Assembly: GCF_000331285.1 (NCBI RefSeq) | Contig: NZ_ANFX01000013.1 | Span: forward strand, 62,001 to 126,000 | Origin: Porphyrobacter sp. AAP82 | Lineage (GTDB): Bacteria > Pseudomonadota > Alphaproteobacteria > Sphingomonadales > Sphingomonadaceae | Direction of reading: 5' to 3' | Length of the DNA: 64,000 nucleotides | In this document: one piece after another, positions 1 through 64,000 of the stretch | Layout of the letters: every line of letters starts with the position of its first letter | Numbering within the stretch: position 1 is the first letter of the stretch | Notes under the pieces: model-generated | The model's database searches: none | Told to the model about the DNA's origin: nothing | The model's input: only the letters and a program-made list of their open reading frames with translations | Translations under genes and position numbers: made by a program

Positions 1-909
1 GCGACCCTCAAGCTCGCCAACCAGCGCGAGGCCGCCGTCCCCCACGCCCCCGTGCTGATCGCGGGCGGAGAGGACTTTACGATCCGCGACGCGCTGCCCA
101 TCGCCGATCCGGCGCTGGACCTCGGCAACCCCTTGAAGGGCCCGTTCAAGGCGGTCAGCCTCGACTGGGCCGAGACCGCCGCCGCAGCGCTGGAACTGGC
201 GCGGATCGCAGGCATCCTCCCCGCCTTCATGGTGAACGCCGAAGCCGCAGGCGAGGCGCTGCCCGTCGCGCTCGGCGATCTGGCCGCCTATACCAACGCG
301 GGCGCGCTGAAGATCGTCACCCGCGCGCGCCTGCCGGTATCGGCCTATGAGGATGCCGAAATCGTCGCCTTCCGCTCCGCTGCGGACCTGCGCGAACATG
401 TCGCGCTCGTCATCGGCAAGCAGTCAGGCGACCGCCAGCCCTTGGTGCGGCTCCATTCGGAGTGCCTGACCGGCGACATCCTCGGCAGCCTCAAATGCGA
501 CTGCGGCCCGCAATTGGACGCCGCGCTCCATGCGATGGCGCACGAGGCGCGCAACGGGGACTCCGGGTGGGGCATCCTCCTCTACATGCGGCAGGAGGGA
601 CGCGGGATCGGCCTCATCAACAAGCTGCGCGCCTACCGCTTGCAGGATCAGGGGTTCGATACCGTCGAGGCCAATCAGCGCCTCGGCCTGCCCGATGAAG
701 CGCGCGATTTTCCGGTGGCGGCGCGGATGCTGGAACTGCTGGGAGCGGGCACCATTCGCCTGCTCACCAACAACCCGGCCAAGGTGCGCGCGCTCGAGGC
801 GGCGGGGATCACGGTGAGCGAACGCGTGCCGCACCAGCTCCCCGAAAACCCCCACAATGCCCGCTATCTGGCGACCAAGCGGGATCGCTCGGGGCATCTG
901 CTGTTCTGA
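1..909 (+). CDS. ribA: GTP cyclohydrolase II, 5' end outside the window
   Basis: Opens the imidazole ring of GTP to start riboflavin synthesis in the cytoplasm. The reading frame is open from base 1, so the start lies upstream; a GTG at 52 is an unlikely start because coding continues before it. The zinc site is visible around 455-510 (SECLTGDILGSLKCDCG, three Cys), followed by the catalytic and GTP-binding stretch YMRQEGRGIGLINKLRAY (592-645) and the TNNPAKV motif near the end. There is no DHBP-synthase (ribB) domain in the visible part. The N-terminal ~100 visible residues do not match the core enzyme and resemble the extra N-terminal domain of alphaproteobacterial RibA. Confidence 0.93.
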   Translation, partial: ATLKLANQREAAVPHAPVLIAGGEDFTIRDALPIADPALDLGNPLKGPFKAVSLDWAETAAAALELARIAGILPAFMVNAEAAGEALPVALGDLAAYTNAGALKIVTRARLPVSAYEDAEIVAFRSAADLREHVALVIGKQSGDRQPLVRLHSECLTGDILGSLKCDCGPQLDAALHAMAHEARNGDSGWGILLYMRQEGRGIGLINKLRAYRLQDQGFDTVEANQRLGLPDEARDFPVAARMLELLGAGTIRLLTNNPAKVRALEAAGITVSERVPHQLPENPHNARYLATKRDRSGHLLF

Positions 910-1185
910 GGTGCGTCACCGTGGGGCGGCAAATCGTGGACCGGCCCGAAAGAGACGCTCTCCCGCCTTCGTCACCGCGTGCCGGACATCGGGTGACGGG
1001 GAGGGGGCGGCACCTCCCCACCCACTTGCCGCCCACCGGACAGCCCATCGGCATGCCCGAAAGCGGTCGTGCCGCTCGCTTTCCTACAGGCCGGTAAAGC
1101 GTTACGCTCGCGGCGCTCTTTCCCATTGTCGATGCCCCGCACGCACATCCGCACACCCGATCATGCGGCGAAAACGCGCGAACAT
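910..1185. other. Intergenic region without a recognisable gene
   Basis: About 275 bases between the ribA stop and the 91-bp repeat. The stretch is GC-rich and contains short open frames that look like chance. I see no clear promoter, hairpin with a T-run, or conserved protein. The minus-strand gene ending at 1342 and ribA face each other across this gap and the repeat that follows. Confidence 0.5.
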
Positions 1186-1276
1186 GTGTGAACTTCGTTT
1201 TTACCCCGCAACCGGCTGAAAGGCTTGCGGAAATCCTGTAGGATTGCAGGTTTTGCAATGTGAACTTCGTGAACTT
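1186..1276. repeat. Dispersed 91-bp intergenic repeat, copy 1
   Basis: This 91-base segment recurs at 37339-37429 with equal length and about 78 of 91 positions identical by eye. It begins and ends with TGTGAACTTCG, the end carrying the tandem form TGTGAACTTCGTGAACTT, and holds a central small hairpin (AATCC-TGTA-GGATT). Both copies lie just 3' of a minus-strand CDS. Differences cluster in one eight-base block. It does not look coding. It could be a REP-like element, a mobile-element remnant or a 3' UTR motif. Confidence 0.8.
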
Positions 1277-1341
1277 CGCAAGAGTGTTGCGCGCGCCATG
1301 CCCGCAGGGCAGAGCCTGCCGCCTGCGGGCTGGCGCAAGCC

Positions 1342-2295
1342 TCAGCGCTGCTCGTACTGCTTGATCCCGCCCGCGATGCGGTTGCCCTGCATCACCACGC
1401 GGCTGCCGGTCCAGTCGGCGAGGAACACGCTGCTGCGGGTGAGGCCGGGGACGAAGCGGGCCTCGTTGTCCTCGACCTTGAGGCCTTCGGAGGTGTGGAG
1501 CAGGTCTTCCGCGCCCAGCGCGATGAAGGCCGAGTAGTTCTCCTTGTCGCGCCCCTGGACGAACCAGTTGTCGGCGATCCGGCCGATGCTGCCTGCGGGC
1601 AGGTCGATCATGTAGTTGGTCGCCTTGCCGTTCGCATCGTCGAAGCTGTTGTTCTCGATCGCCACTTCCTTCGAACGCGCCTTGACGTAGTGGCCGCCCA
1701 TGCCGCGCTCGAAGCGGCTCTCGCGCACGGTCAGCGAGCCGTAATTGCCGATGTAGATCGAATGCGCGCAGCCCGCGGAGTTCTCGCAGGTGCCAAGCCC
1801 GGTGAAGGTCGAGCGGGTGATGTAGATGCGGCCCTGCGGATCGTCGGCGGTGAGGATGCCCTGCTGGCTGTTCTCGAAGCGCGCATAGGCGACGTTGAGG
1901 GCGCCTTTCTCCAGACGGATGCCTGCGCCGTTGCCATCGGCGACGCGCAGGTTGGCAAAGGTGATGCCGCGGATTTCCGCGCCCAGCCCGCGCAGCACGA
2001 AGGCGGCCTTGCCCTCGCACGACCGTGCGGTGAAGGTGACGCTGCCCGGCTGGGGCGCCTCGTAGACGATCACGCCCGCCTCCTGCACCGCGCATTGGCG
2101 ATAGGTGCCCGGCTGGATGCGGATCGTGCTGCGCCCGTTGCCGATCGCGTCGACCGCTTCCTGGAGCGTGCCGAAGCTCTGGCCGGTCTCGGCCACGGTG
2201 AAGGCTTCGGGCACCGGCTGGGCGACCAGCACGGCGGTGGGCACCAGCATGGCGGCGGCGAGCGCGTTGAGCGCGAAGGAGGGCTTGCGGGTCAT
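1342..2295 (-). CDS. Exported right-handed beta-helix protein
   Basis: Product of about 317 residues with an N-terminal signal peptide (MTRKPSFALNALAAAMLVPT..). The body has the irregular short beta-strand pattern of pectate-lyase-like right-handed helices: phrases such as GITFANLRV, NVAYARFENS, IYITRSTF, LTVRESRFERG and VAIENNSFDD recur about every 22-28 residues. No pectate-lyase active site is obvious, so substrate and activity are unknown. A TTG at 2319 would add eight residues; the ATG at 2295 gives a better signal peptide. The 91-bp repeat copy follows its stop codon by about 65 bases. Confidence 0.8.
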   Translation of the reverse strand: MTRKPSFALNALAAAMLVPTAVLVAQPVPEAFTVAETGQSFGTLQEAVDAIGNGRSTIRIQPGTYRQCAVQEAGVIVYEAPQPGSVTFTARSCEGKAAFVLRGLGAEIRGITFANLRVADGNGAGIRLEKGALNVAYARFENSQQGILTADDPQGRIYITRSTFTGLGTCENSAGCAHSIYIGNYGSLTVRESRFERGMGGHYVKARSKEVAIENNSFDDANGKATNYMIDLPAGSIGRIADNWFVQGRDKENYSAFIALGAEDLLHTSEGLKVEDNEARFVPGLTRSSVFLADWTGSRVVMQGNRIAGGIKQYEQR

Positions 2296-2440
2296 GACGC
2301 GGGCGATTCTACGCGCCAATGGTTAAGGCACCATTTGCCGCTTGGCGGCGGGGGCAAGCCGCGGCTAAACCCGTGTCCGAAGCGGGCCGGGCCATGCGCG
2401 CCCTTTGCGCCCCGCACATTCGAGAGGAGAGAACCCCGCC

Positions 2441-2734
2441 ATGCGCAAGATCGCATCCCTTGTTGTTCTGGCAGCCACCAGCCTGACGCTGGCCGGCTGC
2501 GGCAGCGCCGATGACGCCTCGACCGAGGCGAGCGCCGACACGGTCGAAATGCCCGCCGACAGCGCGCTGGAGCCGGTCAGCGATGTGCCCGTCGCCGATC
2601 CGTCCGCGACCGCGACCGATGCGCCCGAACCCGCCGTGCCCGAACCGGGCGCGACTGCCGCCGGCGATGCGGGGGCGGCGGTTGCCGCCAAGGCGCTCGA
2701 AGCCGCTGGCAAGGGCGAAGACGCGCCCGAATAG
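2441..2734 (+). CDS. Small acidic lipoprotein
   Basis: 97 residues, beginning MRKIASLVVLAATSLTLAGC, a classic lipobox (LAGC), so the mature protein should be lipid-anchored from the Cys. The rest is Ala, Asp, Glu and Pro rich with no recognised domain, suggesting a disordered tail. The start is set by a strong GAGAGGAGAGAA ribosome site ten bases upstream. An upstream in-frame start at 2405 would bury the signal peptide and is rejected. A second small lipoprotein follows 14 bases downstream, so the two are probably co-transcribed. Function unknown. Confidence 0.75.
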   Translation: MRKIASLVVLAATSLTLAGCGSADDASTEASADTVEMPADSALEPVSDVPVADPSATATDAPEPAVPEPGATAAGDAGAAVAAKALEAAGKGEDAPE

Positions 2735-2748
2735 GCCGCCCGCCCGCC

Positions 2749-2982
2749 ATGGCCCGCGCCCGATTGCTTGCCCTCGCCCTCACTCTCGCGCTCGCGGCCT
2801 GCGGGCGCGAGCAGGCGGCCGCGCCCGGCGCGGTCAGCCCGGGCGAGGCCAAGACGCTCGACGAGGCCGCGCAGATGCTCGACGAGCGCCGCCTCCCGCC
2901 CGAAGCGCTGCCGACCGATCCGCCGCCCGCAACCCCCGCGCCTGCCGAAATGACAGGCGACGCCGCCGCGGCCCGCCGTTAG
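2749..2982 (+). CDS. Small lipoprotein, hypothetical
   Basis: 77 residues with signal peptide and lipobox (MARARLLALALTLALAAC). The mature part is short and rich in Ala, Pro and Glu, and includes the segment KTLDEAAQMLDERRLPPEALP, which may form one helix. It sits between another small lipoprotein and an acyl-CoA dehydrogenase gene. No family recognised. The clear lipobox and codon pattern support a real gene, but composition bias makes chance coding possible. Confidence 0.6.
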   Translation: MARARLLALALTLALAACGREQAAAPGAVSPGEAKTLDEAAQMLDERRLPPEALPTDPPPATPAPAEMTGDAAAARR

Positions 2983-3020
2983 GCGGGCGAGGCGCGCGCT
3001 ATCTCAAGGATGCCCACACC

Positions 3021-4220
3021 ATGAACGCCCCCGCCCATCTCGCCGCGCCCGCCATCCCGGGCATGGATGAAGAGAGCTTCGAACAATTCGCCGAGCAGCT
3101 CGCCCGCTATGTCCGCGAACGCCTGATCCCCGCCGAAGCGCAGGTGATCGCCGAAGACCGCGTGCCCGAGGATATCGTGGGCGAGATGCGCGAGATGGGC
3201 CTGTTCGGCCTTTCCGTGCCTGAGGAATATGGCGGCGCGGGGCTCAACATGACGCAATATGCCCGCGTCGTGAACATCATGGCCTATGCCGCGCCCGCCT
3301 ACCGCTCGATCTTCTCGATCAATGTCGGGATGTTCGCGAGCGCGCTGAAGAACGGCGCTACCGAGGCGCAGAAGGCCGAATGGTTTCCCAGGGTCGCCGA
3401 GGGCCGCATCGCGTGCTTTGGCCTGACCGAACCGGGCTCGGGGAGCGATTCTGCCGCAATGGCGACCACCGCCACCCCCGATCCCGATGGCAACGGGTGG
3501 ATCTTGAACGGCACCAAGCGCTACATCACCAACGCGCCCTACGCCGATGTCGCGCTGATCATGGCGCGCACCAACAAAGAAGCGCTGCCCAAGAACGCGC
3601 ATGTCAGCGCCTTTCTGGTGCCGATGGACAGCCCCGGCATCTCGCGCGGCAGCCCCGACAAGAAGATGGGCCAGTCGGGCTCGCACATCTGCGACATCAT
3701 GCTCGACGATGTGCGCGTGCCGGGCGACGCGCTGCTCGGCGGAGAGACCGGCAAGGGCTTCGTCTTCGCCATGAAGAGCCTCGACAACGGCCGCATCAGC
3801 GTCGGCGCGGCGGCGACCGGCTATGCGCGCCGCGCGCTGGATTCGGCGCTGCGCTATGCCAACGAGCGCAAGGCTTTCGGCGAGCCGATCGCCAACTTCC
3901 AGCTGATCCAGCAGATGCTCGCCGACAGCGAGATCGAGATCTACGCGGCCGAGGCGATGATGAAGGATGTGACCGCGCGCGCCGACCGGGGCGAGAACAT
4001 CCTTGTGAAGGCCGCCGCCTTCAAGGTCTTCGCGAGCGAAATGTGCGGCCGCGTGGTCGACCGCGTGGTGCAGATCTATGGCGGCGCGGGCTACCTCGCC
4101 GAATACGACGCCGAACGCTTCTTCCGCGATGCGCGCATCTACCGCATCTACGAAGGCACGACGCAGATCCTCCAGCTCCAGATCGCCAAGCACATGCTGC
4201 GCGAGTGGAAAGATGCTTGA
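3021..4220 (+). CDS. Acyl-CoA dehydrogenase
   Basis: FAD-dependent alpha,beta-dehydrogenation of an acyl-CoA. The 399-residue length is typical. Visible landmarks: the helical N-terminal domain (residues ~15-125), CFGLTEPGSGSD and ITNAPYADV in the middle FAD-binding beta domain, and in the C-terminal helical domain RKAFGEPIANFQ, QIYGGAGYLAEY and IYRIYEGTTQI, whose Glu is at the position of the catalytic base in most family members. It heads a cluster with a CoA-transferase, thiolase and hydratase, suggesting degradation of a specific acid rather than general beta-oxidation. A GGGGCC/GGCCCC hairpin at 4260-4275 separates it from the next gene. Confidence 0.93.
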   Translation: MNAPAHLAAPAIPGMDEESFEQFAEQLARYVRERLIPAEAQVIAEDRVPEDIVGEMREMGLFGLSVPEEYGGAGLNMTQYARVVNIMAYAAPAYRSIFSINVGMFASALKNGATEAQKAEWFPRVAEGRIACFGLTEPGSGSDSAAMATTATPDPDGNGWILNGTKRYITNAPYADVALIMARTNKEALPKNAHVSAFLVPMDSPGISRGSPDKKMGQSGSHICDIMLDDVRVPGDALLGGETGKGFVFAMKSLDNGRISVGAAATGYARRALDSALRYANERKAFGEPIANFQLIQQMLADSEIEIYAAEAMMKDVTARADRGENILVKAAAFKVFASEMCGRVVDRVVQIYGGAGYLAEYDAERFFRDARIYRIYEGTTQILQLQIAKHMLREWKDA

Positions 4221-4364
4221 TCTTCCGCAGCCCATCCGTGCTGCGAAATCCTCGCTCATGGGGCCTGAAGGCCCCGTCGCTGCGGGCGGGCGCCGGAACT
4301 CTTTGGCGCCCTTGCGGCCCTGCGGGCCGATGCAGCGCGTTTAGTAAGGTTGGCCCCCAGTTTT

Positions 4365-5597
4365 ATGTATAACCTCCTCTCCGACCTCTCGATCGTCGAA
4401 GTCTCCAGCTTCGTCGCCTCGCCCACCGCGGGGCTTTACTGCGCGCAGCTGGGCGCGGAGGTGATCCGGGTCGACCACAAGGCAGGCGGGCTCGATTACA
4501 ACCGCTACATGCTGACCGCCGAGGGGCGCTCGCTCTCGTGGGAGAACCTGAACCGCGCCAAAAAATCGGTCTCGCTCGATCTGCAATCCCCCGAGGGGCG
4601 CGAGCTGCTGGTGGAGCTGGCGGGGGCGGTGGGCCAGTGCATCACCAACCTGCCCGAACAGTCCTTCCTCAGCCACGCCGCCATGCAGGCCAGGCGCGCC
4701 GACATGATCTCCCTTCGCGTCATGGGCTGGCATGACGGACGCCAGGCGATGGACTTCACCGTCAACGCGGCCGCCGGATACCCCTTGATGTGCGGGCCCG
4801 AGGACTGGGACCCGGCGACCGCCCCGCCGGTCAACCAGGTGCTGCCCGCGTGGGACTTCATCACCGGGGCCTATGGTGCCTTCGCCATGCTCGCAGCGCT
4901 GCGCCACCGCGACCGCACGGGCGAGGGCAGCGAGGTGCGCCTGCCCTTGGGCGACGTCGCGATCGGCACCATGGCCAATGCCGGATTGCTCGCCGAAGTG
5001 CTCTATCGCGGGGGAGACCGCGAGCGATTGGGCAATGCGATCTGGGGCGCGTTCGGGCGGGACTTCCGCAGCCGGGACGGGGTGCGCTTCATGGTCGCCG
5101 CGCTCACCCCCAAGCAGTGGAGCGGGCTGGTCAAGGCCTTCGGGGTCGAGCACGGCATCGCTGCGCTCGAAGCCGAACATGGCGTCCGCTTCGCCGACAG
5201 GGATACCCCGCGCTTCAATCACCGCCACGCGCTGTTCGCCCTGTTCCAGAGCGCGGCGGACACGATGGACTATGCGACGCTCGAGGCGCGCATGGCCGCC
5301 GAGGCCTGCACCTTCGAGCGCTATCGCACTGCCTACGAGGCCGCCAACGATCCGGTGCTGGTGGCAGGCAACCCGCTGTTCGGCCCTGCCCCTGCCAACC
5401 CCTCGGGCTTCGAATACCCCGCGACCCGCAGCTTCGCCAACCTCCCGGGCCGCGACGCGGGCGACCCGGCCCCCGCCCCCTACCTCGGCGAACATTCCGA
5501 GGAAGTGCTGGCCGAAAAGCTCGGGCTTTCCTCCGGCGCCATCGGCAAGCTGGTCGATGCGGGGACGGTGGCTCTTTCAGACAAGGACAAGACATGA
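4365..5597 (+). CDS. Family III CoA-transferase (CaiB/BaiF type)
   Basis: Probably moves CoA between carboxylic acids. About 410 residues, the usual size. The N-terminus (LSDLSIVEVSSFVASPTAGLYCAQLGAEVIRVD) is the typical Rossmann-like CoA-binding start, and LPAWDFITGAYGAFAML near residue 165 carries the Asp expected for the acyl-enzyme intermediate. Start taken as ATG 4365; TTG 4350 is possible. Its stop overlaps the thiolase start (ATGA). The linker position usually rich in Gly is rather plain (LISLRVMGWHDG), so substrate cannot be named. Confidence 0.88.
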   Translation: MYNLLSDLSIVEVSSFVASPTAGLYCAQLGAEVIRVDHKAGGLDYNRYMLTAEGRSLSWENLNRAKKSVSLDLQSPEGRELLVELAGAVGQCITNLPEQSFLSHAAMQARRADMISLRVMGWHDGRQAMDFTVNAAAGYPLMCGPEDWDPATAPPVNQVLPAWDFITGAYGAFAMLAALRHRDRTGEGSEVRLPLGDVAIGTMANAGLLAEVLYRGGDRERLGNAIWGAFGRDFRSRDGVRFMVAALTPKQWSGLVKAFGVEHGIAALEAEHGVRFADRDTPRFNHRHALFALFQSAADTMDYATLEARMAAEACTFERYRTAYEAANDPVLVAGNPLFGPAPANPSGFEYPATRSFANLPGRDAGDPAPAPYLGEHSEEVLAEKLGLSSGAIGKLVDAGTVALSDKDKT

Positions 5598-6835
5598 CCA
5601 GACGCCCGGAAAATCGCAGGGCCGCCATCGTTTCGCCCCTGCGCACCCCGGTGGGCAAGTTCCTCGGCGGGCTTTCGAGCATGAACGCGGGCCAGCTTGG
5701 CGCGGTGATCCTCAAGGCCTTGATCGAACGTTCCGGCATCGATCCGGCGCGGGTCGATGACGTGGTGTTCTCGCAAGGTTACGGCAATGGCGAGGCGCCC
5801 GCGATCGGCCACTGGAGCTGGCTTGCCGCAGGCCTGCCCATCGAAGTCCCCGGCTTCCAGCTTGACCGGCGCTGCGGATCGGGCGTGCAGGCGGTGGCGA
5901 CGGCGGCGATGATGGTCGAGACCGGGATGGCCGACGTGGTGGTCGCGGGCGGGGTCGAATCGATGTCGACCGTCGAGCACTACACCCTCGCCGCGCGCGG
6001 TGGTGTGCGGATGGGGGACATGGTGCTCCACGACCGCCTCAGCCGGGGGCGGGTGATGAGCCAGCCGGTCGAACGCTTCGGGGTCATCACCGGCATGATC
6101 GAGACCGCCGAAAACCTCGCCAAGGATTACGGCATTTCGCGCGAGGACGCCGATGCCTTCGCCGTCCGCTCGCACCAGAATGCGGCGCGGGCGTGGGCGG
6201 ACGGCAAGTTTGCCGAGCAGCTGGTCCCGGTCACCATCCCCACCCGCAAGGGCGACGCGCAAATCTTCGACCACGACGAGGGCTACCGGACCGACGCCAG
6301 CATGGAAACGCTCGGCAAGCTCGCCCCCATCGATGTGAAGCGTGACCCGCAAGCCATCGTCACCGCCGGCAATGCCAGCCAGCAGAACGACGCGGCGGCG
6401 GCCTGTCTGGTGGTCGCCGAGGACAAGCTGGAGGAATTGGGCCTCACCCCGATGCTGTGGTTCGGCGGCTGGGCGGCGGCGGGCTGCGATCCGGCGCGCA
6501 TGGGCATCGGCCCGGTGCCGGCGGTGGAGCGCCTGTTCGAACGGCGCGGCTACAGCTGGGACGATATCGGCCTTGTGGAACTCAACGAAGCCTTCGCCCC
6601 GCAGGTGCTCGCCGTGCTCAAGGGCTGGGGCTGGAGCGCGGACGACAGCCGCCGCGAGATCCTCAACGTCAATGGTTCAGGGATAAGCCTTGGCCACCCC
6701 ATCGGCGCGACCGGCGGGCGCATCCTTGCCGACATGGCGCACGAGATGCACCGGCGCGAGGTCCGCTACGGGCTGGAGACGATGTGCATCGGCGGCGGCC
6801 AGGGCATTGCCGCGGTGTTCGAGCGGGCGGCGTGA
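5594..6835 (+). CDS. Acetyl-CoA acyltransferase (thiolase)
   Basis: Cleaves a 3-ketoacyl-CoA, or condenses two acyl-CoAs. 413 residues. The acyl-accepting Cys lies in RRCGSGVQA (about residue 95), with GGVESMS following, NEAFAPQ, the His motif GHPIGATGGR, and the second Cys in MCIGGGQGIA near the end. It overlaps the CoA-transferase by four bases and the hydratase gene by four, so the three are probably translated from one message. It may serve the cluster's own substrate, or the PHA pathway whose reductase is elsewhere at 31313. Confidence 0.93.
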   Translation: MTRRPENRRAAIVSPLRTPVGKFLGGLSSMNAGQLGAVILKALIERSGIDPARVDDVVFSQGYGNGEAPAIGHWSWLAAGLPIEVPGFQLDRRCGSGVQAVATAAMMVETGMADVVVAGGVESMSTVEHYTLAARGGVRMGDMVLHDRLSRGRVMSQPVERFGVITGMIETAENLAKDYGISREDADAFAVRSHQNAARAWADGKFAEQLVPVTIPTRKGDAQIFDHDEGYRTDASMETLGKLAPIDVKRDPQAIVTAGNASQQNDAAAACLVVAEDKLEELGLTPMLWFGGWAAAGCDPARMGIGPVPAVERLFERRGYSWDDIGLVELNEAFAPQVLAVLKGWGWSADDSRREILNVNGSGISLGHPIGATGGRILADMAHEMHRREVRYGLETMCIGGGQGIAAVFERAA

Positions 6836-7692
6836 GCGACTTTTCGGCGTGGATCGGGCGCGAACAGCGCGCGGGCGACCGGCTGGATCAAGGGCTGGCG
6901 GAACGCTGGCTCGCCACCTTCGACCTTGCCCGCCCGCACCCGCCGGTCATGCCGCAGGGCATCCACTTCGCGCTCTGCACCCCCGAAGCGCCCACCGCGC
7001 GGCTCGGCCAGGACGGGCATCCCGCGCGTGACGACAGCGCCGACAGCTTCCTGCCCCCCTTCCTTATGCCGCGCCGGATGTGGGCTTCGAGCAAGATCGC
7101 CTTCCACGCCCCCATCGCCATCGGGGCGGTGATCGAACGGGTCAGCCGCGTCGCCTCGGTCAGCGAGAAGGAGGGCGGATCGGGCCGCCTCGCCTTTGTC
7201 GATGTCGAGCATGTCACCAAGGCCAATGGCACGATCGCGGTGATCGAGACCCAGACGCTGGTCTACCGCGAGGCCGCCGCGCCCGATGCGCCGCTTTCGC
7301 CTCCCCCGCCGGGGGAAGCGACGTTCGACCCTGCCGGGTGGGAGGCTGCCCGCGTGCTGATCCCCGACACGCGGCTGTTGTTCCGCTATTCGGCGCTGAC
7401 CTTCAACACCCACCGCATCCACTACGACGCGCCCTATGCAGAAGGGGTGGAGCGCTATCGCGGGCTGGTGGTCCACGGGCCCCTGACCGCGAGCCTGCTG
7501 CTGCAACTGGCGGCGCGCGAGCTGGGCGAGAACCGGCTGCGCAGCTTCGCCTTCCGCGGCCTCTCCCCCGCCATCGCGGGCGAGCCGCTGCACCTGGTGA
7601 TGCGCGCCCATCCGAATGGGGGCGAGGGTTACGAGCTGGCCGCGTTCGCCGGGGACGGCCGGCAGGTGACACAGGCGAGCGCGGGCATCTGA
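6832..7692 (+). CDS. Hotdog-fold acyl-CoA hydratase (MaoC/HTD2-like, mesaconyl-CoA hydratase type)
   Basis: 286 residues, two hotdog halves. The C-terminal half has the MaoC-like signature LLFRYSALTFNTHRIHYD and VVHGPLTASLLLQL, typical of the family including mesaconyl-C4-CoA hydratase and fungal HTD2. The N-terminal half (MPRRMWASSKIAFHAPIAIGAVIER) matches the paired non-catalytic domain. GTG start overlaps the thiolase stop (GTGA). Together with CoA-transferase, dehydrogenase and thiolase this suggests degradation of a branched or dicarboxylic acid; the exact substrate is inference. Confidence 0.82.
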   Translation: MSDFSAWIGREQRAGDRLDQGLAERWLATFDLARPHPPVMPQGIHFALCTPEAPTARLGQDGHPARDDSADSFLPPFLMPRRMWASSKIAFHAPIAIGAVIERVSRVASVSEKEGGSGRLAFVDVEHVTKANGTIAVIETQTLVYREAAAPDAPLSPPPPGEATFDPAGWEAARVLIPDTRLLFRYSALTFNTHRIHYDAPYAEGVERYRGLVVHGPLTASLLLQLAARELGENRLRSFAFRGLSPAIAGEPLHLVMRAHPNGGEGYELAAFAGDGRQVTQASAGI

Positions 7693-7723
7693 CCGCCCCT
7701 CCCGCAGGCGGGAGGGGAGCACT

Positions 7724-8497
7724 TCACCCCTCCCAATCGGCAATCGGCTTCAGCACCTTGTATTTCTCCTTCGCGGGCTTCCTGCCCAGGTCGGGAAAAT
7801 CGATAGCGTCGGGCTCCGCGTGCGTATCGGGGACGCGGCTGAGCAGATCGCGCAACAGCGTCAGCCGGCCTCGTCTCTGGTCGTTGAAATCGACCAGCGT
7901 CCACGGGGCGTGGCTGGTGTGGGTCGCCTTCAGCATCGCCTCGCGCGCCCTGGTGTAATCATCGTATTTTGCGCGGGCGGCGAGGTCGATGGGGGAGAGC
8001 TTCCAGCGCTTCAACGGATCATCGAGCCGTTCGCGCAGGCGCTCCTCCTGCTGCGCCTGATCGGCGGCGAGCCAGTATTTGAACAGCAGGATGCCGTCGT
8101 CGACCAGCAACTTTTCGAAGGCTGGCACGGCCTTCAGGAACGCCTCGACCTGCGCGTCATCGGCATAGCCCATCACCTTCTCGACGCCTGCGCGGTTGTA
8201 CCATGAACGGTCGAACAGCACGATCTCGCCCGCGGTGGGCAGGTGGGCGACGTAGCGCTGGAAATACCATTGGCCCAGCTCCGCCTCGGTCGGCTTGGAG
8301 AGCGCGACGGTGCGGCACTGGCGGGGGTTGAGGTCCTGCCGCACGGCGGTGATCGCGCCGCCCTTGCCCGCCGTATCGCGGCCCTCGAACAGCACCACCA
8401 CCCGGGCTCCGCTCGCCTTCACCCAGCGCGCCATGCTGACCAGTTCGAGCGTCAGCGGTGCGAGCGCCGCCTCGTATTCCTTGCGCTTCATGCCCAT
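7724..8497 (-). CDS. ppk2: Polyphosphate kinase 2 family protein
   Basis: Transfers phosphate between polyphosphate and a nucleotide, generally nucleoside diphosphate (class I). 257 residues, one domain. Visible motifs: Walker A FEGRDTAGKGGAI (about residue 38), Walker B-like VLFDRSWYNRAGVE (about 95) and the lid with RLDDPLKRWKLS. ATG 8497 is chosen because AGGAGG stands nine bases before it; an upstream ATG at 8548 lacks this. It is divergent from phhA with only about 50 bases between starts, so the two promoters must lie in that gap or inside the genes. Confidence 0.9.
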   Translation of the reverse strand: MGMKRKEYEAALAPLTLELVSMARWVKASGARVVVLFEGRDTAGKGGAITAVRQDLNPRQCRTVALSKPTEAELGQWYFQRYVAHLPTAGEIVLFDRSWYNRAGVEKVMGYADDAQVEAFLKAVPAFEKLLVDDGILLFKYWLAADQAQQEERLRERLDDPLKRWKLSPIDLAARAKYDDYTRAREAMLKATHTSHAPWTLVDFNDQRRGRLTLLRDLLSRVPDTHAEPDAIDFPDLGRKPAKEKYKVLKPIADWEG

Positions 8498-8550
8498 CGG
8501 GGGGCCCTCCTGTTTGTCCTTCGCGGGCCGAAGTAGTATCGCTTGCAACC

Positions 8551-9489
8551 ATGGCGACTCTTGCAGACCCCCGGCCCGACTATGCCACCCTGCCGCAAAT
8601 GGCGGCCGATGTCTTCACCGCGCCGCTCGCGCGGCCCTCGCATGTGGGTGAGGACTGGCTGGAGCCGGCTCAGACCGTCTACTCCGCCGAGGATCACGCG
8701 GTATGGGACGATCTCTTCGCCCGGCAGATGGAGGTGTTGCCGGGCCGCGCGTGCAGTGCCTTCATGGCAGGCCTCGAAAAGCTCGATCTCGGGCGCGGCG
8801 GCGTGCCAGACTTCGGCCCGCTTTCGGAGGAACTGGGCGCGCTCACCGGGTGGAGCGTCGTTCCGGTGCCGATGCTGATCCCCGATCACGTGTTCTTCTG
8901 GCATCTTGCCAACCGGCGCTTCCCCGCGGGCAACTTCATCCGCACGCGCGCGACGTTCGACTACATCGAGGAGCCCGATGTCTTCCACGACGTGTTCGGC
9001 CATGTGCCGATGCTCACCGACCCGGTCTATGCCGACTACATGCAGGAATATGGCCGCGCCGGGTGGAAGGCGATGCGCTACAACCGGCTGAAGGCGCTGG
9101 GCGCGCTGTACTGGTACACGGTCGAATTCGGCCTGATCGAGGAAGCGGGCGAGGTGCGGGCCTATGGTGCGGGGATCCTCTCCGGCCCGGCGGAGGCGCG
9201 GTTCGCCGTGGAGGCGCAGAGCCCCAACCGCATCATGCTCAATGTCGATAGGGTGATGCGCACCGATTACGTTATCAGCGACCTGCAACCGACCTATTTC
9301 GTGATCGAGAGCTTCGCCGATCTCTACCGCCAGACGGTGGAGCGCGATTTCGACCGGCTGTATCGCAGCCTGCCGGCAGCGTTCACCTATGCCAACGCGG
9401 CGGTGATCGATGTCGACAATGTGCTGCACCGCGGCACCCAGGAATATCACCTGCGCGGCGGGCGGGGAAGCGGGGCGGCGCCGGTTTAA
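8551..9489 (+). CDS. phhA: Phenylalanine 4-hydroxylase
   Basis: Iron- and pterin-dependent conversion of phenylalanine to tyrosine. 312 residues, the normal size for a bacterial enzyme with only the catalytic domain. The 2-His ligands are in DVFHDVFGHVPML (about residue 145) and the Glu ligand in YWYTVEFGLIEE (about 190). The start ATG follows the divergent ppk2 gene closely. After the stop a GGGGCC-GAA-GGCCCC hairpin (9496-9510) could end transcription, though no T-run follows. No pterin-dehydratase (phhB) gene is next to it. Confidence 0.94.
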   Translation: MATLADPRPDYATLPQMAADVFTAPLARPSHVGEDWLEPAQTVYSAEDHAVWDDLFARQMEVLPGRACSAFMAGLEKLDLGRGGVPDFGPLSEELGALTGWSVVPVPMLIPDHVFFWHLANRRFPAGNFIRTRATFDYIEEPDVFHDVFGHVPMLTDPVYADYMQEYGRAGWKAMRYNRLKALGALYWYTVEFGLIEEAGEVRAYGAGILSGPAEARFAVEAQSPNRIMLNVDRVMRTDYVISDLQPTYFVIESFADLYRQTVERDFDRLYRSLPAAFTYANAAVIDVDNVLHRGTQEYHLRGGRGSGAAPV

Positions 9490-9595
9490 GCAGTCGGGGC
9501 CGAAGGCCCCGCAAGGCCGAACGGCCGCCGCGGCTCATGCCGCGAAAGCCAAGGCGGACGGACGTCCGCCGCCCGGCGTTTGAGGGCGAAACAAA

Positions 9596-9856
9596 TTACG
9601 CCTTCGCGCGCCGCCGCGTGAAGATCGCGTGGTAGAGCACCAGCGCCGCAGCGGTCGCCGCCAGCGCGACGCCGAGGCTCAGGAAGGAAAGACTGCCGAT
9701 CATCGCCCCGTCATTGGCGATCTCGCCGGTGACCACCGACACGCCCATGCCGAGGGCAACCTGACGCAGGATGCTGCCCGGCGCCTCGGTCCGCGCGAGG
9801 ATCGAGGCCAGCCAGCCCAGAGTTGCCCCCAACACGATCAGCACCAGCAACGCCAT
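9596..9856 (-). CDS. Small membrane protein, GlsB/YeaQ/YmgE-like
   Basis: 86 residues with three hydrophobic segments (residues ~2-18, ~28-48, ~53-75) and a basic tail RRRAKA. The G-W-L-A-x-I-L turn after the first segment and the Gly-rich second segment resemble the transglycosylase-associated stress membrane family. Assignment rests on pattern only. It stands alone between phhA and uppP. Confidence 0.6.
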   Translation of the reverse strand: MALLVLIVLGATLGWLASILARTEAPGSILRQVALGMGVSVVTGEIANDGAMIGSLSFLSLGVALAATAAALVLYHAIFTRRRAKA

Positions 9857-9953
9857 TTTGTCCTAGGTCTCCGAAAGGTCGCCCGGCGGCATCTTCGCCA
9901 GCGCGGTTCGCCTTTCTAACCAGCGGCAGCGCGGCTGGTTCCGAGAAAGTGCG

Positions 9954-10757
9954 CTATCCCAGCGTCAGCCACGCAAGGCCGGCCGCGCCGAGCACGATGC
10001 GATACCAGGCAAACGGCGCAAAGCCGATCTTCGTCACCACCGCGACGAACAGCTTGACCACCACCAGCGCGGTGACGAAACCGACCGCCGAACCGATCGC
10101 GATCAGTTGCAGGTCATCGCCGGTCAGCCCGCTCCCGTGCTTGTAGAGCTGGTAGACGGTCGCCCCCGACAGGGTCGGCACGGCGAGGAAGAAACTGAAT
10201 TCGGCCGCCGTCTTGCGGTCCACCCCGAAGGCCATCGCGCCGAGGATCGTCGCCCCCGAACGGCTCACCCCCGGGATCATCGCAAGGCACTGGACAAGCC
10301 CGATGAGGACTGCGGTGCGCAAGGGGACGCCGGCGACGCCGGGGCCCTCGGCCGGGGGGTTGGCCCAACGCTCGATCGCAAGGATCGCGATGCCGCCCAC
10401 GATCAGCGACCAGCACACCAGCACTGCATTGCCGAGAAAGCCCTCGATGACATCGCCGAACGCAAGGCCGAGGATCACCGCCGGCAAGAAGGCCACCAAC
10501 AGGTTGCCAACGAAGGCGAGCGCGCCCTTCTCGAAGCCCAGCAGGCCTTTCGCCACATCCCAGAACGTGCGCCAGTAGAGCACGACGATGGCAAGGATCG
10601 CGGCGGGCTGGATGGCGATGTTGAACACCTCCCACTCGCTCTGGTCGAAGCCCAGGAACTCGGTGGCAAGGATCAGGTGTCCGGTCGAGGAGACGGGCAG
10701 GAACTCGGTCAGCCCCTCGAGGATGCCGAGCAGGATCGCGGCGATGGTGTCTGTCAT
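9954..10757 (-). CDS. uppP: Undecaprenyl-diphosphatase
   Basis: Membrane phosphatase that recycles the lipid carrier of cell-wall and surface polysaccharide synthesis. 267 residues, typical size, with about eight hydrophobic segments. Both conserved blocks are present: EGLTEFLPVSSTGHLIL at the N-terminus and PGVSRSGATILGAM in the middle, which carry the catalytic Glu, Ser, His and Arg. It lies downstream of the M13 peptidase gene but a strong terminator between them suggests separate transcription. Confidence 0.95.
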   Translation of the reverse strand: MTDTIAAILLGILEGLTEFLPVSSTGHLILATEFLGFDQSEWEVFNIAIQPAAILAIVVLYWRTFWDVAKGLLGFEKGALAFVGNLLVAFLPAVILGLAFGDVIEGFLGNAVLVCWSLIVGGIAILAIERWANPPAEGPGVAGVPLRTAVLIGLVQCLAMIPGVSRSGATILGAMAFGVDRKTAAEFSFFLAVPTLSGATVYQLYKHGSGLTGDDLQLIAIGSAVGFVTALVVVKLFVAVVTKIGFAPFAWYRIVLGAAGLAWLTLG

Positions 10758-10793
10758 GGGCGCACCGCTTCGACGAGGGCGGCGGTCAAGTCA

Positions 10794-10827
10794 AACCAAA
10801 AGGCCCGCCGGGATGATCCGGCGGGCC
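10794..10827 (-). terminator. Intrinsic terminator after the M13 peptidase gene
   Basis: Read on the minus strand, a perfect 10-bp stem (GGCCCGCCGG / CCGGCGGGCC) with a six-base loop is followed by TTTTGGTTT. It begins 11 bases after the peptidase stop and lies before the uppP start. Confidence 0.85.
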
Positions 10828-10838
10828 CTTCGTTACAC

Positions 10839-13004
10839 TTACCAGATCCGCACGCGCTTTTCGGGCGGCAGATACATCGCATCGCCCGGCTTCACGCCGA
10901 AGGCTTCGTACCATTCGTCGAGCTGGCGCACGACGCCGTTGACGCGGTATTCCTCGGGGCTGTGCGGATCGGTGCGCAGGCGGTTGCGGTAATTCTCCTC
11001 GCGCTGGGTCGAACGCCACACCTGTGCCCAGGCGAGGAAGAAGCGCTGGTCGCCGGTCAACCCGTCGATCACCGGGACCTCCTTGCCCTTGGTGGCAAGC
11101 TTGTAGGCGCGGTAGGCCATCGACAGCCCGCCCACATCGCCGATGTTCTCGCCCAGCGTCAGCCGACCATTGACGCAGGTCTTGCCGGCATCGAGCGGAC
11201 AGAAGCCGTTGTATTGCGCCACCAGGGCATCGCCGAGCTTGTCGAAGGCGGCGCGGTCGGCGTCGGTCCACCAGTTGCGAAGCGCGCCGCTGGCGTCGGA
11301 CTTCGAGCCCTGGTCGTCGAAGCCATGACCGATCTCGTGGCCGATCACCGCGCCGATCCCGCCGTAATTGACCGCGATATCGTTGGTCAGCGCGAAGAAC
11401 GGCTGCTGGAGGATGCCGGCGGGGAAGACGATCTCGTTCTTCACCGAGTTGTAATAGGCATTCACCGTCTGCGGCAGCATGCCCCATTCGGTGCGGTCGA
11501 CAGGCTGGCCGAGCTTGGCGACGTTGTCGGCAAGCGCCCACTTCGCCGCCGCCATGCGGTTGGCGATCGGGTCGCCGGGGGTGATCGCCAGGCCTTCATA
11601 GGTCTCGAGATTGGAGCGGTAGCCGATCTTGGGGTCGAAGCTTGCAAGCTTGGCGCGGGCCTGCTTCTTGGTTTCCGGGCTCATCCACCTGATCTCGTCG
11701 ATCGATGCCCCAAGCGCCTTGCGCAGGTTCGCCACCAGCTCGTCCATCGCCGCCTTGTTTTCGGGCGGGAAATAGCGCGCGACATATTCCTTGCCGACCA
11801 GCTCGCCGATCAGCCCCTCGGTCTCGGCGATGGCGCGCTTCCAGCGGGGGCGCAGGGCGGGGGTGCCTTGCAGGGTCTGGTTGTAGAAGGCGAAGCGCGC
11901 ATCGTCGAAGCGCTTGGGGAGCACCGGCGCGTTGGCCGACAGGAACTCCTTGGCCATCCACGCCTGCAAGGTTGCAGGCGCGGTCTCGCCGAGCAGCGCG
12001 AACATGCCGGGCAGGCCGCTGCCGATCTTGGCGAGGTTCGCGGTGTCGAGCTTGCTCGCGGCGATCTCGGCATCGGTCGGCGGCATCAGGCTGGCGAGGA
12101 AGCCGGGGCTCTTGGCGATCCCGATCTGCGCCAGCATCGCGGTGACCGGCACCTTGCCGCCGATCGCGGCGAGTTCCTGGGCGCTCAGCAGGTTGTAGGT
12201 GAGGTCGCGGTTGCGGCGCACCGCGCGGTCCCAGGCGATGCCGCGGGCGATGGCATCCTCGAAGGTATAGACCGCCTCGGCGGCTGCCGCCGGGTCGGTG
12301 TAGCCCGCCTCGCCCAGCAGGAAGGCGAGATAGGCCTTGTACTTGGCCTGGATCGCGCGGCCCTTTTCGGTGGTGTCGAGATAATAGTCGCGGTCGGGCA
12401 GGCCCAGCCCGCCGAAGCCGACGCTGGCGATCTGGCGGTCGGGCTGCTTGGGATCGATCGTCACCCCGCCGCTCAAGGGGCTGGGAATGCCCGGCTCGGC
12501 CCACAGCGCGGCGAGCTTGTCGAGGGTGTTCGCGGCAAAGATGCGCGCCAGATAGGGCTGCGCCGGGGCAAGGCCGGCGGCTTCGATCGCGTCGGTATCG
12601 AGGAAGGTCCGGTAGGTATCGAGAATGCGCTTCTGATCGGCCGAGAGGCTGGCCGGATCCTTCGCGGCAAACGCATCGACCAGCGCCTTGACGTCGGCGG
12701 TGCTCTTCTCGCCGAGCAGGGTGAAAGCGCCGATCCGGCTGAATTCGGGCGGAAGCGGGTTGGCGTCGATCCAGCGCTTGTTGGCATAGGCGTTGAAATC
12801 GTCGCCCGGCTCGATGTCGGCGGCGATGTAGGCGGGATCATAGCCCCACGTGCCGAAGCTGATGGTGGGGAGCGCGGATGCGGGCGCGGCCTCGGTGCTC
12901 TGGAGCGTTTCGGTCGCCTCGTCGTGGCGGTGTTCGTCGGCAAGCGCGGGTGCGGCGAGCGCCAGCAGGCTCGCGCCGAGTAGGGCGGCGGTCTTGTGGA
13001 TCAT
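10839..13004 (-). CDS. M13 (neprilysin/PepO) family zinc metallopeptidase, exported
   Basis: 721 residues. Signal peptide MIHKTAALLGASLLALAAPALA, then the large N-terminal PF05649-type domain and the C-terminal catalytic domain. Zinc motif HEIGH in VIGHEIGHGFDD, third ligand Glu in GENIGDVGG, and the substrate-binding VNAYYNS are all visible. ATG 13004 is chosen over a start 21 residues upstream because it places the signal peptide at the N-terminus. Acts in the periplasm or at the outer surface on small peptides. A strong terminator follows. Confidence 0.93.
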   Translation of the reverse strand: MIHKTAALLGASLLALAAPALADEHRHDEATETLQSTEAAPASALPTISFGTWGYDPAYIAADIEPGDDFNAYANKRWIDANPLPPEFSRIGAFTLLGEKSTADVKALVDAFAAKDPASLSADQKRILDTYRTFLDTDAIEAAGLAPAQPYLARIFAANTLDKLAALWAEPGIPSPLSGGVTIDPKQPDRQIASVGFGGLGLPDRDYYLDTTEKGRAIQAKYKAYLAFLLGEAGYTDPAAAAEAVYTFEDAIARGIAWDRAVRRNRDLTYNLLSAQELAAIGGKVPVTAMLAQIGIAKSPGFLASLMPPTDAEIAASKLDTANLAKIGSGLPGMFALLGETAPATLQAWMAKEFLSANAPVLPKRFDDARFAFYNQTLQGTPALRPRWKRAIAETEGLIGELVGKEYVARYFPPENKAAMDELVANLRKALGASIDEIRWMSPETKKQARAKLASFDPKIGYRSNLETYEGLAITPGDPIANRMAAAKWALADNVAKLGQPVDRTEWGMLPQTVNAYYNSVKNEIVFPAGILQQPFFALTNDIAVNYGGIGAVIGHEIGHGFDDQGSKSDASGALRNWWTDADRAAFDKLGDALVAQYNGFCPLDAGKTCVNGRLTLGENIGDVGGLSMAYRAYKLATKGKEVPVIDGLTGDQRFFLAWAQVWRSTQREENYRNRLRTDPHSPEEYRVNGVVRQLDEWYEAFGVKPGDAMYLPPEKRVRIW

Positions 13005-13118
13005 GTGCGTCTTGGGTCCCTGTGAAGCGGCGGCAGGCTGCCGCATGGTGTCACCGTAACGTCGCACGCGGCGAAGGGTTGCGCTTCGTCAAGCAAAGCG
13101 GGCCCTTCGTCGATTAGA

Positions 13119-14972
13119 TCAGGCCGCGTCCGCGGCGAATTGCAGCCGCGCGAGGCGCGCATAAAGCCCGCCCGCCTTGGTCAGCGCGTCATGGGTGCCC
13201 TGTTCGACGATCCGGCCCTCATCCAGCACCACGATCCGGTCGGCGGCGCGCACCGTGGCGAGGCGGTGGGCAATTACCAGCGTGGTGCGGTCCTGCATGA
13301 GCGCTTCCAATGCCTGCTGGACCAGCTGCTCGCTCTCGGCATCCAATGCGCTGGTGGCCTCGTCGAGCAGCAGGATCGGCGCATCGCGCAGCACGGCGCG
13401 GGCGATGGCGACGCGCTGCTGCTGCCCGCCGGAAAGCTGCGTCCCGCCTTCGCCCAGATGCGTATCGAGCCCCTGGGGGAGCGCGCGCAAAAAGCTTTCG
13501 GCATTGGCGGCGCGGGCGGCCTGCCAGATCTGCTCGTCGGTCGCGTCCCACTTGCCGTAGCGCAGATTGTCGCGCGCATTGGCGCTGAACAGCACGCCGA
13601 CCTGCGGGACGAGCGCGATGCGCGCGCGGATTTCGGCCGGGTCGGCGCTGGTCAGCGGCACCCCGTCGAGGCGGATCGTGCCGCCTTGGGGATCGTAGAA
13701 CCGTTCGACCAGCTGGAAGATGGTCGACTTGCCGGCGCCCGAAGGCCCGACGATGGCGACCGTCTCGCCCGGCTCGATTTCGAGCGTGAAGTCCTTGAGC
13801 GCGGCGGTTTCGGGCCGCGCCGGATAGCGGAAGGTGACATTGCGGAAGGAAAGGCTGCCGCGCGCGGGCTCGGGCAGGCGTTCGGGCCGGGCGGGGGCGG
13901 CGATCTCGGGCCGGGCTTCGAGCAGTTCAGCCAACCGGCTCGCCGCGCCTGCACCGCGCAAGAGATCGCCATAGACCTCGGTGAGCGCACCCAGCGCGCC
14001 GGCGACCAGCCCGCCGGTCAGCACGAAGGCGGCGATCGTGCCGCCGCTGATCTCGCCCGCCGCCACGGCGAGCGCGCCGCGCCACATCACCAGCACCACG
14101 CCGCCGAACACCAGCATGATCACCACGGTCGTCATCGCCGCGCGCAGCAGGATGCGGCGGCGCGCGGTCTCGAAGGTGCCTTCGACCACGCTGGCAAAAC
14201 GCTCGTTCTCGCGGCGCTCCTGCCCGAAGCTCTGCACGATCTTCATCGCCGAGAGCACCTCGGTGACATAGGCGCCCACGTCCGCGATGCGGTCCTGGCT
14301 GGTGCGCGAGACGGTGCGGATCTTGCGGCCGAAGAACACGATCGGGGCGATGATCAGCGGAATGCCGATGAGCAGGCCCAGCGTCAGCGAGGGCGCGAGA
14401 TAGACCAGCACCCCGATCCCGCCGATCCCCGTCAGGGTGTTGCGCAGGGCGACCGAAACGGTCGTGCCCACCACGTTCTCGATCACCGCGGTGTCGGAGG
14501 TCATCCGGCTCGAGATTTCCTTGGGGCTGTTGACCTCGTAGAAGCCGGGCGAGAGGCGCAGCAGGTTTTCCTGCACCTTCAGGCGGAGGTCCGCCACCAC
14601 GCGCTCGCCGATCCAGCTGACGAAATAGAACCGCATCGCGGTGCCCAGGCCAAGGATCGCGACGATCATCAGCAGGTACTGGAAGGCGTGCCCGATCTCG
14701 ACCGGGTCCGCGCCGCCGGTGAAGGCCTTGTCCATGATGACCTTGAAGCGATAGGGGATCGCCAGCGTCGCCGCCGAGGTGATGACCAGCGCGATCAGCG
14801 CAAGGGCGATCTCGCGCGGGTATTGGAGCGCGGTGCCGAACACCATGCGCAAGGGGGCCAGACTGCGCGATTTCGGCGCGGGTTCGGGCGCGGCAGGCAG
14901 CAGCGCGGCCGCCGTCTCGGGCTGGTCGTCGGGGGTCTCGGACGCGGTGTGCGGGGGGATGTCGGCGTGCAT
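13119..14972 (-). CDS. ABC exporter half-transporter (fused permease and ATPase)
   Basis: 617 residues, with an Ala/Pro-rich cytosolic leader (~40 residues), six membrane segments, then the ATPase. Motifs: Walker A GPSGAGKST, LSGGQQQR signature, Walker B ILLLDEATSALD and the switch His in VIAHRLATV. The layout is that of MsbA-like or multidrug exporters working as homodimers. Nothing in the neighbours (a peptidase and a PHA depolymerase) names the substrate. Single gene, divergent from phaZ. Confidence 0.92.
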   Translation of the reverse strand: MHADIPPHTASETPDDQPETAAALLPAAPEPAPKSRSLAPLRMVFGTALQYPREIALALIALVITSAATLAIPYRFKVIMDKAFTGGADPVEIGHAFQYLLMIVAILGLGTAMRFYFVSWIGERVVADLRLKVQENLLRLSPGFYEVNSPKEISSRMTSDTAVIENVVGTTVSVALRNTLTGIGGIGVLVYLAPSLTLGLLIGIPLIIAPIVFFGRKIRTVSRTSQDRIADVGAYVTEVLSAMKIVQSFGQERRENERFASVVEGTFETARRRILLRAAMTTVVIMLVFGGVVLVMWRGALAVAAGEISGGTIAAFVLTGGLVAGALGALTEVYGDLLRGAGAASRLAELLEARPEIAAPARPERLPEPARGSLSFRNVTFRYPARPETAALKDFTLEIEPGETVAIVGPSGAGKSTIFQLVERFYDPQGGTIRLDGVPLTSADPAEIRARIALVPQVGVLFSANARDNLRYGKWDATDEQIWQAARAANAESFLRALPQGLDTHLGEGGTQLSGGQQQRVAIARAVLRDAPILLLDEATSALDAESEQLVQQALEALMQDRTTLVIAHRLATVRAADRIVVLDEGRIVEQGTHDALTKAGGLYARLARLQFAADAA

Positions 14973-15060
14973 GCTGGGAAGCCTCTAGACCCGCTCCCCG
15001 GCAATTTCACGTGCAAAAAGCAAGGCTGCCTTCGTTCGGCCCCGATTGCCTCATATGCAA

Positions 15061-15075
15061 TTGTGCATTGCACAA
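15061..15075. promoter_or_regulatory. Perfect inverted repeat upstream of phaZ, candidate PhaR operator
   Basis: TTGTGC-ATT-GCACAA, six-base arms with a three-base spacer, 78 bases before the phaZ start. Its core TGC-N3-GCA resembles the CTGC-N3-GCAG type site reported for the PHA-responsive repressor PhaR in other alphaproteobacteria. A TATGCA sequence just upstream (15055) could be the -10. Binding by PhaR is inference; no phaR gene is in the window. Confidence 0.4.
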
Positions 15076-15153
15076 TGACGCGCCATGGCGCATCTTCCCG
15101 TCCAAGACGCCGCGGGACAAGGCGTCAGGACGTTCGTCGCGCGAAGGAAACCG

Positions 15154-16392
15154 ATGCTTTATCATGCCTATGAGCTCCAGCGTAGCTGGATGAACAGCGC
15201 CAGCGCGCTTGCCGCGATCAGTTCGGGCATGCTCTCCAACCCCGCCAATCCCCTGGGCTACACCGGGATCGGCCCGCTGGTGGCGAACGCGCTCGACGTT
15301 TTCGCCCACGCCACCGCGCATTACGGCAAGCCCGCATTCGGCATCGACAGCGTCGAGATCGCCGGCAAGACCCACTCCGTCACCGAGAGCGTGGCCATCA
15401 AGCGCCCCTTCGGCGATCTGCTGCGCTTCCATGTCGAGGGCACCCCGGCCGACCGTCCGCGCCTGCTGATCGTCGCGCCGATGAGCGGCCACTATGCAAC
15501 GCTCCTGCGCGGCACGGTCGAAAGGATGCTGGAATCGGCCGAGGTGTTCATCACCGACTGGGCCGACGCGAAGATGGTCCCGCAGAGCGCAGGCGACTTC
15601 GATCTTGACGATTACATCGATTACCTCATCGACTTTGCCGGGCACGTCCATTCCGAAGCGGGCGGCCAGCGCATCCACATGATGGCGGTGTGCCAGCCCT
15701 CCGTTCCGGCCTTCGCCGCGACCGCGCTGATGAATTTGCACAAGTCGCCCGCGACACCGGCCACGCTGACCATGATGGGCGGTCCGATCGACACGCGCGA
15801 ATGCCCCACGGTGGTCAACAACATGGCGATGCAGCGCCCGATCGCCTGGTTCCGCCAGAGCGTGATCGCCACGGTCCCGCTCAAATATCCGGGCGCGGGC
15901 CGCCGCGTCTATCCGGGCTTCATGCAGCTCTCGGCGTTCATGTCCATGAACCTGTCGAGCCACATGATGAGCCACTACGAGATGTTCAAACACCTCACCG
16001 TCGGCGACGAGGCGAGCGCCAACGCCACCAAGGATTTCTACGACGAATACCGTTCGGTGTGCGACATGACCGCCGAGTTCTATCTCCAGACGGTGGAGGA
16101 GGTGTTCCAGAAGCACTCGATCCCCAAGGGCGAGTTCCGCCACAAGGGGGAGCTGGTGGACATCACGCAGATCACCGACACCGCGCTCCTCGCGATCGAG
16201 GGCGAGCGTGACGATATCTCCGGCCTCGGCCAGACCAAGGCGGCGCTGAAGCTGACCCCGAACCTGCCCGAGGACCAGAAGCGCTACTACATGGCCGAGG
16301 GCGCCGGGCATTACGGCATCTTCAACGGCAGCCGCTGGCGCACCAAGGTCGCGCCGGTGGTGGAGGACTGGATCGCCGCGCACGCCAAGTGA
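15154..16392 (+). CDS. phaZ: Intracellular polyhydroxyalkanoate depolymerase
   Basis: Degrades stored PHA inside the cell. 412 residues. Starts MLYHAYELQRSW, as in this family, at ATG 15154 with GAAGGA just upstream; an ATG at 15085 in frame is rejected because it adds an unconserved leader. The nucleophile region is MMAVCQPSVP, with Cys in place of the usual Ser of a lipase box, as in the Cys-type intracellular depolymerases. GGPID and GAGHYGIFNG at the C-terminus hold likely Asp/His. The reductase for PHA synthesis lies at 31313; a synthase is not in the window. Confidence 0.93.
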   Translation: MLYHAYELQRSWMNSASALAAISSGMLSNPANPLGYTGIGPLVANALDVFAHATAHYGKPAFGIDSVEIAGKTHSVTESVAIKRPFGDLLRFHVEGTPADRPRLLIVAPMSGHYATLLRGTVERMLESAEVFITDWADAKMVPQSAGDFDLDDYIDYLIDFAGHVHSEAGGQRIHMMAVCQPSVPAFAATALMNLHKSPATPATLTMMGGPIDTRECPTVVNNMAMQRPIAWFRQSVIATVPLKYPGAGRRVYPGFMQLSAFMSMNLSSHMMSHYEMFKHLTVGDEASANATKDFYDEYRSVCDMTAEFYLQTVEEVFQKHSIPKGEFRHKGELVDITQITDTALLAIEGERDDISGLGQTKAALKLTPNLPEDQKRYYMAEGAGHYGIFNGSRWRTKVAPVVEDWIAAHAK

Positions 16393-16417
16393 GATTTCCC
16401 GCGGGGCACACGGCGGC

Positions 16418-16447
16418 TTGACAGGTGTCTTAGTCTCGCAATACACT
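16418..16447 (+). promoter_or_regulatory. Sigma-70-type promoter of the serine hydrolase
   Basis: TTGACA at 16418-16423 and TACACT at 16442-16447, separated by 18 bases, right after the phaZ stop. Transcription would start near 16454, giving a leader of about 20 bases before ATG 16475. This suggests the hydrolase is transcribed independently of phaZ. Confidence 0.55.
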
Positions 16448-16474
16448 CGCCCGACAAGCGGGAGAGGGTTCACA

Positions 16475-18199
16475 ATGCGCAAGATCGTGACAATGACCGG
16501 CCATGCCCTGGCGGCGGTGGCTCTGCTGGCTCTGGCCGCGCCCGCTGCGGCCGAAAGCGCAGGCCCTGCCGCGACCGCTGCGGCCCCCTCGAAGGAAGAC
16601 CTGCGCAAGCTCGCCGATGCGGTGCTGGCGGAAAGCTATGCAGCGGACGGGCCCGGCGCGGCGGTGGTGGTGATGCAGGGCGGCAAGGTGGTCTATACCG
16701 GCGGGCGCGGCCTGGCCGATATCGGCGCGGGCCGCGCGATCACCCCCGACACGGTGTTCCGCCTCGGCTCGATCACCAAGCAGTTCGCCGCCGCGGTGAT
16801 CGTGCAGCTGGCACAGGAGGGCAAGCTCTCGCTCGACGATCCGCTTGCCAAGTTCCTGCCCGGTTACCCCGAGCCCGGTGGCTCCGCGACCGTGCGCCAG
16901 CTGCTCCAGCACACCAGCGGCATCCAGTCCTACACCGAGATGCCCGGGTTGATGAACCCGGTCGCCACCGCGATCCCGCGCACCACCGAGACGCTGGTCG
17001 CGGTGTTCCGAGACGCGCCTGCCGTGAGCAAGCCGGGCGAGGTATGGAACTACAACAATTCGGGCTACGTGCTGCTCGGCGCGATCATCGAGAAGGTCAC
17101 GGGCAAGGCGTGGCACGAGGCCATAGAGGAGCGCGTTACCCGCCCGCTCGGCCTCGCCTCGATCCGCTACGGCGTGGGCGGCGAGGATACGCCGGCGATG
17201 GCCAAGGGCTATTCGGGCGAGCTGACCGCGGCCGCTGCGATGTCCCAGTATATCCACATGAGCCTGCCCAATGCCGCAGGGGCGCTGATCGGGACGGTCG
17301 GCGATCTGGCGAAGTGGGGGCAGGCGCTCCACCACGGCAAGGTGGTCGACGCGGCGCATTATGCGATGATGATCGCGCCGACCCAGCTGCCCGCAGGCGA
17401 AACCGTGCCTTACGGCTTCGGCCTCAGCCTCAACCCGCTGCGCGGCCATCCCGCGGTGGGCCACAACGGCGGGATCTTCGGCTTCGAGACCGACAGCATC
17501 TACCTGCCCGACGCCGACATCTTCGTCGCGGTGTTCGCCAACAGCGATGCGCCGCAGACTTCGCCCGGCGTGGTGATGCGCCGGATCGCCGCCGCCGCGA
17601 TCGGCGATCCCTATCCCATGTTCACCCGCACCACGCCCGATCTTGCCGCGCTCGAGCCGTTCTACGGCGTCTATGCCCTCCCCGGCGGGGGCGAACGGCG
17701 GTTTTTTGCGAAGGGCGGCAAGCTCTACACCCAGCGCAAGGGCGGCGGCACGCTCGAGGCCTATGCGGCGGGCGACAACCGTTTCTTCTATGGCCCCGCG
17801 ACCTTGAGCTGGTTCGCCCTGCGCCGCGACGAGAGCGGCACGCCGGTGATGGAATTCGCCCAGAACGGCGAGCTGCCCGTGCAGACCGCGAAGCGCAGCG
17901 GCCCGATCCCGCCCGAGGCGGCTGCAATCGCCGTGCCGCGCGCGGTGCTGGAGCGCTATGCCGGAACCTATGCCTTCGGCCCGGCCACCCTCACCATCGC
18001 CTTCACCGCCGACGGCACCGGTCTGACGGGCCAGCTCACCGGCCAGCCCCCGATCCCGCTGATCCCGACAAGCGACGGCGAATTCAAGGCCGAGGGCGTC
18101 GAAGCGCGCCTGATCTTCGAAGCCGGCGAGGGCAAGGCGAGCGCCGTGACGCTCGACCAGGGCGGGATGCAGCAGCGCGCGCCGCGCAAGCGGGACTAA
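16475..18199 (+). CDS. Exported serine hydrolase (beta-lactamase class C / PBP4*-like)
   Basis: 574 residues. Signal peptide MRKIVTMTGHALAAVALLALAAPAAA. The catalytic domain (residues ~50-400) has SITK (SxxK nucleophile and base), WNYNNSGY (Tyr motif) and GHNGGIFGFET at the third motif position. The last ~170 residues form a separate beta-rich domain often found in these proteins. ATG 16475 has GGGAGAGG upstream. Likely a periplasmic esterase or peptidase, not necessarily a beta-lactamase. Its TAA overlaps the TAG of the converging GMC gene. Confidence 0.88.
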   Translation: MRKIVTMTGHALAAVALLALAAPAAAESAGPAATAAAPSKEDLRKLADAVLAESYAADGPGAAVVVMQGGKVVYTGGRGLADIGAGRAITPDTVFRLGSITKQFAAAVIVQLAQEGKLSLDDPLAKFLPGYPEPGGSATVRQLLQHTSGIQSYTEMPGLMNPVATAIPRTTETLVAVFRDAPAVSKPGEVWNYNNSGYVLLGAIIEKVTGKAWHEAIEERVTRPLGLASIRYGVGGEDTPAMAKGYSGELTAAAAMSQYIHMSLPNAAGALIGTVGDLAKWGQALHHGKVVDAAHYAMMIAPTQLPAGETVPYGFGLSLNPLRGHPAVGHNGGIFGFETDSIYLPDADIFVAVFANSDAPQTSPGVVMRRIAAAAIGDPYPMFTRTTPDLAALEPFYGVYALPGGGERRFFAKGGKLYTQRKGGGTLEAYAAGDNRFFYGPATLSWFALRRDESGTPVMEFAQNGELPVQTAKRSGPIPPEAAAIAVPRAVLERYAGTYAFGPATLTIAFTADGTGLTGQLTGQPPIPLIPTSDGEFKAEGVEARLIFEAGEGKASAVTLDQGGMQQRAPRKRD

Positions 18200-20244
18200 C
18201 CGAACACCCGCTGCCCGTGGGTCACCCGGTCGGCCATTGCCATCGTCGTCAGCTGCGCGTTCACCCGGATGCAGCTTGGCATCACGCTCGCATCGCAAAC
18301 CAGCACGTTGGCGGTGCCGTGGACGCGCTGGTCGAGATCGACCACGCCCTTGGCCGGATCGGCGTTGATCTCGTTGCCGCCATGCGGGTGGCTTGACGAG
18401 AGCACGACATCATCGGGCTCTTCGATCAGCCGCGCCAGCAGCGCATCGATCTCGGCATCGCTCATCCCGGCCCGCAGCGTGTCGCCGTGGAGCAGCGCGG
18501 GATAGACCTCCAGCGCGCCGCCCGCAAAGTGCACCTTCGCCAGCAGCGCCAGCGCGCGGCGCAGCACGGCAAGGTCGCTCCCGGTCAACTTGAAATCGAG
18601 CTTGCCGCCCTTGATGTGCCCGCGCCGGTCCGCCGGGAACAGCACCCCCGCCGAGGCGAGGCGGTTGTAGTGGTGCATGCGGGTGAAGTGGTCCTCGAAC
18701 CACCCCGGCACCAGCGAGGCCATGCTCATCGGCGGCTGGAAATGGCTCTCGATCAGGAAATCGCCGCGGTCGATGAAGGTCGCCATCTGGTCCTCGTCCC
18801 AGGCGATCACGTTCGCGGGCATCAGCGCGGGGACGGGGCAGGCGATGTTGAGCGAGATGTTCTGGCCCGTGCCCCGGATCCCGCTCGCCGACAGGATATT
18901 GCTCGACGCGATGGTGCCCGCGGCGACCATCACGCCTCGGGTGACGCGGATCGTCTTGCCGCGATAATCGGGCAGCACCACCTTGACCGAGCTTGCCACC
19001 CGGCGGCCTTGCGCATCGCGCGGGCCCCAGCCGATCTCGGCGACCTCGGCCTCGGCAAGGATACGCGCGGGCCGGGCGGCGGTGACCGCGCGGCGCAAAA
19101 AGCTCTCGGGCATGGCGCGCTTGCGGCCATAGGGGCAGCCGGTGTTGCAATAGCCGCAGGAGATGCAGGCGTTGGGCTCGGTCTTCGATCCCCAGTTCTT
19201 GCGGAACCACCCGGCAACGGCGCGGCTGTCCATCGGGTCGCTCGACCCGGCCTTGTAGGCGTCCCACCCGGCCAGCAGCCGCGTCCCGTTGCTGCGCCCC
19301 AGCCGCCGGTCGATCTCATGGACGCCGAGCACCGCCTCGACCCGCTCATAGGCCGCCGCAAGCGCGTCCGCAGCGATCGGCGCGCCGATCCCGGCCCAGG
19401 TGGCGAGCACGTCGTTGGCGTCAGGGTGCGTCTCGCCCTCGGCCGCAAGCCGCAGGCAGATGCCGTTGTTGATGACGGTCGAGCCGCCCACGGTGCGCCC
19501 CTGGAAGACGATGATGTCACGGTCGCGCGTGGTCTGGATCGCGCCGTCCTTGAACAGGCTCGATGACATCCACTTCTCGTGGGTGGTAATGCGGCTGGAG
19601 GGCAGATAGGGCCCGGCCTCGATCACCAGCACCTCGTAGCCCTGCGCGGCAAGGTTCGCCGCCGCCACCGCCCCGCCCGCGCCCGATCCGATCACCACCA
19701 CCTCGACCGTGTCCGGGATGGCATCGGGATCGACAAAGGCGGATGCGGGCAGATCATTGCCGGTGAATTCGGCGATGGCGGGATCGTCGGGCGTGCCGGC
19801 GCGGGTGCGGTGCCCCGGGAGGGTGTAGCCGAGCGCGCCGAGCACCGGATTGTCGCGGTTGGCGTCTTCCTCGGCCTGCTGCGTGGGGCTCGGGCCGGGG
19901 GCGGCCTGCCAGTGGCCATAGTAGCCCGCATAGACGATGCCGCGGATGCGGGCCATGTCCTGAAACAGGTCGACACGGGTGTTCTGAAGCCGCCGCCGGA
20001 TGCGCCACACCCGGAAGCTCCTCGGCGCGAAGTGCCAGACCGGGCCGCCCAGCACCACCCATGCGGCGAAGACCGCAAGCCCGGTGCTGAACGGGGTCTG
20101 CCCGCGGATATTGCCGAACATCGTCTGGAGGTTGTCGACCACCTGCTGCGGGGTGATCGCCATGCGCGAGGGCTCGACCAGCATGGTCTCGGCAAGCCTG
20201 CGCCAGATGGCGGCGATGAACGGATTGAACGGCTTGTCCTGCAT
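18196..20244 (-). CDS. GMC-family FAD oxidoreductase with a Cys-rich motif
   Basis: 682 residues. FAD-binding site VVVIGSGAGGAVAAANLA begins near residue 190, after a ~180-residue N-terminal region, and QGRTVGGSTVINNG is the second GMC block. The C-terminal motif HPHGGNEINADP and CDASVMPSCIRVNAQLT closes the FAD domain. An insert CISCGYCNTGCPYGRK resembles a ferredoxin half-motif and is found in long-chain alcohol oxidase-like and related GMC proteins. Start set at ATG 20244; an upstream ATG at 20268 is possible. Substrate probably a hydrophobic alcohol or sterol; uncertain. Confidence 0.88.
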   Translation of the reverse strand: MQDKPFNPFIAAIWRRLAETMLVEPSRMAITPQQVVDNLQTMFGNIRGQTPFSTGLAVFAAWVVLGGPVWHFAPRSFRVWRIRRRLQNTRVDLFQDMARIRGIVYAGYYGHWQAAPGPSPTQQAEEDANRDNPVLGALGYTLPGHRTRAGTPDDPAIAEFTGNDLPASAFVDPDAIPDTVEVVVIGSGAGGAVAAANLAAQGYEVLVIEAGPYLPSSRITTHEKWMSSSLFKDGAIQTTRDRDIIVFQGRTVGGSTVINNGICLRLAAEGETHPDANDVLATWAGIGAPIAADALAAAYERVEAVLGVHEIDRRLGRSNGTRLLAGWDAYKAGSSDPMDSRAVAGWFRKNWGSKTEPNACISCGYCNTGCPYGRKRAMPESFLRRAVTAARPARILAEAEVAEIGWGPRDAQGRRVASSVKVVLPDYRGKTIRVTRGVMVAAGTIASSNILSASGIRGTGQNISLNIACPVPALMPANVIAWDEDQMATFIDRGDFLIESHFQPPMSMASLVPGWFEDHFTRMHHYNRLASAGVLFPADRRGHIKGGKLDFKLTGSDLAVLRRALALLAKVHFAGGALEVYPALLHGDTLRAGMSDAEIDALLARLIEEPDDVVLSSSHPHGGNEINADPAKGVVDLDQRVHGTANVLVCDASVMPSCIRVNAQLTTMAMADRVTHGQRVFG

Positions 20245-20364
20245 GCTGCGATCCCCCGGTTGCCGCACCTTGCTACCCCGTTGGAACGGCGGGAGATTGT
20301 ATGCCTGCGCCGGGTTGCGCGGGCAATGGGGGATGGAACGGCTGTGCGCGTCCGAACCCGGTCG

Positions 20365-21162
20365 CTAGCCCTGCCCCCCGGCATTCTGGCGCCCGCGTTC
20401 CTGCACCGCCATGCGGCGGGCCTCCACCTCTTCCGGCGCGACCGCGCTGTTGGCGGCGGAGGAGCGCTGCGCCTCCAGCGCCAGCCCCTCGCCGAAGCTG
20501 GCCGCGTAGCCATCGTCGATCAGGCGCTTGTAGAGGCCCAGAAAGGCAGGATCGATGCTCGCCATGTCGGCGGCCAGCCTGCGGGCGAGGGGGAGCAGTT
20601 CCTCGGGCGCGGTCACGTGGTTGACGAGGCCCCATGCATGGGCGGTTGCCGCATCAAGAAAATTGCCGGTGAAGGCGAGTTCCTTGGCGCGGGAGATCCC
20701 GATCATGCGGGAGAGCTTCTGCGACAGCCCCCAGCCCGGCACGATCCCGACCCTTGCGTGGGTATCTGCAAACCGCGCATTGGTGCTGGCGACCAGCACG
20801 TCGCAGGCGAGCGCGACTTCGAAGCCGCCGGTGATCGCCACACCGTTGATCGCCCCGATCACCGGCTTCCTGCACAGCTCGATGGCTTTGACCGGATTGT
20901 CGGCGGGGTCGGTGGCATTGGCGCTGCCCAAGGCGCCTGCCTCGCTGCCCAGTTCCTTCAAGTCGAGCCCCGCCGTGAACGCCCGCTCGCCCGCGCCGGT
21001 GAGGATCACCGCGCGCACCGCGTCGTCGGCGTCCACCGCGCGCATCACCTCGGCAAGGCGCTTCCTCAGCGCGCGGTTCAGCGCGTTCATCGCCTGGGGG
21101 CGGTTCAAGGTGACGGTCGCCACCGCGCCGTCAACTGCGAGCAGGATCACATCGTCAGCCAT
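20365..21162 (-). CDS. Enoyl-CoA hydratase/isomerase family protein
   Basis: 265 residues of crotonase fold. Landmarks: VTLNRPQAMNALN, ERAFTAGLDLKEL (CoA-binding region), and the oxyanion-hole stretch INGVAITGGFEVALACD, followed by ARVGIVPGWGLSQ. The usual second catalytic Glu lies at the GIVPGWG position, where this protein has Val/Pro, so the reaction may differ from simple hydration. Its ATG shares the A of the ung stop (TGATG), so it is translationally coupled to ung. No other fatty-acid gene is adjacent. Confidence 0.88.
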   Translation of the reverse strand: MADDVILLAVDGAVATVTLNRPQAMNALNRALRKRLAEVMRAVDADDAVRAVILTGAGERAFTAGLDLKELGSEAGALGSANATDPADNPVKAIELCRKPVIGAINGVAITGGFEVALACDVLVASTNARFADTHARVGIVPGWGLSQKLSRMIGISRAKELAFTGNFLDAATAHAWGLVNHVTAPEELLPLARRLAADMASIDPAFLGLYKRLIDDGYAASFGEGLALEAQRSSAANSAVAPEEVEARRMAVQERGRQNAGGQG

Positions 21163-21845
21163 CAAATCCTCCAGTCGATGCTGCCACGCCCGTGCTCCTC
21201 CAGAAAAACATTGGTCCGGCTGAAGGGGCGCGAGCCGAAGAAGCCATTGTGGGCCGATAGCGGGCTGGGATGGGCCGAGGCGACTATCAGATGATGGGAT
21301 GCGCGCGCGAGGGCGGGCACGCGGCTCGCCTTCTTCTTGGCGTGGCTGCCCCACAGGATGAAGACGCAAGGATCGGCGCGCCCGGCCACCGCTGCCACCG
21401 CCGCATCGGTGATCGCATCCCACCCGCGCCCGGCATGGCTCCCCGCTTGTCCCGCTTCCACCGTCAGCGTGTTGTTGAGCAGCAGCACGCCCTGCTTCGC
21501 CCACGCAGTCAGATCGCCCGTCGCGGGGCGGGGGAGGCCAAGGTCGGCCTCGAGCTCCTTGTAGATGTTGACGAGGCTCGGCGGCGGCCTGACCCCCGCC
21601 TGCACCGAAAACGCCAACCCGTGCGCCTGTCCCGGCCCGTGATAGGGATCCTGCCCGAGGATCACGCAGCGCACCGCCTCCAGCGGGGTCAGCGCCAGCG
21701 CGGTGAGGCGTTGCCCGCGCGGCGGATAGACCTGCTTGCCCGAGGCTTCTTCGGCCTTGAGCCATCCCCCGAGCTTCCTTGCCTCGGGGGCGTTCAGCAC
21801 CGGTTCGAGCGCGGGCCGCCAGCTATCGGGGATGGTCTCGGACAT
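21162..21845 (-). CDS. ung: Uracil-DNA glycosylase, family 1
   Basis: Removes uracil from DNA in base-excision repair. 227 residues. The water-activating motif GQDPYHGPGQAHGLAFSV and the minor-groove loop HPSPLSAHNGFFGSRPF are complete, and LLLNNTLTVE gives the Asn of the uracil pocket. Start ATG 21845 is well placed with no conserved residues upstream. The stop TGA overlaps the start of the enoyl-CoA hydratase gene by one base. Confidence 0.96.
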   Translation of the reverse strand: MSETIPDSWRPALEPVLNAPEARKLGGWLKAEEASGKQVYPPRGQRLTALALTPLEAVRCVILGQDPYHGPGQAHGLAFSVQAGVRPPPSLVNIYKELEADLGLPRPATGDLTAWAKQGVLLLNNTLTVEAGQAGSHAGRGWDAITDAAVAAVAGRADPCVFILWGSHAKKKASRVPALARASHHLIVASAHPSPLSAHNGFFGSRPFSRTNVFLEEHGRGSIDWRI

Positions 21846-21926
21846 GGCGCCGCAGGCTAGGCCACCCCGCCCGCGCACGCCACTGGCCCCTTCCCCTCTT
21901 TCCCCAATGCGCGTAGGGCTGGCCGC

Positions 21927-22547
21927 ATGGCTGTGCACTTTCACGAAGAAGACCTCCCCGCAGGCGTGCTGACCGGTTCGGCGGCGCTCGCCATCGATAC
22001 CGAGACCATGGGCCTTGTCACCCACCGTGACCGGCTGTGCGTGGTGCAGATCTCCGACGGGACGGGGGACGAGCATCTGGTGCGCTTCGGCCCCGGCAGC
22101 AGCTATGATGCGCCCAATCTGAAGGCGATCCTCGCCGATCCGGCGCGCCAGAAGATCTACCACTTCGCTCGCTTCGATCTTGCCGCGGTGCATTACTACC
22201 TCGGCGTCATGGCGGGGCCGGTGTTCTGCACCAAGATCGCCAGCAAGCTGACCCGCACCTATACCGACCGGCACGGCCTCAAGAACCTCGTCGAGGAACT
22301 GCTGGGGGAGAGCATCTCCAAGCAGCAGCAGTCCTCCGACTGGGGCGGGCCGGTGCTGAGCGATCCGCAGCGCGACTATGCGGCGAGCGACGTGCGCTAC
22401 CTCCACCGCCTGCGCGACGAACTGACCGTGCGGCTGGAACGCGAAGGGCGCACCGCGATCGCCCAGGCGTGCTTCGATTTCCTCCCGGCCCGGGCGCTGC
22501 TCGACATCGCCGGCTGGGCCGAGAACGACATCTTCAGCCACATGTAA
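21927..22547 (+). CDS. Ribonuclease D-like 3'-5' exonuclease (DEDDy)
   Basis: 206 residues, only the exonuclease domain. AIDTETMGL (Asp, Glu), HFARFDLAAV (Asp) and YAASDVRYLHRL (Tyr, Asp) give the full DEDDy set. The HRDC domains of E. coli RNase D are missing, as in many alphaproteobacteria. Directly upstream of lptC by 25 bases and probably in one operon with it. Confidence 0.9.
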   Translation: MAVHFHEEDLPAGVLTGSAALAIDTETMGLVTHRDRLCVVQISDGTGDEHLVRFGPGSSYDAPNLKAILADPARQKIYHFARFDLAAVHYYLGVMAGPVFCTKIASKLTRTYTDRHGLKNLVEELLGESISKQQQSSDWGGPVLSDPQRDYAASDVRYLHRLRDELTVRLEREGRTAIAQACFDFLPARALLDIAGWAENDIFSHM

Positions 22548-22572
22548 GGTCGAAGGCAGCACAAGCGCGATC

Positions 22573-23238
22573 ATGGCCCCCGAGCAAGCCATCGAAACAT
22601 CCGAGGCGCGCGCGCTTCGCAGCCGGCGGCAGACGCTCGCCGCGCCCGGCGGTTCGCACGACCGGACGGTGCGGCTGCTCGCCCGGGTCTTGCCGATGGG
22701 GGTGGGGGTGATCGCCGCGCTGATGGTGATCACGCCGCTGAGCCCCCGGGGCGAGGTCAGCTTCCTGCTCGATCGCAACAAGGTCGCGCTGATCGACGAG
22801 CGCCTCTCCGTCGACAATGCCATGTATCGCGGGCGCGACAACCAGGGCCGGCCCTTCTCGCTGCTGGCGGGCGAGGCGGTGCAGCGCTCGAGCGCCGAAG
22901 GGCTGGTGCGGATGCGCGACCTTGTCGCCCAGCTGCTGCTGGCCGAGGGCCCCGCGCGCCTCGCCGCCGATGGCGGGACCTATGACATCGACGCCGAAAC
23001 CGTGACGGTCGAAGGCCCGGTGCGCCTCACCGCCTCCGATGGCTATGCGATGACCGCAAGCGGGGTGTCGGTCGATCTGAAATCGCGCACCATGCTCGGG
23101 CGCGAAGGGGTGAGCGGCGCGATCCCGGCCGGAACCTTCTCCGCCAACACCTTGCGCGCCGATCTCGCCGCGCGCACGATCACGCTTGAGGGCAGGGCCC
23201 GCTTCACCATGATTCCCGGCCAGTTGAGGATGCCGTGA
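22573..23238 (+). CDS. lptC: LPS export periplasmic protein LptC
   Basis: Bitopic inner-membrane protein that links the LptBFG transporter to the LptA bridge. 221 residues, with a cytosolic stretch of ~40, one membrane segment (LLARVLPMGVGVIAALMVI), and a periplasmic beta-jellyroll. The repeated beta pattern (ARLAADGGTYDIDAETVTVEGPVRL, GYAMTASGVSVDLKSRTMLG) is the OstA-like fold. Stop TGA overlaps the lptA start (TGATG). Confidence 0.9.
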   Translation: MAPEQAIETSEARALRSRRQTLAAPGGSHDRTVRLLARVLPMGVGVIAALMVITPLSPRGEVSFLLDRNKVALIDERLSVDNAMYRGRDNQGRPFSLLAGEAVQRSSAEGLVRMRDLVAQLLLAEGPARLAADGGTYDIDAETVTVEGPVRLTASDGYAMTASGVSVDLKSRTMLGREGVSGAIPAGTFSANTLRADLAARTITLEGRARFTMIPGQLRMP

Positions 23239-23828
23239 TGCACGACACGACCACCACCCCCACCCGCACCCCCGTGGCCCGCCTCGCGCTGGCATGGGGG
23301 ATCGGCGGCTTCGCGCTCACCGCAGTGCTGGCGGGGGGCATGAACCTTGCAGCCCAGGGCATCGCCCGCCACGATTCGCGCGCGCCGGTGACCTATGACG
23401 CGGGCCGGTTCCTGCTCGACGACAAGGCCAATCAGGCGATCGCCACCGGCGGCGTGACCGTCACCCAGGCCGGGCTCACCGTCCAGTCGGACCGGATGCT
23501 GGTGAACTTCACCGATGCCGGCGGGAGCCTCGAGATCCAGCGCATCACCGCCACCGGCGGCGTGGTCATCACCCGCGGCAACGAACGCGCGAGCGGCGAC
23601 AATGCGGTCTATGATTTCGGGCGCCGGATCATCACCATGGCCGGCAATGTCGCCCTGCGCCGGGGAAGCGACACGCTCAACGGCGGGCGGCTGGTGATCG
23701 ACCTCGACAGCGGGCTTTCGACCGTTGACGGCAGCGCGGCGGGCGGCGCCCCGGTGCCGGGCCAGCCTGCGCGCAGCGGCCGGGTCACGGGGACCTTCGC
23801 GGTGCCGCAGGGCGACCGGAAGAACTGA
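23238..23828 (+). CDS. lptA: LPS transport periplasmic protein LptA
   Basis: Periplasmic bridge carrying LPS from LptC to the outer membrane. 196 residues. An N-terminal hydrophobic segment (ALAWGIGGFALTAVLAGGMNLAA) serves as signal. The OstA repeats follow: NQAIATGGVTVTQAGLTVQSDRM, ITATGGVVITRGNERASGDN, RIITMAGNVALRRGSDTLNG. ATG 23238 gives a TGATG overlap with lptC; GTG at 23235 is possible. Its stop codon directly abuts the stop of the converging glycosylphosphotransferase gene. lptB is not in the window. Confidence 0.9.
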   Translation: MHDTTTTPTRTPVARLALAWGIGGFALTAVLAGGMNLAAQGIARHDSRAPVTYDAGRFLLDDKANQAIATGGVTVTQAGLTVQSDRMLVNFTDAGGSLEIQRITATGGVVITRGNERASGDNAVYDFGRRIITMAGNVALRRGSDTLNGGRLVIDLDSGLSTVDGSAAGGAPVPGQPARSGRVTGTFAVPQGDRKN

Positions 23829-25232
23829 TCAGAACGCGTTCTTGTGCCGCAGCACCATCGCGGTGCGCAGCACGATGCCGATATCGCGCGTGAGCGACCA
23901 GCCCGCGATATATTCGAGGTCCGATTGCAAGCGGTCGGTGAGGTCCTTCTCGTGCTCGGTCGCGCCGCGGTGGCCGCGCACCTGGGCAAGACCGGTGAGA
24001 CCCGGCTTGAGGCAGTGGCGCTGCCAGTACTGGCGGTCGATGTCCCAGAAATACTTGTTGTTTGCGCGTGAACCCAGCGCATGCGGGCGCGGGCCGACGA
24101 TCGACATGTCGCCCTTCAGCACATTGAGCAGCTGCGGCAGCTCGTCGATGCTGGTGCGGCGGATGAAGGCGCCGATGCGGGTGATGCGGTCATCATCGCG
24201 CGAGGCCGAGCGGTTGCCGTCGTGATCGAGCTTCTCCTCGCGCATCGAGCGGAACTTGAACATGTCGAAAAACTGGTTGCCGCGCCCGAGGCGGCGCTGG
24301 ATGAACAGCATCGGGCCGCCATCCTCGAGCTTGACCAGCACCGCGATCACCAGCAGCAGCGGCAAGAGCACGACCAGCCCCACCAGCGCCACGGCCACAT
24401 CGAAGGCGCGCTTGAGGATCCGGGCGCGCAGGCCGAGCGGGCCGGTGGAGACCACCAGCGTCGTCCTGTCGAGCGCGTCATAGCGGTGCACCCCGACCGC
24501 GCCGAGCTTGTGCGCGGGCTCGCTGACGATCTCGCCATAGACGCCTGCGCACTTCAGCAGGAAGGCCCAGTCCTCGCGCCGTTCGCGCGGGCAGCTGACC
24601 ACCACCTGATCCTGGTTGCGCAGCAGCTTGCCCAGCCGGTCGAGCATGAAGGGATCGTGGCTGCCCGGATCAAGGTTGTATTCGGCCGCCGAAATGCGCT
24701 CGGCCCCGGCGAAGGCGAAGCTCGATCCGCCATCGTCGATCACCAGCCGGTTGCTCACCCGCCCGCCCCAGCGGGCCGCGATAATCACCGCAACAACGCG
24801 GCGGATCGCCACCACCAGCACCGCGGCCAGCAACAGGCCGAGCGTCACCACCCCGCGCGAGAAATCGTCGTTGGACTTGGTGTAGAAGCCCACGAAGTTG
24901 ATGAGCGCGGCCGAAATCACCAGCGCAGTCAGCGCCTTGCGCGAGGCAAAGGTCCAGCTGCCCAGCGCGCGCACGCCATAGGATCCGTTGTAGAGCGCGA
25001 TCGTGAAGTAGGCCGGCAGCATCACCTGCGCGGTGATCATCGCGCGGCCCTCGGCCCACACGCCTTCCCAGATCAGCGCGGCAAGCGCGAAGCTGAAGTG
25101 GAACAGCGCGCCGTCGGTCAGCAGCATCATCGCATAGGCGCGCAGGCGGCGCCGCTCCAGCGATGGCACCAGTCTGCTTTCCACCGACTGGTGGCGTACT
25201 GCATCCAGTAGCCTCGGCGTAGCGCGGTTCAT
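23829..25232 (-). CDS. Polyprenyl glycosylphosphotransferase (WcaJ/ExoY-like)
   Basis: Starts an exopolysaccharide unit by moving a sugar phosphate to undecaprenyl phosphate. 467 residues: four N-terminal membrane segments, a CoA-binding-like soluble domain, a fifth hydrophobic segment (KRAFDVAVALVGLVVLLPLLL), and the catalytic domain with FIQRRLGRG, FKFRSMR, DELPQLLNVLKGDMSIVGPRP and KPGLTGLAQVRG. ATG 25232 has GGGGGAAGGG before it. No polymerase or other EPS gene is adjacent in the window. Confidence 0.93.
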   Translation of the reverse strand: MNRATPRLLDAVRHQSVESRLVPSLERRRLRAYAMMLLTDGALFHFSFALAALIWEGVWAEGRAMITAQVMLPAYFTIALYNGSYGVRALGSWTFASRKALTALVISAALINFVGFYTKSNDDFSRGVVTLGLLLAAVLVVAIRRVVAVIIAARWGGRVSNRLVIDDGGSSFAFAGAERISAAEYNLDPGSHDPFMLDRLGKLLRNQDQVVVSCPRERREDWAFLLKCAGVYGEIVSEPAHKLGAVGVHRYDALDRTTLVVSTGPLGLRARILKRAFDVAVALVGLVVLLPLLLVIAVLVKLEDGGPMLFIQRRLGRGNQFFDMFKFRSMREEKLDHDGNRSASRDDDRITRIGAFIRRTSIDELPQLLNVLKGDMSIVGPRPHALGSRANNKYFWDIDRQYWQRHCLKPGLTGLAQVRGHRGATEHEKDLTDRLQSDLEYIAGWSLTRDIGIVLRTAMVLRHKNAF

Positions 25233-25336
25233 GGAAGCCCTTCCCCCAAAGGTGCGACCCTCAAGATGTTGCCTTGCGGATATTACAGACAAAAGCACAT
25301 CTTGTGCGACTGCGAAATGCAGCTTGTCACATTTTG

Positions 25337-26401
25337 CTAACGCTTCGCAGCAAATCGCCCGATTTCGGCCAGCTCCTGCGCGAGCAGCAGCTCGGCGGCC
25401 TGACTGTTGGCGATGAGGCTGCGGTGGAGCGCGGTGAGTCGGGGGATCAGCCGGTCGAGCCGCGTCTCGCGGCTGCCCCGCGCGGCCGGTTGCAGCCAGC
25501 GCTTGAACTGGTTCTGGATGTCGCGTTTCTCGCGGAAGAAGATGCCGAGCCGCATCTCGGCGCCCTTGTCGATCTGTTCGAAGGCACCGCGCGGGCCGAG
25601 ATAGGCGGCGATCTGCGCGAGTTGCGCCGCCCGCCGTTCGAGCGCGAGCGCGACCCCCACGGGGTTGAGGCCGAGCTCGCGCATCCGCCGCACCTCGCCC
25701 GCGATCTTGCCGGTCTCCCCGCCGAGCACGGCGTTGACCAGCGGGGCAAAGCCGTCCTCTTCGGTGGCCGCGCCGATCGCGGCGTGATCCTCGGGCGTGG
25801 CGGCCCGCGGGGCCTGGGGATCGGCGCCGACATACAGCGCGAGCTTGTCGACCTCCGACTGGGCGAGCCTGACGTCGAGCCCGGCGGACCGCGCGATGCG
25901 TTCGGCAAGGTCGCCGCCAAGCCTGAGGCCCGCCGCGTCCGCCATCTGCCGCACCGCCTGCGCCACCGCCGACAGATCGGGCGGGTGGAACATCGCGACG
26001 AGCGCATCCTTGCGCTTTTCCAGCAGCTTGGCGGTGCGCGACTTGTCGGTGGCGCTGGTGGCGACGATGATCACCGGCGCCGCCTCGCCCGCGCCGGCCT
26101 CGCCGGTCTCGATCAGGATTTGCAGCGCGTCATGCGCATCATCGCCGCTCGCGCGCACCCAGATGTGGCGGTTGCCGCCGAACAGCGAGGCCGAGCGCGC
26201 CTCGTCCCCCAAGAGGGCGGGATCGCGCTTCAGGTCCGCGCCGGTCAGCTCGATCCGCTCGCCCGGATCGGGCAGGGCGGCGGCGAGGCGCTGTGCCGCG
26301 GCGCTGGCGCCGGCTTCGTCGGGTCCGCAGAAGAAGAACATCCGGCAGGATGCCGCGCCCGCCGGGGCCCCTCGCAGAAAATCCTTCTGGGTCGCCTTCA
26401 C
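25337..26401 (-). CDS. holA: DNA polymerase III subunit delta
   Basis: Clamp-loader subunit. 354 residues. N-terminal MFFFCGPDEAGASAAAQRL is the degenerate P-loop-like start of delta, with the AAA-like fold and C-terminal helical collar (FKRWLQPAARGSRETRLDRLIPRLTALHRS). GTG start overlaps the lptE stop (GTGA), the usual alphaproteobacterial leuS-lptE-holA order. Confidence 0.92.
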   Translation of the reverse strand: MKATQKDFLRGAPAGAASCRMFFFCGPDEAGASAAAQRLAAALPDPGERIELTGADLKRDPALLGDEARSASLFGGNRHIWVRASGDDAHDALQILIETGEAGAGEAAPVIIVATSATDKSRTAKLLEKRKDALVAMFHPPDLSAVAQAVRQMADAAGLRLGGDLAERIARSAGLDVRLAQSEVDKLALYVGADPQAPRAATPEDHAAIGAATEEDGFAPLVNAVLGGETGKIAGEVRRMRELGLNPVGVALALERRAAQLAQIAAYLGPRGAFEQIDKGAEMRLGIFFREKRDIQNQFKRWLQPAARGSRETRLDRLIPRLTALHRSLIANSQAAELLLAQELAEIGRFAAKR

Positions 26402-26910
26402 GGCTGGACGGGGCGGCCTTGCGCGCCTTGGGACCTCAAGGTCAGCGCGACCTGTGTCGCCATCCGGTCGGCAACTTCGAGCGCGAGGTTTTCGAGCGCC
26501 TTCTGCTCGGCGGCGATGGTGGCATATTCGCTGGACACCACGTCGATCCCGGCGTCCGAGCCCGAGGTCGCATCGAGCAGCACCGCGCCGGTGGCCAGAT
26601 CGATGAGCTGGTAGCGCGCGCGCAGGATACGGCGTTCCCGGCTGATGGTGTCGTCGTTGAGGACGCCCAGCGCCTCGAGCGAATCGTCCAGTCGCACGTC
26701 GAGCCGGTATTGCGGCACCGCCTGCCCCGCCACGCCGAGCCGCGCATCGAGCGCGTTCTTGACCAGCCAGCCTCCCCGACCCTGGATCGCGGGCACCTCG
26801 ACCGACGCCAGCCCCTGCGCCGAGACCGACTGCGTCCCGCCCGCATACATCGGCGTCAGACCGCAGGCGGACAGGGCCAGGAGGGCGGCGAGGGCGAGAA
26901 GAATCCGCAT
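26398..26910 (-). CDS. lptE: LPS assembly lipoprotein LptE
   Basis: Outer-membrane lipoprotein partner of LptD. 170 residues; lipobox in [17 protein letters not shown], followed by LTPMYAGG, the usual N-terminal sequence of this family. Shares one base with the leuS stop (TGATG) and four with holA. Name rests on start sequence, size and gene order. Confidence 0.9.
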   Translation of the reverse strand: MRILLALAALLALSACGLTPMYAGGTQSVSAQGLASVEVPAIQGRGGWLVKNALDARLGVAGQAVPQYRLDVRLDDSLEALGVLNDDTISRERRILRARYQLIDLATGAVLLDATSGSDAGIDVVSSEYATIAAEQKALENLALEVADRMATQVALTLRSQGAQGRPVQP

Positions 26911-29429
26911 CAGGTGACGATATTCACCAATCGGTCCGGCACGACAATCACCTTGCGCACCGGCGCGCCATCCAATGAGCGCTGGAGGTTCGCCGAAGCC
27001 AGCGCCAGCGCCTCGAGGTCCTGCCTGGAAGCCCCCTTGGGCGCGGTGACCGTGTCGCGCAGCTTGCCCATGTGCTGGATGGCGATGGTCACCTCGTCAT
27101 CGACCAAGAGCGCGGGATCGACTGCGGGCCAGGCGGCATCGGCGATCAGGCCTTCCCCGATCGACTGCCACGCTTCCTCGGCGAGGTGCGGCATCATGGG
27201 CGCCGCCAGATGCACCAAGGCCCGGATGGCGGAGCTCCGGCTCGCCGAGGGCGCGGCCTTCTCGACCGCGCCGGTCAGTTCGTAGATGCGCGCCACGGCC
27301 TTGTTGAAGCCCAGCGCTTCGATGTCGGCAGCGACGGCGGCGATGGTCTGGTGGGTCTTGCGGTCGAGCGCCTTGTCCTCGCCCGTCGCCGCAGCGTCAT
27401 GGGCGCAGAACAGCCGCCACAGCCGCTGGACGAAGCGCGCGCAGCCCTCGATCCCGGCGTCGGACCACGGCAGATCGCGCTCGGGCGGCGAGTCGGACAG
27501 CATGAACCAGCGCACCGCATCCGCACCGTGGCGGGCGATGATCGCATCGGGGTCGACGACGTTCTTCTTCGACTTCGACATTTTTATCACGCGGCCGACT
27601 TCGACGGGCGCGCTGTCCGCCAGCAGCGTCGCGCCGTCCGCGGTGCGGTCGACCTCCTCCGGCCCGAAGAACACCGGCACCCCGCGCGCTTCATCAATGC
27701 GGCTATAGGTCTCGTGCGTCACCATGCCCTGCGTGAACAGCGCGGCAAACGGCTCCTGCACCGCGATCTTGCCGGTGTGGGCGAGCGCGCGGGTCCAGAA
27801 GCGGGCGTAGAGCAGGTGCAGGATCGCGTGCTCGATGCCGCCGATATAGTGCTGCACCGGCATCCACTTGGCGACTTCCTCCGGGTCGAAGGGCTTGTCG
27901 GCGGGCTGGCTCGCAAAGCGCAGGAAATACCACGAGCTGTCAACAAAAGTGTCGAGCGTATCGGTCTCGCGCCGCGCCGGATTGCCGCACTTGGGGCAGT
28001 CCACGTGCTGCCACGTCGGGTGGCGTTCGAGCGGATTGCCGGGGACCTCGAAGGTCACATCCTCGGGCAGGGTGACGGGGAGCTGGTCCTTGGGCACCGG
28101 CACCACGCCGCAGGTCTCGCAATGGATGAAGGGGATCGGCGTCCCCCAATAGCGCTGGCGGCTGACGCCCCAGTCGCGCAGGCGCCACACGGTGCGCCCC
28201 TCGCCCCAACCGGCACCTTCCGCGCGGGCGATGACCTCGGCCTTGGCCGCTTCCACCGCCATGCCATCGAGGAAGCCGGAATTGACGATCACCCCGTCCC
28301 CCGCCTCGGCCTCGCCCTTGAAGGGCTCGTCCGCGCGGGCGGGATCGGATGCGACGACGCGCAGGATCGGCAACCCGTATTTGGTCGCGAATTCGAAATC
28401 GCGCTGGTCGTGGCCGGGCACGCCCATCACCGCGCCGGTGCCGTATTCCATCAGCACGAAATTGGCGATGAACACCGGCAGGTCCGCGCCGGTGAACGGG
28501 TGCTTCGCCGTGATCGGCGTCAGGTAGCCGAGCTTCTCCGCGGTTTCGAGCGCTGCGGCCGTGGTCGCGCCCTTCTTGCACTGGTCGATGAACGCGGCGA
28601 CTTGCGCGTCGCCCGCCAGCCCCTGGGCAATCGGGTGGTCGGCAGCGACCGCACAGAAGCTCGCGCCGAAGATCGTGTCGGGGCGGGTCGAATAGACCGG
28701 CAGCTTGCCGCCGTCGGAAAGGTCGAAGCAGAACTCCAGCCCTTGCGACTTGCCGATCCAGTTCTCCTGCATCAGGCGGACCTTCTCGGGCCAGTCGGCA
28801 AGGCTGCCGAGGCTCTCCAGCAGATCATCGGCAAAGTCGGTGATCTTGAGGAACCACTGGTTCAATTTGCGCTTTTCGACCTCCGCGCCGCTGCGCCAGC
28901 CCTTGCCGTCGATCACCTGTTCGTTGGCGAGCACGGTCATGTCGACCGGGTCCCAGTTGACGGTCGATTCCTTGCGGTAGACGAGGCCCGCCGCATACAG
29001 ATCGAGGAACAGCGCCTGTTCGTGGCCGTAATATTCGGGATCGCAGGTGGCGAATTCGCGGGTCCAGTCGAGCGCGAAGCCGATGCGCTGGAGCTGCGCC
29101 TTCATCTGCGCGATGTTCGCCCTCGTCCAGCCGCCGGGGTGCACGCCCTTTTCCATCGCGGCATTCTCTGCCGGCATCCCGAAGGCGTCCCAGCCCATCG
29201 GGTGCAGCACTTCATGCCCACGCATCTTCTGGTAGCGCGCCAGCACGTCGCCCATCGTGTAGTTGCGCACGTGGCCCATGTGGATGCGCCCGGAAGGGTA
29301 GGGAAACATCTCGAGGATGTAGCTCTTGGGCTTGGGGCTGTCGCTGTCGGCCGTGAAGGTGCCGGCTTCCGTCCAGGCACGCTGCCAGCGTTCATCGGCG
29401 ACGGCAGGGTCGAAACGGGTGTCAGTCAT
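26910..29429 (-). CDS. leuS: Leucyl-tRNA synthetase
   Basis: Charges tRNA-Leu. 839 residues. Class I motifs: [19 protein letters not shown] (HIGH variant HMGH) near residue 40 and [10 protein letters not shown] (KMSKS). A zinc-like cluster CETCGVVP...[18 protein letters not shown] is present, and the CP1 editing domain is complete. ATG 29429 chosen since the conserved [16 protein letters not shown] begins there. Co-directional with the DUF3576 gene upstream and with lptE, holA downstream. Confidence 0.97.
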
Positions 29430-29454
29430 GCAAGGTCGGTCCGGTGGAGCGGTG

Positions 29455-29931
29455 TCAGGAAGCAAGCGCCTGGCGGCGCAGATCGCGGGCCTTGGTGAGG
29501 ATGATGTCCTCAAGCTTCTGGACGGTCGCCGCCTGCACCGGGGCCTCGACCCAGGTGCCCGACTGGTTGACCTGACGGCTCGCCGCGACCCGCAGCGCAT
29601 CGGCGCGCAGGTCCTGGTCGAGGATCGTGACGGTCAGCTTCACCCGCTCGCCCGGATTGGCCGGGTTGGCATACCAGTCGGTCACGATCACCCCGCCGGC
29701 GCTGTCCGCCTGGAGCAGCGGCGCGAAGCTGACAGTGTCGAGCGCGGCGCGCCACAGATAGGCATTGACGCCGATGGTGTTGAGCTGGGCAGCGGCAAGC
29801 TCGGTGCGCGGACGTTCACGCCCGCCGCAGGCCGCAAGGCCGACCAGCGCGGCGCCGAGCAGAGCATAACCGGCGGTGCGGCGAAGAAGGGCGGAAGGGG
29901 CGCGTGTCACTGCCGGATCATCCTCAATCAT
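29455..29931 (-). CDS. DUF3576 family lipoprotein-like protein
   Basis: 158 residues with an N-terminal hydrophobic segment ending LVGLAACGG (lipobox-like). The core [38 protein letters not shown] is characteristic of the family found upstream of leuS in alphaproteobacteria. Function unknown. ATG 29931 is chosen because a promoter-like TATAGA lies only ten bases upstream of it; the longer start at 29979 would precede that promoter. Confidence 0.85.
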
Positions 29932-30253
29932 GAAGTCTCGGGCCCGCTCTATAGTGGCATGCCCCCTTGCGGCAAGCACGAAGGCGCGATCGCCCCCGGT
30001 GCAAGCCTGCGTGCAAGACTCAGCACCCCTCGTGCTTTACCGGGGCTGAATTGCAAGGCTGTGCAAGGCTTTCTGTGTGCATGGTGCCACAGGTAAGCGG
30101 CGAAACCCGGGCGGCTGCGGCAATATCATTGCAAGCCGGCGGGCAATGCCTAGGAATATATGTGGAAACAGGCGCGACTCATCCAGTGTTCATGTCGCAT
30201 CTGCTTGGGGCTCTATCTGATCGGGGTCCGGGAACAGGGACGAAGGTTTAAGC
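29932..30253. other. Intergenic region between divergent genes
   Basis: About 320 bases between two divergent genes. The first part holds the minus-strand promoter. The rest is less GC-rich than the genes and contains several GCAAG and TGCAAG repeats (about 30000-30070 and 30135). I see no clear open frame, terminator or known riboswitch. The plus-strand promoter of the gene at 30254 must lie here. Confidence 0.4.
29948..29975 (-). promoter_or_regulatory. Candidate promoter of DUF3576-leuS-lptE-holA
   Basis: On the minus strand TTGCCG and TATAGA are 16 bases apart. The predicted start of transcription is near 29941, about ten bases before the DUF3576 ATG. The very short leader is unusual and the -35 match is only fair. 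Confidence 0.45.
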
Positions 30254-31039
30254 ATGGCAGGCACGGCGGACAGGTTGGCAAAAGCGGAGGTGCGGGCAGG
30301 TCGCTCGCTGCCGCTCGCCGCGCTGTCCGGCCTGCTCGCGCTCGCCGTCCCCAGTGCAGGCTTCGCGCTCGCCGGGCAGATCGCTCCGGCACAGACTGCG
30401 GCGATTTCGGGTGCCGGTCTTGAGGCGCTGGGCCTCGGCATGTTCACCCCCGCCTCGGTCGAACCGGAACTCGCCGCCCGCGTCGCCGGCAAGGCCCGGG
30501 CGCGCGGCGTGTATTTCACCCCCGCCAGCGCCCCGCCGATCACCGGCAAGCGCACTGTCACCGTCGCGGTGCGCGTGGATGACGATACGGCCCGCGCGAT
30601 CTCGGTGAGGAAGGCGCTCGATGCGGTCCCGGGCCGCGGCACGGCGCCCGCCGGGCTTGATGCGAGCAAGTTCCAGCTCGGTGCGGCGCGCGGCTACAAG
30701 AGCTTCGCGCGCACCGTCGACCTGTCGGCCAATGTCCCCAAGCTCGCCCTGCCCGACCTTGCGCAGTTCGAGCCTTCGCGCCCCAAGGCCGACGACAAGC
30801 CCTCGCGCCTCCAGCCGCGCATCGAATTCAGCGACCGCGCGATCGCCGGCCGCTCGCCCAACACGCTCGATTCGACCGCCGCACAAACGGTGGGCGTCGG
30901 CGGCAGCTTCCGCCTTTCGCCCAACCTCAACGTGACCGCGGGCGTGCGCTACTCGCAGGAGCGCGAACGGCTCGATCCGCTCACCAACTCGGTGCAGGAC
31001 AGCCAGGCCGTCTACGTCGGCACCCAGATCAAGTTCTGA
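30254..31039 (+). CDS. Putative outer-membrane or exported protein, hypothetical
   Basis: 261 residues. A signal-like hydrophobic stretch lies at residues ~18-42 (LPLAALSGLLALAVPSAGFALA). The C-terminal ~55 residues alternate polar and apolar residues (VGVGGSFRLSPNLNVTAGVRYSQE) and end YVGTQIKF with a terminal Phe, as in outer-membrane barrel strands. The middle is low complexity with no domain I recognise. Four strands are too few for a barrel on their own, so it could be a partial barrel that oligomerises. Alone between the leuS operon and the reductase gene. Confidence 0.65.
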   Translation: MAGTADRLAKAEVRAGRSLPLAALSGLLALAVPSAGFALAGQIAPAQTAAISGAGLEALGLGMFTPASVEPELAARVAGKARARGVYFTPASAPPITGKRTVTVAVRVDDDTARAISVRKALDAVPGRGTAPAGLDASKFQLGAARGYKSFARTVDLSANVPKLALPDLAQFEPSRPKADDKPSRLQPRIEFSDRAIAGRSPNTLDSTAAQTVGVGGSFRLSPNLNVTAGVRYSQERERLDPLTNSVQDSQAVYVGTQIKF

Positions 31040-31247
31040 TCCTGCACCGGCATTCAGCGCTGACGGCCTGCAAATGGCCCGGCTGCGGGCTTGCGGTGCT
31101 CACGGCCTTCAAGGCCGCTGCGCTCCGGATCCCGCATCCACACCATTTTCGGCACGTCATCACCTGAATGACCACACCGGATCGGCCGCCGACCTTCCTC
31201 GCAAATCCCCGCCGCAAGCCCCTTTCAACGCATAGCTATTCCCCGCT

Positions 31248-31260
31248 TTCCCTAAGGGAA
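31248..31260. promoter_or_regulatory. Short palindrome upstream of the acetoacetyl-CoA reductase gene
   Basis: TTCCCT-A-AGGGAA, a perfect 13-base palindrome, 53 bases before the start codon. It could be an operator or a chance sequence; no -35/-10 pair is clear around it. Confidence 0.3.
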
Positions 31261-31312
31261 TGCGCTCGCTAGGTTGCGCCCAACAAGCGTCACAATTCGA
31301 GGGGAGAATGCC

Positions 31313-32035
31313 ATGGGCCGGGTAGCCATCGTCACCGGGGGAACGCGCGGGATCGGGGAGGCGATCTGCAAGCGGCTCCAGCGCCAGGGCCACACGGTCA
31401 TCGCCAACTACGCCGGGAACGAGGAAAAGGCCAAGGCCTTCACCGAAGCGACCGGCATTCCCGCCTACAGGTGGGACGTGGGCGATCACGAAGCGACGCT
31501 GGCGGGCGTGGCCGAGGTCGAGGCGGCGCACGGCCCGGTCGACATCGTCGTCAACAACGCCGGCATCACCCGCGACGGCACGCTCCACAAGATGAGCTTT
31601 GCCGATTGGAACGATGTCATGCGCATCAACCTTGGCGGGTGCTTCAACATGGCCAAGGCGACCTTCCCCGGCATGCGCGAGCGCGGGTGGGGGCGGATCG
31701 TCAACATCGGCTCGATCAACGGGCAGGCGGGCCAGTACGGCCAGGTCAACTACGCCGCCGCCAAGAGCGGCATCCACGGTTTCACCAAGGCGCTGGCGCA
31801 GGAAGGCGCGAAGTTCGGGGTGACGGTCAACGCCATCGCGCCGGGCTATATCGACACCGACATGGTCGCCGCCGTGCCCGCGCCGGTGCTCGAGAAGATC
31901 GTCCCCAAGATCCCGGTCGGCCGCCTCGGCATGGCCGAGGAGATCGCGCGCGGGGTGGCGTTCCTCACCTCCGAGAACGGCGGCTTCATGACCGGCTCGA
32001 CCATGAGCATCAACGGCGGGCAGCATATGTACTAG
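31313..32035 (+). CDS. phbB: Acetoacetyl-CoA reductase
   Basis: NADPH-dependent reduction of acetoacetyl-CoA to 3-hydroxybutyryl-CoA for PHA synthesis. 240 residues, short-chain dehydrogenase fold: TGGTRGIG cofactor loop, NNAGITRDGTLHKM, catalytic Ser in NIGSINGQAGQYGQVNY, YAAAK, and PGYIDTDMV. The segment GQAGQYGQVNY is typical of PhbB. ATG 31313 follows GAGGGGAGAA. phaZ sits 15 kb away; phaA/phaC are not adjacent. Confidence 0.92.
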   Translation: MGRVAIVTGGTRGIGEAICKRLQRQGHTVIANYAGNEEKAKAFTEATGIPAYRWDVGDHEATLAGVAEVEAAHGPVDIVVNNAGITRDGTLHKMSFADWNDVMRINLGGCFNMAKATFPGMRERGWGRIVNIGSINGQAGQYGQVNYAAAKSGIHGFTKALAQEGAKFGVTVNAIAPGYIDTDMVAAVPAPVLEKIVPKIPVGRLGMAEEIARGVAFLTSENGGFMTGSTMSINGGQHMY

Positions 32036-32101
32036 CAAGGGCAGGCGAGCAGCGCAGCTGCAAGCCGGCGCCGCAAGGCGGCCCGCCGCGCGGCCAGCGG
32101 G

Positions 32102-32157
32102 TCGGCGGCGAAGCCCGCCGAACCCGTCTGACATCAGCCTGCGGCTTTGCCGCAGGC
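32102..32157. terminator. Tandem hairpins after the reductase gene
   Basis: Two perfect hairpins: TCGGCGG/CCGCCGA (32102-32121) and GCCTGCGGC-TTT-GCCGCAGGC (32137-32157). They lie in the 200-base gap after the reductase gene. No T-run follows, so termination is only suggested. Confidence 0.35.
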
Positions 32158-32235
32158 CCCCTCACCCCCCCTTACCGAGCACCCTTGCCGCCGGCCCCAA
32201 TCCCGCTAAGCTCCCCGCCAAAAGGGGGCACCACC

Positions 32236-32781
32236 ATGGCATTGTCCGAAGCGCAAGCAGACCTCCGCCTCGCCCATGTCAACGGCGGCGCGGGGGTGAT
32301 CGCGTCCGGCCTTGCCTGGACCGCGGCGGCCTTCGCGTTCCTCGCGGCGGGGCCCGAGGCGGGCTTCGCAGTGCTGTTCGTCTGCGGCCTCGCCATCGCG
32401 CCCGCGGCGCAGGCCCTGTCGAAATTCGTCTTCAAGGCCCCGCCCTCGGGTCCCGGCAAGCGGCTCGAATGGATCGCGGTCGCGACCGTGCCGGTGCTGC
32501 TGGCGGGGTTCTATTTCGGGTGGCGCGGCATGGCCGGGGCGCCCTTTGCCGCGATCCCGATGGTCGCGATTGCGGTGGGGGCGCGCTACCTCGTCTTCCC
32601 GGTGATGTATGGCGGGGCGGTGTTTCCGTGCCTCGGCGCGGTGTTCATTGCAGGCGGAGCGGCCTGGCTTGCCGCGCCGGAGAGCGCCGCCCTGCCGGTG
32701 ACGATCGGCCTTGCGCTCGCCGAACTGGCGCTCGGCGCGCTGCTGGTGCGCCAGTGGCGCGGGGCGGGAGAGCCTGCGTGA
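32236..32781 (+). CDS. Integral membrane protein, DUF7010-like
   Basis: 181 residues with about six hydrophobic segments, including LAWTAAAFAFLAA and LEWIAVATVPVLLAGFYFGW. The mid-region YLVFPVMYGGAVFPCLGAVFIAGG is the type of sequence seen in small uncharacterised membrane proteins. I am not certain of the family. Its TGA overlaps the start of the next gene. Confidence 0.6.
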   Translation: MALSEAQADLRLAHVNGGAGVIASGLAWTAAAFAFLAAGPEAGFAVLFVCGLAIAPAAQALSKFVFKAPPSGPGKRLEWIAVATVPVLLAGFYFGWRGMAGAPFAAIPMVAIAVGARYLVFPVMYGGAVFPCLGAVFIAGGAAWLAAPESAALPVTIGLALAELALGALLVRQWRGAGEPA

Positions 32782-33683
32782 TGCGCCTCGCCCTCGCGCT
32801 GGCCGCCGGCGTGTGCTGCGCCGCGCCCGCCGCCGCGCAGGAGTATGTGCTGGCGATGACCTACGAAACCGGCACCGAGGGCGGCGCGGATGGCGCCAGC
32901 AGCGCGGCGAGCGGCCGGCAGGCCATCGCCGAGAGGGTGCTCGCGCTGACCCTCGAAGGGGCCGAGCTCGAATACACGCTCCCCTCCGATCCCGAAGAGG
33001 TGCGCGGCAACGCGCGCTGGATGTTCCCCGCGCGGGTGCGGGTGGTGGGCGATGGCAGCATGGCGCTGCTCAACGCCGATGAACTCACCGCCCGCGCCGA
33101 TGCGTGGCTGGCCGAAATGGAGTGGCCGCGCGAGGTGTGCTCGCGCTGGACCTTCAGCTGGGCCGCCTACCAGATCCGCTGCGATGCCGCCGCCGCCGTC
33201 GAGACGGTGGAAAGCTACGGGATGCAGCCGGGGCGGATCGCGGCGGGGCAGCCCTTCGCGCTCAAGGGCGCGCTCGGGCCGGTGGTGCTGGAGCGTTCGG
33301 GCGAGGCCGAGGGCCGGGTGATCCTCACCGGCTCCGGCCCGGTCGACGTCGCCTTCCTGCGCGAGGAAGATACCCGCGCCGCACTGGTGGTTGCCGAGGT
33401 CGGCCGCGAGGCGCTGACGCCCGAAGCGGCCGCCGCCGCTTCCGCCGCGATCGCTGCGACCGGCACGGTCTCGGTCACCTTCGCGGTCGATGCGGCAGGC
33501 ATGGTGTGGCGGCGCGAGGACGTGTCGGACTATACCATGACCGGCAGCCGCTGGCGCGACGGCCACACCCGCGCCCGCACCACCGTCACCCGCCTGACCC
33601 GCGCCGAATGGGAACGGCAGCAGGCGGAAAGGGAGGCGGAAGAGGACCGCGCGGAGCCGCTGGCCGATCCCGCTAGTCGATAA
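32781..33683 (+). CDS. Exported hypothetical protein
   Basis: 300 residues. Signal peptide MRLALALAAGVCCAAPAAAQ, then a region with two Cys likely paired (EVCSRWTFSWAAYQIRC), a beta-rich middle, and a charged tail RAEWERQQAEREAEEDRAEP that may be helical. No domain recognised. Translationally coupled to the upstream membrane protein (TGATG). Ends 11 bases inside the converging LuxR/DUF4019 gene. Confidence 0.7.
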   Translation: MRLALALAAGVCCAAPAAAQEYVLAMTYETGTEGGADGASSAASGRQAIAERVLALTLEGAELEYTLPSDPEEVRGNARWMFPARVRVVGDGSMALLNADELTARADAWLAEMEWPREVCSRWTFSWAAYQIRCDAAAAVETVESYGMQPGRIAAGQPFALKGALGPVVLERSGEAEGRVILTGSGPVDVAFLREEDTRAALVVAEVGREALTPEAAAAASAAIAATGTVSVTFAVDAAGMVWRREDVSDYTMTGSRWRDGHTRARTTVTRLTRAEWERQQAEREAEEDRAEPLADPASR

Positions 33684-34443
33684 CGATCCCAGCGACCTTC
33701 CACGCGCCGTCCTCCCAGGCAAGGCTGACGCGCTCGGTCTGGGCCGTGCCGTCCGCATAGGTCGAGCGGAACCTGACCAGCCGGTAGCCCTGCGGCGGGG
33801 CGGGGACATAGTCGTTGCCGGTGATGTCGCGGGTCAGCATATGCCCAAGCGGCGTGCGCAGGCGGGCGGAGACGTCGCTCCATGCCTTCAAGGTGTTGAG
33901 CCGGCGGAATTCGGCGCCGGTGGCGGCATAGCTTTCGGCCCAGCGGCCCTGATCGATCAGCGCGAGGAAATCCCCCGCCGCGCGGGCGGCGGCATCGGCC
34001 TCGCTCTCCGGCGCGGCGGCGGCGGCTATCGGTATCGCGGGGGCGGGGCCGGCGAGAGTGAGCGGGGATGCGGGAAGGAACAGGGCGGCAAGGATGATCG
34101 ACATGGCGGCAGCTCCGACAAGAGACAGGACGAGGCCGGGCCGCGCCCACCGCCGGGTGGCGGATGGCGCATGTCCTGCCGCCGGAGCGCTGCCGGGCGC
34201 ATCCCCCAACGGCTTGTCCCCCAGCGTTTCGGGGGTGTGCTCGCCCTCCGCTTCGAGCAGGCGCCGCGCCGCCTCGCGGCTGCTGGTGGTGCCGAGCTTG
34301 CGCCGCGCCTCGCGCAGGCGTTCGTTGACGGTGTGGACCGACAGGCCCAGCTCGCGCGCCGAGGACTTGGCGTCATGCCCGCGCAGCAGCAGGCGCAGCG
34401 CGTCCTTCTCCTTCGGGGTCAGCACGTCGGGGCTGGTGGTCAT
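33673..34443 (-). CDS. Membrane-anchored LuxR-type helix-turn-helix protein with DUF4019
   Basis: 256 residues in three parts. Residues 6-65 form a LuxR/GerE helix-turn-helix (LTPKEKDALRLLLRGH...LGLSVHTVNERLREARRKLG). One membrane segment follows near residue 100 (LVLSLVGAAAMSIILAALFLPA). The C-terminal ~120 residues are a periplasmic DUF4019-like domain (GDFLALIDQGRWAESYAATG...). This is a one-component regulator whose DNA-binding part is held at the membrane, presumably sensing a periplasmic signal. Its target is unknown. Confidence 0.82.
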   Translation of the reverse strand: MTTSPDVLTPKEKDALRLLLRGHDAKSSARELGLSVHTVNERLREARRKLGTTSSREAARRLLEAEGEHTPETLGDKPLGDAPGSAPAAGHAPSATRRWARPGLVLSLVGAAAMSIILAALFLPASPLTLAGPAPAIPIAAAAAPESEADAAARAAGDFLALIDQGRWAESYAATGAEFRRLNTLKAWSDVSARLRTPLGHMLTRDITGNDYVPAPPQGYRLVRFRSTYADGTAQTERVSLAWEDGAWKVAGIVID

Positions 34444-34574
34444 GGCCGCGAAGGTAGGGCGCAGGCCCCCACGCGGCCACCCCGAATTTCTGGGGGGTCG
34501 CAGGGGGACCAGGTCCCGGCCGGAAGCGGCGCGGGCACCGCGCGAAGGTGGCGCCGCCGTGTTGACGGGCGCGC

Positions 34575-35873
34575 TCAGGCGCGGGAGCGCACCTGCACGC
34601 GCAGCAGCCAGATCAGCGCCGCGGCGCCCGCCGCCATCGCGGCGATGACATAGAGCCCGCTCGCAAAGCTCCCCGTCCCGTCTCTCAGCGCGCCCCAGGC
34701 AAAGGGGGTGACGAAAGCGCCGATCTGCGCGATGGTGTTGATCGCCGCCGCGCCCACCGCCAGTTCGGCCCGGGTCATCACCTCGGGCCAGGCCGAGGAC
34801 AGCAGCATCTGCACGCTCGCGCCGACGATGGCGAAGGCGATATAGGCGGCGACGATCATCTCGCCCGGCCCGCCGGCGGCGATCACCAGATAGGCCGCAG
34901 CGATCACGACCGTGCACCAGAAGGCATAGATGAACCGGTCGCTCCGGCGGTCGGCTTCGTGGCCGAGCCACAGCATCGCGAGGGTGCCAAGAATCCCGCC
35001 GGCAGCGACCGTCCAGCCGACCGCCTCCTGCCCCAGCCCGCCGCCCGAAGCGAGGATCATCGGCGCTGAAAGCGTGAAGGTGATGTTCGCGCCGATCAGC
35101 AGGAAACTGAGCCCGCCATTGAGCAGCACCCGCGGATTGCCGAGCGCGGCAAGGACGTTGTGGCCCGGCGGCTCGCCCCGCAGACGCTGCTCGCGCGCCA
35201 GTTCTTCGGCGATCCAGTCCTGTTCTGCCGGGGTCAGCCAGGTGACGCTTGCGGGCCGGTCGGGCAGCCATGCGAGCACGGCGAGGCCGACCAGCACCGT
35301 CGGCAGGCCTTGCGCAAGGAACAGCCATTGCCAGCCCGCCAGCCCCGCCGTCCCGTCGAACGACAAGAGCCAGCCCGAAACCGCCCCCATCACCAGCGAG
35401 GCGAGCGGCACCGCGATATAGAAGCGGCTCACCGCGCGGCTGCGGTGGCAGGGCGGGAACCAGCCCGAGAAATAATAGATGACGCCGGGGTAAAACCCCG
35501 CCTCGGCGACACCCAGCAGGAAGCGCAGGATGTAGAAGCTCGCCGCGCTCTCGACGAACATCATGCCCGCCGAAAGCAGCCCCCAGGTGACCATGATCCG
35601 CGCGATCCACTGGCGCGCCCCGAACCGGGTGAGCAGCAGGTTCGAGGGAATCTCGAACAGCGCATAGCCGAGGAAGAACAGCCCTCCGCCAAGACCATAG
35701 ACGGTCGCGCTGAAGCCGAGATCGGCGTTCATGTCGGTCGCCGCGAAGCTGACATTGACCCGGTCAAGATAGGCAAAGAGGTAGGCGACGAGGATCAGCG
35801 GAATGATCCGCCACATCGCCTTGTTCATCGCCGAAGCGCCGATGGCCTCCTGTTCGTCGTCCGCTGCCACCAT
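34575..35873 (-). CDS. MFS transporter, anion:cation symporter family
   Basis: 432 residues with 12 hydrophobic segments. FAYLDRVNVSFAA, LGYALFEIPSNLLL and RFLLGVAEAGFYPGVIYYFSGWFP are the signature of the ACS subfamily (phthalate, hexuronate, tartrate transporters). A second start at MNKAMWR, 15 residues in, is equally good. No catabolic gene is adjacent, so substrate is unknown. Confidence 0.88.
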   Translation of the reverse strand: MVAADDEQEAIGASAMNKAMWRIIPLILVAYLFAYLDRVNVSFAATDMNADLGFSATVYGLGGGLFFLGYALFEIPSNLLLTRFGARQWIARIMVTWGLLSAGMMFVESAASFYILRFLLGVAEAGFYPGVIYYFSGWFPPCHRSRAVSRFYIAVPLASLVMGAVSGWLLSFDGTAGLAGWQWLFLAQGLPTVLVGLAVLAWLPDRPASVTWLTPAEQDWIAEELAREQRLRGEPPGHNVLAALGNPRVLLNGGLSFLLIGANITFTLSAPMILASGGGLGQEAVGWTVAAGGILGTLAMLWLGHEADRRSDRFIYAFWCTVVIAAAYLVIAAGGPGEMIVAAYIAFAIVGASVQMLLSSAWPEVMTRAELAVGAAAINTIAQIGAFVTPFAWGALRDGTGSFASGLYVIAAMAAGAAALIWLLRVQVRSRA

Positions 35874-36012
35874 CGCCTGCCCCCCGAGAGCGAGACTAAC
35901 TCATGCCAACGTGGGGCGCAATGAAGCGGGTGGGCGAGGGGCGGCGCGGGGACGTGACAAAAACTTAAGGGCTTGGCCCTAGCCGTTGCTCGTGGCAGCA
36001 CCAGAGGCGGAA

Positions 36013-36546
36013 ATGTGGAACGACGACAACGCGATCTATGACGATGGAGAGTGGATCACGTGGACAGAAATCAATTCCCATCTTGATCGATTGGAGTTTG
36101 AAGCCGCTTTTCCGTCTCTCGATGTAGAACTCGTCCCGATTTTCCAAAGACTGATCGAAACCGCGCAAGATTATTTCCATCTGACGGGCCGCCATTTGCA
36201 GGTCTATGGCGATCTAGGCGAACTCTATGGCGCAATCGTTCACGGAGTGAAGCTCCACCGCAACTATGCCCAAGGATCCGACGGCAAGATCGGCAATGCA
36301 TTTGTAGAAATCAAAACGATCACGCCATTCAAAAGTAATGATGTCATCACCTTGAACATGGATCGGAACTTTAGTGCGGTCTTGATCGTGAAGATCAATG
36401 AGAATTTCGAAATTTCGAGCAAGTTGATCAAGCGGAAGGACTTGCCAAAAGGATCGAGAAAGCTCTTGCGTCTGAACTGGAGTGATTTCACGAACACGCC
36501 AGAACCGGCTCACCAACTGCATTGTTCGGAAGCAAGACCGGGATAA
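36013..36546 (+). CDS. Orphan protein, probable PD-(D/E)XK nuclease-like (DUF6998-like)
   Basis: 177 residues. Codon use is clearly AT-richer than the neighbours, suggesting recent acquisition. The core GDLGELYGAIVHGVKL, then SDGKIGNAFVEIKT, gives Glu, Asp and E-I-K in the order and spacing of a PD-(D/E)XK nuclease site, followed by an alternating beta stretch (NFSAVLIVKINENFE). The family name is tentative. ATG 36013 has AGAGG before it; TTG 35986 or GTG 35992 are alternatives. No methylase or partner gene is adjacent. Confidence 0.6.
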   Translation: MWNDDNAIYDDGEWITWTEINSHLDRLEFEAAFPSLDVELVPIFQRLIETAQDYFHLTGRHLQVYGDLGELYGAIVHGVKLHRNYAQGSDGKIGNAFVEIKTITPFKSNDVITLNMDRNFSAVLIVKINENFEISSKLIKRKDLPKGSRKLLRLNWSDFTNTPEPAHQLHCSEARPG

Positions 36547-36565
36547 GGGAGGAGCGATAGGCCGC

Positions 36566-37168
36566 TCAGCCCCCCTTCCCCGCCGCCACCATCGCGTCCC
36601 ATTGCTCCCACGGTATGGCGCGCCCCGGATAGGCGACGCTTCGGAAGGGCCAGTCGCGGGCGAGCCATTTTTGCACCCACGCGTAAAGCTCGGCGTCGAA
36701 GCCCGCCTCGTATTCGGCGGCAGTGACCCACAGCACCACCTGCGCGTCGTACCCGGGGACCCTGCTCGGGTAGACATAGACGCAAGCCCGCTCGCGGGTG
36801 CCGTCGGGGGTGAGGACCGCGTAGGCGAAGGACGTGCGGGCGGCGAACCGGCCCGCCTCGGTCTCCATGTCGAGCACCGCGTCCTTCATCGTCAGCCCCG
36901 CATGGGGCCAGTCGGGCGAGCGGGTGAAGGTCTTCTGGAGATGCGCGATCGAGCTCATATAGGCGCGGTAATCGATCTCGGTGAGCCCGGGGCCGAGCGG
37001 GACGAGCCGGAAGCCCGGCCCCCCGGCGGTCAGCGGCACGGCGAAATCGGGGGCGATCCACGGGGCGGGGGCGGGGGTTGCCGCAGGGGCCTGCGCCTGC
37101 GCGGCCGGAGGCCCTGCTGCTGCCCCGAGCAGCGCTGCCGCCGCCGCCATCACTGCCCTCAGCCGCAT
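36566..37168 (-). CDS. Exported hypothetical protein
   Basis: 200 residues, starting with MRLRAVMAAAAALLGAAAGPPAAQAQA, a signal peptide. The rest contains GLTEIDYRAYMSSIAHLQKTF and a later VVLWVTAAEYEAGFDAELYAWVQKWLARDWPF, which together resemble a GNAT-like or DUF fold in proteins annotated only as hypothetical. No catalytic residues are recognised. It lies between the AT-rich orphan and the acyl-CoA synthetase on the minus strand. Confidence 0.7.
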   Translation of the reverse strand: MRLRAVMAAAAALLGAAAGPPAAQAQAPAATPAPAPWIAPDFAVPLTAGGPGFRLVPLGPGLTEIDYRAYMSSIAHLQKTFTRSPDWPHAGLTMKDAVLDMETEAGRFAARTSFAYAVLTPDGTRERACVYVYPSRVPGYDAQVVLWVTAAEYEAGFDAELYAWVQKWLARDWPFRSVAYPGRAIPWEQWDAMVAAGKGG

Positions 37169-37338
37169 CGCCCCGCTCCTTCCTCGCCAAACCCGCCACC
37201 CGCGATTTTCCTACACCGCGCAAAACGGCTACAGGACGGGCAGCTCTTTCACTTCGTGACCCCCCCGCGTGGACCTGGCAATTGCGCGAATGACGCAAAG
37301 GCGCGGTGCCCGCCCGGCTGCCGATGCAGCGGAAAATC

Positions 37339-37429
37339 GTGTGAACTTCGGTTTTGCCCCGCAACCCGATGAAAGAACGCGCGAAATCCTGTAGGATTGC
37401 ACATTTTGCAATGTGAACTTCGTGAACTT
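37339..37429. repeat. Dispersed 91-bp intergenic repeat, copy 2
   Basis: Matches 1186-1276 over the full 91 bases (about 86% identical by eye). It again lies just 3' of a minus-strand CDS, 22 bases after the acyl-CoA synthetase stop, and keeps the three GTGAACTT motifs and the central AATCC-TGTA-GGATT hairpin. Confidence 0.8.
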
Positions 37430-37451
37430 TGCCCGCGCCCCGTGGCGGCGA

Positions 37452-39311
37452 TCAGCTCCGGTAGAGCGCGTCGATCCGTTCCTGATAGCGTTCGCGGATC
37501 TTGTGGCGGCGGATCTTCATCGAGGGGGTCATCTCCTCGTTCTCGATGGTGAAGGCTTCATCGGCAAAGGCGAACTGGCGGACCTTCTCGATCACCGAGA
37601 GGTCGGCATTGGTCCGGTCGATGCCGGCGCGCACCGCGTTCTTGAAGGCGGGCAGCTCCTGCAAGGCCTTGAGATCGAACTTCTCGCCGTTCTCGCGCGC
37701 CCATTCCAGCGCCCATTCGGCATCGGGCACGATCAGGCCGACGACATAGGGCCGCTTGTCGCCGCTCACCATCGCCTGGGCGATCTCGGGCTGGAGCGTC
37801 AGCATCCCCTCGACCTTCTGCGGGGCGATGTTGTCGCCCTTGTCGTTGACGATCATGTCCTTCTTGCGGTCGGTGATCTTGATCCGGCCCTTGTGGTCCA
37901 AGTGGCCGATATCGCCGGTGTGGAGCCAGCCGTCCTTGAGGGTGCGCGCGGTTTCGGCATCGTTGCGCCAGTAGCCGTGCATGACCAGCTCGCCGCGCAC
38001 CAGGATCTCGCCATCCTCGGCGATCCGCACCTCGACCCCGCGCATCGGCGGGCCGACGGTGTCCATCCTGAGGCCGACCCTGGGCCGGTTGCAGCTGATC
38101 ACCGGTCCGGCCTCGGTCTGGCCGTAGCCTTGCAGCATGGTGAGGCCCATGGCCTCGAAGAAATTGCCGACTTCCGGATTGAGCGGCGCGCCGCCCGAAA
38201 CCATCGCCTTGATCCGCCCGCCGAATTTCTGGCGGATCTTGGGCCTCAAGGTCTTCTCGACAAGGAAGTCGATCGGCCGGTCGCGCAGGCGCTTCTTGCC
38301 GTCACGCGCGTTGCCGGCGATCTTGAGGGCATTGTCCATCATGAAATTGGCGACCTTGCCCTGCTTTTCGACCTGCTTCATGATCCGCGTGCGCAGCACC
38401 TCGAACAGGCGCGGGACGACGACCATGATGGTGGGCCGCGTCTCCTCGATATTGCTGGCGAGCTTTTCGAGGCCTTCGGAATAGAAGATCTCCGCGCCCA
38501 CCCCGATGGGAAGATATTGCCCGCCGGTGTGCTCGTAGGCGTGGGACAGCGGCAGGAACGAGAGGAAGCGTTCGTCCTTGATCCCGAAATCGGAAATGAG
38601 GATTTCGGCCGCGCCCGCGACGTTGCACAGGATCGATCCGTGGTGCTGCATCACGCCCCGGGGCGCGCCGCCGGTGCCGCTGGTGTAGATGAGGCAGGCG
38701 GTGTCCTCGCGCGCGATCCGGGCGATGCGCGCGTCGACCGCAGCGCGCGCAGGCGCGGCATCGCCGGTGACGAGGCTCGCCCAGTCGTGATATTCGAAGC
38801 TGCCCGATTGTTGGCGCTTGAGGTTCTCGATACCGATGACATGCTCGACCAGGCCGGTCTGGCCGATCGCGCCCACCACCGGGGCGAGCAGCTTCTCGGT
38901 CGAGACGAACACCGCGCGCGCGCCCGAATTGTCGAGGATGTGGGCGTGATCGCGGCGGGTGTTGGTGGTGTAGGTGGGTACGGTGATGCAGCCTGCCGCC
39001 ATGATCGCAAGGTCGGCGATGCACCATTCGGGCCGGTTCTCGGACACGAGCGCGACGCGGTCGCCGTCATCGAGGCCCATGCCGCGCAGCGCCTCGGCCA
39101 TGAGGCACACCTGCTCCGCCGCCGAACGCCAGGTCTGCGTCACCCACTGCCCGCCGGTCTTGTGGCCGAGGAACGGTGCATCGCCCTTTGCGTCGGCGCG
39201 CTTGAGGAACAGCTCCACGAGGTTCTGCGCGGTGTCGATGTCCTGCAAGACCTGCGGGTCGGCAGGGTTGGCAACCGCGCGGGCGGCGTGCGGAACGGTG
39301 GGAGAATGCAC
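37452..39311 (-). CDS. Long-chain acyl-CoA synthetase (AMP-forming)
   Basis: Activates a fatty acid to acyl-CoA through an acyl-AMP. About 619 residues. P-loop YTSGTGGAPRGVMQHH is a variant of the usual TSGTTGxPKG, with Gly for the second Thr and Arg for Lys. SHAYEHT, GYGQTEAGPVIS, DGWLHTGDIGHLD and KITDRKKDMIVNDKGDNIAPQKVE follow. The C-terminal SMKIRRHKIRERYQE is typical of FadD15-like enzymes. GTG 39311 has AGGAG nine bases upstream; TTG 39317 is also possible but too close to that site. Confidence 0.92.
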   Translation of the reverse strand: MHSPTVPHAARAVANPADPQVLQDIDTAQNLVELFLKRADAKGDAPFLGHKTGGQWVTQTWRSAAEQVCLMAEALRGMGLDDGDRVALVSENRPEWCIADLAIMAAGCITVPTYTTNTRRDHAHILDNSGARAVFVSTEKLLAPVVGAIGQTGLVEHVIGIENLKRQQSGSFEYHDWASLVTGDAAPARAAVDARIARIAREDTACLIYTSGTGGAPRGVMQHHGSILCNVAGAAEILISDFGIKDERFLSFLPLSHAYEHTGGQYLPIGVGAEIFYSEGLEKLASNIEETRPTIMVVVPRLFEVLRTRIMKQVEKQGKVANFMMDNALKIAGNARDGKKRLRDRPIDFLVEKTLRPKIRQKFGGRIKAMVSGGAPLNPEVGNFFEAMGLTMLQGYGQTEAGPVISCNRPRVGLRMDTVGPPMRGVEVRIAEDGEILVRGELVMHGYWRNDAETARTLKDGWLHTGDIGHLDHKGRIKITDRKKDMIVNDKGDNIAPQKVEGMLTLQPEIAQAMVSGDKRPYVVGLIVPDAEWALEWARENGEKFDLKALQELPAFKNAVRAGIDRTNADLSVIEKVRQFAFADEAFTIENEEMTPSMKIRRHKIRERYQERIDALYRS

Positions 39312-39425
39312 TGGCAAAGGCTCCTGATCCCTTCGGAAGTTCTCGTCCGGGGTTCAGGTGCAACCCCGTGCCCCTTCTCGTTAGAAGCTGTGGGCCGTAG
39401 CGGCAAGCACCTCGCGGCAGGCGTG

Positions 39426-41150
39426 TCAGGGCGTGACGAGGCTGACCAGGCGCGGCTCGGTCGCCACCTGCCAGGTGCCGTCGGGGCCAAGGCCCAGCGC
39501 ATTGGCCTTGATCGGCGCAGTCCCGGCGCGGATGCCCTTGTGGCCGAGCCGCTCGAGTTCGGGTTGCATCGCCACCAGCGGCGTGCCCTCCTCGATCAGC
39601 AGCATGTCGCCGACCGACATGGCGAAGGGCAGGGCGAGCGCATCCTGCGCGCCGAGCCCGAAATCGAGCACGCCGATGATCCCGCGCGCAACGGTGACGG
39701 GGATCGTCGGCCCACCGGCCGCGCCGATCACCAGCACCACCTTGCCGCGCGCGTCGTAGACGATGGTCGGCGCCATCGACGAGCGCGGGCGCTTGCCGCC
39801 CTCGACCCGGTTGGCGACCGGCTTGCCGCCGTCCTCGGGGGTCAGCGTGAAGTCGGTGAGTTCGTTGTTGAGGTAGAAGCCGCCGAAGTGCAGCCCCGAC
39901 CCGAACGCGCCCTCGATGGTCGAGGTGTAGCTGACGGCATCGCCCTCGGCGTCGACCACCGCGAAGTGGGTGGTGCCGTGCTCGGGCTCCTCCGGCCCGT
40001 CCCCGCGCGCGCGCGGCGCGCCGGGGGGCACGCCGGGCTCGGGCCTGGCGATGGTCGTCGCCGGATCGATCAGCGCCGAGCGCGCCGCAAGGTAGGCGGG
40101 ATCGACGAGGCCCTTGACCGGCACCGCGACGAAATCAGCATCGCCCGCATAGAGCTCGCGGTCGGCATAGGCGAGGCGCTGGCTTTCGATGAACAGGTGC
40201 CAGAACACCGGGCTGTCGGGGCCCGATGCGGCGAGATCGAAACGTTCGAGCTGGCCGAGCATCTGCGCCACCGCGATCCCGCCCGAGGACGGCGGGCCCA
40301 TGCCGCAGATGCGGTAGATGCGGTAGCCCGTGCACACCGCGGCGCGCTCCTTCGCCGTGTAGCCGGTGATGTCGGCGGCGGTCATCCGGCCGTCCTGCGG
40401 AGTGGCGGCGGCAACATGGCTGGCAAGCGCAGCGGCGGGGGCGGGGCCGTAAAAGGCTTGCACCCCCCCGGCGGCGAGCTTGCGGAAGGTCGCGGCGAGT
40501 TCGGGCACGCGCACCGTGGCGCCGACCGGCAGCGGCTCGCCATCGGCGCCGAAAAACACCGCGCGTGCGGCATCGGACTTGTCGGCGCGGCCCTTGTTGC
40601 CCTTGAGCGATTCGAACAGCCGCCGGTTCATCACGAAGCCATCCTCGGCGAGCGCAATGGCTGGCGCGAACAGATCGGCCCAGGCGAGCTTGCCGTGGGC
40701 CGCGTGGGCCTTGGCGGCGAGCGCGAGATTGCCCGGCACCCCGACGCTGAGGCCCGAGAAGACGCGGGTGTCGCGGCCCAGCACCTTGCCGCTCGGATCG
40801 AGGAAGCGCGTCGGCGTGGCGGCGGCAGGCGCAGTCTCGCGGCCATCGTAGGTGGTGAGCGCGCCGCTCTCGCCGTCGCTGCGCACCATGAACCCGCCGC
40901 CGCCGATGCCGGAGCTTTGCGGCTCGACCACGGTCAGCGCCAGCATCACCGCGATCGCCGCGTCGGTCGCCGAGCCGCCCTTGGCGAGGATCGCCGCGCC
41001 CGCCGCGCTCGCGCGCGGATCGGCACTGCTGACCGCGCCGCCGCTGTTGAAGCGGATGTTCTCCACACCTTCGAGAGGGATGGTCTCGGAGGTGGCGCAG
41101 CCCGACAGGACGAGAGCGAGCGGGGCGATCAGGGCGGGGAAAAAGCGCAT
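39426..41150 (-). CDS. ggt: Gamma-glutamyltransferase, lipoprotein form
   Basis: Periplasmic cleavage of gamma-glutamyl compounds such as glutathione. 574 residues with lipobox MRFFPALIAPLALVLSGC, so anchored rather than free. The self-processing Thr lies in EHGTTHFAVVDAEGDAVS (about residue 380), and GGGGFMV, GMGPPSSGG and SSMAPTIV are the conserved blocks. Co-directional with pyrD upstream, 11 bases apart, perhaps co-transcribed. Confidence 0.93.
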   Translation of the reverse strand: MRFFPALIAPLALVLSGCATSETIPLEGVENIRFNSGGAVSSADPRASAAGAAILAKGGSATDAAIAVMLALTVVEPQSSGIGGGGFMVRSDGESGALTTYDGRETAPAAATPTRFLDPSGKVLGRDTRVFSGLSVGVPGNLALAAKAHAAHGKLAWADLFAPAIALAEDGFVMNRRLFESLKGNKGRADKSDAARAVFFGADGEPLPVGATVRVPELAATFRKLAAGGVQAFYGPAPAAALASHVAAATPQDGRMTAADITGYTAKERAAVCTGYRIYRICGMGPPSSGGIAVAQMLGQLERFDLAASGPDSPVFWHLFIESQRLAYADRELYAGDADFVAVPVKGLVDPAYLAARSALIDPATTIARPEPGVPPGAPRARGDGPEEPEHGTTHFAVVDAEGDAVSYTSTIEGAFGSGLHFGGFYLNNELTDFTLTPEDGGKPVANRVEGGKRPRSSMAPTIVYDARGKVVLVIGAAGGPTIPVTVARGIIGVLDFGLGAQDALALPFAMSVGDMLLIEEGTPLVAMQPELERLGHKGIRAGTAPIKANALGLGPDGTWQVATEPRLVSLVTP

Positions 41151-41161
41151 CGGCACGGGTG

Positions 41162-42196
41162 CTATTCGCTTCCCACCGCTTCGGCAATGCTGGTGAACCC
41201 GTCGCGCCGCATCAGGCCTTCCAGCCCGCGCGCGATCCGCGCCCCGAGGCCGGGGCCTTCGTAGACCATCGCCGAATAGAGCTGCACCAGGCTGGCGCCC
41301 GCGCGGATGCGTTCCCAGGCATGTTCGGCCGTGGCGATGCCGCCCACGCCGACCAGCGGAACCGCGCCGCCGGTCGCCTTGCGGAAATCGCGCAGGCGCT
41401 GGGTGGCCAGCATCCGCAAGGGCGCGCCCGAAAGCCCGCCCGTCTCGCCCGCGTGATGCGAACGCAAGGCGGGGCGCGCAATCGTGGTGTTCGAGACCAC
41501 CAGCGCCCCCAGCCGCTTGTCGATGGCGATGCGGGCGATGGCGTCGATATCGGCAGGCTCGAGGTCGGGGGCGACCTTGAGGAAGATCGGCGCCGCACTG
41601 CCCGCCTCGGCGCGCGCGGCGACCACCGCATCGATGAGCCCGGTAAGCGCGCTCTCGTCCTGGAGCGCGCGCAGACCCGGGGTGTTGGGGCTGGAGATAT
41701 TGACGCACAGGTAGCTGGCGTGCGCGGCCATCATCCGCGCCATCACCGCATAGTCGGCGATCCGGTCGGCGGAGTCCTTGTTCGCCCCGATATTGACCCC
41801 GACGATCCCCGCCCGCCCGGCGCGCGCCTGCAATCGCGCCAGCGCCGCTGCGCCCCCGCCATTGTTGAACCCCATGCGGTTGATGACAGCCCTGTCCTCG
41901 ACCAGCCGGAACAGGCGCGGCTTCGGATTGCCCGCCTGCGGGAGCGGCGTGATCGAGCCGACCTCGGTGAAGCCGAAGCCCAATCCGAGCAGCGCATCGG
42001 GGACCTCGGCATCCTTGTCGAAGCCCGCTGCGACCCCGACCGGATTGGGAAAGACAAGCCCCGCCACCTCGACCCTCAGGGGACCGGCGGGCGCGGGCGC
42101 GCGCGCCGGCAGCGCCGCCAGCGCGCGCAGGGCAAGGCGGTGACCGGTCTCGGAATCGAGCGCGAAGACGGCGGGGCGGATCAGGCGGAACAGCAT
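41162..42196 (-). CDS. pyrD: Dihydroorotate dehydrogenase (quinone), class 2
   Basis: Membrane-associated step of pyrimidine synthesis. 344 residues. MLFRLIRPAVFALDSETGHRLAL is the amphipathic membrane-binding helix pair of class 2 enzymes; FPNPVGVAAGFDKD, GSITPLPQAGNPKPRLFRL, NRMGFNNGG, and the catalytic-Ser region NISSPNTPGLR are present. ATG 42196 matches the conserved start; an in-frame ATG at 42316 would add 40 unconserved residues. Confidence 0.96.
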   Translation of the reverse strand: MLFRLIRPAVFALDSETGHRLALRALAALPARAPAPAGPLRVEVAGLVFPNPVGVAAGFDKDAEVPDALLGLGFGFTEVGSITPLPQAGNPKPRLFRLVEDRAVINRMGFNNGGGAAALARLQARAGRAGIVGVNIGANKDSADRIADYAVMARMMAAHASYLCVNISSPNTPGLRALQDESALTGLIDAVVAARAEAGSAAPIFLKVAPDLEPADIDAIARIAIDKRLGALVVSNTTIARPALRSHHAGETGGLSGAPLRMLATQRLRDFRKATGGAVPLVGVGGIATAEHAWERIRAGASLVQLYSAMVYEGPGLGARIARGLEGLMRRDGFTSIAEAVGSE

Positions 42197-42314
42197 GAGC
42201 CAAGCGCCTATGCGAGGGCACCGCGCCTGTCGAGCCTGCGCGCTGCGTGATGCTGATTGACGCAGACATACAAGCCCTCCGGCGCTTCCAAGGGGCGCCC
42301 TGTCGCTTGCATAC

Positions 42315-42434
42315 AATCCCCGCAGCCGATCGCTGTTTATCTGACCCCTGCGACCCGAAGGGCTCGGAGCAGCGATGCGAAGAGTTCCTCAACTCAATGG
42401 GCGGCCTTCCCGATCGGGACGGCCGCCCTTTTTT
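42315..42434 (+). ncRNA. Candidate small RNA ending in a strong terminator
   Basis: No plus-strand gene precedes the terminator at 42399-42434, since pyrD and everything to its left run the other way. A transcript must therefore start within the gap. TACAAT at 42312 could be a -10, without a clear -35, giving an RNA of about 115-120 bases. Within it ATCGCTG pairs perfectly with CAGCGAT, enclosing a CGACCC-GAAG-GGGCTCG-type hairpin. It lacks the SRP RNA apical motif, and I cannot match it to 6S or other known families. The 5' end is uncertain. Confidence 0.5.
42399..42434 (+). terminator. Strong intrinsic terminator
   Basis: Perfect stem GGGCGGCC/GGCCGCCC with an inner palindrome TCCCGATCGGGA, directly followed by six T. 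The direction is plus, although no plus-strand CDS precedes it. The frameshifted AraC gene starts 175 bases later. Confidence 0.85.
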
Positions 42435-42610
42435 ATCAGACAATTAGCCCGAGGCTGGCGCAGCCTTCCCCGGCCCGCACCCATCGCGCCCCAAGCAGCG
42501 ACTCGACAAGCGGCCGCAGCCCGCGCATGAAGAACTTGCGGGGCCTGCCGGCTCCGGGGTCGCACCAAACCAAAACAAGGGGGGCCCCGGGGATCCGGGG
42601 GGGTGCTTGG
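42435..42610. other. Intergenic stretch before the AraC pseudogene
   Basis: About 175 bases. It contains runs such as GGGGGGCCCCGGGGATCCGGGGGGG (described here by pattern at 42579-42603) that can fold into a G/C hairpin just before the GTG start. No gene is visible. The promoter of the AraC-type gene would lie here. Confidence 0.4.
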
Positions 42611-43409
42611 GTGACGTTCCGGACAAAAATTATCGCTCCGCCCGCCGCCGCGGCGGAGCATGTGCACAGCTTCTACACGATCGAGACCGACGAACCGCTG
42701 ATCGAGGAAGCGATCCCGGCCTATTCGGCCCAGCTTGTGGTGGTGGTGCGCGGCCGGCTTGCGATCAGCTTTGCCGATGGCACCCGCGCGCATTCCTCCA
42801 CCGTGACCCTCAACGCGCCGCAGATGCGCAGCGCGGCCTGCGCGCTTGAAGGGCCGCTGACGGTGGTCGGCGCATCGCTCACCCACCTCGCCTGGCAGCG
42901 GCTCGCGAACCTCCCCGCAGATCAGGTCCACGACCGCCTGCCGCGCGGGCGAGATCGCGCCCGAGGCGTTGTGCGCGACGCTCGGCGCGGCGGCGGCGGC
43001 GGGGCGCCATCCGCTGCGCGCGGATCATGTCGCCGTGGTCGAGGCGATCCTGGCCTGGCTGGTGAGCGGCTTCGATCCGACGCTCGACGAGCTTTATGGC
43101 GGGCTCGGCATGTCGCCGCGCCAGGCGCAGCGCATCGCGCGGCGGTTCTTCGGGGTGCCGCCCGCGCAGATCCTCAAGCGCTTCCGGGCGCTGCGCGCGG
43201 CGATGCTGCTCGCCAATCCGGCGATGGGCGAGGAGCTTCACGACCAGATGATGGCGGCCTTCTTCGATCAGGCGCACCTTATCCGCGACATCCGCCGCTA
43301 CACCGGCCGCACGCCCACCCAGCTGCGCCGGCAATCGATCGAGCGCGCGCTGCTCGATCCGGCCGCGCATGGCGAGGCGGGATCGCTGCTGCGCGATGCG
43401 GCGGACTGA
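42611..43409 (+). pseudogene. AraC-family transcriptional regulator, frameshifted
   Basis: Two reading frames together make one protein of about 266 residues. The first (GTG 42611 to ~42947) gives an N-terminal sensing domain with HVHSFYTIETDEPLIEEAIPAYSAQLV. The second (from ~42948 to 43409) continues as GEIAPEALCATLG and has the AraC helix-turn-helix pair: LDELYGGLGMSPRQAQRIARRFFG and FFDQAHLIRDIRRYTGRTPTQLRR. The switch needs one base removed at the GGG of 42947-42949. So either the gene is broken by a 1-base insertion or the sequence has an error; no long homopolymer is there to favour an error. Confidence 0.75.
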
Positions 43410-43421
43410 CCGATTGGCGGC

Positions 43422-43450
43422 TTGTAATGCGAGCAATCTGCTCCTAATTG
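43422..43450 (+). promoter_or_regulatory. Candidate promoter of the suf operon
   Basis: TTGTAA (43422-43427) and TAATTG (43445-43450) are 17 bases apart. Predicted transcription start is near 43457, inside the inverted repeat that follows, consistent with repression by a bound regulator. The match to consensus is modest. Confidence 0.45.
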
Positions 43451-43451
43451 C

Positions 43452-43478
43452 CAATTCGGACTGATACCGTCCGAATTG
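43452..43478. promoter_or_regulatory. Perfect inverted repeat, probable operator of the Rrf2/IscR-type regulator
   Basis: CAATTCGGAC and GTCCGAATTG are perfect 10-base reverse complements with a seven-base spacer, 15 bases before the regulator start. The dyad is of the size bound by Rrf2 dimers and overlaps the predicted start of transcription, so autoregulation of the suf operon is likely. Confidence 0.7.
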
Positions 43479-43492
43479 AGAACCGCTCGCAA

Positions 43493-43938
43493 ATGCGCCT
43501 GTCGAACCTTGCCGATTATGCCGTCATCACGATGTGCCAGGCCGCGCTCCATTGCGGCAACGGGCGGGTGAGCGCGGCTGAACTCGCGACCGAGACCGGC
43601 CTGCCGGTGCCGACTGTGCAGAAGCTGGTCTCGAAGCTGACCGCGGCAGGGCTGCTGCGGAGTGTGCGCGGCGCGCATGGCGGGTTGCAGCTCGGGCGTC
43701 CGGCGGCGGCGATCACGGTGGCGGACATCGTCGAGGCGATCGAGGGCCGCATCGCGCTCACCGCCTGCATCGACCATGCCCCTTGCGATTACGAAGCCGG
43801 GTGCAACATGAAGCCGCATTGGCCGATCATCAACAACGCGCTGCGCGGGGCGCTGGCGGGCATCACGCTGGCCCAGCTGCGCGGCCCTGTCGCCCCATCC
43901 CCCGTCATGGGCGCGGCGACCCCTGAGGACCTTCCGGC

Positions 43939-43942
<4 letters not shown>
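43493..43942 (+). CDS. Rrf2-family Fe-S regulator of the suf operon (IscR/SufR-like)
   Basis: 149 residues. Winged helix-turn-helix at residues 1-85 ([49 protein letters not shown]). The Cys set C-x5-C-x5-C ([13 protein letters not shown]) has the same spacing as the [2Fe-2S] ligands of IscR, so a cluster-sensing role is expected. ATG 43493 chosen as conserved start. Overlaps sufB by four bases. An inverted repeat lies just upstream. Confidence 0.9.
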
Positions 43943-45420
<1,478 letters not shown>

Positions 45421-45442
45421 TCCGCGCCGCCCTCACCTTTTC

Positions 45443-45525
45443 CGTCACCCCGGCGCAGGCCGGGGCCCAGAGCGGCAAAGTGCAGCGCCCAGCGCCACTG
45501 GGTCCCGGCCTTCGCCGGGATGACG
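45443..45525. repeat. Palindromic intergenic element inserted in the suf operon
   Basis: Left arm 45443-45470 and right arm 45498-45525 are 28 bases each and reverse-complementary at 25 of 28 positions; the loop is 27 bases. The arm type (CGTCACCCCGGCG...GGCCCAG) looks like the GC-rich palindromic elements scattered in many alphaproteobacterial genomes. It could form a long RNA hairpin between sufB and the next gene. Only one copy is in the window. Confidence 0.85.
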
Positions 45526-45537
45526 AAGTTGGTTTGG

Positions 45538-45557
45538 TTGAGGGGAGCGTGGGGTGA
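45538..45557 (+). repeat. 20-bp direct repeat, right copy
   Basis: Perfect second copy of 45401-45420. The GTGA within it contains the start codon of the next gene, so the duplication restores both the sufB end and the start of the following ORF. Confidence 0.9.
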
Positions 45558-45901
45558 ATAACATTCCAACTTGGCTCGCCCTTCTTGGGTTTGCAGCCCC
45601 TCTGATTGCATTAGCCGGTAGTGCTGTGGCCCTTGTAATCCGACAATATTATGAGGCCAAACAGCGGCAGCGCGACGAGTTTTTTGCGCTACTAGACCGC
45701 TTCGACAATCCAAACACTGGCATTTTTTGTCGCTTAGCAGCGACTTATCGCCTCCGAGAATTCAAAGAGGATCGTGACTTCCTCCTCCGGTTTCTGGAAT
45801 TGCAGCAGAAAAATGTCGAAGGCGGGAAGGATGCTGTCGCGCTTCTTGTCGGAGAGATGAAACTCACCTGCCGTGCGCTTAGAGGCGAGGAATTCGAATG
45901 A
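45554..45901 (+). CDS. Small membrane-anchored ORF inside the suf operon, hypothetical
   Basis: 115 residues. One N-terminal membrane segment (WLALLGFAAPLIALAGSAVALVI) and a cytosolic charged helical part with KQRQRDEFFALLDRFD and FLLRFLELQQKN. Its base composition is AT-richer than the suf genes. GTG 45554 lies in the right 20-bp repeat and the gene overlaps the DUF559 gene by four bases. Not part of standard suf operons; function unknown. Confidence 0.6.
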   Translation: MNNIPTWLALLGFAAPLIALAGSAVALVIRQYYEAKQRQRDEFFALLDRFDNPNTGIFCRLAATYRLREFKEDRDFLLRFLELQQKNVEGGKDAVALLVGEMKLTCRALRGEEFE

Positions 45902-46455
45902 CCACCCGCAAAACCCTCGCCCTCAACCCAGAGGCTGCCGCCTCCGCCGAAGCCCCCGCGCTCAAGAAGAAGGGCCGCGGGTGGGAGATTTCGGACAAGC
46001 GGCTCGATGCGCTGCACGAGCAGGCGCGCGAATTGCGCCGCCATTCGTCCGAGGCGCACAAGGCGCTCGCCGCCAAGTTCGTCGCCGCCGACATGGGCCG
46101 CTACACCTTCAAGCGCCACGCGGTGGTCGGCTCGGCGATCGTCGATTTCAACTGCCACAACCTCGGCCTCGCGCTGGCGATTGACGAGGAGGGGCAGAAC
46201 GTGCGCCTAGCCACACGCCGCGACAAGAGCCTCGAGAGCGTCGGCATTCAGGTGATGCGGATCGCCGCCGCCGACATCCTCACCGACATCGACGCGGTGC
46301 TGAAGCAGCTCACCCAGGTGATGCGCGACCGCATTGCCGAGAAGAAAGAGGCCGCCCGCGCACACAAGGCGGCCAACCCCAAGCAGACCTATTCGCGGCC
46401 CAAGTCCGGCGACAAGCCGCAGGGTGATGCGAAGCGCCCTCCAAGGAAGTATTGA
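45898..46455 (+). CDS. DUF559-type protein in the suf operon
   Basis: 185 residues. The middle (YTFKRHAVVGSAIVDFNCHNLGLALAIDEEGQN ... SVGIQVMRIAAADIL) follows the DUF559 endonuclease-like pattern, related to very-short-patch-repair nucleases. The VDF Asp is present, but the usual E-x-D-G is A-I-D-E, so the first acid looks lost and cleavage may not occur. A Lys-rich tail follows. It overlaps both neighbours (ATGA with the ORF before, TGATG with sufC), so it belongs to the operon. Confidence 0.8.
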   Translation: MTTRKTLALNPEAAASAEAPALKKKGRGWEISDKRLDALHEQARELRRHSSEAHKALAAKFVAADMGRYTFKRHAVVGSAIVDFNCHNLGLALAIDEEGQNVRLATRRDKSLESVGIQVMRIAAADILTDIDAVLKQLTQVMRDRIAEKKEAARAHKAANPKQTYSRPKSGDKPQGDAKRPPRKY

Positions 46456-47198
46456 TGCTCGAAATCACCAACCTCCACGCCTCCGTCGGCGACAAGCCGA
46501 TCCTCAAGGGCCTCACGCTCGAAGTCCCCGCGGGCGAGGTGCATGCGATCATGGGCCCCAACGGCGCGGGCAAATCGACGCTCACCAATGTGCTCGGCGG
46601 CAAGCCCGGTTACGAGGTGACGGCGGGCAGCGTGACCTTCCGCGGCGAGGATCTGCTGGCGCTGGAACCGCACGAGCGCGCCGCGAAAGGCCTGTTCCTC
46701 GGCTTCCAGTATCCGGTCGAGATCCCCGGCGTCTCCAACGTCCAGTTCCTGCGCGAGGCATTGAATTCCCAGCGCAAGGCGCGCGGGGAAGAACCGCTCT
46801 CGGGCGGCGAGTTCCTCAAGCTCGCCAAGGAGAAGGCCGGGCTGCTCAGGATGGACATGGAAATGCTGAAACGGCAGGTCAATGTCGGCTTCTCGGGCGG
46901 CGAGAAGAAGCGCGCCGAGATGGTGCAGATGGGGATTCTCGGGCCCCACCTCGCGGTGCTGGACGAGACCGATAGCGGCCTCGATATCGACGCGCTCAGG
47001 ATCGTCGGCGCGGGGATCAACGCGATCATGCGCAGCCCCGGCAAGGCGGTGCTGCTGATCACCCACTACCAGCGCCTGCTCGACGTCGTGAAGCCCGACA
47101 AGGTCAGCATCCTCGCCGGCGGCCGCATCGTCGAGACCGGCGGGCCGGAGCTTGCCCTGAGGCTCGAGGCCGAGGGCTATGACGCGGTGATGGCGTGA
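46455..47198 (+). CDS. sufC: Fe-S assembly ATPase SufC
   Basis: ABC-type ATPase of SufBCD. 247 residues. Walker A GPNGAGKST, FQYPVEIPGVSN (typical SufC Q-loop region), signature FSGGEKKRAEM, Walker B LAVLDETDSGLDID and the His LLITHYQRLL. Start overlaps the DUF559 stop and its stop overlaps sufD. Confidence 0.97.
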   Translation: MLEITNLHASVGDKPILKGLTLEVPAGEVHAIMGPNGAGKSTLTNVLGGKPGYEVTAGSVTFRGEDLLALEPHERAAKGLFLGFQYPVEIPGVSNVQFLREALNSQRKARGEEPLSGGEFLKLAKEKAGLLRMDMEMLKRQVNVGFSGGEKKRAEMVQMGILGPHLAVLDETDSGLDIDALRIVGAGINAIMRSPGKAVLLITHYQRLLDVVKPDKVSILAGGRIVETGGPELALRLEAEGYDAVMA

Positions 47199-47962
47199 CG
47201 GTAGCGACCCTCCCGACCCGCCGCGACGAGGCATGGCGCTATGCCGACATGGATGGGCTGGCGCGGCTCGGCGCGGGGGCGCTTGGCCAGTGGCAGGCGA
47301 TTGACGTTCCTGCGGGCGAAAGCCTGACGCGCTGCCTGGTGGCCGGCTCCGACGCGCCCGAACTCCACCGCTTCCGCGTCCAGCTGGGCGAGGGCGCGAG
47401 GGCGGCGTTCTTCGTCACCAATGCAGGGAGCGATTACACCCGGGTCGAGGTGGAAGTGCGGCTCGCCCGGGGTGCGCATTTCGAATTCGGCGGGGTCACG
47501 ATTGGGGGGGCCAATAAGCAGGGGGGCGTCACCCGCGAATTCGTGACGCAGGTTGTCCATGCCGAACCCGAGGCGACCTCCAACCAGACCGTCCGCGCGG
47601 TCCACTGGGCGGGCGCGACGGGCAATTTCCTCGGCGAGATCAAGGTCGCGCGCCATGCGCAGAAGACCGACGCCGCGCAGGACTTCAAGGGCCTGCTGCT
47701 CGAAGCCGGGGCGAGCGCCAACGCCGTCCCGCAGCTCGAAATCTTCGCCGATGACGTCAAATGCGCCCACGGCGCCACGGTCGGCGCGCTCGACGAAGCC
47801 GCGCGCTTCTACATGATGGCGCGCGGGCTCGATCCGGCCACGGCGCAGCGGCTGCTGGTGCAGGCCTTCATCGGCGACGCCTTTGTGGCGCTGGACGACG
47901 AAGAGAGCCGCGCGACGCTGCTCGATGCAGCGCTCGCCGCGCTGGAGGGGGCCAAGCTGTGA
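47195..47962 (+). CDS. sufD: Fe-S assembly protein SufD, short form
   Basis: 255 residues, much shorter than the ~420 of E. coli SufD, but the C-terminal beta-helix and signature DDVKCAHGATVGALDEAARFYMMARGL are complete. The N-terminal WRYADMD motif is also kept, so the shortening lies in the middle. GTG start overlaps sufC by four bases. Partner of SufB and SufC. Confidence 0.92.
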   Translation: MTVATLPTRRDEAWRYADMDGLARLGAGALGQWQAIDVPAGESLTRCLVAGSDAPELHRFRVQLGEGARAAFFVTNAGSDYTRVEVEVRLARGAHFEFGGVTIGGANKQGGVTREFVTQVVHAEPEATSNQTVRAVHWAGATGNFLGEIKVARHAQKTDAAQDFKGLLLEAGASANAVPQLEIFADDVKCAHGATVGALDEAARFYMMARGLDPATAQRLLVQAFIGDAFVALDDEESRATLLDAALAALEGAKL

Positions 47963-49185
47963 ACGCGCCCGCCACCATCACCCGCGACTTCAGCGCCGAC
48001 TTTCCCGGCATGGTCACCCGTGACGGCACACCCTGGCACTATCTCGACACCGCCGCGACCGCGCAGAAGCCGCGCGCCGTGATCGACGCCATGGCGCGCG
48101 CCTTGGGCGAGGATTACGCGACCGTTCACCGCGGAGTCTACACCCGCTCGGCCGAGATGACGCTCGCCTACGAGGCAGCACGGCGCACGGTCGCCAGGTT
48201 TATCGGCGGGCATGAGGACGAGCTGGTCTTCACTCGCGGCGCGACCGAAGCGATCAACCTCGTCGCGCAGACGTGGGGCCGGGCCAACGTCAAGGCCGGG
48301 GACCGCATCCTGCTGTCGCAGGCCGAGCACCATTCGAACATCGTGCCGTGGCAGATGGTTGCGCAAGAGGTCGGCGCGATCATCGACGTCTGCCCGCTGA
48401 CCGACGATCACCGGATCGACTTGGGTGCCGCCGAGGCGATGCTGACCGAGCGGCACAAGCTGGTCGCGCTGGGCCATGTCTCCAACGTCACAGGCAGCGT
48501 GCTCGACGCGCCCCGGGCTGCCGCGCTGGCGCACAAGGTCGGCGCGAAGCTGCTGCTCGACGGGTGCCAGTCGGCGCCGCACATGGGCGTCGATGTAGCC
48601 GCGCTCGATTGCGATTTCTACGTCTTCTCCGCCCACAAGCTCTACGGGCCGACCGGGATCGGGGCGTTGTGGGCGCGCAAGGACATCCTCGCCGATATGC
48701 CCCCCTATCAGGGCGGCGGGGCGATGATCGACCGGGTGACCTTCGCCAAGACGACCTACGCCAGCGGGCCGCAAAGGTTCGAGGCCGGCACCCCCGCGAT
48801 CACCGAGGCGATCGCCTTCGCCGCCGCCGCCGATTACGTCAGCGCCATCGGTCCCGCCAACATCCACGCGCACGAACAGGCCCTTGTCGCGAGGCTCCGC
48901 CGGGAACTGGGCGCGATGAACGACGTGCGCCTGTTCGGCCCCGAGGGCAGCGCCGGGATCGTCAGCTTCGCGCTGGACGACATCCACCCCCACGACCTCG
49001 GCACGATCCTCGACGAGAGCAATGTCGCGATCCGCGCCGGGCACCACTGCGCCCAGCCCTTGATGGACTATCTCGGCGTTCCCGCCACCGCGCGCGCCAG
49101 CTTCGGCCTCTATTCGAGCGAGGCCGATGTCGACGCTCTGCTCGCCGGGATCGCCCGCACCCGCAAGATTTTTGGAAGAGGATGA
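47959..49185 (+). CDS. sufS: Cysteine desulfurase SufS
   Basis: PLP enzyme supplying sulfur. 408 residues. PLP Lys in FSAHKLYGPTGIGAL, the active Cys in RAGHHCAQPLM near the end, GATEAIN and HHSNIVPWQ in the N-terminal half. Group II type, as expected for suf. No sufE or sufU is adjacent in the window. GTG start overlaps sufD (GTGA). Confidence 0.96.
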   Translation: MNAPATITRDFSADFPGMVTRDGTPWHYLDTAATAQKPRAVIDAMARALGEDYATVHRGVYTRSAEMTLAYEAARRTVARFIGGHEDELVFTRGATEAINLVAQTWGRANVKAGDRILLSQAEHHSNIVPWQMVAQEVGAIIDVCPLTDDHRIDLGAAEAMLTERHKLVALGHVSNVTGSVLDAPRAAALAHKVGAKLLLDGCQSAPHMGVDVAALDCDFYVFSAHKLYGPTGIGALWARKDILADMPPYQGGGAMIDRVTFAKTTYASGPQRFEAGTPAITEAIAFAAAADYVSAIGPANIHAHEQALVARLRRELGAMNDVRLFGPEGSAGIVSFALDDIHPHDLGTILDESNVAIRAGHHCAQPLMDYLGVPATARASFGLYSSEADVDALLAGIARTRKIFGRG

Positions 49186-49190
49186 GAGCG

Positions 49191-49646
49191 ATGGACAGCT
49201 CAGCCGAAAAGCCCCCCCGCGCCCGCGTCGAAGACGCGATCGATAGCGACGCCGAGGCGCCCCAAGAGCAAGGCCGCACCCGCGACTATCTCGACGGCTT
49301 CCTCGCCGCCAAGCCACCCGAGGGCCCCGTGGGCGGAGAGGGCAGCGATCTTCAGGCCGACGTCATCGAAGCCCTGCGCGAGATCTTCGATCCGGAAATC
49401 CCGGTCAATATCTACGACCTCGGCCTGATCTACGGCGTGGAGGTGGACGAGAACCGCGACGCCACCGTCACCATGACGCTCACCACCCCGCACTGCCCGG
49501 TTGCCGAAAGCATGCCCGGCGAGGTTGAACTGCGCGTGTCGAGCGTGCCGGGGATCCGCGATGCCGAGGTCAACCTCGTCTGGGACCCGCCGTGGGGCCC
49601 GCACAAGATGAGCGACGAGGCGCGGCTCGAACTGGGGATGCTGTGA
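49191..49646 (+). CDS. SufT-like DUF59 (MIP18 family) Fe-S maturation protein
   Basis: 151 residues. A ~55-residue polar N-terminal extension precedes the DUF59 domain: VIEALREIFDPEIPVNIYDLGLIYGVEV, then TLTTPHCPVAESMPGEVE with the conserved Cys, and VNLVWDPPWGPHKMSDEAR. ATG 49191 has AGAGG nine bases before it; ATG 49182, overlapping the sufS stop, is the alternative. Probably helps transfer clusters. Confidence 0.9.
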   Translation: MDSSAEKPPRARVEDAIDSDAEAPQEQGRTRDYLDGFLAAKPPEGPVGGEGSDLQADVIEALREIFDPEIPVNIYDLGLIYGVEVDENRDATVTMTLTTPHCPVAESMPGEVELRVSSVPGIRDAEVNLVWDPPWGPHKMSDEARLELGML

Positions 49647-50137
49647 GCGACACGGCTACCCTTGCGATTGCCCTCGCGGACACCCGCGACGCGCGCGATG
49701 CGGCGGACGTGGTGGCGCTGCTCGATGCCTATGCGCGCGACCCGATGGGCGGGGGCGAACCCTTGCGCGACGCGGTCAAGGCGCGGCTGCCGGGCGATCT
49801 GGCGGCCAACCCGCAGGCCTTCTCGCTGATCGCGCGGCTCAACGATCGCGCGGTCGGCCTCGCCAATTGCTTCATGGGCTATTCGACCTTTGCCGCCGCC
49901 CCGCTGGTGAACATCCACGATCTCGCGGTGCTGCCCGAGGCGCGCGGGCACGGGGTCGGCAAGGCGCTGCTGTACGCTGTCGAGGCCGAGGCCTTGAAGC
50001 GCGGGGCTGCCAAGATCACATTGGAAGTGCTGAGCGGCAATCCGGCGCGCCGTCTCTATGCGCGCGAAGGCTATGGCGACTACCAGCTCGACCCCGCCAC
50101 CGGGCACGCGCTGTTCTGGCAGAAGAGGCTGACATGA
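49643..50137 (+). CDS. GNAT-family N-acetyltransferase in the suf operon
   Basis: 164 residues. The acetyl-CoA loop is VLPEARGHGVGKALL, followed by LEVLSGNPARRLYAREGYGDY. GTG start overlaps the SufT-like gene (GTGA) and its stop overlaps sufA (ATGA), so it is expressed with the operon. Its substrate is unknown; presence in a suf operon may be incidental. Confidence 0.88.
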   Translation: MSDTATLAIALADTRDARDAADVVALLDAYARDPMGGGEPLRDAVKARLPGDLAANPQAFSLIARLNDRAVGLANCFMGYSTFAAAPLVNIHDLAVLPEARGHGVGKALLYAVEAEALKRGAAKITLEVLSGNPARRLYAREGYGDYQLDPATGHALFWQKRLT

Positions 50138-50511
50138 CCGACACCACCACGACGTCTCGCCCCGCCCGCGGCCCTGCTCCTAAGGCCGCCGTCACCCTGA
50201 CGCCCTCTGCCGAAGCGCGGATCGCCGAACTGATGAGCAAGGCCCCTGCCGATGCCATCGGGGTCAAGCTGTCCACCCCCCGCCGCGGGTGCTCGGGCCT
50301 TGCCTATTCGGTCGACTATGTGACCACCGAGGCCAAATTCGACGAGAAGATCGTGACGCCGGGCGGCGTGTTCTACATCGACGGGGCGAGCGTGCTCTAC
50401 CTCGTCGGCAGCGTCATGGACTGGCGCGAGGACGATTTCACCGCCGGCTTCGTGTTCGAAAACCCCAACGCCAAGGGCGCCTGCGGCTGCGGCGAGAGCT
50501 TCATGGTGTGA
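50134..50511 (+). CDS. sufA: A-type Fe-S carrier protein
   Basis: 125 residues. The three ligand Cys are in RRGCSGLAYSV and GACGCGESF. The ~20-residue N-terminal Thr/Pro/Ala leader is extra. It carries clusters from SufBCD to targets. Overlaps genes on both sides by four bases. It could equally be called an IscA-like protein; the operon supports SufA. Confidence 0.92.
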   Translation: MTDTTTTSRPARGPAPKAAVTLTPSAEARIAELMSKAPADAIGVKLSTPRRGCSGLAYSVDYVTTEAKFDEKIVTPGGVFYIDGASVLYLVGSVMDWREDDFTAGFVFENPNAKGACGCGESFMV

Positions 50512-50720
50512 CCCCGCCCGATCGCGATGCCCAGCGCACCGCCCAGCGCGGGCGCGAAGTGCAGGCGATCATCGCGCGGGTGGAAGGCGAGCATGCCGCT
50601 CTGGAAGCGCAGCTTGCCGAGAGGTCCGCGCCCGAAGACCGGGCCCGGATCGAGACCGAAATCCTCCACCTCGCGCTCGCATTGGGCGAGCTGCGCGGCG
50701 GGCACTACTCCGGCGGTTAG
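50508..50720 (+). CDS. Small coiled-coil protein at the end of the suf operon
   Basis: 70 residues starting at GTG 50508, overlapping the sufA stop (GTGA). Mostly one charged helix (REVQAIIARVEGEHAALEAQLAE ... ARIETEILHLALALGELRGG). Its regular overlap with sufA and the codon pattern support translation. Its stop TAG overlaps the stop of the converging minus-strand gene. Function unknown. Confidence 0.6.
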   Translation: MTPPDRDAQRTAQRGREVQAIIARVEGEHAALEAQLAERSAPEDRARIETEILHLALALGELRGGHYSGG

Positions 50721-51661
50721 TCCGCTTCGGCGAGCCGCGCGATCAGGCGGGTTTCGAGTTCGTCGACCTCGCCGTCGGCCTCGACCATGCGGTCCAGCCA
50801 TTCGCTCTCGAAGGCGGTGATCTTGTCGCCCTCGGCCGCGAGCGCCCCGTAATCGGGGCCGGCGGGCTTCTTGCGCCCGAACACCTTGCCGAAATGGTTG
50901 CCGACATTGGGCACCTCGCGCGCGACCCGGCCGAGGAAACGGCCGAGATTGGCCTCGTTGTCGGCGACGAAGGCTTCCAGCTCGCGCCTGCGATCATGGC
51001 TCAGCTGGGCGCTGGGGAGCGCAAAACCGCGCATGAAGTTGGCGACACCGTCGAGGAACAGGTCCTCCCACTCGAGCGCGTTCTCGTCGGCGAGGGTCGC
51101 GTCCTTCAGGCGGAACAGCATCTCGGCATCGTGGCGGGTGACCGCCGCCGGGCCGTGGCCGCCGCTCGCGAAGATCGCGCGGCGCACGATCCGGCATTCG
51201 GCAGCGGTGATATGGGCGGCGCTGAGATCGCCGCCGTGGCGGGTCGGGCCCTCGCCGTGGAGCACGGCATGCTCGACCTTGGCGAGCACGTAGTCCTTCA
51301 GCCGGTCGGGGGTGTTCTCGGCGCGCTCGAGGACGCGCACCAGCGCTTCGAGCTCAGCCATGCTCTCGACCTTGCCGTCACAATCGACCTGCGCGATCAG
51401 CCACTCGGCTTCCTCGAGGCTGCACTGGAGGCGCGGCGGGGTGCCATTGAGCACGAACTCGCCGATCGCCTCGACGAAGAAGTCGGTCCATTCGGGCGTG
51501 CGCTCGCGCAGCGCCTGGTTGAGCGTGAACAGCACCGCGGCTTCTTCGCGGGTGATGATGCCATCGCCCCAGCCTTCGCGGCGCAGGGCGAGGAGTTCGT
51601 CGGCGGTGATCTGGCCATCGGCGGCAGCGCCGCGCGCGACTTGGAGGAAGTGGGTGGTCAC
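50717..51661 (-). CDS. Helical cytosolic protein with an internal duplication
   Basis: 314 residues from GTG 51661. Two similar segments are visible: IITREEAAVLFTLNQALRERTPEWTDFFVEAIGEF (about residues 33-67) and AVTRHDAEMLFRLKDATLADENALEWEDLFLDGVANF (about 175-210). Each resembles a TerB- or EF-hand-like helical bundle; DGQITADE and DGKVESMAE look like partial Asp-rich loops. The start is uncertain because the frame is open further upstream. Function unknown. Confidence 0.65.
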   Translation of the reverse strand: MTTHFLQVARGAAADGQITADELLALRREGWGDGIITREEAAVLFTLNQALRERTPEWTDFFVEAIGEFVLNGTPPRLQCSLEEAEWLIAQVDCDGKVESMAELEALVRVLERAENTPDRLKDYVLAKVEHAVLHGEGPTRHGGDLSAAHITAAECRIVRRAIFASGGHGPAAVTRHDAEMLFRLKDATLADENALEWEDLFLDGVANFMRGFALPSAQLSHDRRRELEAFVADNEANLGRFLGRVAREVPNVGNHFGKVFGRKKPAGPDYGALAAEGDKITAFESEWLDRMVEADGEVDELETRLIARLAEAD

Positions 51662-51722
51662 GGTGGCAGGGTCCTCTGTGGTCTTGGGGAGGCTCCATGC
51701 CACAGGCAGGCTTAAGGGCGGG

Positions 51723-52133
51723 TTACCTTGTTTCCAACTCGCGGATGCAGGCGCCGGGATCGACCGCCGCGCCGCCCTGCCTGAGGCGCGCCTCGACATG
51801 GGTCGCGGTCGGCTCGGCGGCGGCGGCGACGGGGTAGAGGTAGATGTCGAGCACGCAGCTCGGCCCGGCGAACTGGACCTTCCGCGCATCGCCCTCGGCA
51901 AGGTCGATGCGCGGGCTGCCGAAGCGGCTGGTGAGCGCCGCGGCGGGCGAGCCGATCACGCCGGCGAGCCCTGCCGGGGCCATCACCTCGGGCACGACGA
52001 CGATGGTGCTGCGCGCCGGAGCAGGCGCGGCGGGGCGGAACCCGGGGCGCGGCGCGGGAGCAGGCCTGCCGCCGCCCGCGCACCCTCCAAGCCCCGCCGC
52101 CAGCAGCGCGAGCACGATCGCCGCGCCCCGCAT
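51723..52133 (-). CDS. Lipoprotein, hypothetical
   Basis: 136 residues. Lipobox MRGAAIVLALLAAGLGGC, then a Pro/Ala linker and a globular part with SRFGSPRIDLAEGDARKVQFAGPSCVLDIYLYP, a pattern of small outer-membrane-linked lipoproteins with SmpA/OmlA-like look. Start overlaps the stop of the EI24-like gene by one base (TGATG), so the two are coupled. Confidence 0.72.
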   Translation of the reverse strand: MRGAAIVLALLAAGLGGCAGGGRPAPAPRPGFRPAAPAPARSTIVVVPEVMAPAGLAGVIGSPAAALTSRFGSPRIDLAEGDARKVQFAGPSCVLDIYLYPVAAAAEPTATHVEARLRQGGAAVDPGACIRELETR

Positions 52134-52837
52134 CACCTCTGCGTCCCGATCCGCCGCAGCACCAGATGCGTCCCCGCCGCCGCGCCCACCAGCGGGGCGA
52201 CGAGGTTCAGCACCGGCACCGCCATCATCGCCGCGATCGCCGCGCCGAGCAGGATGCGCTCAGGCCTCGGCACGGGGTTGGCGCGTTCCTCGCCGGCACA
52301 GTGCCGCAGCCACGCCATGTCGGTCAGCTCGCGCCCGAGCAGCACCGCGTTAACGCCAAGGAACACCAGCGCCGGGCCGATCGCGGTGAACACCAGCACC
52401 GCCGCGATGGGCAGCGCCAGGAGGTTGTAGCCCAATGCCCGCGTCAGCCCCCGCAAGGCCACCGCCACCTCGCGGTGCAGCGGCAGCGGCTGCGCGCGGG
52501 TGGCAAGCGCCGGGTAGTGCCGCGCCTCGACCGCCGCCACCACGTCGTCGGCGAACAGCTGGAGCACCGCCAGCGCCACCACCCGCAGCAGCAGCCAGAA
52601 GGCAAGGACGCTTGCCGCCAGCCACACCAGCACCTGCGCTGTCGCGGCGTATCCGGCGGGGACCACCGCAGCGACCCACTCGCTCCGCAGCAGCCGGTCG
52701 AGCCCGGCGTAGAGCGCGACGCTCGCCCCCGCGAACACCGCCAGCGTCACCGCAATGCTCTTCGCCGCCACGCGGAGGACGGCGCGGTCGCCCAGCTGGG
52801 CGAAGCCTCTCACGATCGCGGCGGGGACGGCGGACAT
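52133..52837 (-). CDS. EI24/CysZ-like integral membrane protein
   Basis: 234 residues with about five hydrophobic segments. LLALPIAAVLVFTAIGPALVFLGVNAVLLGRELTDMAW is like the conserved C-terminal part of the EI24 family, where CysZ transports sulfate. Sulfate use is not shown here. ATG 52837 chosen; upstream in-frame codons give an unlikely polar leader. Confidence 0.78.
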   Translation of the reverse strand: MSAVPAAIVRGFAQLGDRAVLRVAAKSIAVTLAVFAGASVALYAGLDRLLRSEWVAAVVPAGYAATAQVLVWLAASVLAFWLLLRVVALAVLQLFADDVVAAVEARHYPALATRAQPLPLHREVAVALRGLTRALGYNLLALPIAAVLVFTAIGPALVFLGVNAVLLGRELTDMAWLRHCAGEERANPVPRPERILLGAAIAAMMAVPVLNLVAPLVGAAAGTHLVLRRIGTQR

Positions 52838-52965
52838 GCCGCTTCCGATGCGCACCCGGCGATGCGAAGTCAACGCAGGCCTGCTGCACCGCACACAGAT
52901 CGCTTGGCGAGCGCGGCGAAGGCGGCTAGGCGCACGCGCGACCCACCAACCGAGGAAGCCGCGCC

Positions 52966-53967
52966 GTGTCCGACACCACTCCGCCCCGTTACGACGTCAT
53001 CGCCATCGGCAACGCCATCGTCGATGTCCTATCGCCCTGCGAGGACGCGGTGATCGCCGGGCTCGGGCTCAACCGCGGCGGCATGACCCTGGTGGATGCC
53101 GACAAGGCCCGCGAGATCTACGCCGCGATGGGCCCGGCGACCGAGCGTTCGGGCGGCTCGGCAGCCAACACGCTCGCTGGCATGGCCGCGCTGGGTGCGC
53201 GCTGCGCCTTTGTCGGGCAGGTGGCACAGGACCAGTTCGGCGACGTGTTCCGCCATGACATCCGCGCCGGCGGGATCGCCTTCGAGACCCCGCCGCTCGC
53301 CGGCGACGTGCCGACCGGGCAGTGCCTCATCCTGGTCTCGCCCGATGGCGAGCGGACGATGAACACGATGCTGGGTGCCGGCCAGTTCCTGCACAAGGGC
53401 GCGATCGACGATGCCCTCGTCGCCAGCGCGGGCATCCTCTACCTCGAAGGCTACATGTGGGATCCGGTGGAGCCGCGCGCGGCGATGCGCCGGGCGATGA
53501 CGGCGGCCCGCGAGGCCGGCCGCAAGATCGCCTTCACCGCGAGCGAGAGCTTCATCATCTCGCTCCACCGGGCCGACTTCCTCGAGCTGATCGACGCCGG
53601 CCAGTTCGACATCCTGTTCGTCAACGAGCACGAGCTGGCGACGCTCACCGGCGAGGCCGACTTCGAGACCGGGCTTGCCGCCGTCGCCGCCAAGGTGCCG
53701 GTGCTGGTCGCCACGCGCAGCGAGAAGGGCGCGGTCGCGATCGCCCACGGCGAGCGCGCCGAGGTTGCCGCAGAGCCGGTCGCCAGGGTCGTCGACACCA
53801 CCGGCGCGGGCGACCAGTTCGCCGCCGGGTTCCTGACCGGCTATGTCCGGGGCGAGCCGCTCGAGCGCTGCCTCAAGCGCGGCGCGATCTGCGCCTCGGA
53901 GGTCATCTCGCACTTCGGCCCGCGGCCCGAGACCGACATGATCGCGCTGATGGACGCGCGGCTGTAG
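52966..53967 (+). CDS. PfkB-family carbohydrate kinase, adenosine kinase type
   Basis: 333 residues. AIGNAIVDVL and SGGSAANTLAGMAALG at the N-terminus bind the sugar; DTTGAGDQFAAGFLTGY contains the catalytic Asp and anion hole. The overall length and GDVPTGQCLILVSPDGERTMNTMLGA stretch fit the alphaproteobacterial adenosine kinase group. GTG start with GAGGAAG upstream. A 9-bp perfect hairpin follows seven bases after the stop. Confidence 0.9.
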   Translation: MSDTTPPRYDVIAIGNAIVDVLSPCEDAVIAGLGLNRGGMTLVDADKAREIYAAMGPATERSGGSAANTLAGMAALGARCAFVGQVAQDQFGDVFRHDIRAGGIAFETPPLAGDVPTGQCLILVSPDGERTMNTMLGAGQFLHKGAIDDALVASAGILYLEGYMWDPVEPRAAMRRAMTAAREAGRKIAFTASESFIISLHRADFLELIDAGQFDILFVNEHELATLTGEADFETGLAAVAAKVPVLVATRSEKGAVAIAHGERAEVAAEPVARVVDTTGAGDQFAAGFLTGYVRGEPLERCLKRGAICASEVISHFGPRPETDMIALMDARL

Positions 53968-53973
53968 GTCTGT

Positions 53974-53995
53974 CGCTCGCCCCTCCGGGCGAGCG
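53974..53995 (+). terminator. Hairpin after the kinase gene
   Basis: Perfect 9-base stem CGCTCGCCC/GGGCGAGCG with loop CTCC, starting seven bases after the stop. Only TCTTC follows, so the terminator call is moderate. Confidence 0.5.
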
Positions 53996-54328
53996 TCTTC
54001 GGCGCTGTTCCCTTCGCTGCGCTACGGGGCACCTGCGGCTCGCGCGCGTGCGCTCGCGGCTGCTGCGCAGCCGAGCTTGCGCTTGCCGATTCGGTTGTGG
54101 AGCGGCGGGGTGGGGCCGCTCGGCAGGGTCGCGCGTCCAGCCTGGCGCCCGGTTTCCCGTTGTAGGAGACACATGAGACACTGTCCTGGGGCGGAAAACC
54201 TCGGCCTATCGGATAGCGTTCCGGCGCGGGGTGGAGGGGGCTGACGATGGCAAAGAGCGCAGGGCCGCAAGCCGGCCTTGCCTCCTGATAACCCTTTGTC
54301 ACCCCTGTAGGAAAATGGTTTCGCGCGC
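53996..54328. other. Intergenic region between converging genes
   Basis: About 330 bases between the kinase hairpin and the stop of a minus-strand gene. No gene seen. It contains a tandem GAGACAC repeat at 54166-54181 (two copies, two-base gap) and a purine-rich segment near 54230. It may be debris of a former element. Confidence 0.4.
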
Positions 54329-55153
54329 TCAGCCTGCCGCTGCCGCCGTGCGGGGGCGGGCAGGGGTCCTGCCGGCCTCCCACCCCAGCCACGCCGCCAC
54401 GCCGCCTGCCGCCATGCCCAGCGCCAGCGTGACCGCCGGCGGCAGCGCCGCATAGGCGGCAAAGCCCGCGGTGATCGCGGGGACGGAGGGCGCAATCCAC
54501 ATCACCACCCCCTGCACCCCCGCAAACCCCGCCGCCACCAGCCACGGCGCGCCGTGCTTGCGGCCACGCCACCACAGCACCAGCGCAAAGGCGGCCACGA
54601 TCAGGTCGCTGAGCAGGATGGTGTCGAGGATCGCCTGCGGAAAATCGCTCCCGATCACGTTCATCCACGGCAGATATTCGCCCATCACCCGGCTGAACGG
54701 GCTCTCGAACAGGATCAGCGGGGTCGCCAGCATGTAGCCTGCATGGAGCTTCACGTTGCGGCGATGCTTGAGCGCCAGAGTGAACAGCGTCAGATAGGCC
54801 GCGATCGCGATCCCCATGCCGATCCCGAAGGCCGGGCCGAGCACCATCGTCACCGGCCCCTCGCCGGACGCAAAGTGGCCCGCAGTATAGTTGATGATCA
54901 TCACGAAGCCGAAGATCAGGAACGGGAACAGCACGAAGCTCGCCTTGCCGAGGATCCGGTGCAACGCCATCGCGCGGCGCTGGATCGCGACCTGCTGGAC
55001 GATCAGCAGCGCCAGCCAGGTCATCGAGGAGATCGCATGGACATGGAAGGCGAGCGGGATCGGCTCGCTCGCGCCGAAATAGCTCGCCCAGAAACCGGCC
55101 ATGATGACCAGCAGCACGAAACCCACGAAATAAGGCGCATGGCGATACGGCAT
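54329..55153 (-). CDS. Integral membrane protein, DUF2306-like
   Basis: 274 residues with about seven hydrophobic segments. His residues in or near membrane segments (AFHVHAISSMTW, HRILGKASFVLFP, RRNVKLHAGYML) are the pattern of DUF2306-like or cytochrome b561-like membrane proteins that may bind heme. That is inference only. A cytochrome c gene lies just upstream on the same strand. Confidence 0.7.
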   Translation of the reverse strand: MPYRHAPYFVGFVLLVIMAGFWASYFGASEPIPLAFHVHAISSMTWLALLIVQQVAIQRRAMALHRILGKASFVLFPFLIFGFVMIINYTAGHFASGEGPVTMVLGPAFGIGMGIAIAAYLTLFTLALKHRRNVKLHAGYMLATPLILFESPFSRVMGEYLPWMNVIGSDFPQAILDTILLSDLIVAAFALVLWWRGRKHGAPWLVAAGFAGVQGVVMWIAPSVPAITAGFAAYAALPPAVTLALGMAAGGVAAWLGWEAGRTPARPRTAAAAG

Positions 55154-55232
55154 CGAGACCCCCCTTTCCCGATTGCAACCGGGCGGGGTGTATCATGTTC
55201 GCGAGGCGCGGGCAAAGCCGCCTTGGGAGCGG

Positions 55233-55604
55233 CTATTTCGGCGGCACGTAGCCCGCCTCGCGCAGCGTCACCATATAGGCCGCGATCTGGTCGATCTGTT
55301 TGGCGGTGAGGGTGAAGTCCATGTCCTCAGGGTAATTGTGCGCATCGGCCAGCCAGTCGCCGAGCGATTTTTCCGACAGGCCCCGCCGATTGGCGATGGC
55401 GGCAAAGCTGGGCGAGGCGGGGTTGGGCGACAAGAACGGCGGCTCGACCGCATGACACCCCCCGCAAGCCGCCTCGATGAAGGCCGGCGCACGGGTATCG
55501 GGCGAGGGCGAGGTGGCTTTCCCCACCATCGCCGGCGGGTTGTCCGAGCCCGGCACGGCGGCGCAGGCGGCGAGCGCGGCGAGGAGCAGAGGGCGATGGG
55601 TCAT
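55233..55604 (-). CDS. Small cytochrome c
   Basis: 123 residues. Signal-type start MTHRPLLLAALAACAAV, a single heme site CGGCH, and YPEDMDF with the probable Met sixth ligand, ending QIAAYMVTLREAGY. Exported and heme-loaded in the periplasm. ATG 55604 chosen to begin at the signal. The leader also has an AAC that could be a lipobox. Confidence 0.87.
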   Translation of the reverse strand: MTHRPLLLAALAACAAVPGSDNPPAMVGKATSPSPDTRAPAFIEAACGGCHAVEPPFLSPNPASPSFAAIANRRGLSEKSLGDWLADAHNYPEDMDFTLTAKQIDQIAAYMVTLREAGYVPPK

Positions 55605-55688
55605 GCTGTCCTTGTGGGCTTGCCCCGGGCCGGCGTCCTTGATCGGGATCAATTTTGCCGGAGACGCCCGGGAGGTGGCTGGCGCGGA

Positions 55689-56963
55689 TTAGCCTTCGGC
55701 CTCGCGCGCCACTTCGCGCCAGCCGATGTCGCGGCGGCAGAAACCGGACGGAAAGGCGATTGTGTCGACCGCCGCATAGGCTTTGCGCTGCGCCTCGGTG
55801 ACGCTCGCGCCCATCGCGGTGACGTTGAGCACCCGGCCGCCATTCGCCACCAGCGCGCCGTCTGCAATCGCGGTCCCGGCGTGGAAGACCTTCGCGCCGT
55901 CCGCCTCGGCATCGTTCAATGCGATGGGGCCGCCCTTTTCGGGGGTGCCGGGGTAGCCCTTGGCGGCCATCACCACCGTGAGCGCGGTTTCCTCGGCGAG
56001 GTCGATCGCGCCCCCCTCCAGCGTGCCGGTCGCGCAGGCGAGGAGGATCGGGACGAGGTCGCTCTGGAGCCGCATCATCAGCACCTGGCATTCGGGGTCG
56101 CCGAAACGGGCGTTGTATTCGATCAGCTTGGGGCCCTCGGCCGTCAGCATCAGCCCGGCGAAGAGCACGCCCTGATAGGGATTGCCCTCCGCGCGCATGG
56201 TGCGCACCGTGGGTTCGATGATTGCGGCCATCACGCGCGCCTGCAATTCTCTCGTCAGCACCGGGGCGGGGGAATAGGCGCCCATGCCGCCGGTGTTGGG
56301 GCCGGTGTCGCCGTCGCCCACCCGCTTGTGGTCCTGCGCGGAGCCGAAAGGGACAATCGCGGTGCCATCGGTGAGCGCGAAGAAGCTCGCCTCCTCGCCT
56401 TCCATGAATTCCTCGATCACCACCTGCGCGCCTGCGCCGCCGAAGCCCCCGCCGAACATGTCGGCGAGCGTTTCCTCGGCCTCGGCGAGGGTCGCGGCGA
56501 TCACCACGCCCTTGCCCGCCGCGAGGCCATCGGCCTTGAGCACGTAAGGAGCGCTGAAGCGGGCGAGGGCGGCGCGGGCCTCTTCAAGGCTGTGGGTGCG
56601 CACGTATCCCGCCGTGGGGATGCCCGCGCGCTGGCACAGGTCCTTGGTGAAACCCTTGGAGCCTTCGAGCTGGGCTGCGGCCTGCGAGGGGCCGAACACC
56701 GGCACGCCGGCTGCCCGCAGGCTGTCGGACAGCCCGTCGACCAGCGGCGCCTCGGGGCCGATCACCACGAGGCCGATGGCACGGGCCTCGCAAAAGGCGA
56801 TCACCGCGCCGTGGTCGGTCACGTCGAGCGCGGCCACTTCCGCCTCCTCGGCGAGGCCGGGATTTCCGGGGGCGGCGTAGAGCTTTGTGAGGCTCGGGGA
56901 TTGCGCCAGCTTCCACGCCAGCGCATGTTCGCGGCCTCCAGAGCCCAGAAGCAGGATATTCAT
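55689..56963 (-). CDS. purD: Phosphoribosylamine-glycine ligase
   Basis: Second step of purine synthesis. 424 residues. [47 protein letters not shown], the ATP-grasp region [15 protein letters not shown], and [12 protein letters not shown] are all present. ATG 56963 matches the conserved start; it shares two bases with the divergent xseA start. Confidence 0.97.
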
Positions 56964-58437
56964 GGCGCCTCCGCCGACCAGTGATGATGACGCCGGGCTG
57001 GTAGCGCGCACGCCGCCGGGCGACAACGCCCAGCCGCTCACCATCAGCGAGATATCCGCGCTGCTGAAGCGCACGGTCGAGGACCGCTTCGGCTTCGTGC
57101 GGCTGCGCGGCGAGCTGTCGGGGGTGAAGCGCGCCGCTTCGGGGCACTTCTACTGCGCCTTGAAGGACGAAGGCGCGGTGATCGACGGCGTGATGTGGAA
57201 GGGCAGCGCCGCGCGCCTCAGTTTCCGCGCGGAAGACGGGCTGGAGGTGATCGCCACCGGCAAGCTCACCACCTTCCCCGGGCGCTCGAAATACCAGATC
57301 GTGATCGATTCGCTCGAGCTGGCGGGCGAGGGCGCGCTGCTGGCGCTGCTCGAGAAGACCCGCGCGAGGCTGGCCGCCGAGGGGCTCTTCAATGCCGAGA
57401 GGAAGCGCCGCCTGCCGTTCCTGCCGCAGGTGATCGGGGTGGTGACCTCGCCGACGGGGGCGGTGATCCGCGACATCCTCCACCGGCTGGCCGACCGCTT
57501 CCCCTCCCACGTGATCGTGTGGCCGGTGCTGGTGCAGGGCAATGGCGCGGCCGAGCAGGTGGCGGCGGCGGTGCGCGGCTTCTCGGCCCTCGCCGAGGGC
57601 GGCCCCGTCCCGCGCCCCGATGTGGTGATCGTCGCGCGCGGGGGCGGATCGATCGAGGACCTGTGGAGCTTCAACGAGGAAGTGGTGGTCCGCGCCATCG
57701 CCGAATGCAGCATCCCGGTGATCAGCGCCGTGGGGCACGAGACCGACACGACGCTGGCCGATTACGCCGCCGACCGCCGCGCGCCCACCCCCACCGCGGC
57801 CGCCGAGATGGCCGTGCCGGTGCGCGCCGATCTCGCCTTCACCCTCACCGATCTTACCGCCCGCCAGCGCCGCGCGGTGTATCGCCCGGTCGAGCTGGGC
57901 CGCGAGCGCCTCGCCGCCCGTGCGCGCCTGCTGCCGCGCCCCGAGAACCTGCTCGCGCCCCAGACCCAGCGGCTGGACGAGCTGTCCGAACGCCTGCGCC
58001 GCGCGCTCGGCGACCGTTCGGCGAAGGGGCGCGAGCGGCTGGCAGGCGCTGCCGCGCGGCTCTCGCCCACGCTGCTGGCGCGCTCGGCAGCCGAGGGCGC
58101 GCGCCGGCTCGAACGCGCGCGCCTCCACCCGGCGCTCGCCGAGCGGCCCTTGCGCGAGGGCACCCGGCGGCTTGATGCGCTCGCCAGGGTGATGAGCCAG
58201 CTCCACCCCGAAAAGCCGCTGGAGCGCGGCTACGCCATCGTCCGCGGCGCCGCGGGCCGCGCGCTCACCACCTGCGCCGAGGCCGCAGGCGAGGCGCGCC
58301 TTGCGGTGCAGTTCCGCGACGGGACGCTCGCCGCCATTCCCGAGGGCGCCCCGCCCGCGCCCCCGCCCGCTCCCGCCCCGCGCAGGCCTTCGCGACCATC
58401 CTCGCCCTCGCCCGCCCAAGATGATTTGTTCGGCTGA
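56962..58437 (+). CDS. xseA: Exodeoxyribonuclease VII large subunit
   Basis: 491 residues. OB-fold N-terminus ([29 protein letters not shown]), the catalytic domain with [39 protein letters not shown] and [26 protein letters not shown], then long helical repeats and a Pro-rich tail ending DDLFG. ATG 56962 overlaps the purD ATG on the other strand. The small subunit gene xseB is not adjacent. Confidence 0.96.
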
Positions 58438-58461
58438 GCGCTCGGTGCTATCAGGGACCCC

Positions 58462-58665
58462 ATGCTGATGACTCCTGCCGACAAGGTCGCCAAGCTCTAC
58501 TACGGCCCCTCCAGCTTCCGCGTGCTGCGGCCGGGGAGCCATGTGCTGTGCGCGGTCACCGGCGCGGCGATCCCGCTTGCCGAACTGCGCTACTGGAGCG
58601 CCGAGCGGCAGGAGGCCTATGCCTCCCCCGAGATCGCGACCCGCCGCCTGCTCGGCCTCGCCTGA
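58462..58665 (+). CDS. DUF2093 family small protein
   Basis: 67 residues. AKLYYGPSSFRVLRPGSHVLCAVTGAAIPLAELRYWSAERQEAY is the whole conserved DUF2093 region. 24 bases after xseA, probably co-transcribed. Common in alphaproteobacteria next to xseA; role unknown. Confidence 0.88.
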   Translation: MLMTPADKVAKLYYGPSSFRVLRPGSHVLCAVTGAAIPLAELRYWSAERQEAYASPEIATRRLLGLA

Positions 58666-58672
58666 CGCTCCC

Positions 58673-59686
58673 GTGACCACCGCCGGGGCTGCCCGTGCGC
58701 GCCGCTGGCGGCTGGCGCTCATCGCGGGTGTCGCGCTGGCGCTGGCGCCGGGCACCTTCGTGCGAACTGCGACCGGCCGGCGCACCGACGTGGCGGCGGT
58801 GACGGTCACGCCGCTCGCCGAGCGGGCCGGCGTCACGGGTCAGTTGCCGCTGACGGGCGTCTGGGCGCTCGCTTCGCCGCAGGGCTGGTTCGGCGGCTTT
58901 TCCGCGCTGGTGCACAGCACCGGCAAGGACGGCGAGGCCGCCCTCGTCGCGGGGACCGACCGCGGCTTCCTGCTCGACATCGATCTTGCCTCCGGCACCC
59001 CGCGCGCACGCCCGCGCAGCTTCCGCTTCATCGGGCTGAGCAAGGGCAGCCGCCACGAGATCGTCGATCTCGAATCCCTCGCACGCGATCCGGCGACGGG
59101 AACCCTGTGGGGCGGGTTCGAAAAATACAATCTGGTGCTGCGCTGGGACGCGGACGGCACCGTGAAGCGCGCCGCGCCCCCGGCGATGGCCGATTGGGCA
59201 CAGAACAGCGGGCCCGAGGCGATGACGCGGCTGGCGGACGGGCGCTTTCTGGTGATTGCCGAAGAGGCCGAGGATGGCAGCCGGACGGCGCACAAGGCGC
59301 TGCTGTTCCCGGGCGATCCGCTGGCGCGGGGCAGGCCGCCGCTCGCCTTGCGCTTTGCAGCGCCCGCCGATTACGATCCGGTCGATGTGACCGGGCTTCC
59401 CGACGGGCGGGTGCTGATCCTGCTGCGGCGCGTGGAATATGCCCTCCCCGCGCGCTTCGACACCGCCATCGCCATCGCCGATCCGCGCGCGATCACGGCA
59501 GGCGGGACATGGCAGGGGCGCGTCATCCAGCGCATGACCGGGGGCATCTTCGCCGACAATTTCGAGGGGCTCGCCTTCGTCCCCTCAGCCACGGACCCGG
59601 CGCGCGGGAGCATCTGGGTGATCTCGGACGACGATATGTCGATTTTCCAGCGCAGCCTGCTGCTGCGCTTCGACTGGCCGGGCTGA
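58673..59686 (+). CDS. Esterase-like activity of phytase family protein
   Basis: 337 residues from GTG 58673. One N-terminal hydrophobic segment (LALIAGVALALAPGTF) suggests export. The body resembles phytase-like beta-propellers: GFSALVHSTG, DLESLARDP, GPEAMTRLADGRFLVIAEE, NFEGLAFVPS and SIWVISDDDMS, with DDD near the end. Eight bases after the DUF2093 gene. True phytase activity is not shown. Confidence 0.82.
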   Translation: MTTAGAARARRWRLALIAGVALALAPGTFVRTATGRRTDVAAVTVTPLAERAGVTGQLPLTGVWALASPQGWFGGFSALVHSTGKDGEAALVAGTDRGFLLDIDLASGTPRARPRSFRFIGLSKGSRHEIVDLESLARDPATGTLWGGFEKYNLVLRWDADGTVKRAAPPAMADWAQNSGPEAMTRLADGRFLVIAEEAEDGSRTAHKALLFPGDPLARGRPPLALRFAAPADYDPVDVTGLPDGRVLILLRRVEYALPARFDTAIAIADPRAITAGGTWQGRVIQRMTGGIFADNFEGLAFVPSATDPARGSIWVISDDDMSIFQRSLLLRFDWPG

Positions 59687-59743
59687 GGGTTTGTCTGGCG
59701 GTTTCGCTGGCGCGAAACGCAGACCGCCCCAGGTGGCCGACAG

Positions 59744-59776
59744 CAAAAACGAAAAAGCGCCCGGAAACCCGGACGC
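59744..59776 (-). terminator. Intrinsic terminator of rpmB
   Basis: On the minus strand GCGTCCGG and CCGGGCGC pair over eight bases with one G-U, loop GTTT, then TTTTTCGTTTTT. It starts about 40 bases after the rpmB stop. Confidence 0.85.
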
Positions 59777-59813
59777 CCCTTCGATACGCCTGCCCCTGGC
59801 GGGGCAGCGAGGA

Positions 59814-60101
59814 TCAGGCGGCAGCCTGCGCCTTGATCAGTTCGCGCTTCACCTTCTGCGCATTGGCGGAAAGCTTGTCGTCGCTGGTCTTGAGCAGCCA
59901 GTTGTCGAGGCCGCCATTGTGCTCGACCGAGCGCAGACCATGGGTCGACACGCGGAACTTGAAGCTGCGCTCGAGCTTTTCGCTCATCAGCGTCACGTTC
60001 TGAAGGTTGGGCAGGAACACGCGCTTGGTCTTGTTGTTGGCGTGGCTCACGTTGTGGCCGACCTGGCGGCCCTTGCCGGTCAGTTCGCAGATGCGCGACA
60101 T
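59814..60101 (-). CDS. rpmB: 50S ribosomal protein L28
   Basis: 95 residues. [34 protein letters not shown] is the full L28 signature. ATG 60101 is chosen; upstream codons in frame lie in the leader. It has its own promoter and terminator. AGAAGAGA in the leader is the likely ribosome site. L28 loads late on the 50S subunit. Confidence 0.97.
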
Positions 60102-60116
60102 GGTCTGGTCTCTTCT

Positions 60117-60152
60117 CGTAAAAAGCGGGCCCGGACTCAAGGCCGGGCTGGG
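60117..60152 (-). promoter_or_regulatory. Terminator-like hairpin in the rpmB leader
   Basis: Read on the minus strand, GCCCGG-CCTTGAGT-CCGGGC is followed, after CCGC, by TTTTT. It lies between the rpmB promoter and ATG, with no other gene transcribed into it, so it could act as an attenuator. The four-base gap before the T-run weakens the case for full termination. Confidence 0.45.
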
Positions 60153-60161
60153 AAAGCGGCG

Positions 60162-60190
60162 CGCATAACGGGCAAGGGGCGAATCGTCAA
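60162..60190 (-). promoter_or_regulatory. Candidate promoter of rpmB
   Basis: On the minus strand TTGACG (60185-60190) and TATGCG (60162-60167) are 17 bases apart. Predicted start near 60155 gives a leader of about 54 bases. Confidence 0.55.
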
Positions 60191-60314
60191 GCCGGTTGCT
60201 CGTCGCACCGGCCCGCGCAGCTTCCCGTGCCCACCATGTGGGTAACCCATGTAATGGCCGCAAGTCCGCCCGTCCCCTGCATTCGCGCCCCGACCTCTAC
60301 AGGAGACACACACC

Positions 60315-60557
60315 ATGAAGCGCATCATCATCACCGGCCTCATCGCCCCCTTGGCAATCGGGCTTGTAGCGTGCGATGTCGACCAGACCAAGGAAGCCGA
60401 GCTGCCCGAGGTCGAGGTCAAGGGCGGGCAGATGCCCGAATATGACGTCGAGCCAGCCGAGGTCGAGGTCAAGACCGAGAAGAAAACGATCGAGGTTCCC
60501 ACTGTCGATGTCAAACAGCCCGATGCCGAAGGGACGCCCGCAACCGGCGACGAGTAA
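60315..60557 (+). CDS. Small acidic lipoprotein
   Basis: 80 residues. Signal and lipobox MKRIIITGLIAPLAIGLVAC. The mature part is a repeated acidic run of E-V and P (ELPEVEVKGGQMPEYDVEPAEVEVKTE, then IEVPTVDV) with no fold recognised. AGGAG 11 bases before the ATG. Upstream of tadA by 21 bases. Confidence 0.75.
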   Translation: MKRIIITGLIAPLAIGLVACDVDQTKEAELPEVEVKGGQMPEYDVEPAEVEVKTEKKTIEVPTVDVKQPDAEGTPATGDE

Positions 60558-60578
60558 GCCTGCGCGGGCACGCGGGGC

Positions 60579-61034
60579 ATGAGCGCGGACGCGTTCCGCA
60601 GCTTCATGCCCCGCGCGCTCGGCCTCGCCCGCGATGCGGCAGCAGCGGGCGAGGTGCCGATCGGCGCAGTGGTGGTGAAGGATGGGCAGGTCATCGCCGC
60701 AGCGCATAATGCGCCGCGCGCGCTGCACGATCCCACGGCCCATGCGGAAATCCTCGCGATCCGCGCCGCCGCGCGGGTGCTGGACGACGAGCGGCTCACC
60801 GGCTGCGAGCTGTGGGTCACGCTCGAGCCTTGCGCGATGTGTGCCGGCGCCATCGCCCATGCCCGGATCGCGCGGCTCTATTACGCCGCGAGCGATCCCA
60901 AGGGCGGCGCGGTCGAACACGGCGCGCGGGTGTTCGACCAGCCCCAGTGCCTCCATCGCCCCGAGGTCTACACCGGCATCGGCGAGGAGGAGGCGGCGGA
61001 CCTGCTCAGGGGGTTCTTCCGGCAGCGGCGCTAG
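60579..61034 (+). CDS. tadA: tRNA-specific adenosine deaminase
   Basis: Makes inosine at position 34 of tRNA-Arg. 151 residues. Zinc and catalytic motifs THAEIL and PCAMCAGAI, with GAVEHGARVFDQPQCLHRPEVYTG typical of TadA rather than other deaminases. The stop TAG overlaps the stop of the converging gene. Confidence 0.95.
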   Translation: MSADAFRSFMPRALGLARDAAAAGEVPIGAVVVKDGQVIAAAHNAPRALHDPTAHAEILAIRAAARVLDDERLTGCELWVTLEPCAMCAGAIAHARIARLYYAASDPKGGAVEHGARVFDQPQCLHRPEVYTGIGEEEAADLLRGFFRQRR

Positions 61035-61555
61035 GGCGCGATGGCGTGTTGGGGCGTGCAGGGTTCGGCCGGCTTCTCGCTGAAGGACAGCGGCGCGCCG
61101 TTGCTGCGCAGGGTCGGGACAAAGCGGTCATTGTAGAACGACCAAGCCGCCTCGCGAACCTCCTCGCGGACGGGGGGGCCGCCCTCGTCCACCGCGAGCC
61201 CGAGATTGGCGGTATAGCCGGGGCACACGTCGCCGAAGCGCCGGTCCCATGCGAGCCGGCGGGTCGCTGCGACGTCCCACGCGGCGAGATCCTTGACCAG
61301 CACCAGCCGCGCACGGCCCTTGTCGCACACGGCGACATAAAGGCACAGCTTTTGCCCCGGGGCATCGTCCCGCTGATAGGCCTTTGCGGCCGCTATCACT
61401 CCCGCCTTGTCGAGCCGCGCCCACGAGGCATAGCGCGAACCGTAGTCAACCGCGGTGCAGCTGCCGACCAAAAGCAGCAGCACGCCAAGGCAGCCGAGCC
61501 CGATGCGCTGTCCAAGGCGCGGCTTCGGGCCCTTGCGCTGGTCAGCGAAGGTCAT
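61031..61555 (-). CDS. Membrane-anchored hypothetical protein
   Basis: 174 residues. A short basic N-terminus, one hydrophobic segment ending LLLLVGSC (possible lipobox), then a soluble part with four further Cys (KLCLYVAVCDKG, FGDVCPGY, EPCTPQ) that could form disulfides. No domain recognised. Last gene of the nadC-membrane protein-RNase T2 series on this strand. Confidence 0.65.
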   Translation of the reverse strand: MTFADQRKGPKPRLGQRIGLGCLGVLLLLVGSCTAVDYGSRYASWARLDKAGVIAAAKAYQRDDAPGQKLCLYVAVCDKGRARLVLVKDLAAWDVAATRRLAWDRRFGDVCPGYTANLGLAVDEGGPPVREEVREAAWSFYNDRFVPTLRSNGAPLSFSEKPAEPCTPQHAIAP

Positions 61556-61584
61556 GCGCGCCGGATCGGGCCGCGCAGCATCCG

Positions 61585-62295
61585 CTAACACCCCCGCCAG
61601 ATCTTCGCCGGCGCGCCATCCTTCGCGCCGCGCCGCGAGGCGGTGCACGGGGCGGGGCGGAAGCGCTTGGAGTAGCACAGGCGGATTTCCCCGAGCCAGC
61701 CGCGCGGGCCCAGGTGGACGCCCACGGCGCTCTCGGGCCATTCGGGATTGGCATCGACAAAGGCGGCACGGATGCGGCCCGCGGTCAGGCCCTCCTCGCG
61801 CGCGATGCGGTCGTAATCGGGCAGGCGCACGCCTTCGAACAGGATGCGCGTCACCTTCAGGTAAGCGCCGGGATCGGAAACCATGCAGCTGCCATGCTTG
61901 GCCCAGGCGCGCGCGACGAGGCGTTCGGCGGGCATCATGCACATCGCCGAGCGGACCTGCGCCGGGGTAAGCGCTTTCCTCGCCCCGCACCACTGGGGAT
62001 AGCCCTTCGCCCCTTCGGGCCACAGACCGTGGACGACCAGCCCGAAGCTGCCGCTGTGCCCGCCGCATTGCATGGCTTGCGCGCGGTCCTCGGCGCGGGT
62101 GCGGCAGAACTCGGGGCTCCAGCTCAAGGCGAGCGTGTAGCCGGTGACGGCCATGGAGCGCGGCGCGCCGTCCGGGGTGACGCGCGGGACGGCGACGACC
62201 TCGGGCAAGCGGCACTGGTAGGCCTGTGCGCTCGCCAGCGATGGCGCGGCCAGCGCGAGGGCCGCAAGCAGGCTATTCGAACACCGCATGGCCAT
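61585..62295 (-). CDS. Ribonuclease T2 family, exported
   Basis: 236 residues. Signal peptide MAMRCSNSLLAALALAAPSLASA. Catalytic motifs CAS1 (FGLVVHGLWPEG) and CAS2 (ERLVARAWAKHGSC) each carry the His, with TLALSWSPEFC before them. Cys are plentiful, as in T2 enzymes. ATG 62289 is an equal alternative start. It overlaps the end of the upstream membrane gene by about 20 bases. Confidence 0.9.
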   Translation of the reverse strand: MAMRCSNSLLAALALAAPSLASAQAYQCRLPEVVAVPRVTPDGAPRSMAVTGYTLALSWSPEFCRTRAEDRAQAMQCGGHSGSFGLVVHGLWPEGAKGYPQWCGARKALTPAQVRSAMCMMPAERLVARAWAKHGSCMVSDPGAYLKVTRILFEGVRLPDYDRIAREEGLTAGRIRAAFVDANPEWPESAVGVHLGPRGWLGEIRLCYSKRFRPAPCTASRRGAKDGAPAKIWRGC

Positions 62296-62677
62296 CCTCC
62301 TCTCTGCGCGCGAACCAGCGGGCGGCCCCCGGCGTCAGCAGGCTCGCCATCGCCACCGCGACCAGCACCGCGCCGACCAGCGCCGCCGGATCGAGGAAGG
62401 CAAGCCGCAGCGCGCCGAAGCCGAGCACCAGCCAACGCGCAAAGGGCGCGGCGAAAAGGTATATCCACGCAAGCGGGATCAGCGCGATGGTGAACTCGGC
62501 AGACAGGGTGACGATGGTCCAGTCGCGGTCCCATGCAAACCATGGCGCATGGGCGGCAAACACCGCCTGCGCGAGCGTCAGATCGCCAAGCCCGCGCACC
62601 AGCCGCAGCAGCGCCGCGGCAAGGAAGGCGGCGGCAAAGACGCGGATTGCCAGCGGTCGTGGCCCCCTCGCCAGCAT
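62273..62677 (-). CDS. Integral membrane protein, hypothetical
   Basis: 134 residues with about four hydrophobic segments (VFAAAFLAAALLRLVRG, AEFTIALIPLAWIYLFAA, LVGAVLVAVAMASLL). Its ATG shares a base with the nadC stop (TGATG). No family recognised. The coupling suggests it is translated with nadC. Confidence 0.68.
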   Translation of the reverse strand: MLARGPRPLAIRVFAAAFLAAALLRLVRGLGDLTLAQAVFAAHAPWFAWDRDWTIVTLSAEFTIALIPLAWIYLFAAPFARWLVLGFGALRLAFLDPAALVGAVLVAVAMASLLTPGAARWFARREEDGHAVFE

Positions 62678-63546
62678 CACAGCGGCTTGAAATCCAGGCC
62701 TATGTCTGCGGCGGGCGCGCTTTGCGTCAACCGGCCGACCGAGATGAAATCCACGCCCGAAGCCGCCTTGGCGGCGATGGTCTGGAGGTTGACGCCCCCG
62801 CTCGCCTCGGTCGGCACCCTGCCTGCGACCAGCGCGACCGCCTCGGCAAGGGTGGCGGGGTCCATGTTGTCGAGCAGCAGGTGATGGGCGCCGGCCTGCA
62901 ATGCAGGTTCGATCTGGTCGAGCCGGTCGACCTCGCAGATGATTTTTTCGACCCCCGCCGCGCGCGCCCGGCGCACCGCTTCGCCGACGCTCCCGGCGAC
63001 CGCGACGTGGTTGTCCTTGATCATCGCCGCATCCCACAGCCCCATCCGGTGGTTCTGCGCGCCCCCCTGGCGGGTGGCGTATTTCTCGAGGAAGCGGAGG
63101 CCGGGGATGGTCTTGCGGGTGTCCAGAAGCGTGCAAGTCGCGCTGCCCTCACGCATCGCGCCGACATAGGCGCAGGTCAGGGTGGCGATGCCCGAGAGGT
63201 GCTGGACGATGTTGAGCGCGGAGCGCTCCGCCGTCAGCAGCGCCCGCGCGCGGCCCTCGATGCGCATCAGGTCGGTGCCCGAGGCCACCTGATCGCCGTC
63301 CGCGACCAGCGCTTCGATGCGGCACTCGGGATCAAGATGCCGGAAGAAGGCCTTGGCCAGCGGCAGCCCCGCGACGGTGATGGCATCGCGGCTGTCCATG
63401 ACGCCGGAGAAGCGCGCCTCGGCAGGGATGACGCTTTCGCTCGTCACGTCGCGCCCTCCGCCGGGCAGGCCCTCGCCGAGGTCCTCGGCAAGCGTTGCGC
63501 GGATGAACTTGGGCAAGTCAAAGCCGGGGAGGGTGAAGGCGATCAT
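62677..63546 (-). CDS. nadC: Nicotinate-nucleotide diphosphorylase (carboxylating)
   Basis: Quinolinate to nicotinate mononucleotide in NAD synthesis. 289 residues. LAEDLGEGLPGGGRDVTSE, TAERSALNIVQHLSGIATLT, LDTRKTIPGLRFLEKYATRQGG, IKDNH and EASGGVNLQTI are the family blocks. No nadA or nadB is in the window; it heads a short operon. Confidence 0.96.
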   Translation of the reverse strand: MIAFTLPGFDLPKFIRATLAEDLGEGLPGGGRDVTSESVIPAEARFSGVMDSRDAITVAGLPLAKAFFRHLDPECRIEALVADGDQVASGTDLMRIEGRARALLTAERSALNIVQHLSGIATLTCAYVGAMREGSATCTLLDTRKTIPGLRFLEKYATRQGGAQNHRMGLWDAAMIKDNHVAVAGSVGEAVRRARAAGVEKIICEVDRLDQIEPALQAGAHHLLLDNMDPATLAEAVALVAGRVPTEASGGVNLQTIAAKAASGVDFISVGRLTQSAPAADIGLDFKPL

Positions 63547-63595
63547 GCCCCTCCCTACCCCTTGCCGTCACGCCAAGTCGAGAGGGGGTTGGGGT

Positions 63596-63727
63596 TCACA
63601 CAAAGACACAAAGACACAAAAAGGGCGTTCCACGCGGCGAAGCCGCGCTCCTTTTCGGATGCCTGCCCCATCAAGCGGCCCTTGCGGGCCGGGCGGGACA
63701 TCTTTGTGCCTTTGTGCCTTTGTGTGA
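63596..63727. repeat. Long inverted repeat between nadC and the LytTR gene
   Basis: Left arm 63596-63620 and right arm 63703-63727 are 25 bases each and complementary at 23 positions; each arm has three short CACAAAG-type repeats. The inner 82 bases include smaller hairpins (CGCGGC-GAA-GCCGCG and GGCCC-TTGC-GGGCC). It looks like a small MITE-like or BIME-like element. One copy seen. Confidence 0.75.
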
Positions 63728-63732
63728 GACCA

Positions 63733-64000
63733 TCAATGCACGAAGCGGGCGACCACGTCGCGGTAGCTCCGCGACACCTTCACCTCCGCGCCCGAATCCA
63801 GCACCAGGAAGCATTCGCCGTTGGTGTAGGGTTTCACCTGCCGCACCAGATCGAGGTTGACGATCGTGCTGCGGTGCACGCGCTGGAACTTGCGCGGATC
63901 GAGGCGGCGTTCGAGGTCCTTCATCGTCTCGCGCAGCACCAGCGAATTGTCGCCGGTCGAGATGATCATGTAATCGCCAGCCGCTTCGATGTGTTCGATC
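63733..64000 (-). CDS. LytTR-family DNA-binding regulator, 5' part outside the window
   Basis: The frame is open to the right edge, so the N-terminus is missing. Visible residues include IEHIEAAGDYMIISTGDN, then LRETMKDLERRLDPRKFQRVHRSTIVNLDLVRQV and GAEVKVSRSYRDVV, the three-part LytTR fold. Whether a receiver domain precedes it cannot be seen. It probably controls nearby genes outside the window. Confidence 0.85.
   Translation of the reverse strand, partial: IEHIEAAGDYMIISTGDNSLVLRETMKDLERRLDPRKFQRVHRSTIVNLDLVRQVKPYTNGECFLVLDSGAEVKVSRSYRDVVARFVH

Follow-up and report, generated by a model that had tools for sequence, protein, structure and literature searches.

The window, the whole stretch of 64,000 nt analysed here, comes from a genome of 2.9 Mb and holds a suf operon in which sufB is separated from the DUF559 gene, its usual 3' partner across the genus. 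The 20-nt sequence TTGAGGGGAGCGTGGGGTGA at the end of sufB is found again behind a palindrome with arms of 28 nt (25 of 28 positions matching), and the two copies are identical at 20/20 nt. The left copy ends in the sufB stop codon TGA and the right copy supplies the GTGA with which a 115-codon ORF starts (Table 1). The repeat, the palindrome and the codons at both copies had been stated in the original prediction and were borne out. Two features go beyond it. The identity of the copy with the sufB end ceases past 20 nt (10/10, 10/10 and then 4/10 positions), and the 141-nt insert is fully open, forming one reading frame (mini-ORF) which is coupled at both ends by GTGA stop/start overlaps (45417-45420 and 45554-45557). 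The frame of the mini-ORF is the sole open one of the three forward frames across the unit. The repeat and the arms are not chance products, since 0.00 arm matches were expected from shuffles (2 were observed in the window) and the longest flanking repeat across 20 shuffles of the right flank was 8 nt. An assembly artefact is disfavoured by the similar layout found in separately sequenced, named assemblies.

Table 1 Features of the sufB-sufC region in the window
Feature	Position	Strand	Evidence or remark
sufB	43939..45420	+	Pfam PF01458 E 4.9e-79, PF19295 E 5.6e-11
First repeat copy (last 20 nt of sufB)	45401-45420	+	Shine-Dalgarno-like GGGGAG and GTGA overlap
Coupled mini-ORF, 46 codons plus stop	45417..45557	+	From the sufB GTGA to the GTGA of the next ORF
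C-rich spacer, sufB stop to palindrome	45421..45442	+	Sequence
Left CGTC-REP arm of the head-to-head dimer	45443..45470	+	CGTC family description (PMC3733652)
Right CGTC-REP arm	45498..45525	-	Arm matches
Second copy of the sufB 3' end	45538..45557	+	Shine-Dalgarno-like GGGGAG, mini-ORF stop TGA, GTG start of the next ORF
Cargo ORF, 115 codons, no assigned function	45554..45901	+	No Pfam or NCBIfam match
DUF559 gene	45898..46455	+	Pfam PF04480 E 1.3e-14
sufC-like gene (presumed from its translation)	46452..47198	+	DUF559-sufC junction holds REP mini-ORFs in relatives too

The product of the 115-codon cargo ORF matched nothing in Pfam up to E 0.1 or in NCBIfam up to 0.01, and it had no kin other than itself among the 118 cargo ORFs described below. 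A pattern scan across 84,980 species, each represented by a single genome, confirmed no relative; it is sensitive to close relatives only and may omit the source genome.

The palindrome is, as judged from its sequence, a head-to-head pair of CGTC-type REP repeats. Each arm is a small palindrome in itself with a CGTC tag and a CCA-type tail, and the arms face each other. The CGTC motif stands at the outer end of each unit (CGTCACCCC... and, as its reverse complement, CGTCATCCC...), and a short stem with a loop of 4-5 nt precedes the tail, as seen by inspection of the right arm (CCCGGC-GAAG-GCCGGG, tail CCCAG). The repeats recur throughout the genome, mostly as head-to-head dimers: the whole-genome search for the arm, which the original prediction had suggested, gave 11 occurrences with 4 dimers among them, and a pattern for family A, which detects dimers only, occurs 5 times in the source genome and 87 times in 15 Erythrobacter genomes. 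The CGTC-tagged REPs described by Di Nocera et al. 2013 (PMC3733652) are likewise short palindromes with a CCA-type tail; this super-family, usually found as head-to-head dimers, is mostly alphaproteobacterial, often lies near the 3' end of the upstream gene and is said there to have no dedicated transposase. Unlike the REPs as described in that source, the dimer behind sufB lies within a mini-ORF that is coupled and terminates in a copy of a gene end. The same study did not count REPs as intragenic where the ORF was a hypothetical protein shorter than 120 aa, regarding such cases as plausibly spurious. A direct repeat flanking every copy, the mark of a MITE making target-site duplications, was missing (nothing above 8 bp) at 48 of 49 other dimers. 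Rickettsia palindromic elements (cited via PMC3733652) are also palindromic repeats read in frame, but they sit inside an existing protein gene, whereas sufB ends before the element, which forms a separate small ORF of its own between two coupled genes.

The junction was compared in relatives, the closest named ones judged by the DUF559 protein being Erythrobacter. A DNA search matched 112 of 114 genomes of the genus. Junctions were read at 103 of 104 loci (L017-L120) and at 77 of 80 named loci holding sufB, and the resulting 180 records (L125 added, L139 removed) collapsed to 140 unique junctions. Left out of the sufB set were L019, L130, L138 and L183, where no sufB was found, and L139, where the sufB end is not intact. 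A start codon overlaps the sufB stop in 138 of the 140 junctions. In 24 of them sufB directly overlaps the DUF559 gene, which supports the suggestion that the uninterrupted ancestral junction was an overlap; these are the palindrome-free junctions that the original prediction had proposed to look for in relatives. Most of the remaining junctions hold some other small ORF. The cargo ORFs of at least 50 aa (118) fall into 80 clusters, 62 of which are single, and the largest cluster includes a few DUF559 genes or fragments thereof. Gene content turns over inside the operon at a hot spot, the sufB-DUF559 junction (45421-45897 in the window, L017-L207 in relatives). Even a close pair can differ, L024 having the direct junction and L026 a 115-aa cargo gene, and in three cargo families some junctions have the palindrome and others lack it (L034 versus L048 and L201; L094 versus L100; L053 versus L185 and L186). 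A tree of the 103 loci requires at least 18 changes of REP state and at least 13 changes between direct and filled junctions; the REP state is therefore not one inherited accident. A strict pattern joining a REP end and a sufB copy matched 2 of 397 genomes of the family and misses most known cases including that of the window, so that it gives no frequency.

Remnants of rearrangement were also seen in this region. In L108, 232-355 nt past the sufB stop, a chimeric 40-aa ORF between two cargo genes consists of a DUF559 start fused to a sufB end; such a join between the 5' part of one gene and the 3' part of the other looks like a footprint of local duplication. Truncated DUF559 starts lie between cargo genes in L049 and L067.

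A REP motif was found within 70 nt of sufB in 26 of the 140 junctions and was missing there in 114. In all 26, a frame runs from the GTGA or ATGA overlapping the sufB stop through the dimer to a stop codon overlapping another start codon, whereas neither of the remaining frames is open at any of these junctions (0 of 52). The out-of-frame TGA in the sufB end partly closes the alternative frames, and the fairer comparison is therefore the background at 48 dimers outside suf, where 49 of 288 frames (17%) are open across the dimer and its edges. Where an ORF lies upstream of such an outside dimer (51 contexts), a mini-ORF passes through the dimer in 7. The REPs at the sufB junctions belong to four families, labelled A to D in this analysis, and the distance from the sufB stop to GTCA is 20, 23 or 35 nt in A, 18 or 24 nt in B, 17-18 nt in C and 18 nt in D. 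This distance compensates for the register of each REP family.

The DUF559-sufC junction gave a similar picture. All nine REP-like junctions counted there are open, start-coupled mini-ORFs ending within 15 nt of the sufC start; the stop lies on an overlapping start in five and 10-11 nt into the next gene in four. Two of the nine (L162 and L165) rest on a weak motif, and L104 was removed from an initial ten by judgement, its motif match being weak and without a palindrome. L045 and L159 also hold REP-like sequence at this junction, which the motif missed. The REP-derived mini-ORFs of L020, L036, L056, L058 and L093 end here without a copied gene terminus. Outside the suf operon, REP dimers form mini-ORFs with overlapping codons at both ends in L236 and L237.

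A recognisable copy of the sufB terminus ends the mini-ORF in 21 of the 26 REP junctions near sufB. The copy comprises about 30 nt in 13 junctions, about 20 nt in five (the window, L034, L035, L040 and L053) and 50-60 nt in three (L094, L182 and L188), and a fixed 20-bp unit was therefore rejected. The exact match between the copy and the junction's own sufB end is 20 nt in the window and 3-6 nt in the other 20 junctions, owing to divergence between the copies. The Shine-Dalgarno signal and the start of the next gene lie in the copied end, while the signal at the sufB end itself is usually the weaker one. The Shine-Dalgarno energy of the sufB end was -7.44 in the 24 direct junctions and -8.00 in the 90 cargo junctions without a REP within 70 nt; with a REP, it was -6.55 at the sufB end (n=26) and -8.13 at the downstream copy (n=21) (p 3e-9; paired p 5e-4). 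The Ser codon of the LEGSVG motif is TCN in 19 of the 26 REP junctions and in 7 of the 114 others. The weaker sufB signal, the strong copy and the Ser codon shift suggest that the initiation signal has been transferred to the copy, and a role of the copy as the initiation signal of the next gene would explain its retention. Unlike the other 20 junctions with a copy, the window has kept a strong signal at its own sufB end, identical to that of the copy; gene conversion or a young copy may account for this.

We consider it quite probable that a CGTC REP is tolerated at this coupled junction as a translated mini-ORF which ends in a copied initiation module. Ribosomes finishing sufB would reinitiate on its GTGA, read across the palindrome in its only open frame and terminate on the copied sufB 3' terminus, whose Shine-Dalgarno signal and GTGA would start the next gene, so that the operon would stay coupled. 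The 20-bp repeat would accordingly be an initiation module kept by selection and not a footprint of REP insertion. The proposal builds on what can be read from the DNA, namely the identity of the REPs, the reading frame, the recurrence of the layout, the stronger Shine-Dalgarno signal in the copy and the lack of long direct repeats at the other dimers examined; translation of the mini-ORF and selection for coupling are what we infer from it. Termination-reinitiation coupling at ATGA and TGATG overlaps (PMC6728339) similarly involves overlapping stop and start codons at each junction, but here the coupling would pass through a repeat-derived mini-ORF. The copy is not essential, as 5 of the 26 mini-ORFs (L027, L030, L036, L038 and L046) end without it. 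Nor do we claim a coupling enforced by RNA structure, because the pairing of the copied Shine-Dalgarno sequence with the spacer was no stronger than with shuffled spacers (mean 0.47 versus 0.50, p 0.72). Further points weigh against the proposal. Overlapping starts close only five of the nine mini-ORFs at the DUF559-sufC junction, and the window deviates from the other junctions with a copy in the strong signal at its own sufB end. The junctions are related and recombine, and the 26 cases are thus not 26 independent events. Moreover, the four REP families are spaced alike with respect to both sufB and the copy, a pattern accounted for neither by simple insertion nor by simple inheritance.

The copy most likely arose by local duplication or unequal recombination at the junction. 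The original prediction had instead taken the repeat for a target-site duplication made by the palindrome on entry, that is, for the footprint of a mobile element which duplicates 20-30 bp or more of its target. The exact 20-nt repeat flanking the unit, the sharp limits of the copy, about 30 nt long, in 13 of the 21 junctions that have one and the existence of element-free sites would suit such an element. Nevertheless, the flanking direct repeat is at most 8 bp at 48 of 49 other CGTC-REP dimers and 12 bp at the remaining one, inspection by eye of six REP loci of the DUF559-sufC junction revealed no copy of the DUF559 end, and the copied stretch varies from 20 to 60 nt among relatives. We regard a target-site duplication as distinctly unlikely. 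The 49 dimers comprise the loci of 18 of the 87 A dimers, 30 of 31 B dimers and the loci of the source genome, with duplicates collapsed and the window excluded; the 12-bp case is the DUF559-sufC dimer L227 of genome G017, in which both copies were judged by eye to lie within coding sequence. It is possible, although short of an even chance, that one ancient unit made up of the sufB end, a REP and a copy of the sufB end descends from the family ancestor and was spread and mixed by homologous recombination, REP families being swapped inside it. Units of the four REP families, and those of other genera (L125, L182 and L188), have similar boundaries, L058 and L056 contain stacked units that differ in REP family, and the junction is very dynamic, all of which points that way; the differing copy lengths and the five junctions without a copy point the other way, and we know of no mechanism for swapping a palindrome in place. 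Such an origin is compatible with a coupling role.

A neutral accident, in which a REP landed behind sufB, part of the gene end was duplicated by chance and the frame was open owing to the coding capacity of REPs, seems very unlikely to us. REPs are indeed known inside ORFs (PMC3733652), 49 of 288 frames are open at other dimers and the out-of-frame TGA contributes to closing the alternatives at sufB. An accident does not, however, account for 26/26 and 9/9 open mini-ORFs against a background of 17%, for the match between the sufB distance and the register of the family, for the repeated changes of REP state on the tree or for the difference in Shine-Dalgarno strength. The hairpin might also serve as an mRNA processing or attenuation signal reducing expression 3' of sufB. 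The RNA of the unit folds very stably (-87.9 kcal/mol, z -6.2), and an action of REPs on mRNA is assumed by others (PMC3733652); on the other hand, the hairpin would be melted if the mini-ORF is translated, and 114 of the 140 junctions have no REP within 70 nt of sufB. We consider this role unlikely.

The source genome also offers a candidate for the enzyme behind these repeats. At locus L264 (C47:16747-16968), an open frame of 98 aa encoding a GIY-YIG domain (PF01541) lies between arms that are 1-2 bases off those of the window. PF01541 matched 51 times in a first set of 9 Erythrobacter genomes and 34 times in a second set of 9, and 60 of these 85 loci were analysed (L256-L285 and L335-L364). 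Eight were set aside as they showed no similarity to the short nucleases: seven proteins of 670-755 aa, which we take to be UvrC, and one of 202 aa; no flanking inverted repeat was found at the six of these that were measured (scores 8-9.5). All 52 short GIY-YIG loci, from 18 Erythrobacter genomes, have an inverted repeat with a score of at least 14 in their flanks. The arms are CGTC-like in 42 (A 20, G 9, C 5, B 4 and D 4) and start with GTTCG in 10 (E 5 and F 5); the seven labels were set by patterns written after the arms had been seen, and the line between D and G is loose. With the narrower family patterns alone, arms were found on both sides in 18 and on one side in 6 of the first 30 loci. 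A score of 13 was reached at 29 of these 30 gene loci (21 with a GTC tag) and in 4 of 120 control windows within them. In a class-wide sample, the corresponding numbers were 11 of 24 usable loci (4 with the tag) and 0 of 96 controls.

The phylogeny of the nuclease tracks the repeat family. The labels change 7 times on the nuclease tree (the minimum is 6) against a mean of 29.7 with shuffled labels, and none of 200 shufflings gave a value as low, although near-copies favour such clustering. The number of A dimers per genome is 5, 14, 4, 1, 1, 2, 2, 18, 12, 2 and 25 in the 11 genomes with an A-type nuclease and 0, 0, 0 and 1 in the four without (one-sided p 0.003, the comparison having been made post hoc). 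We propose from this association that REPs may be mobilised by a cognate GIY-YIG nuclease. In the broader reading, to which we give somewhat better than even confidence, CGTC REPs would be part of selfish elements driven by small GIY-YIG nucleases, with each nuclease gene bracketed by a pair of inverted repeats of its own family; the head-to-head dimers, including the one behind sufB, would be non-autonomous derivatives, which hosts can domesticate in operons as translated coupling mini-ORFs. The REPIN/RAYT system (PMC3116915, PMC2817692) offers a parallel, with two inverted REPs forming a hairpin unit and with such repeats on either side of a nuclease or transposase gene, but its enzyme is RAYT, not a GIY-YIG nuclease like the candidate in the present case. 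A part in phage infection, discussed for GIY-YIG genes in Caulobacter (PMC10688885), would be a rival role. In genome G022, three nuclease copies (L271, L276 and L282) share a block of 434-439 bp with 94-97% identity in surroundings that are otherwise unmatched; the block reaches past the REP arms into shared flanks.

The repeat itself is thus of a known kind, and what is new among the literature searched is its setting, a coupled mini-ORF ending in a copied gene terminus. Searches of titles and abstract openings, limited in depth and in journal coverage, found no report on REP mini-ORFs at coupled junctions and none on GIY-YIG genes linked to REPs. If the proposal is true, a repeat can occupy a junction that has no intergenic space and leave the genes coupled by being a small ORF with a copied initiation signal, and short repeat-derived ORFs that annotation omits may be translated. 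The boldest lead is the association with the nuclease, which makes the question of what moves CGTC REPs directly testable.

Another junction of variable content was observed in what is presumably the mdh-sucD region (L316-L329; contig C47 in the source genome). The junction measures 54 bp in L323 and L324, holds REP dimers in L319 and L322 and carries other inserts elsewhere.
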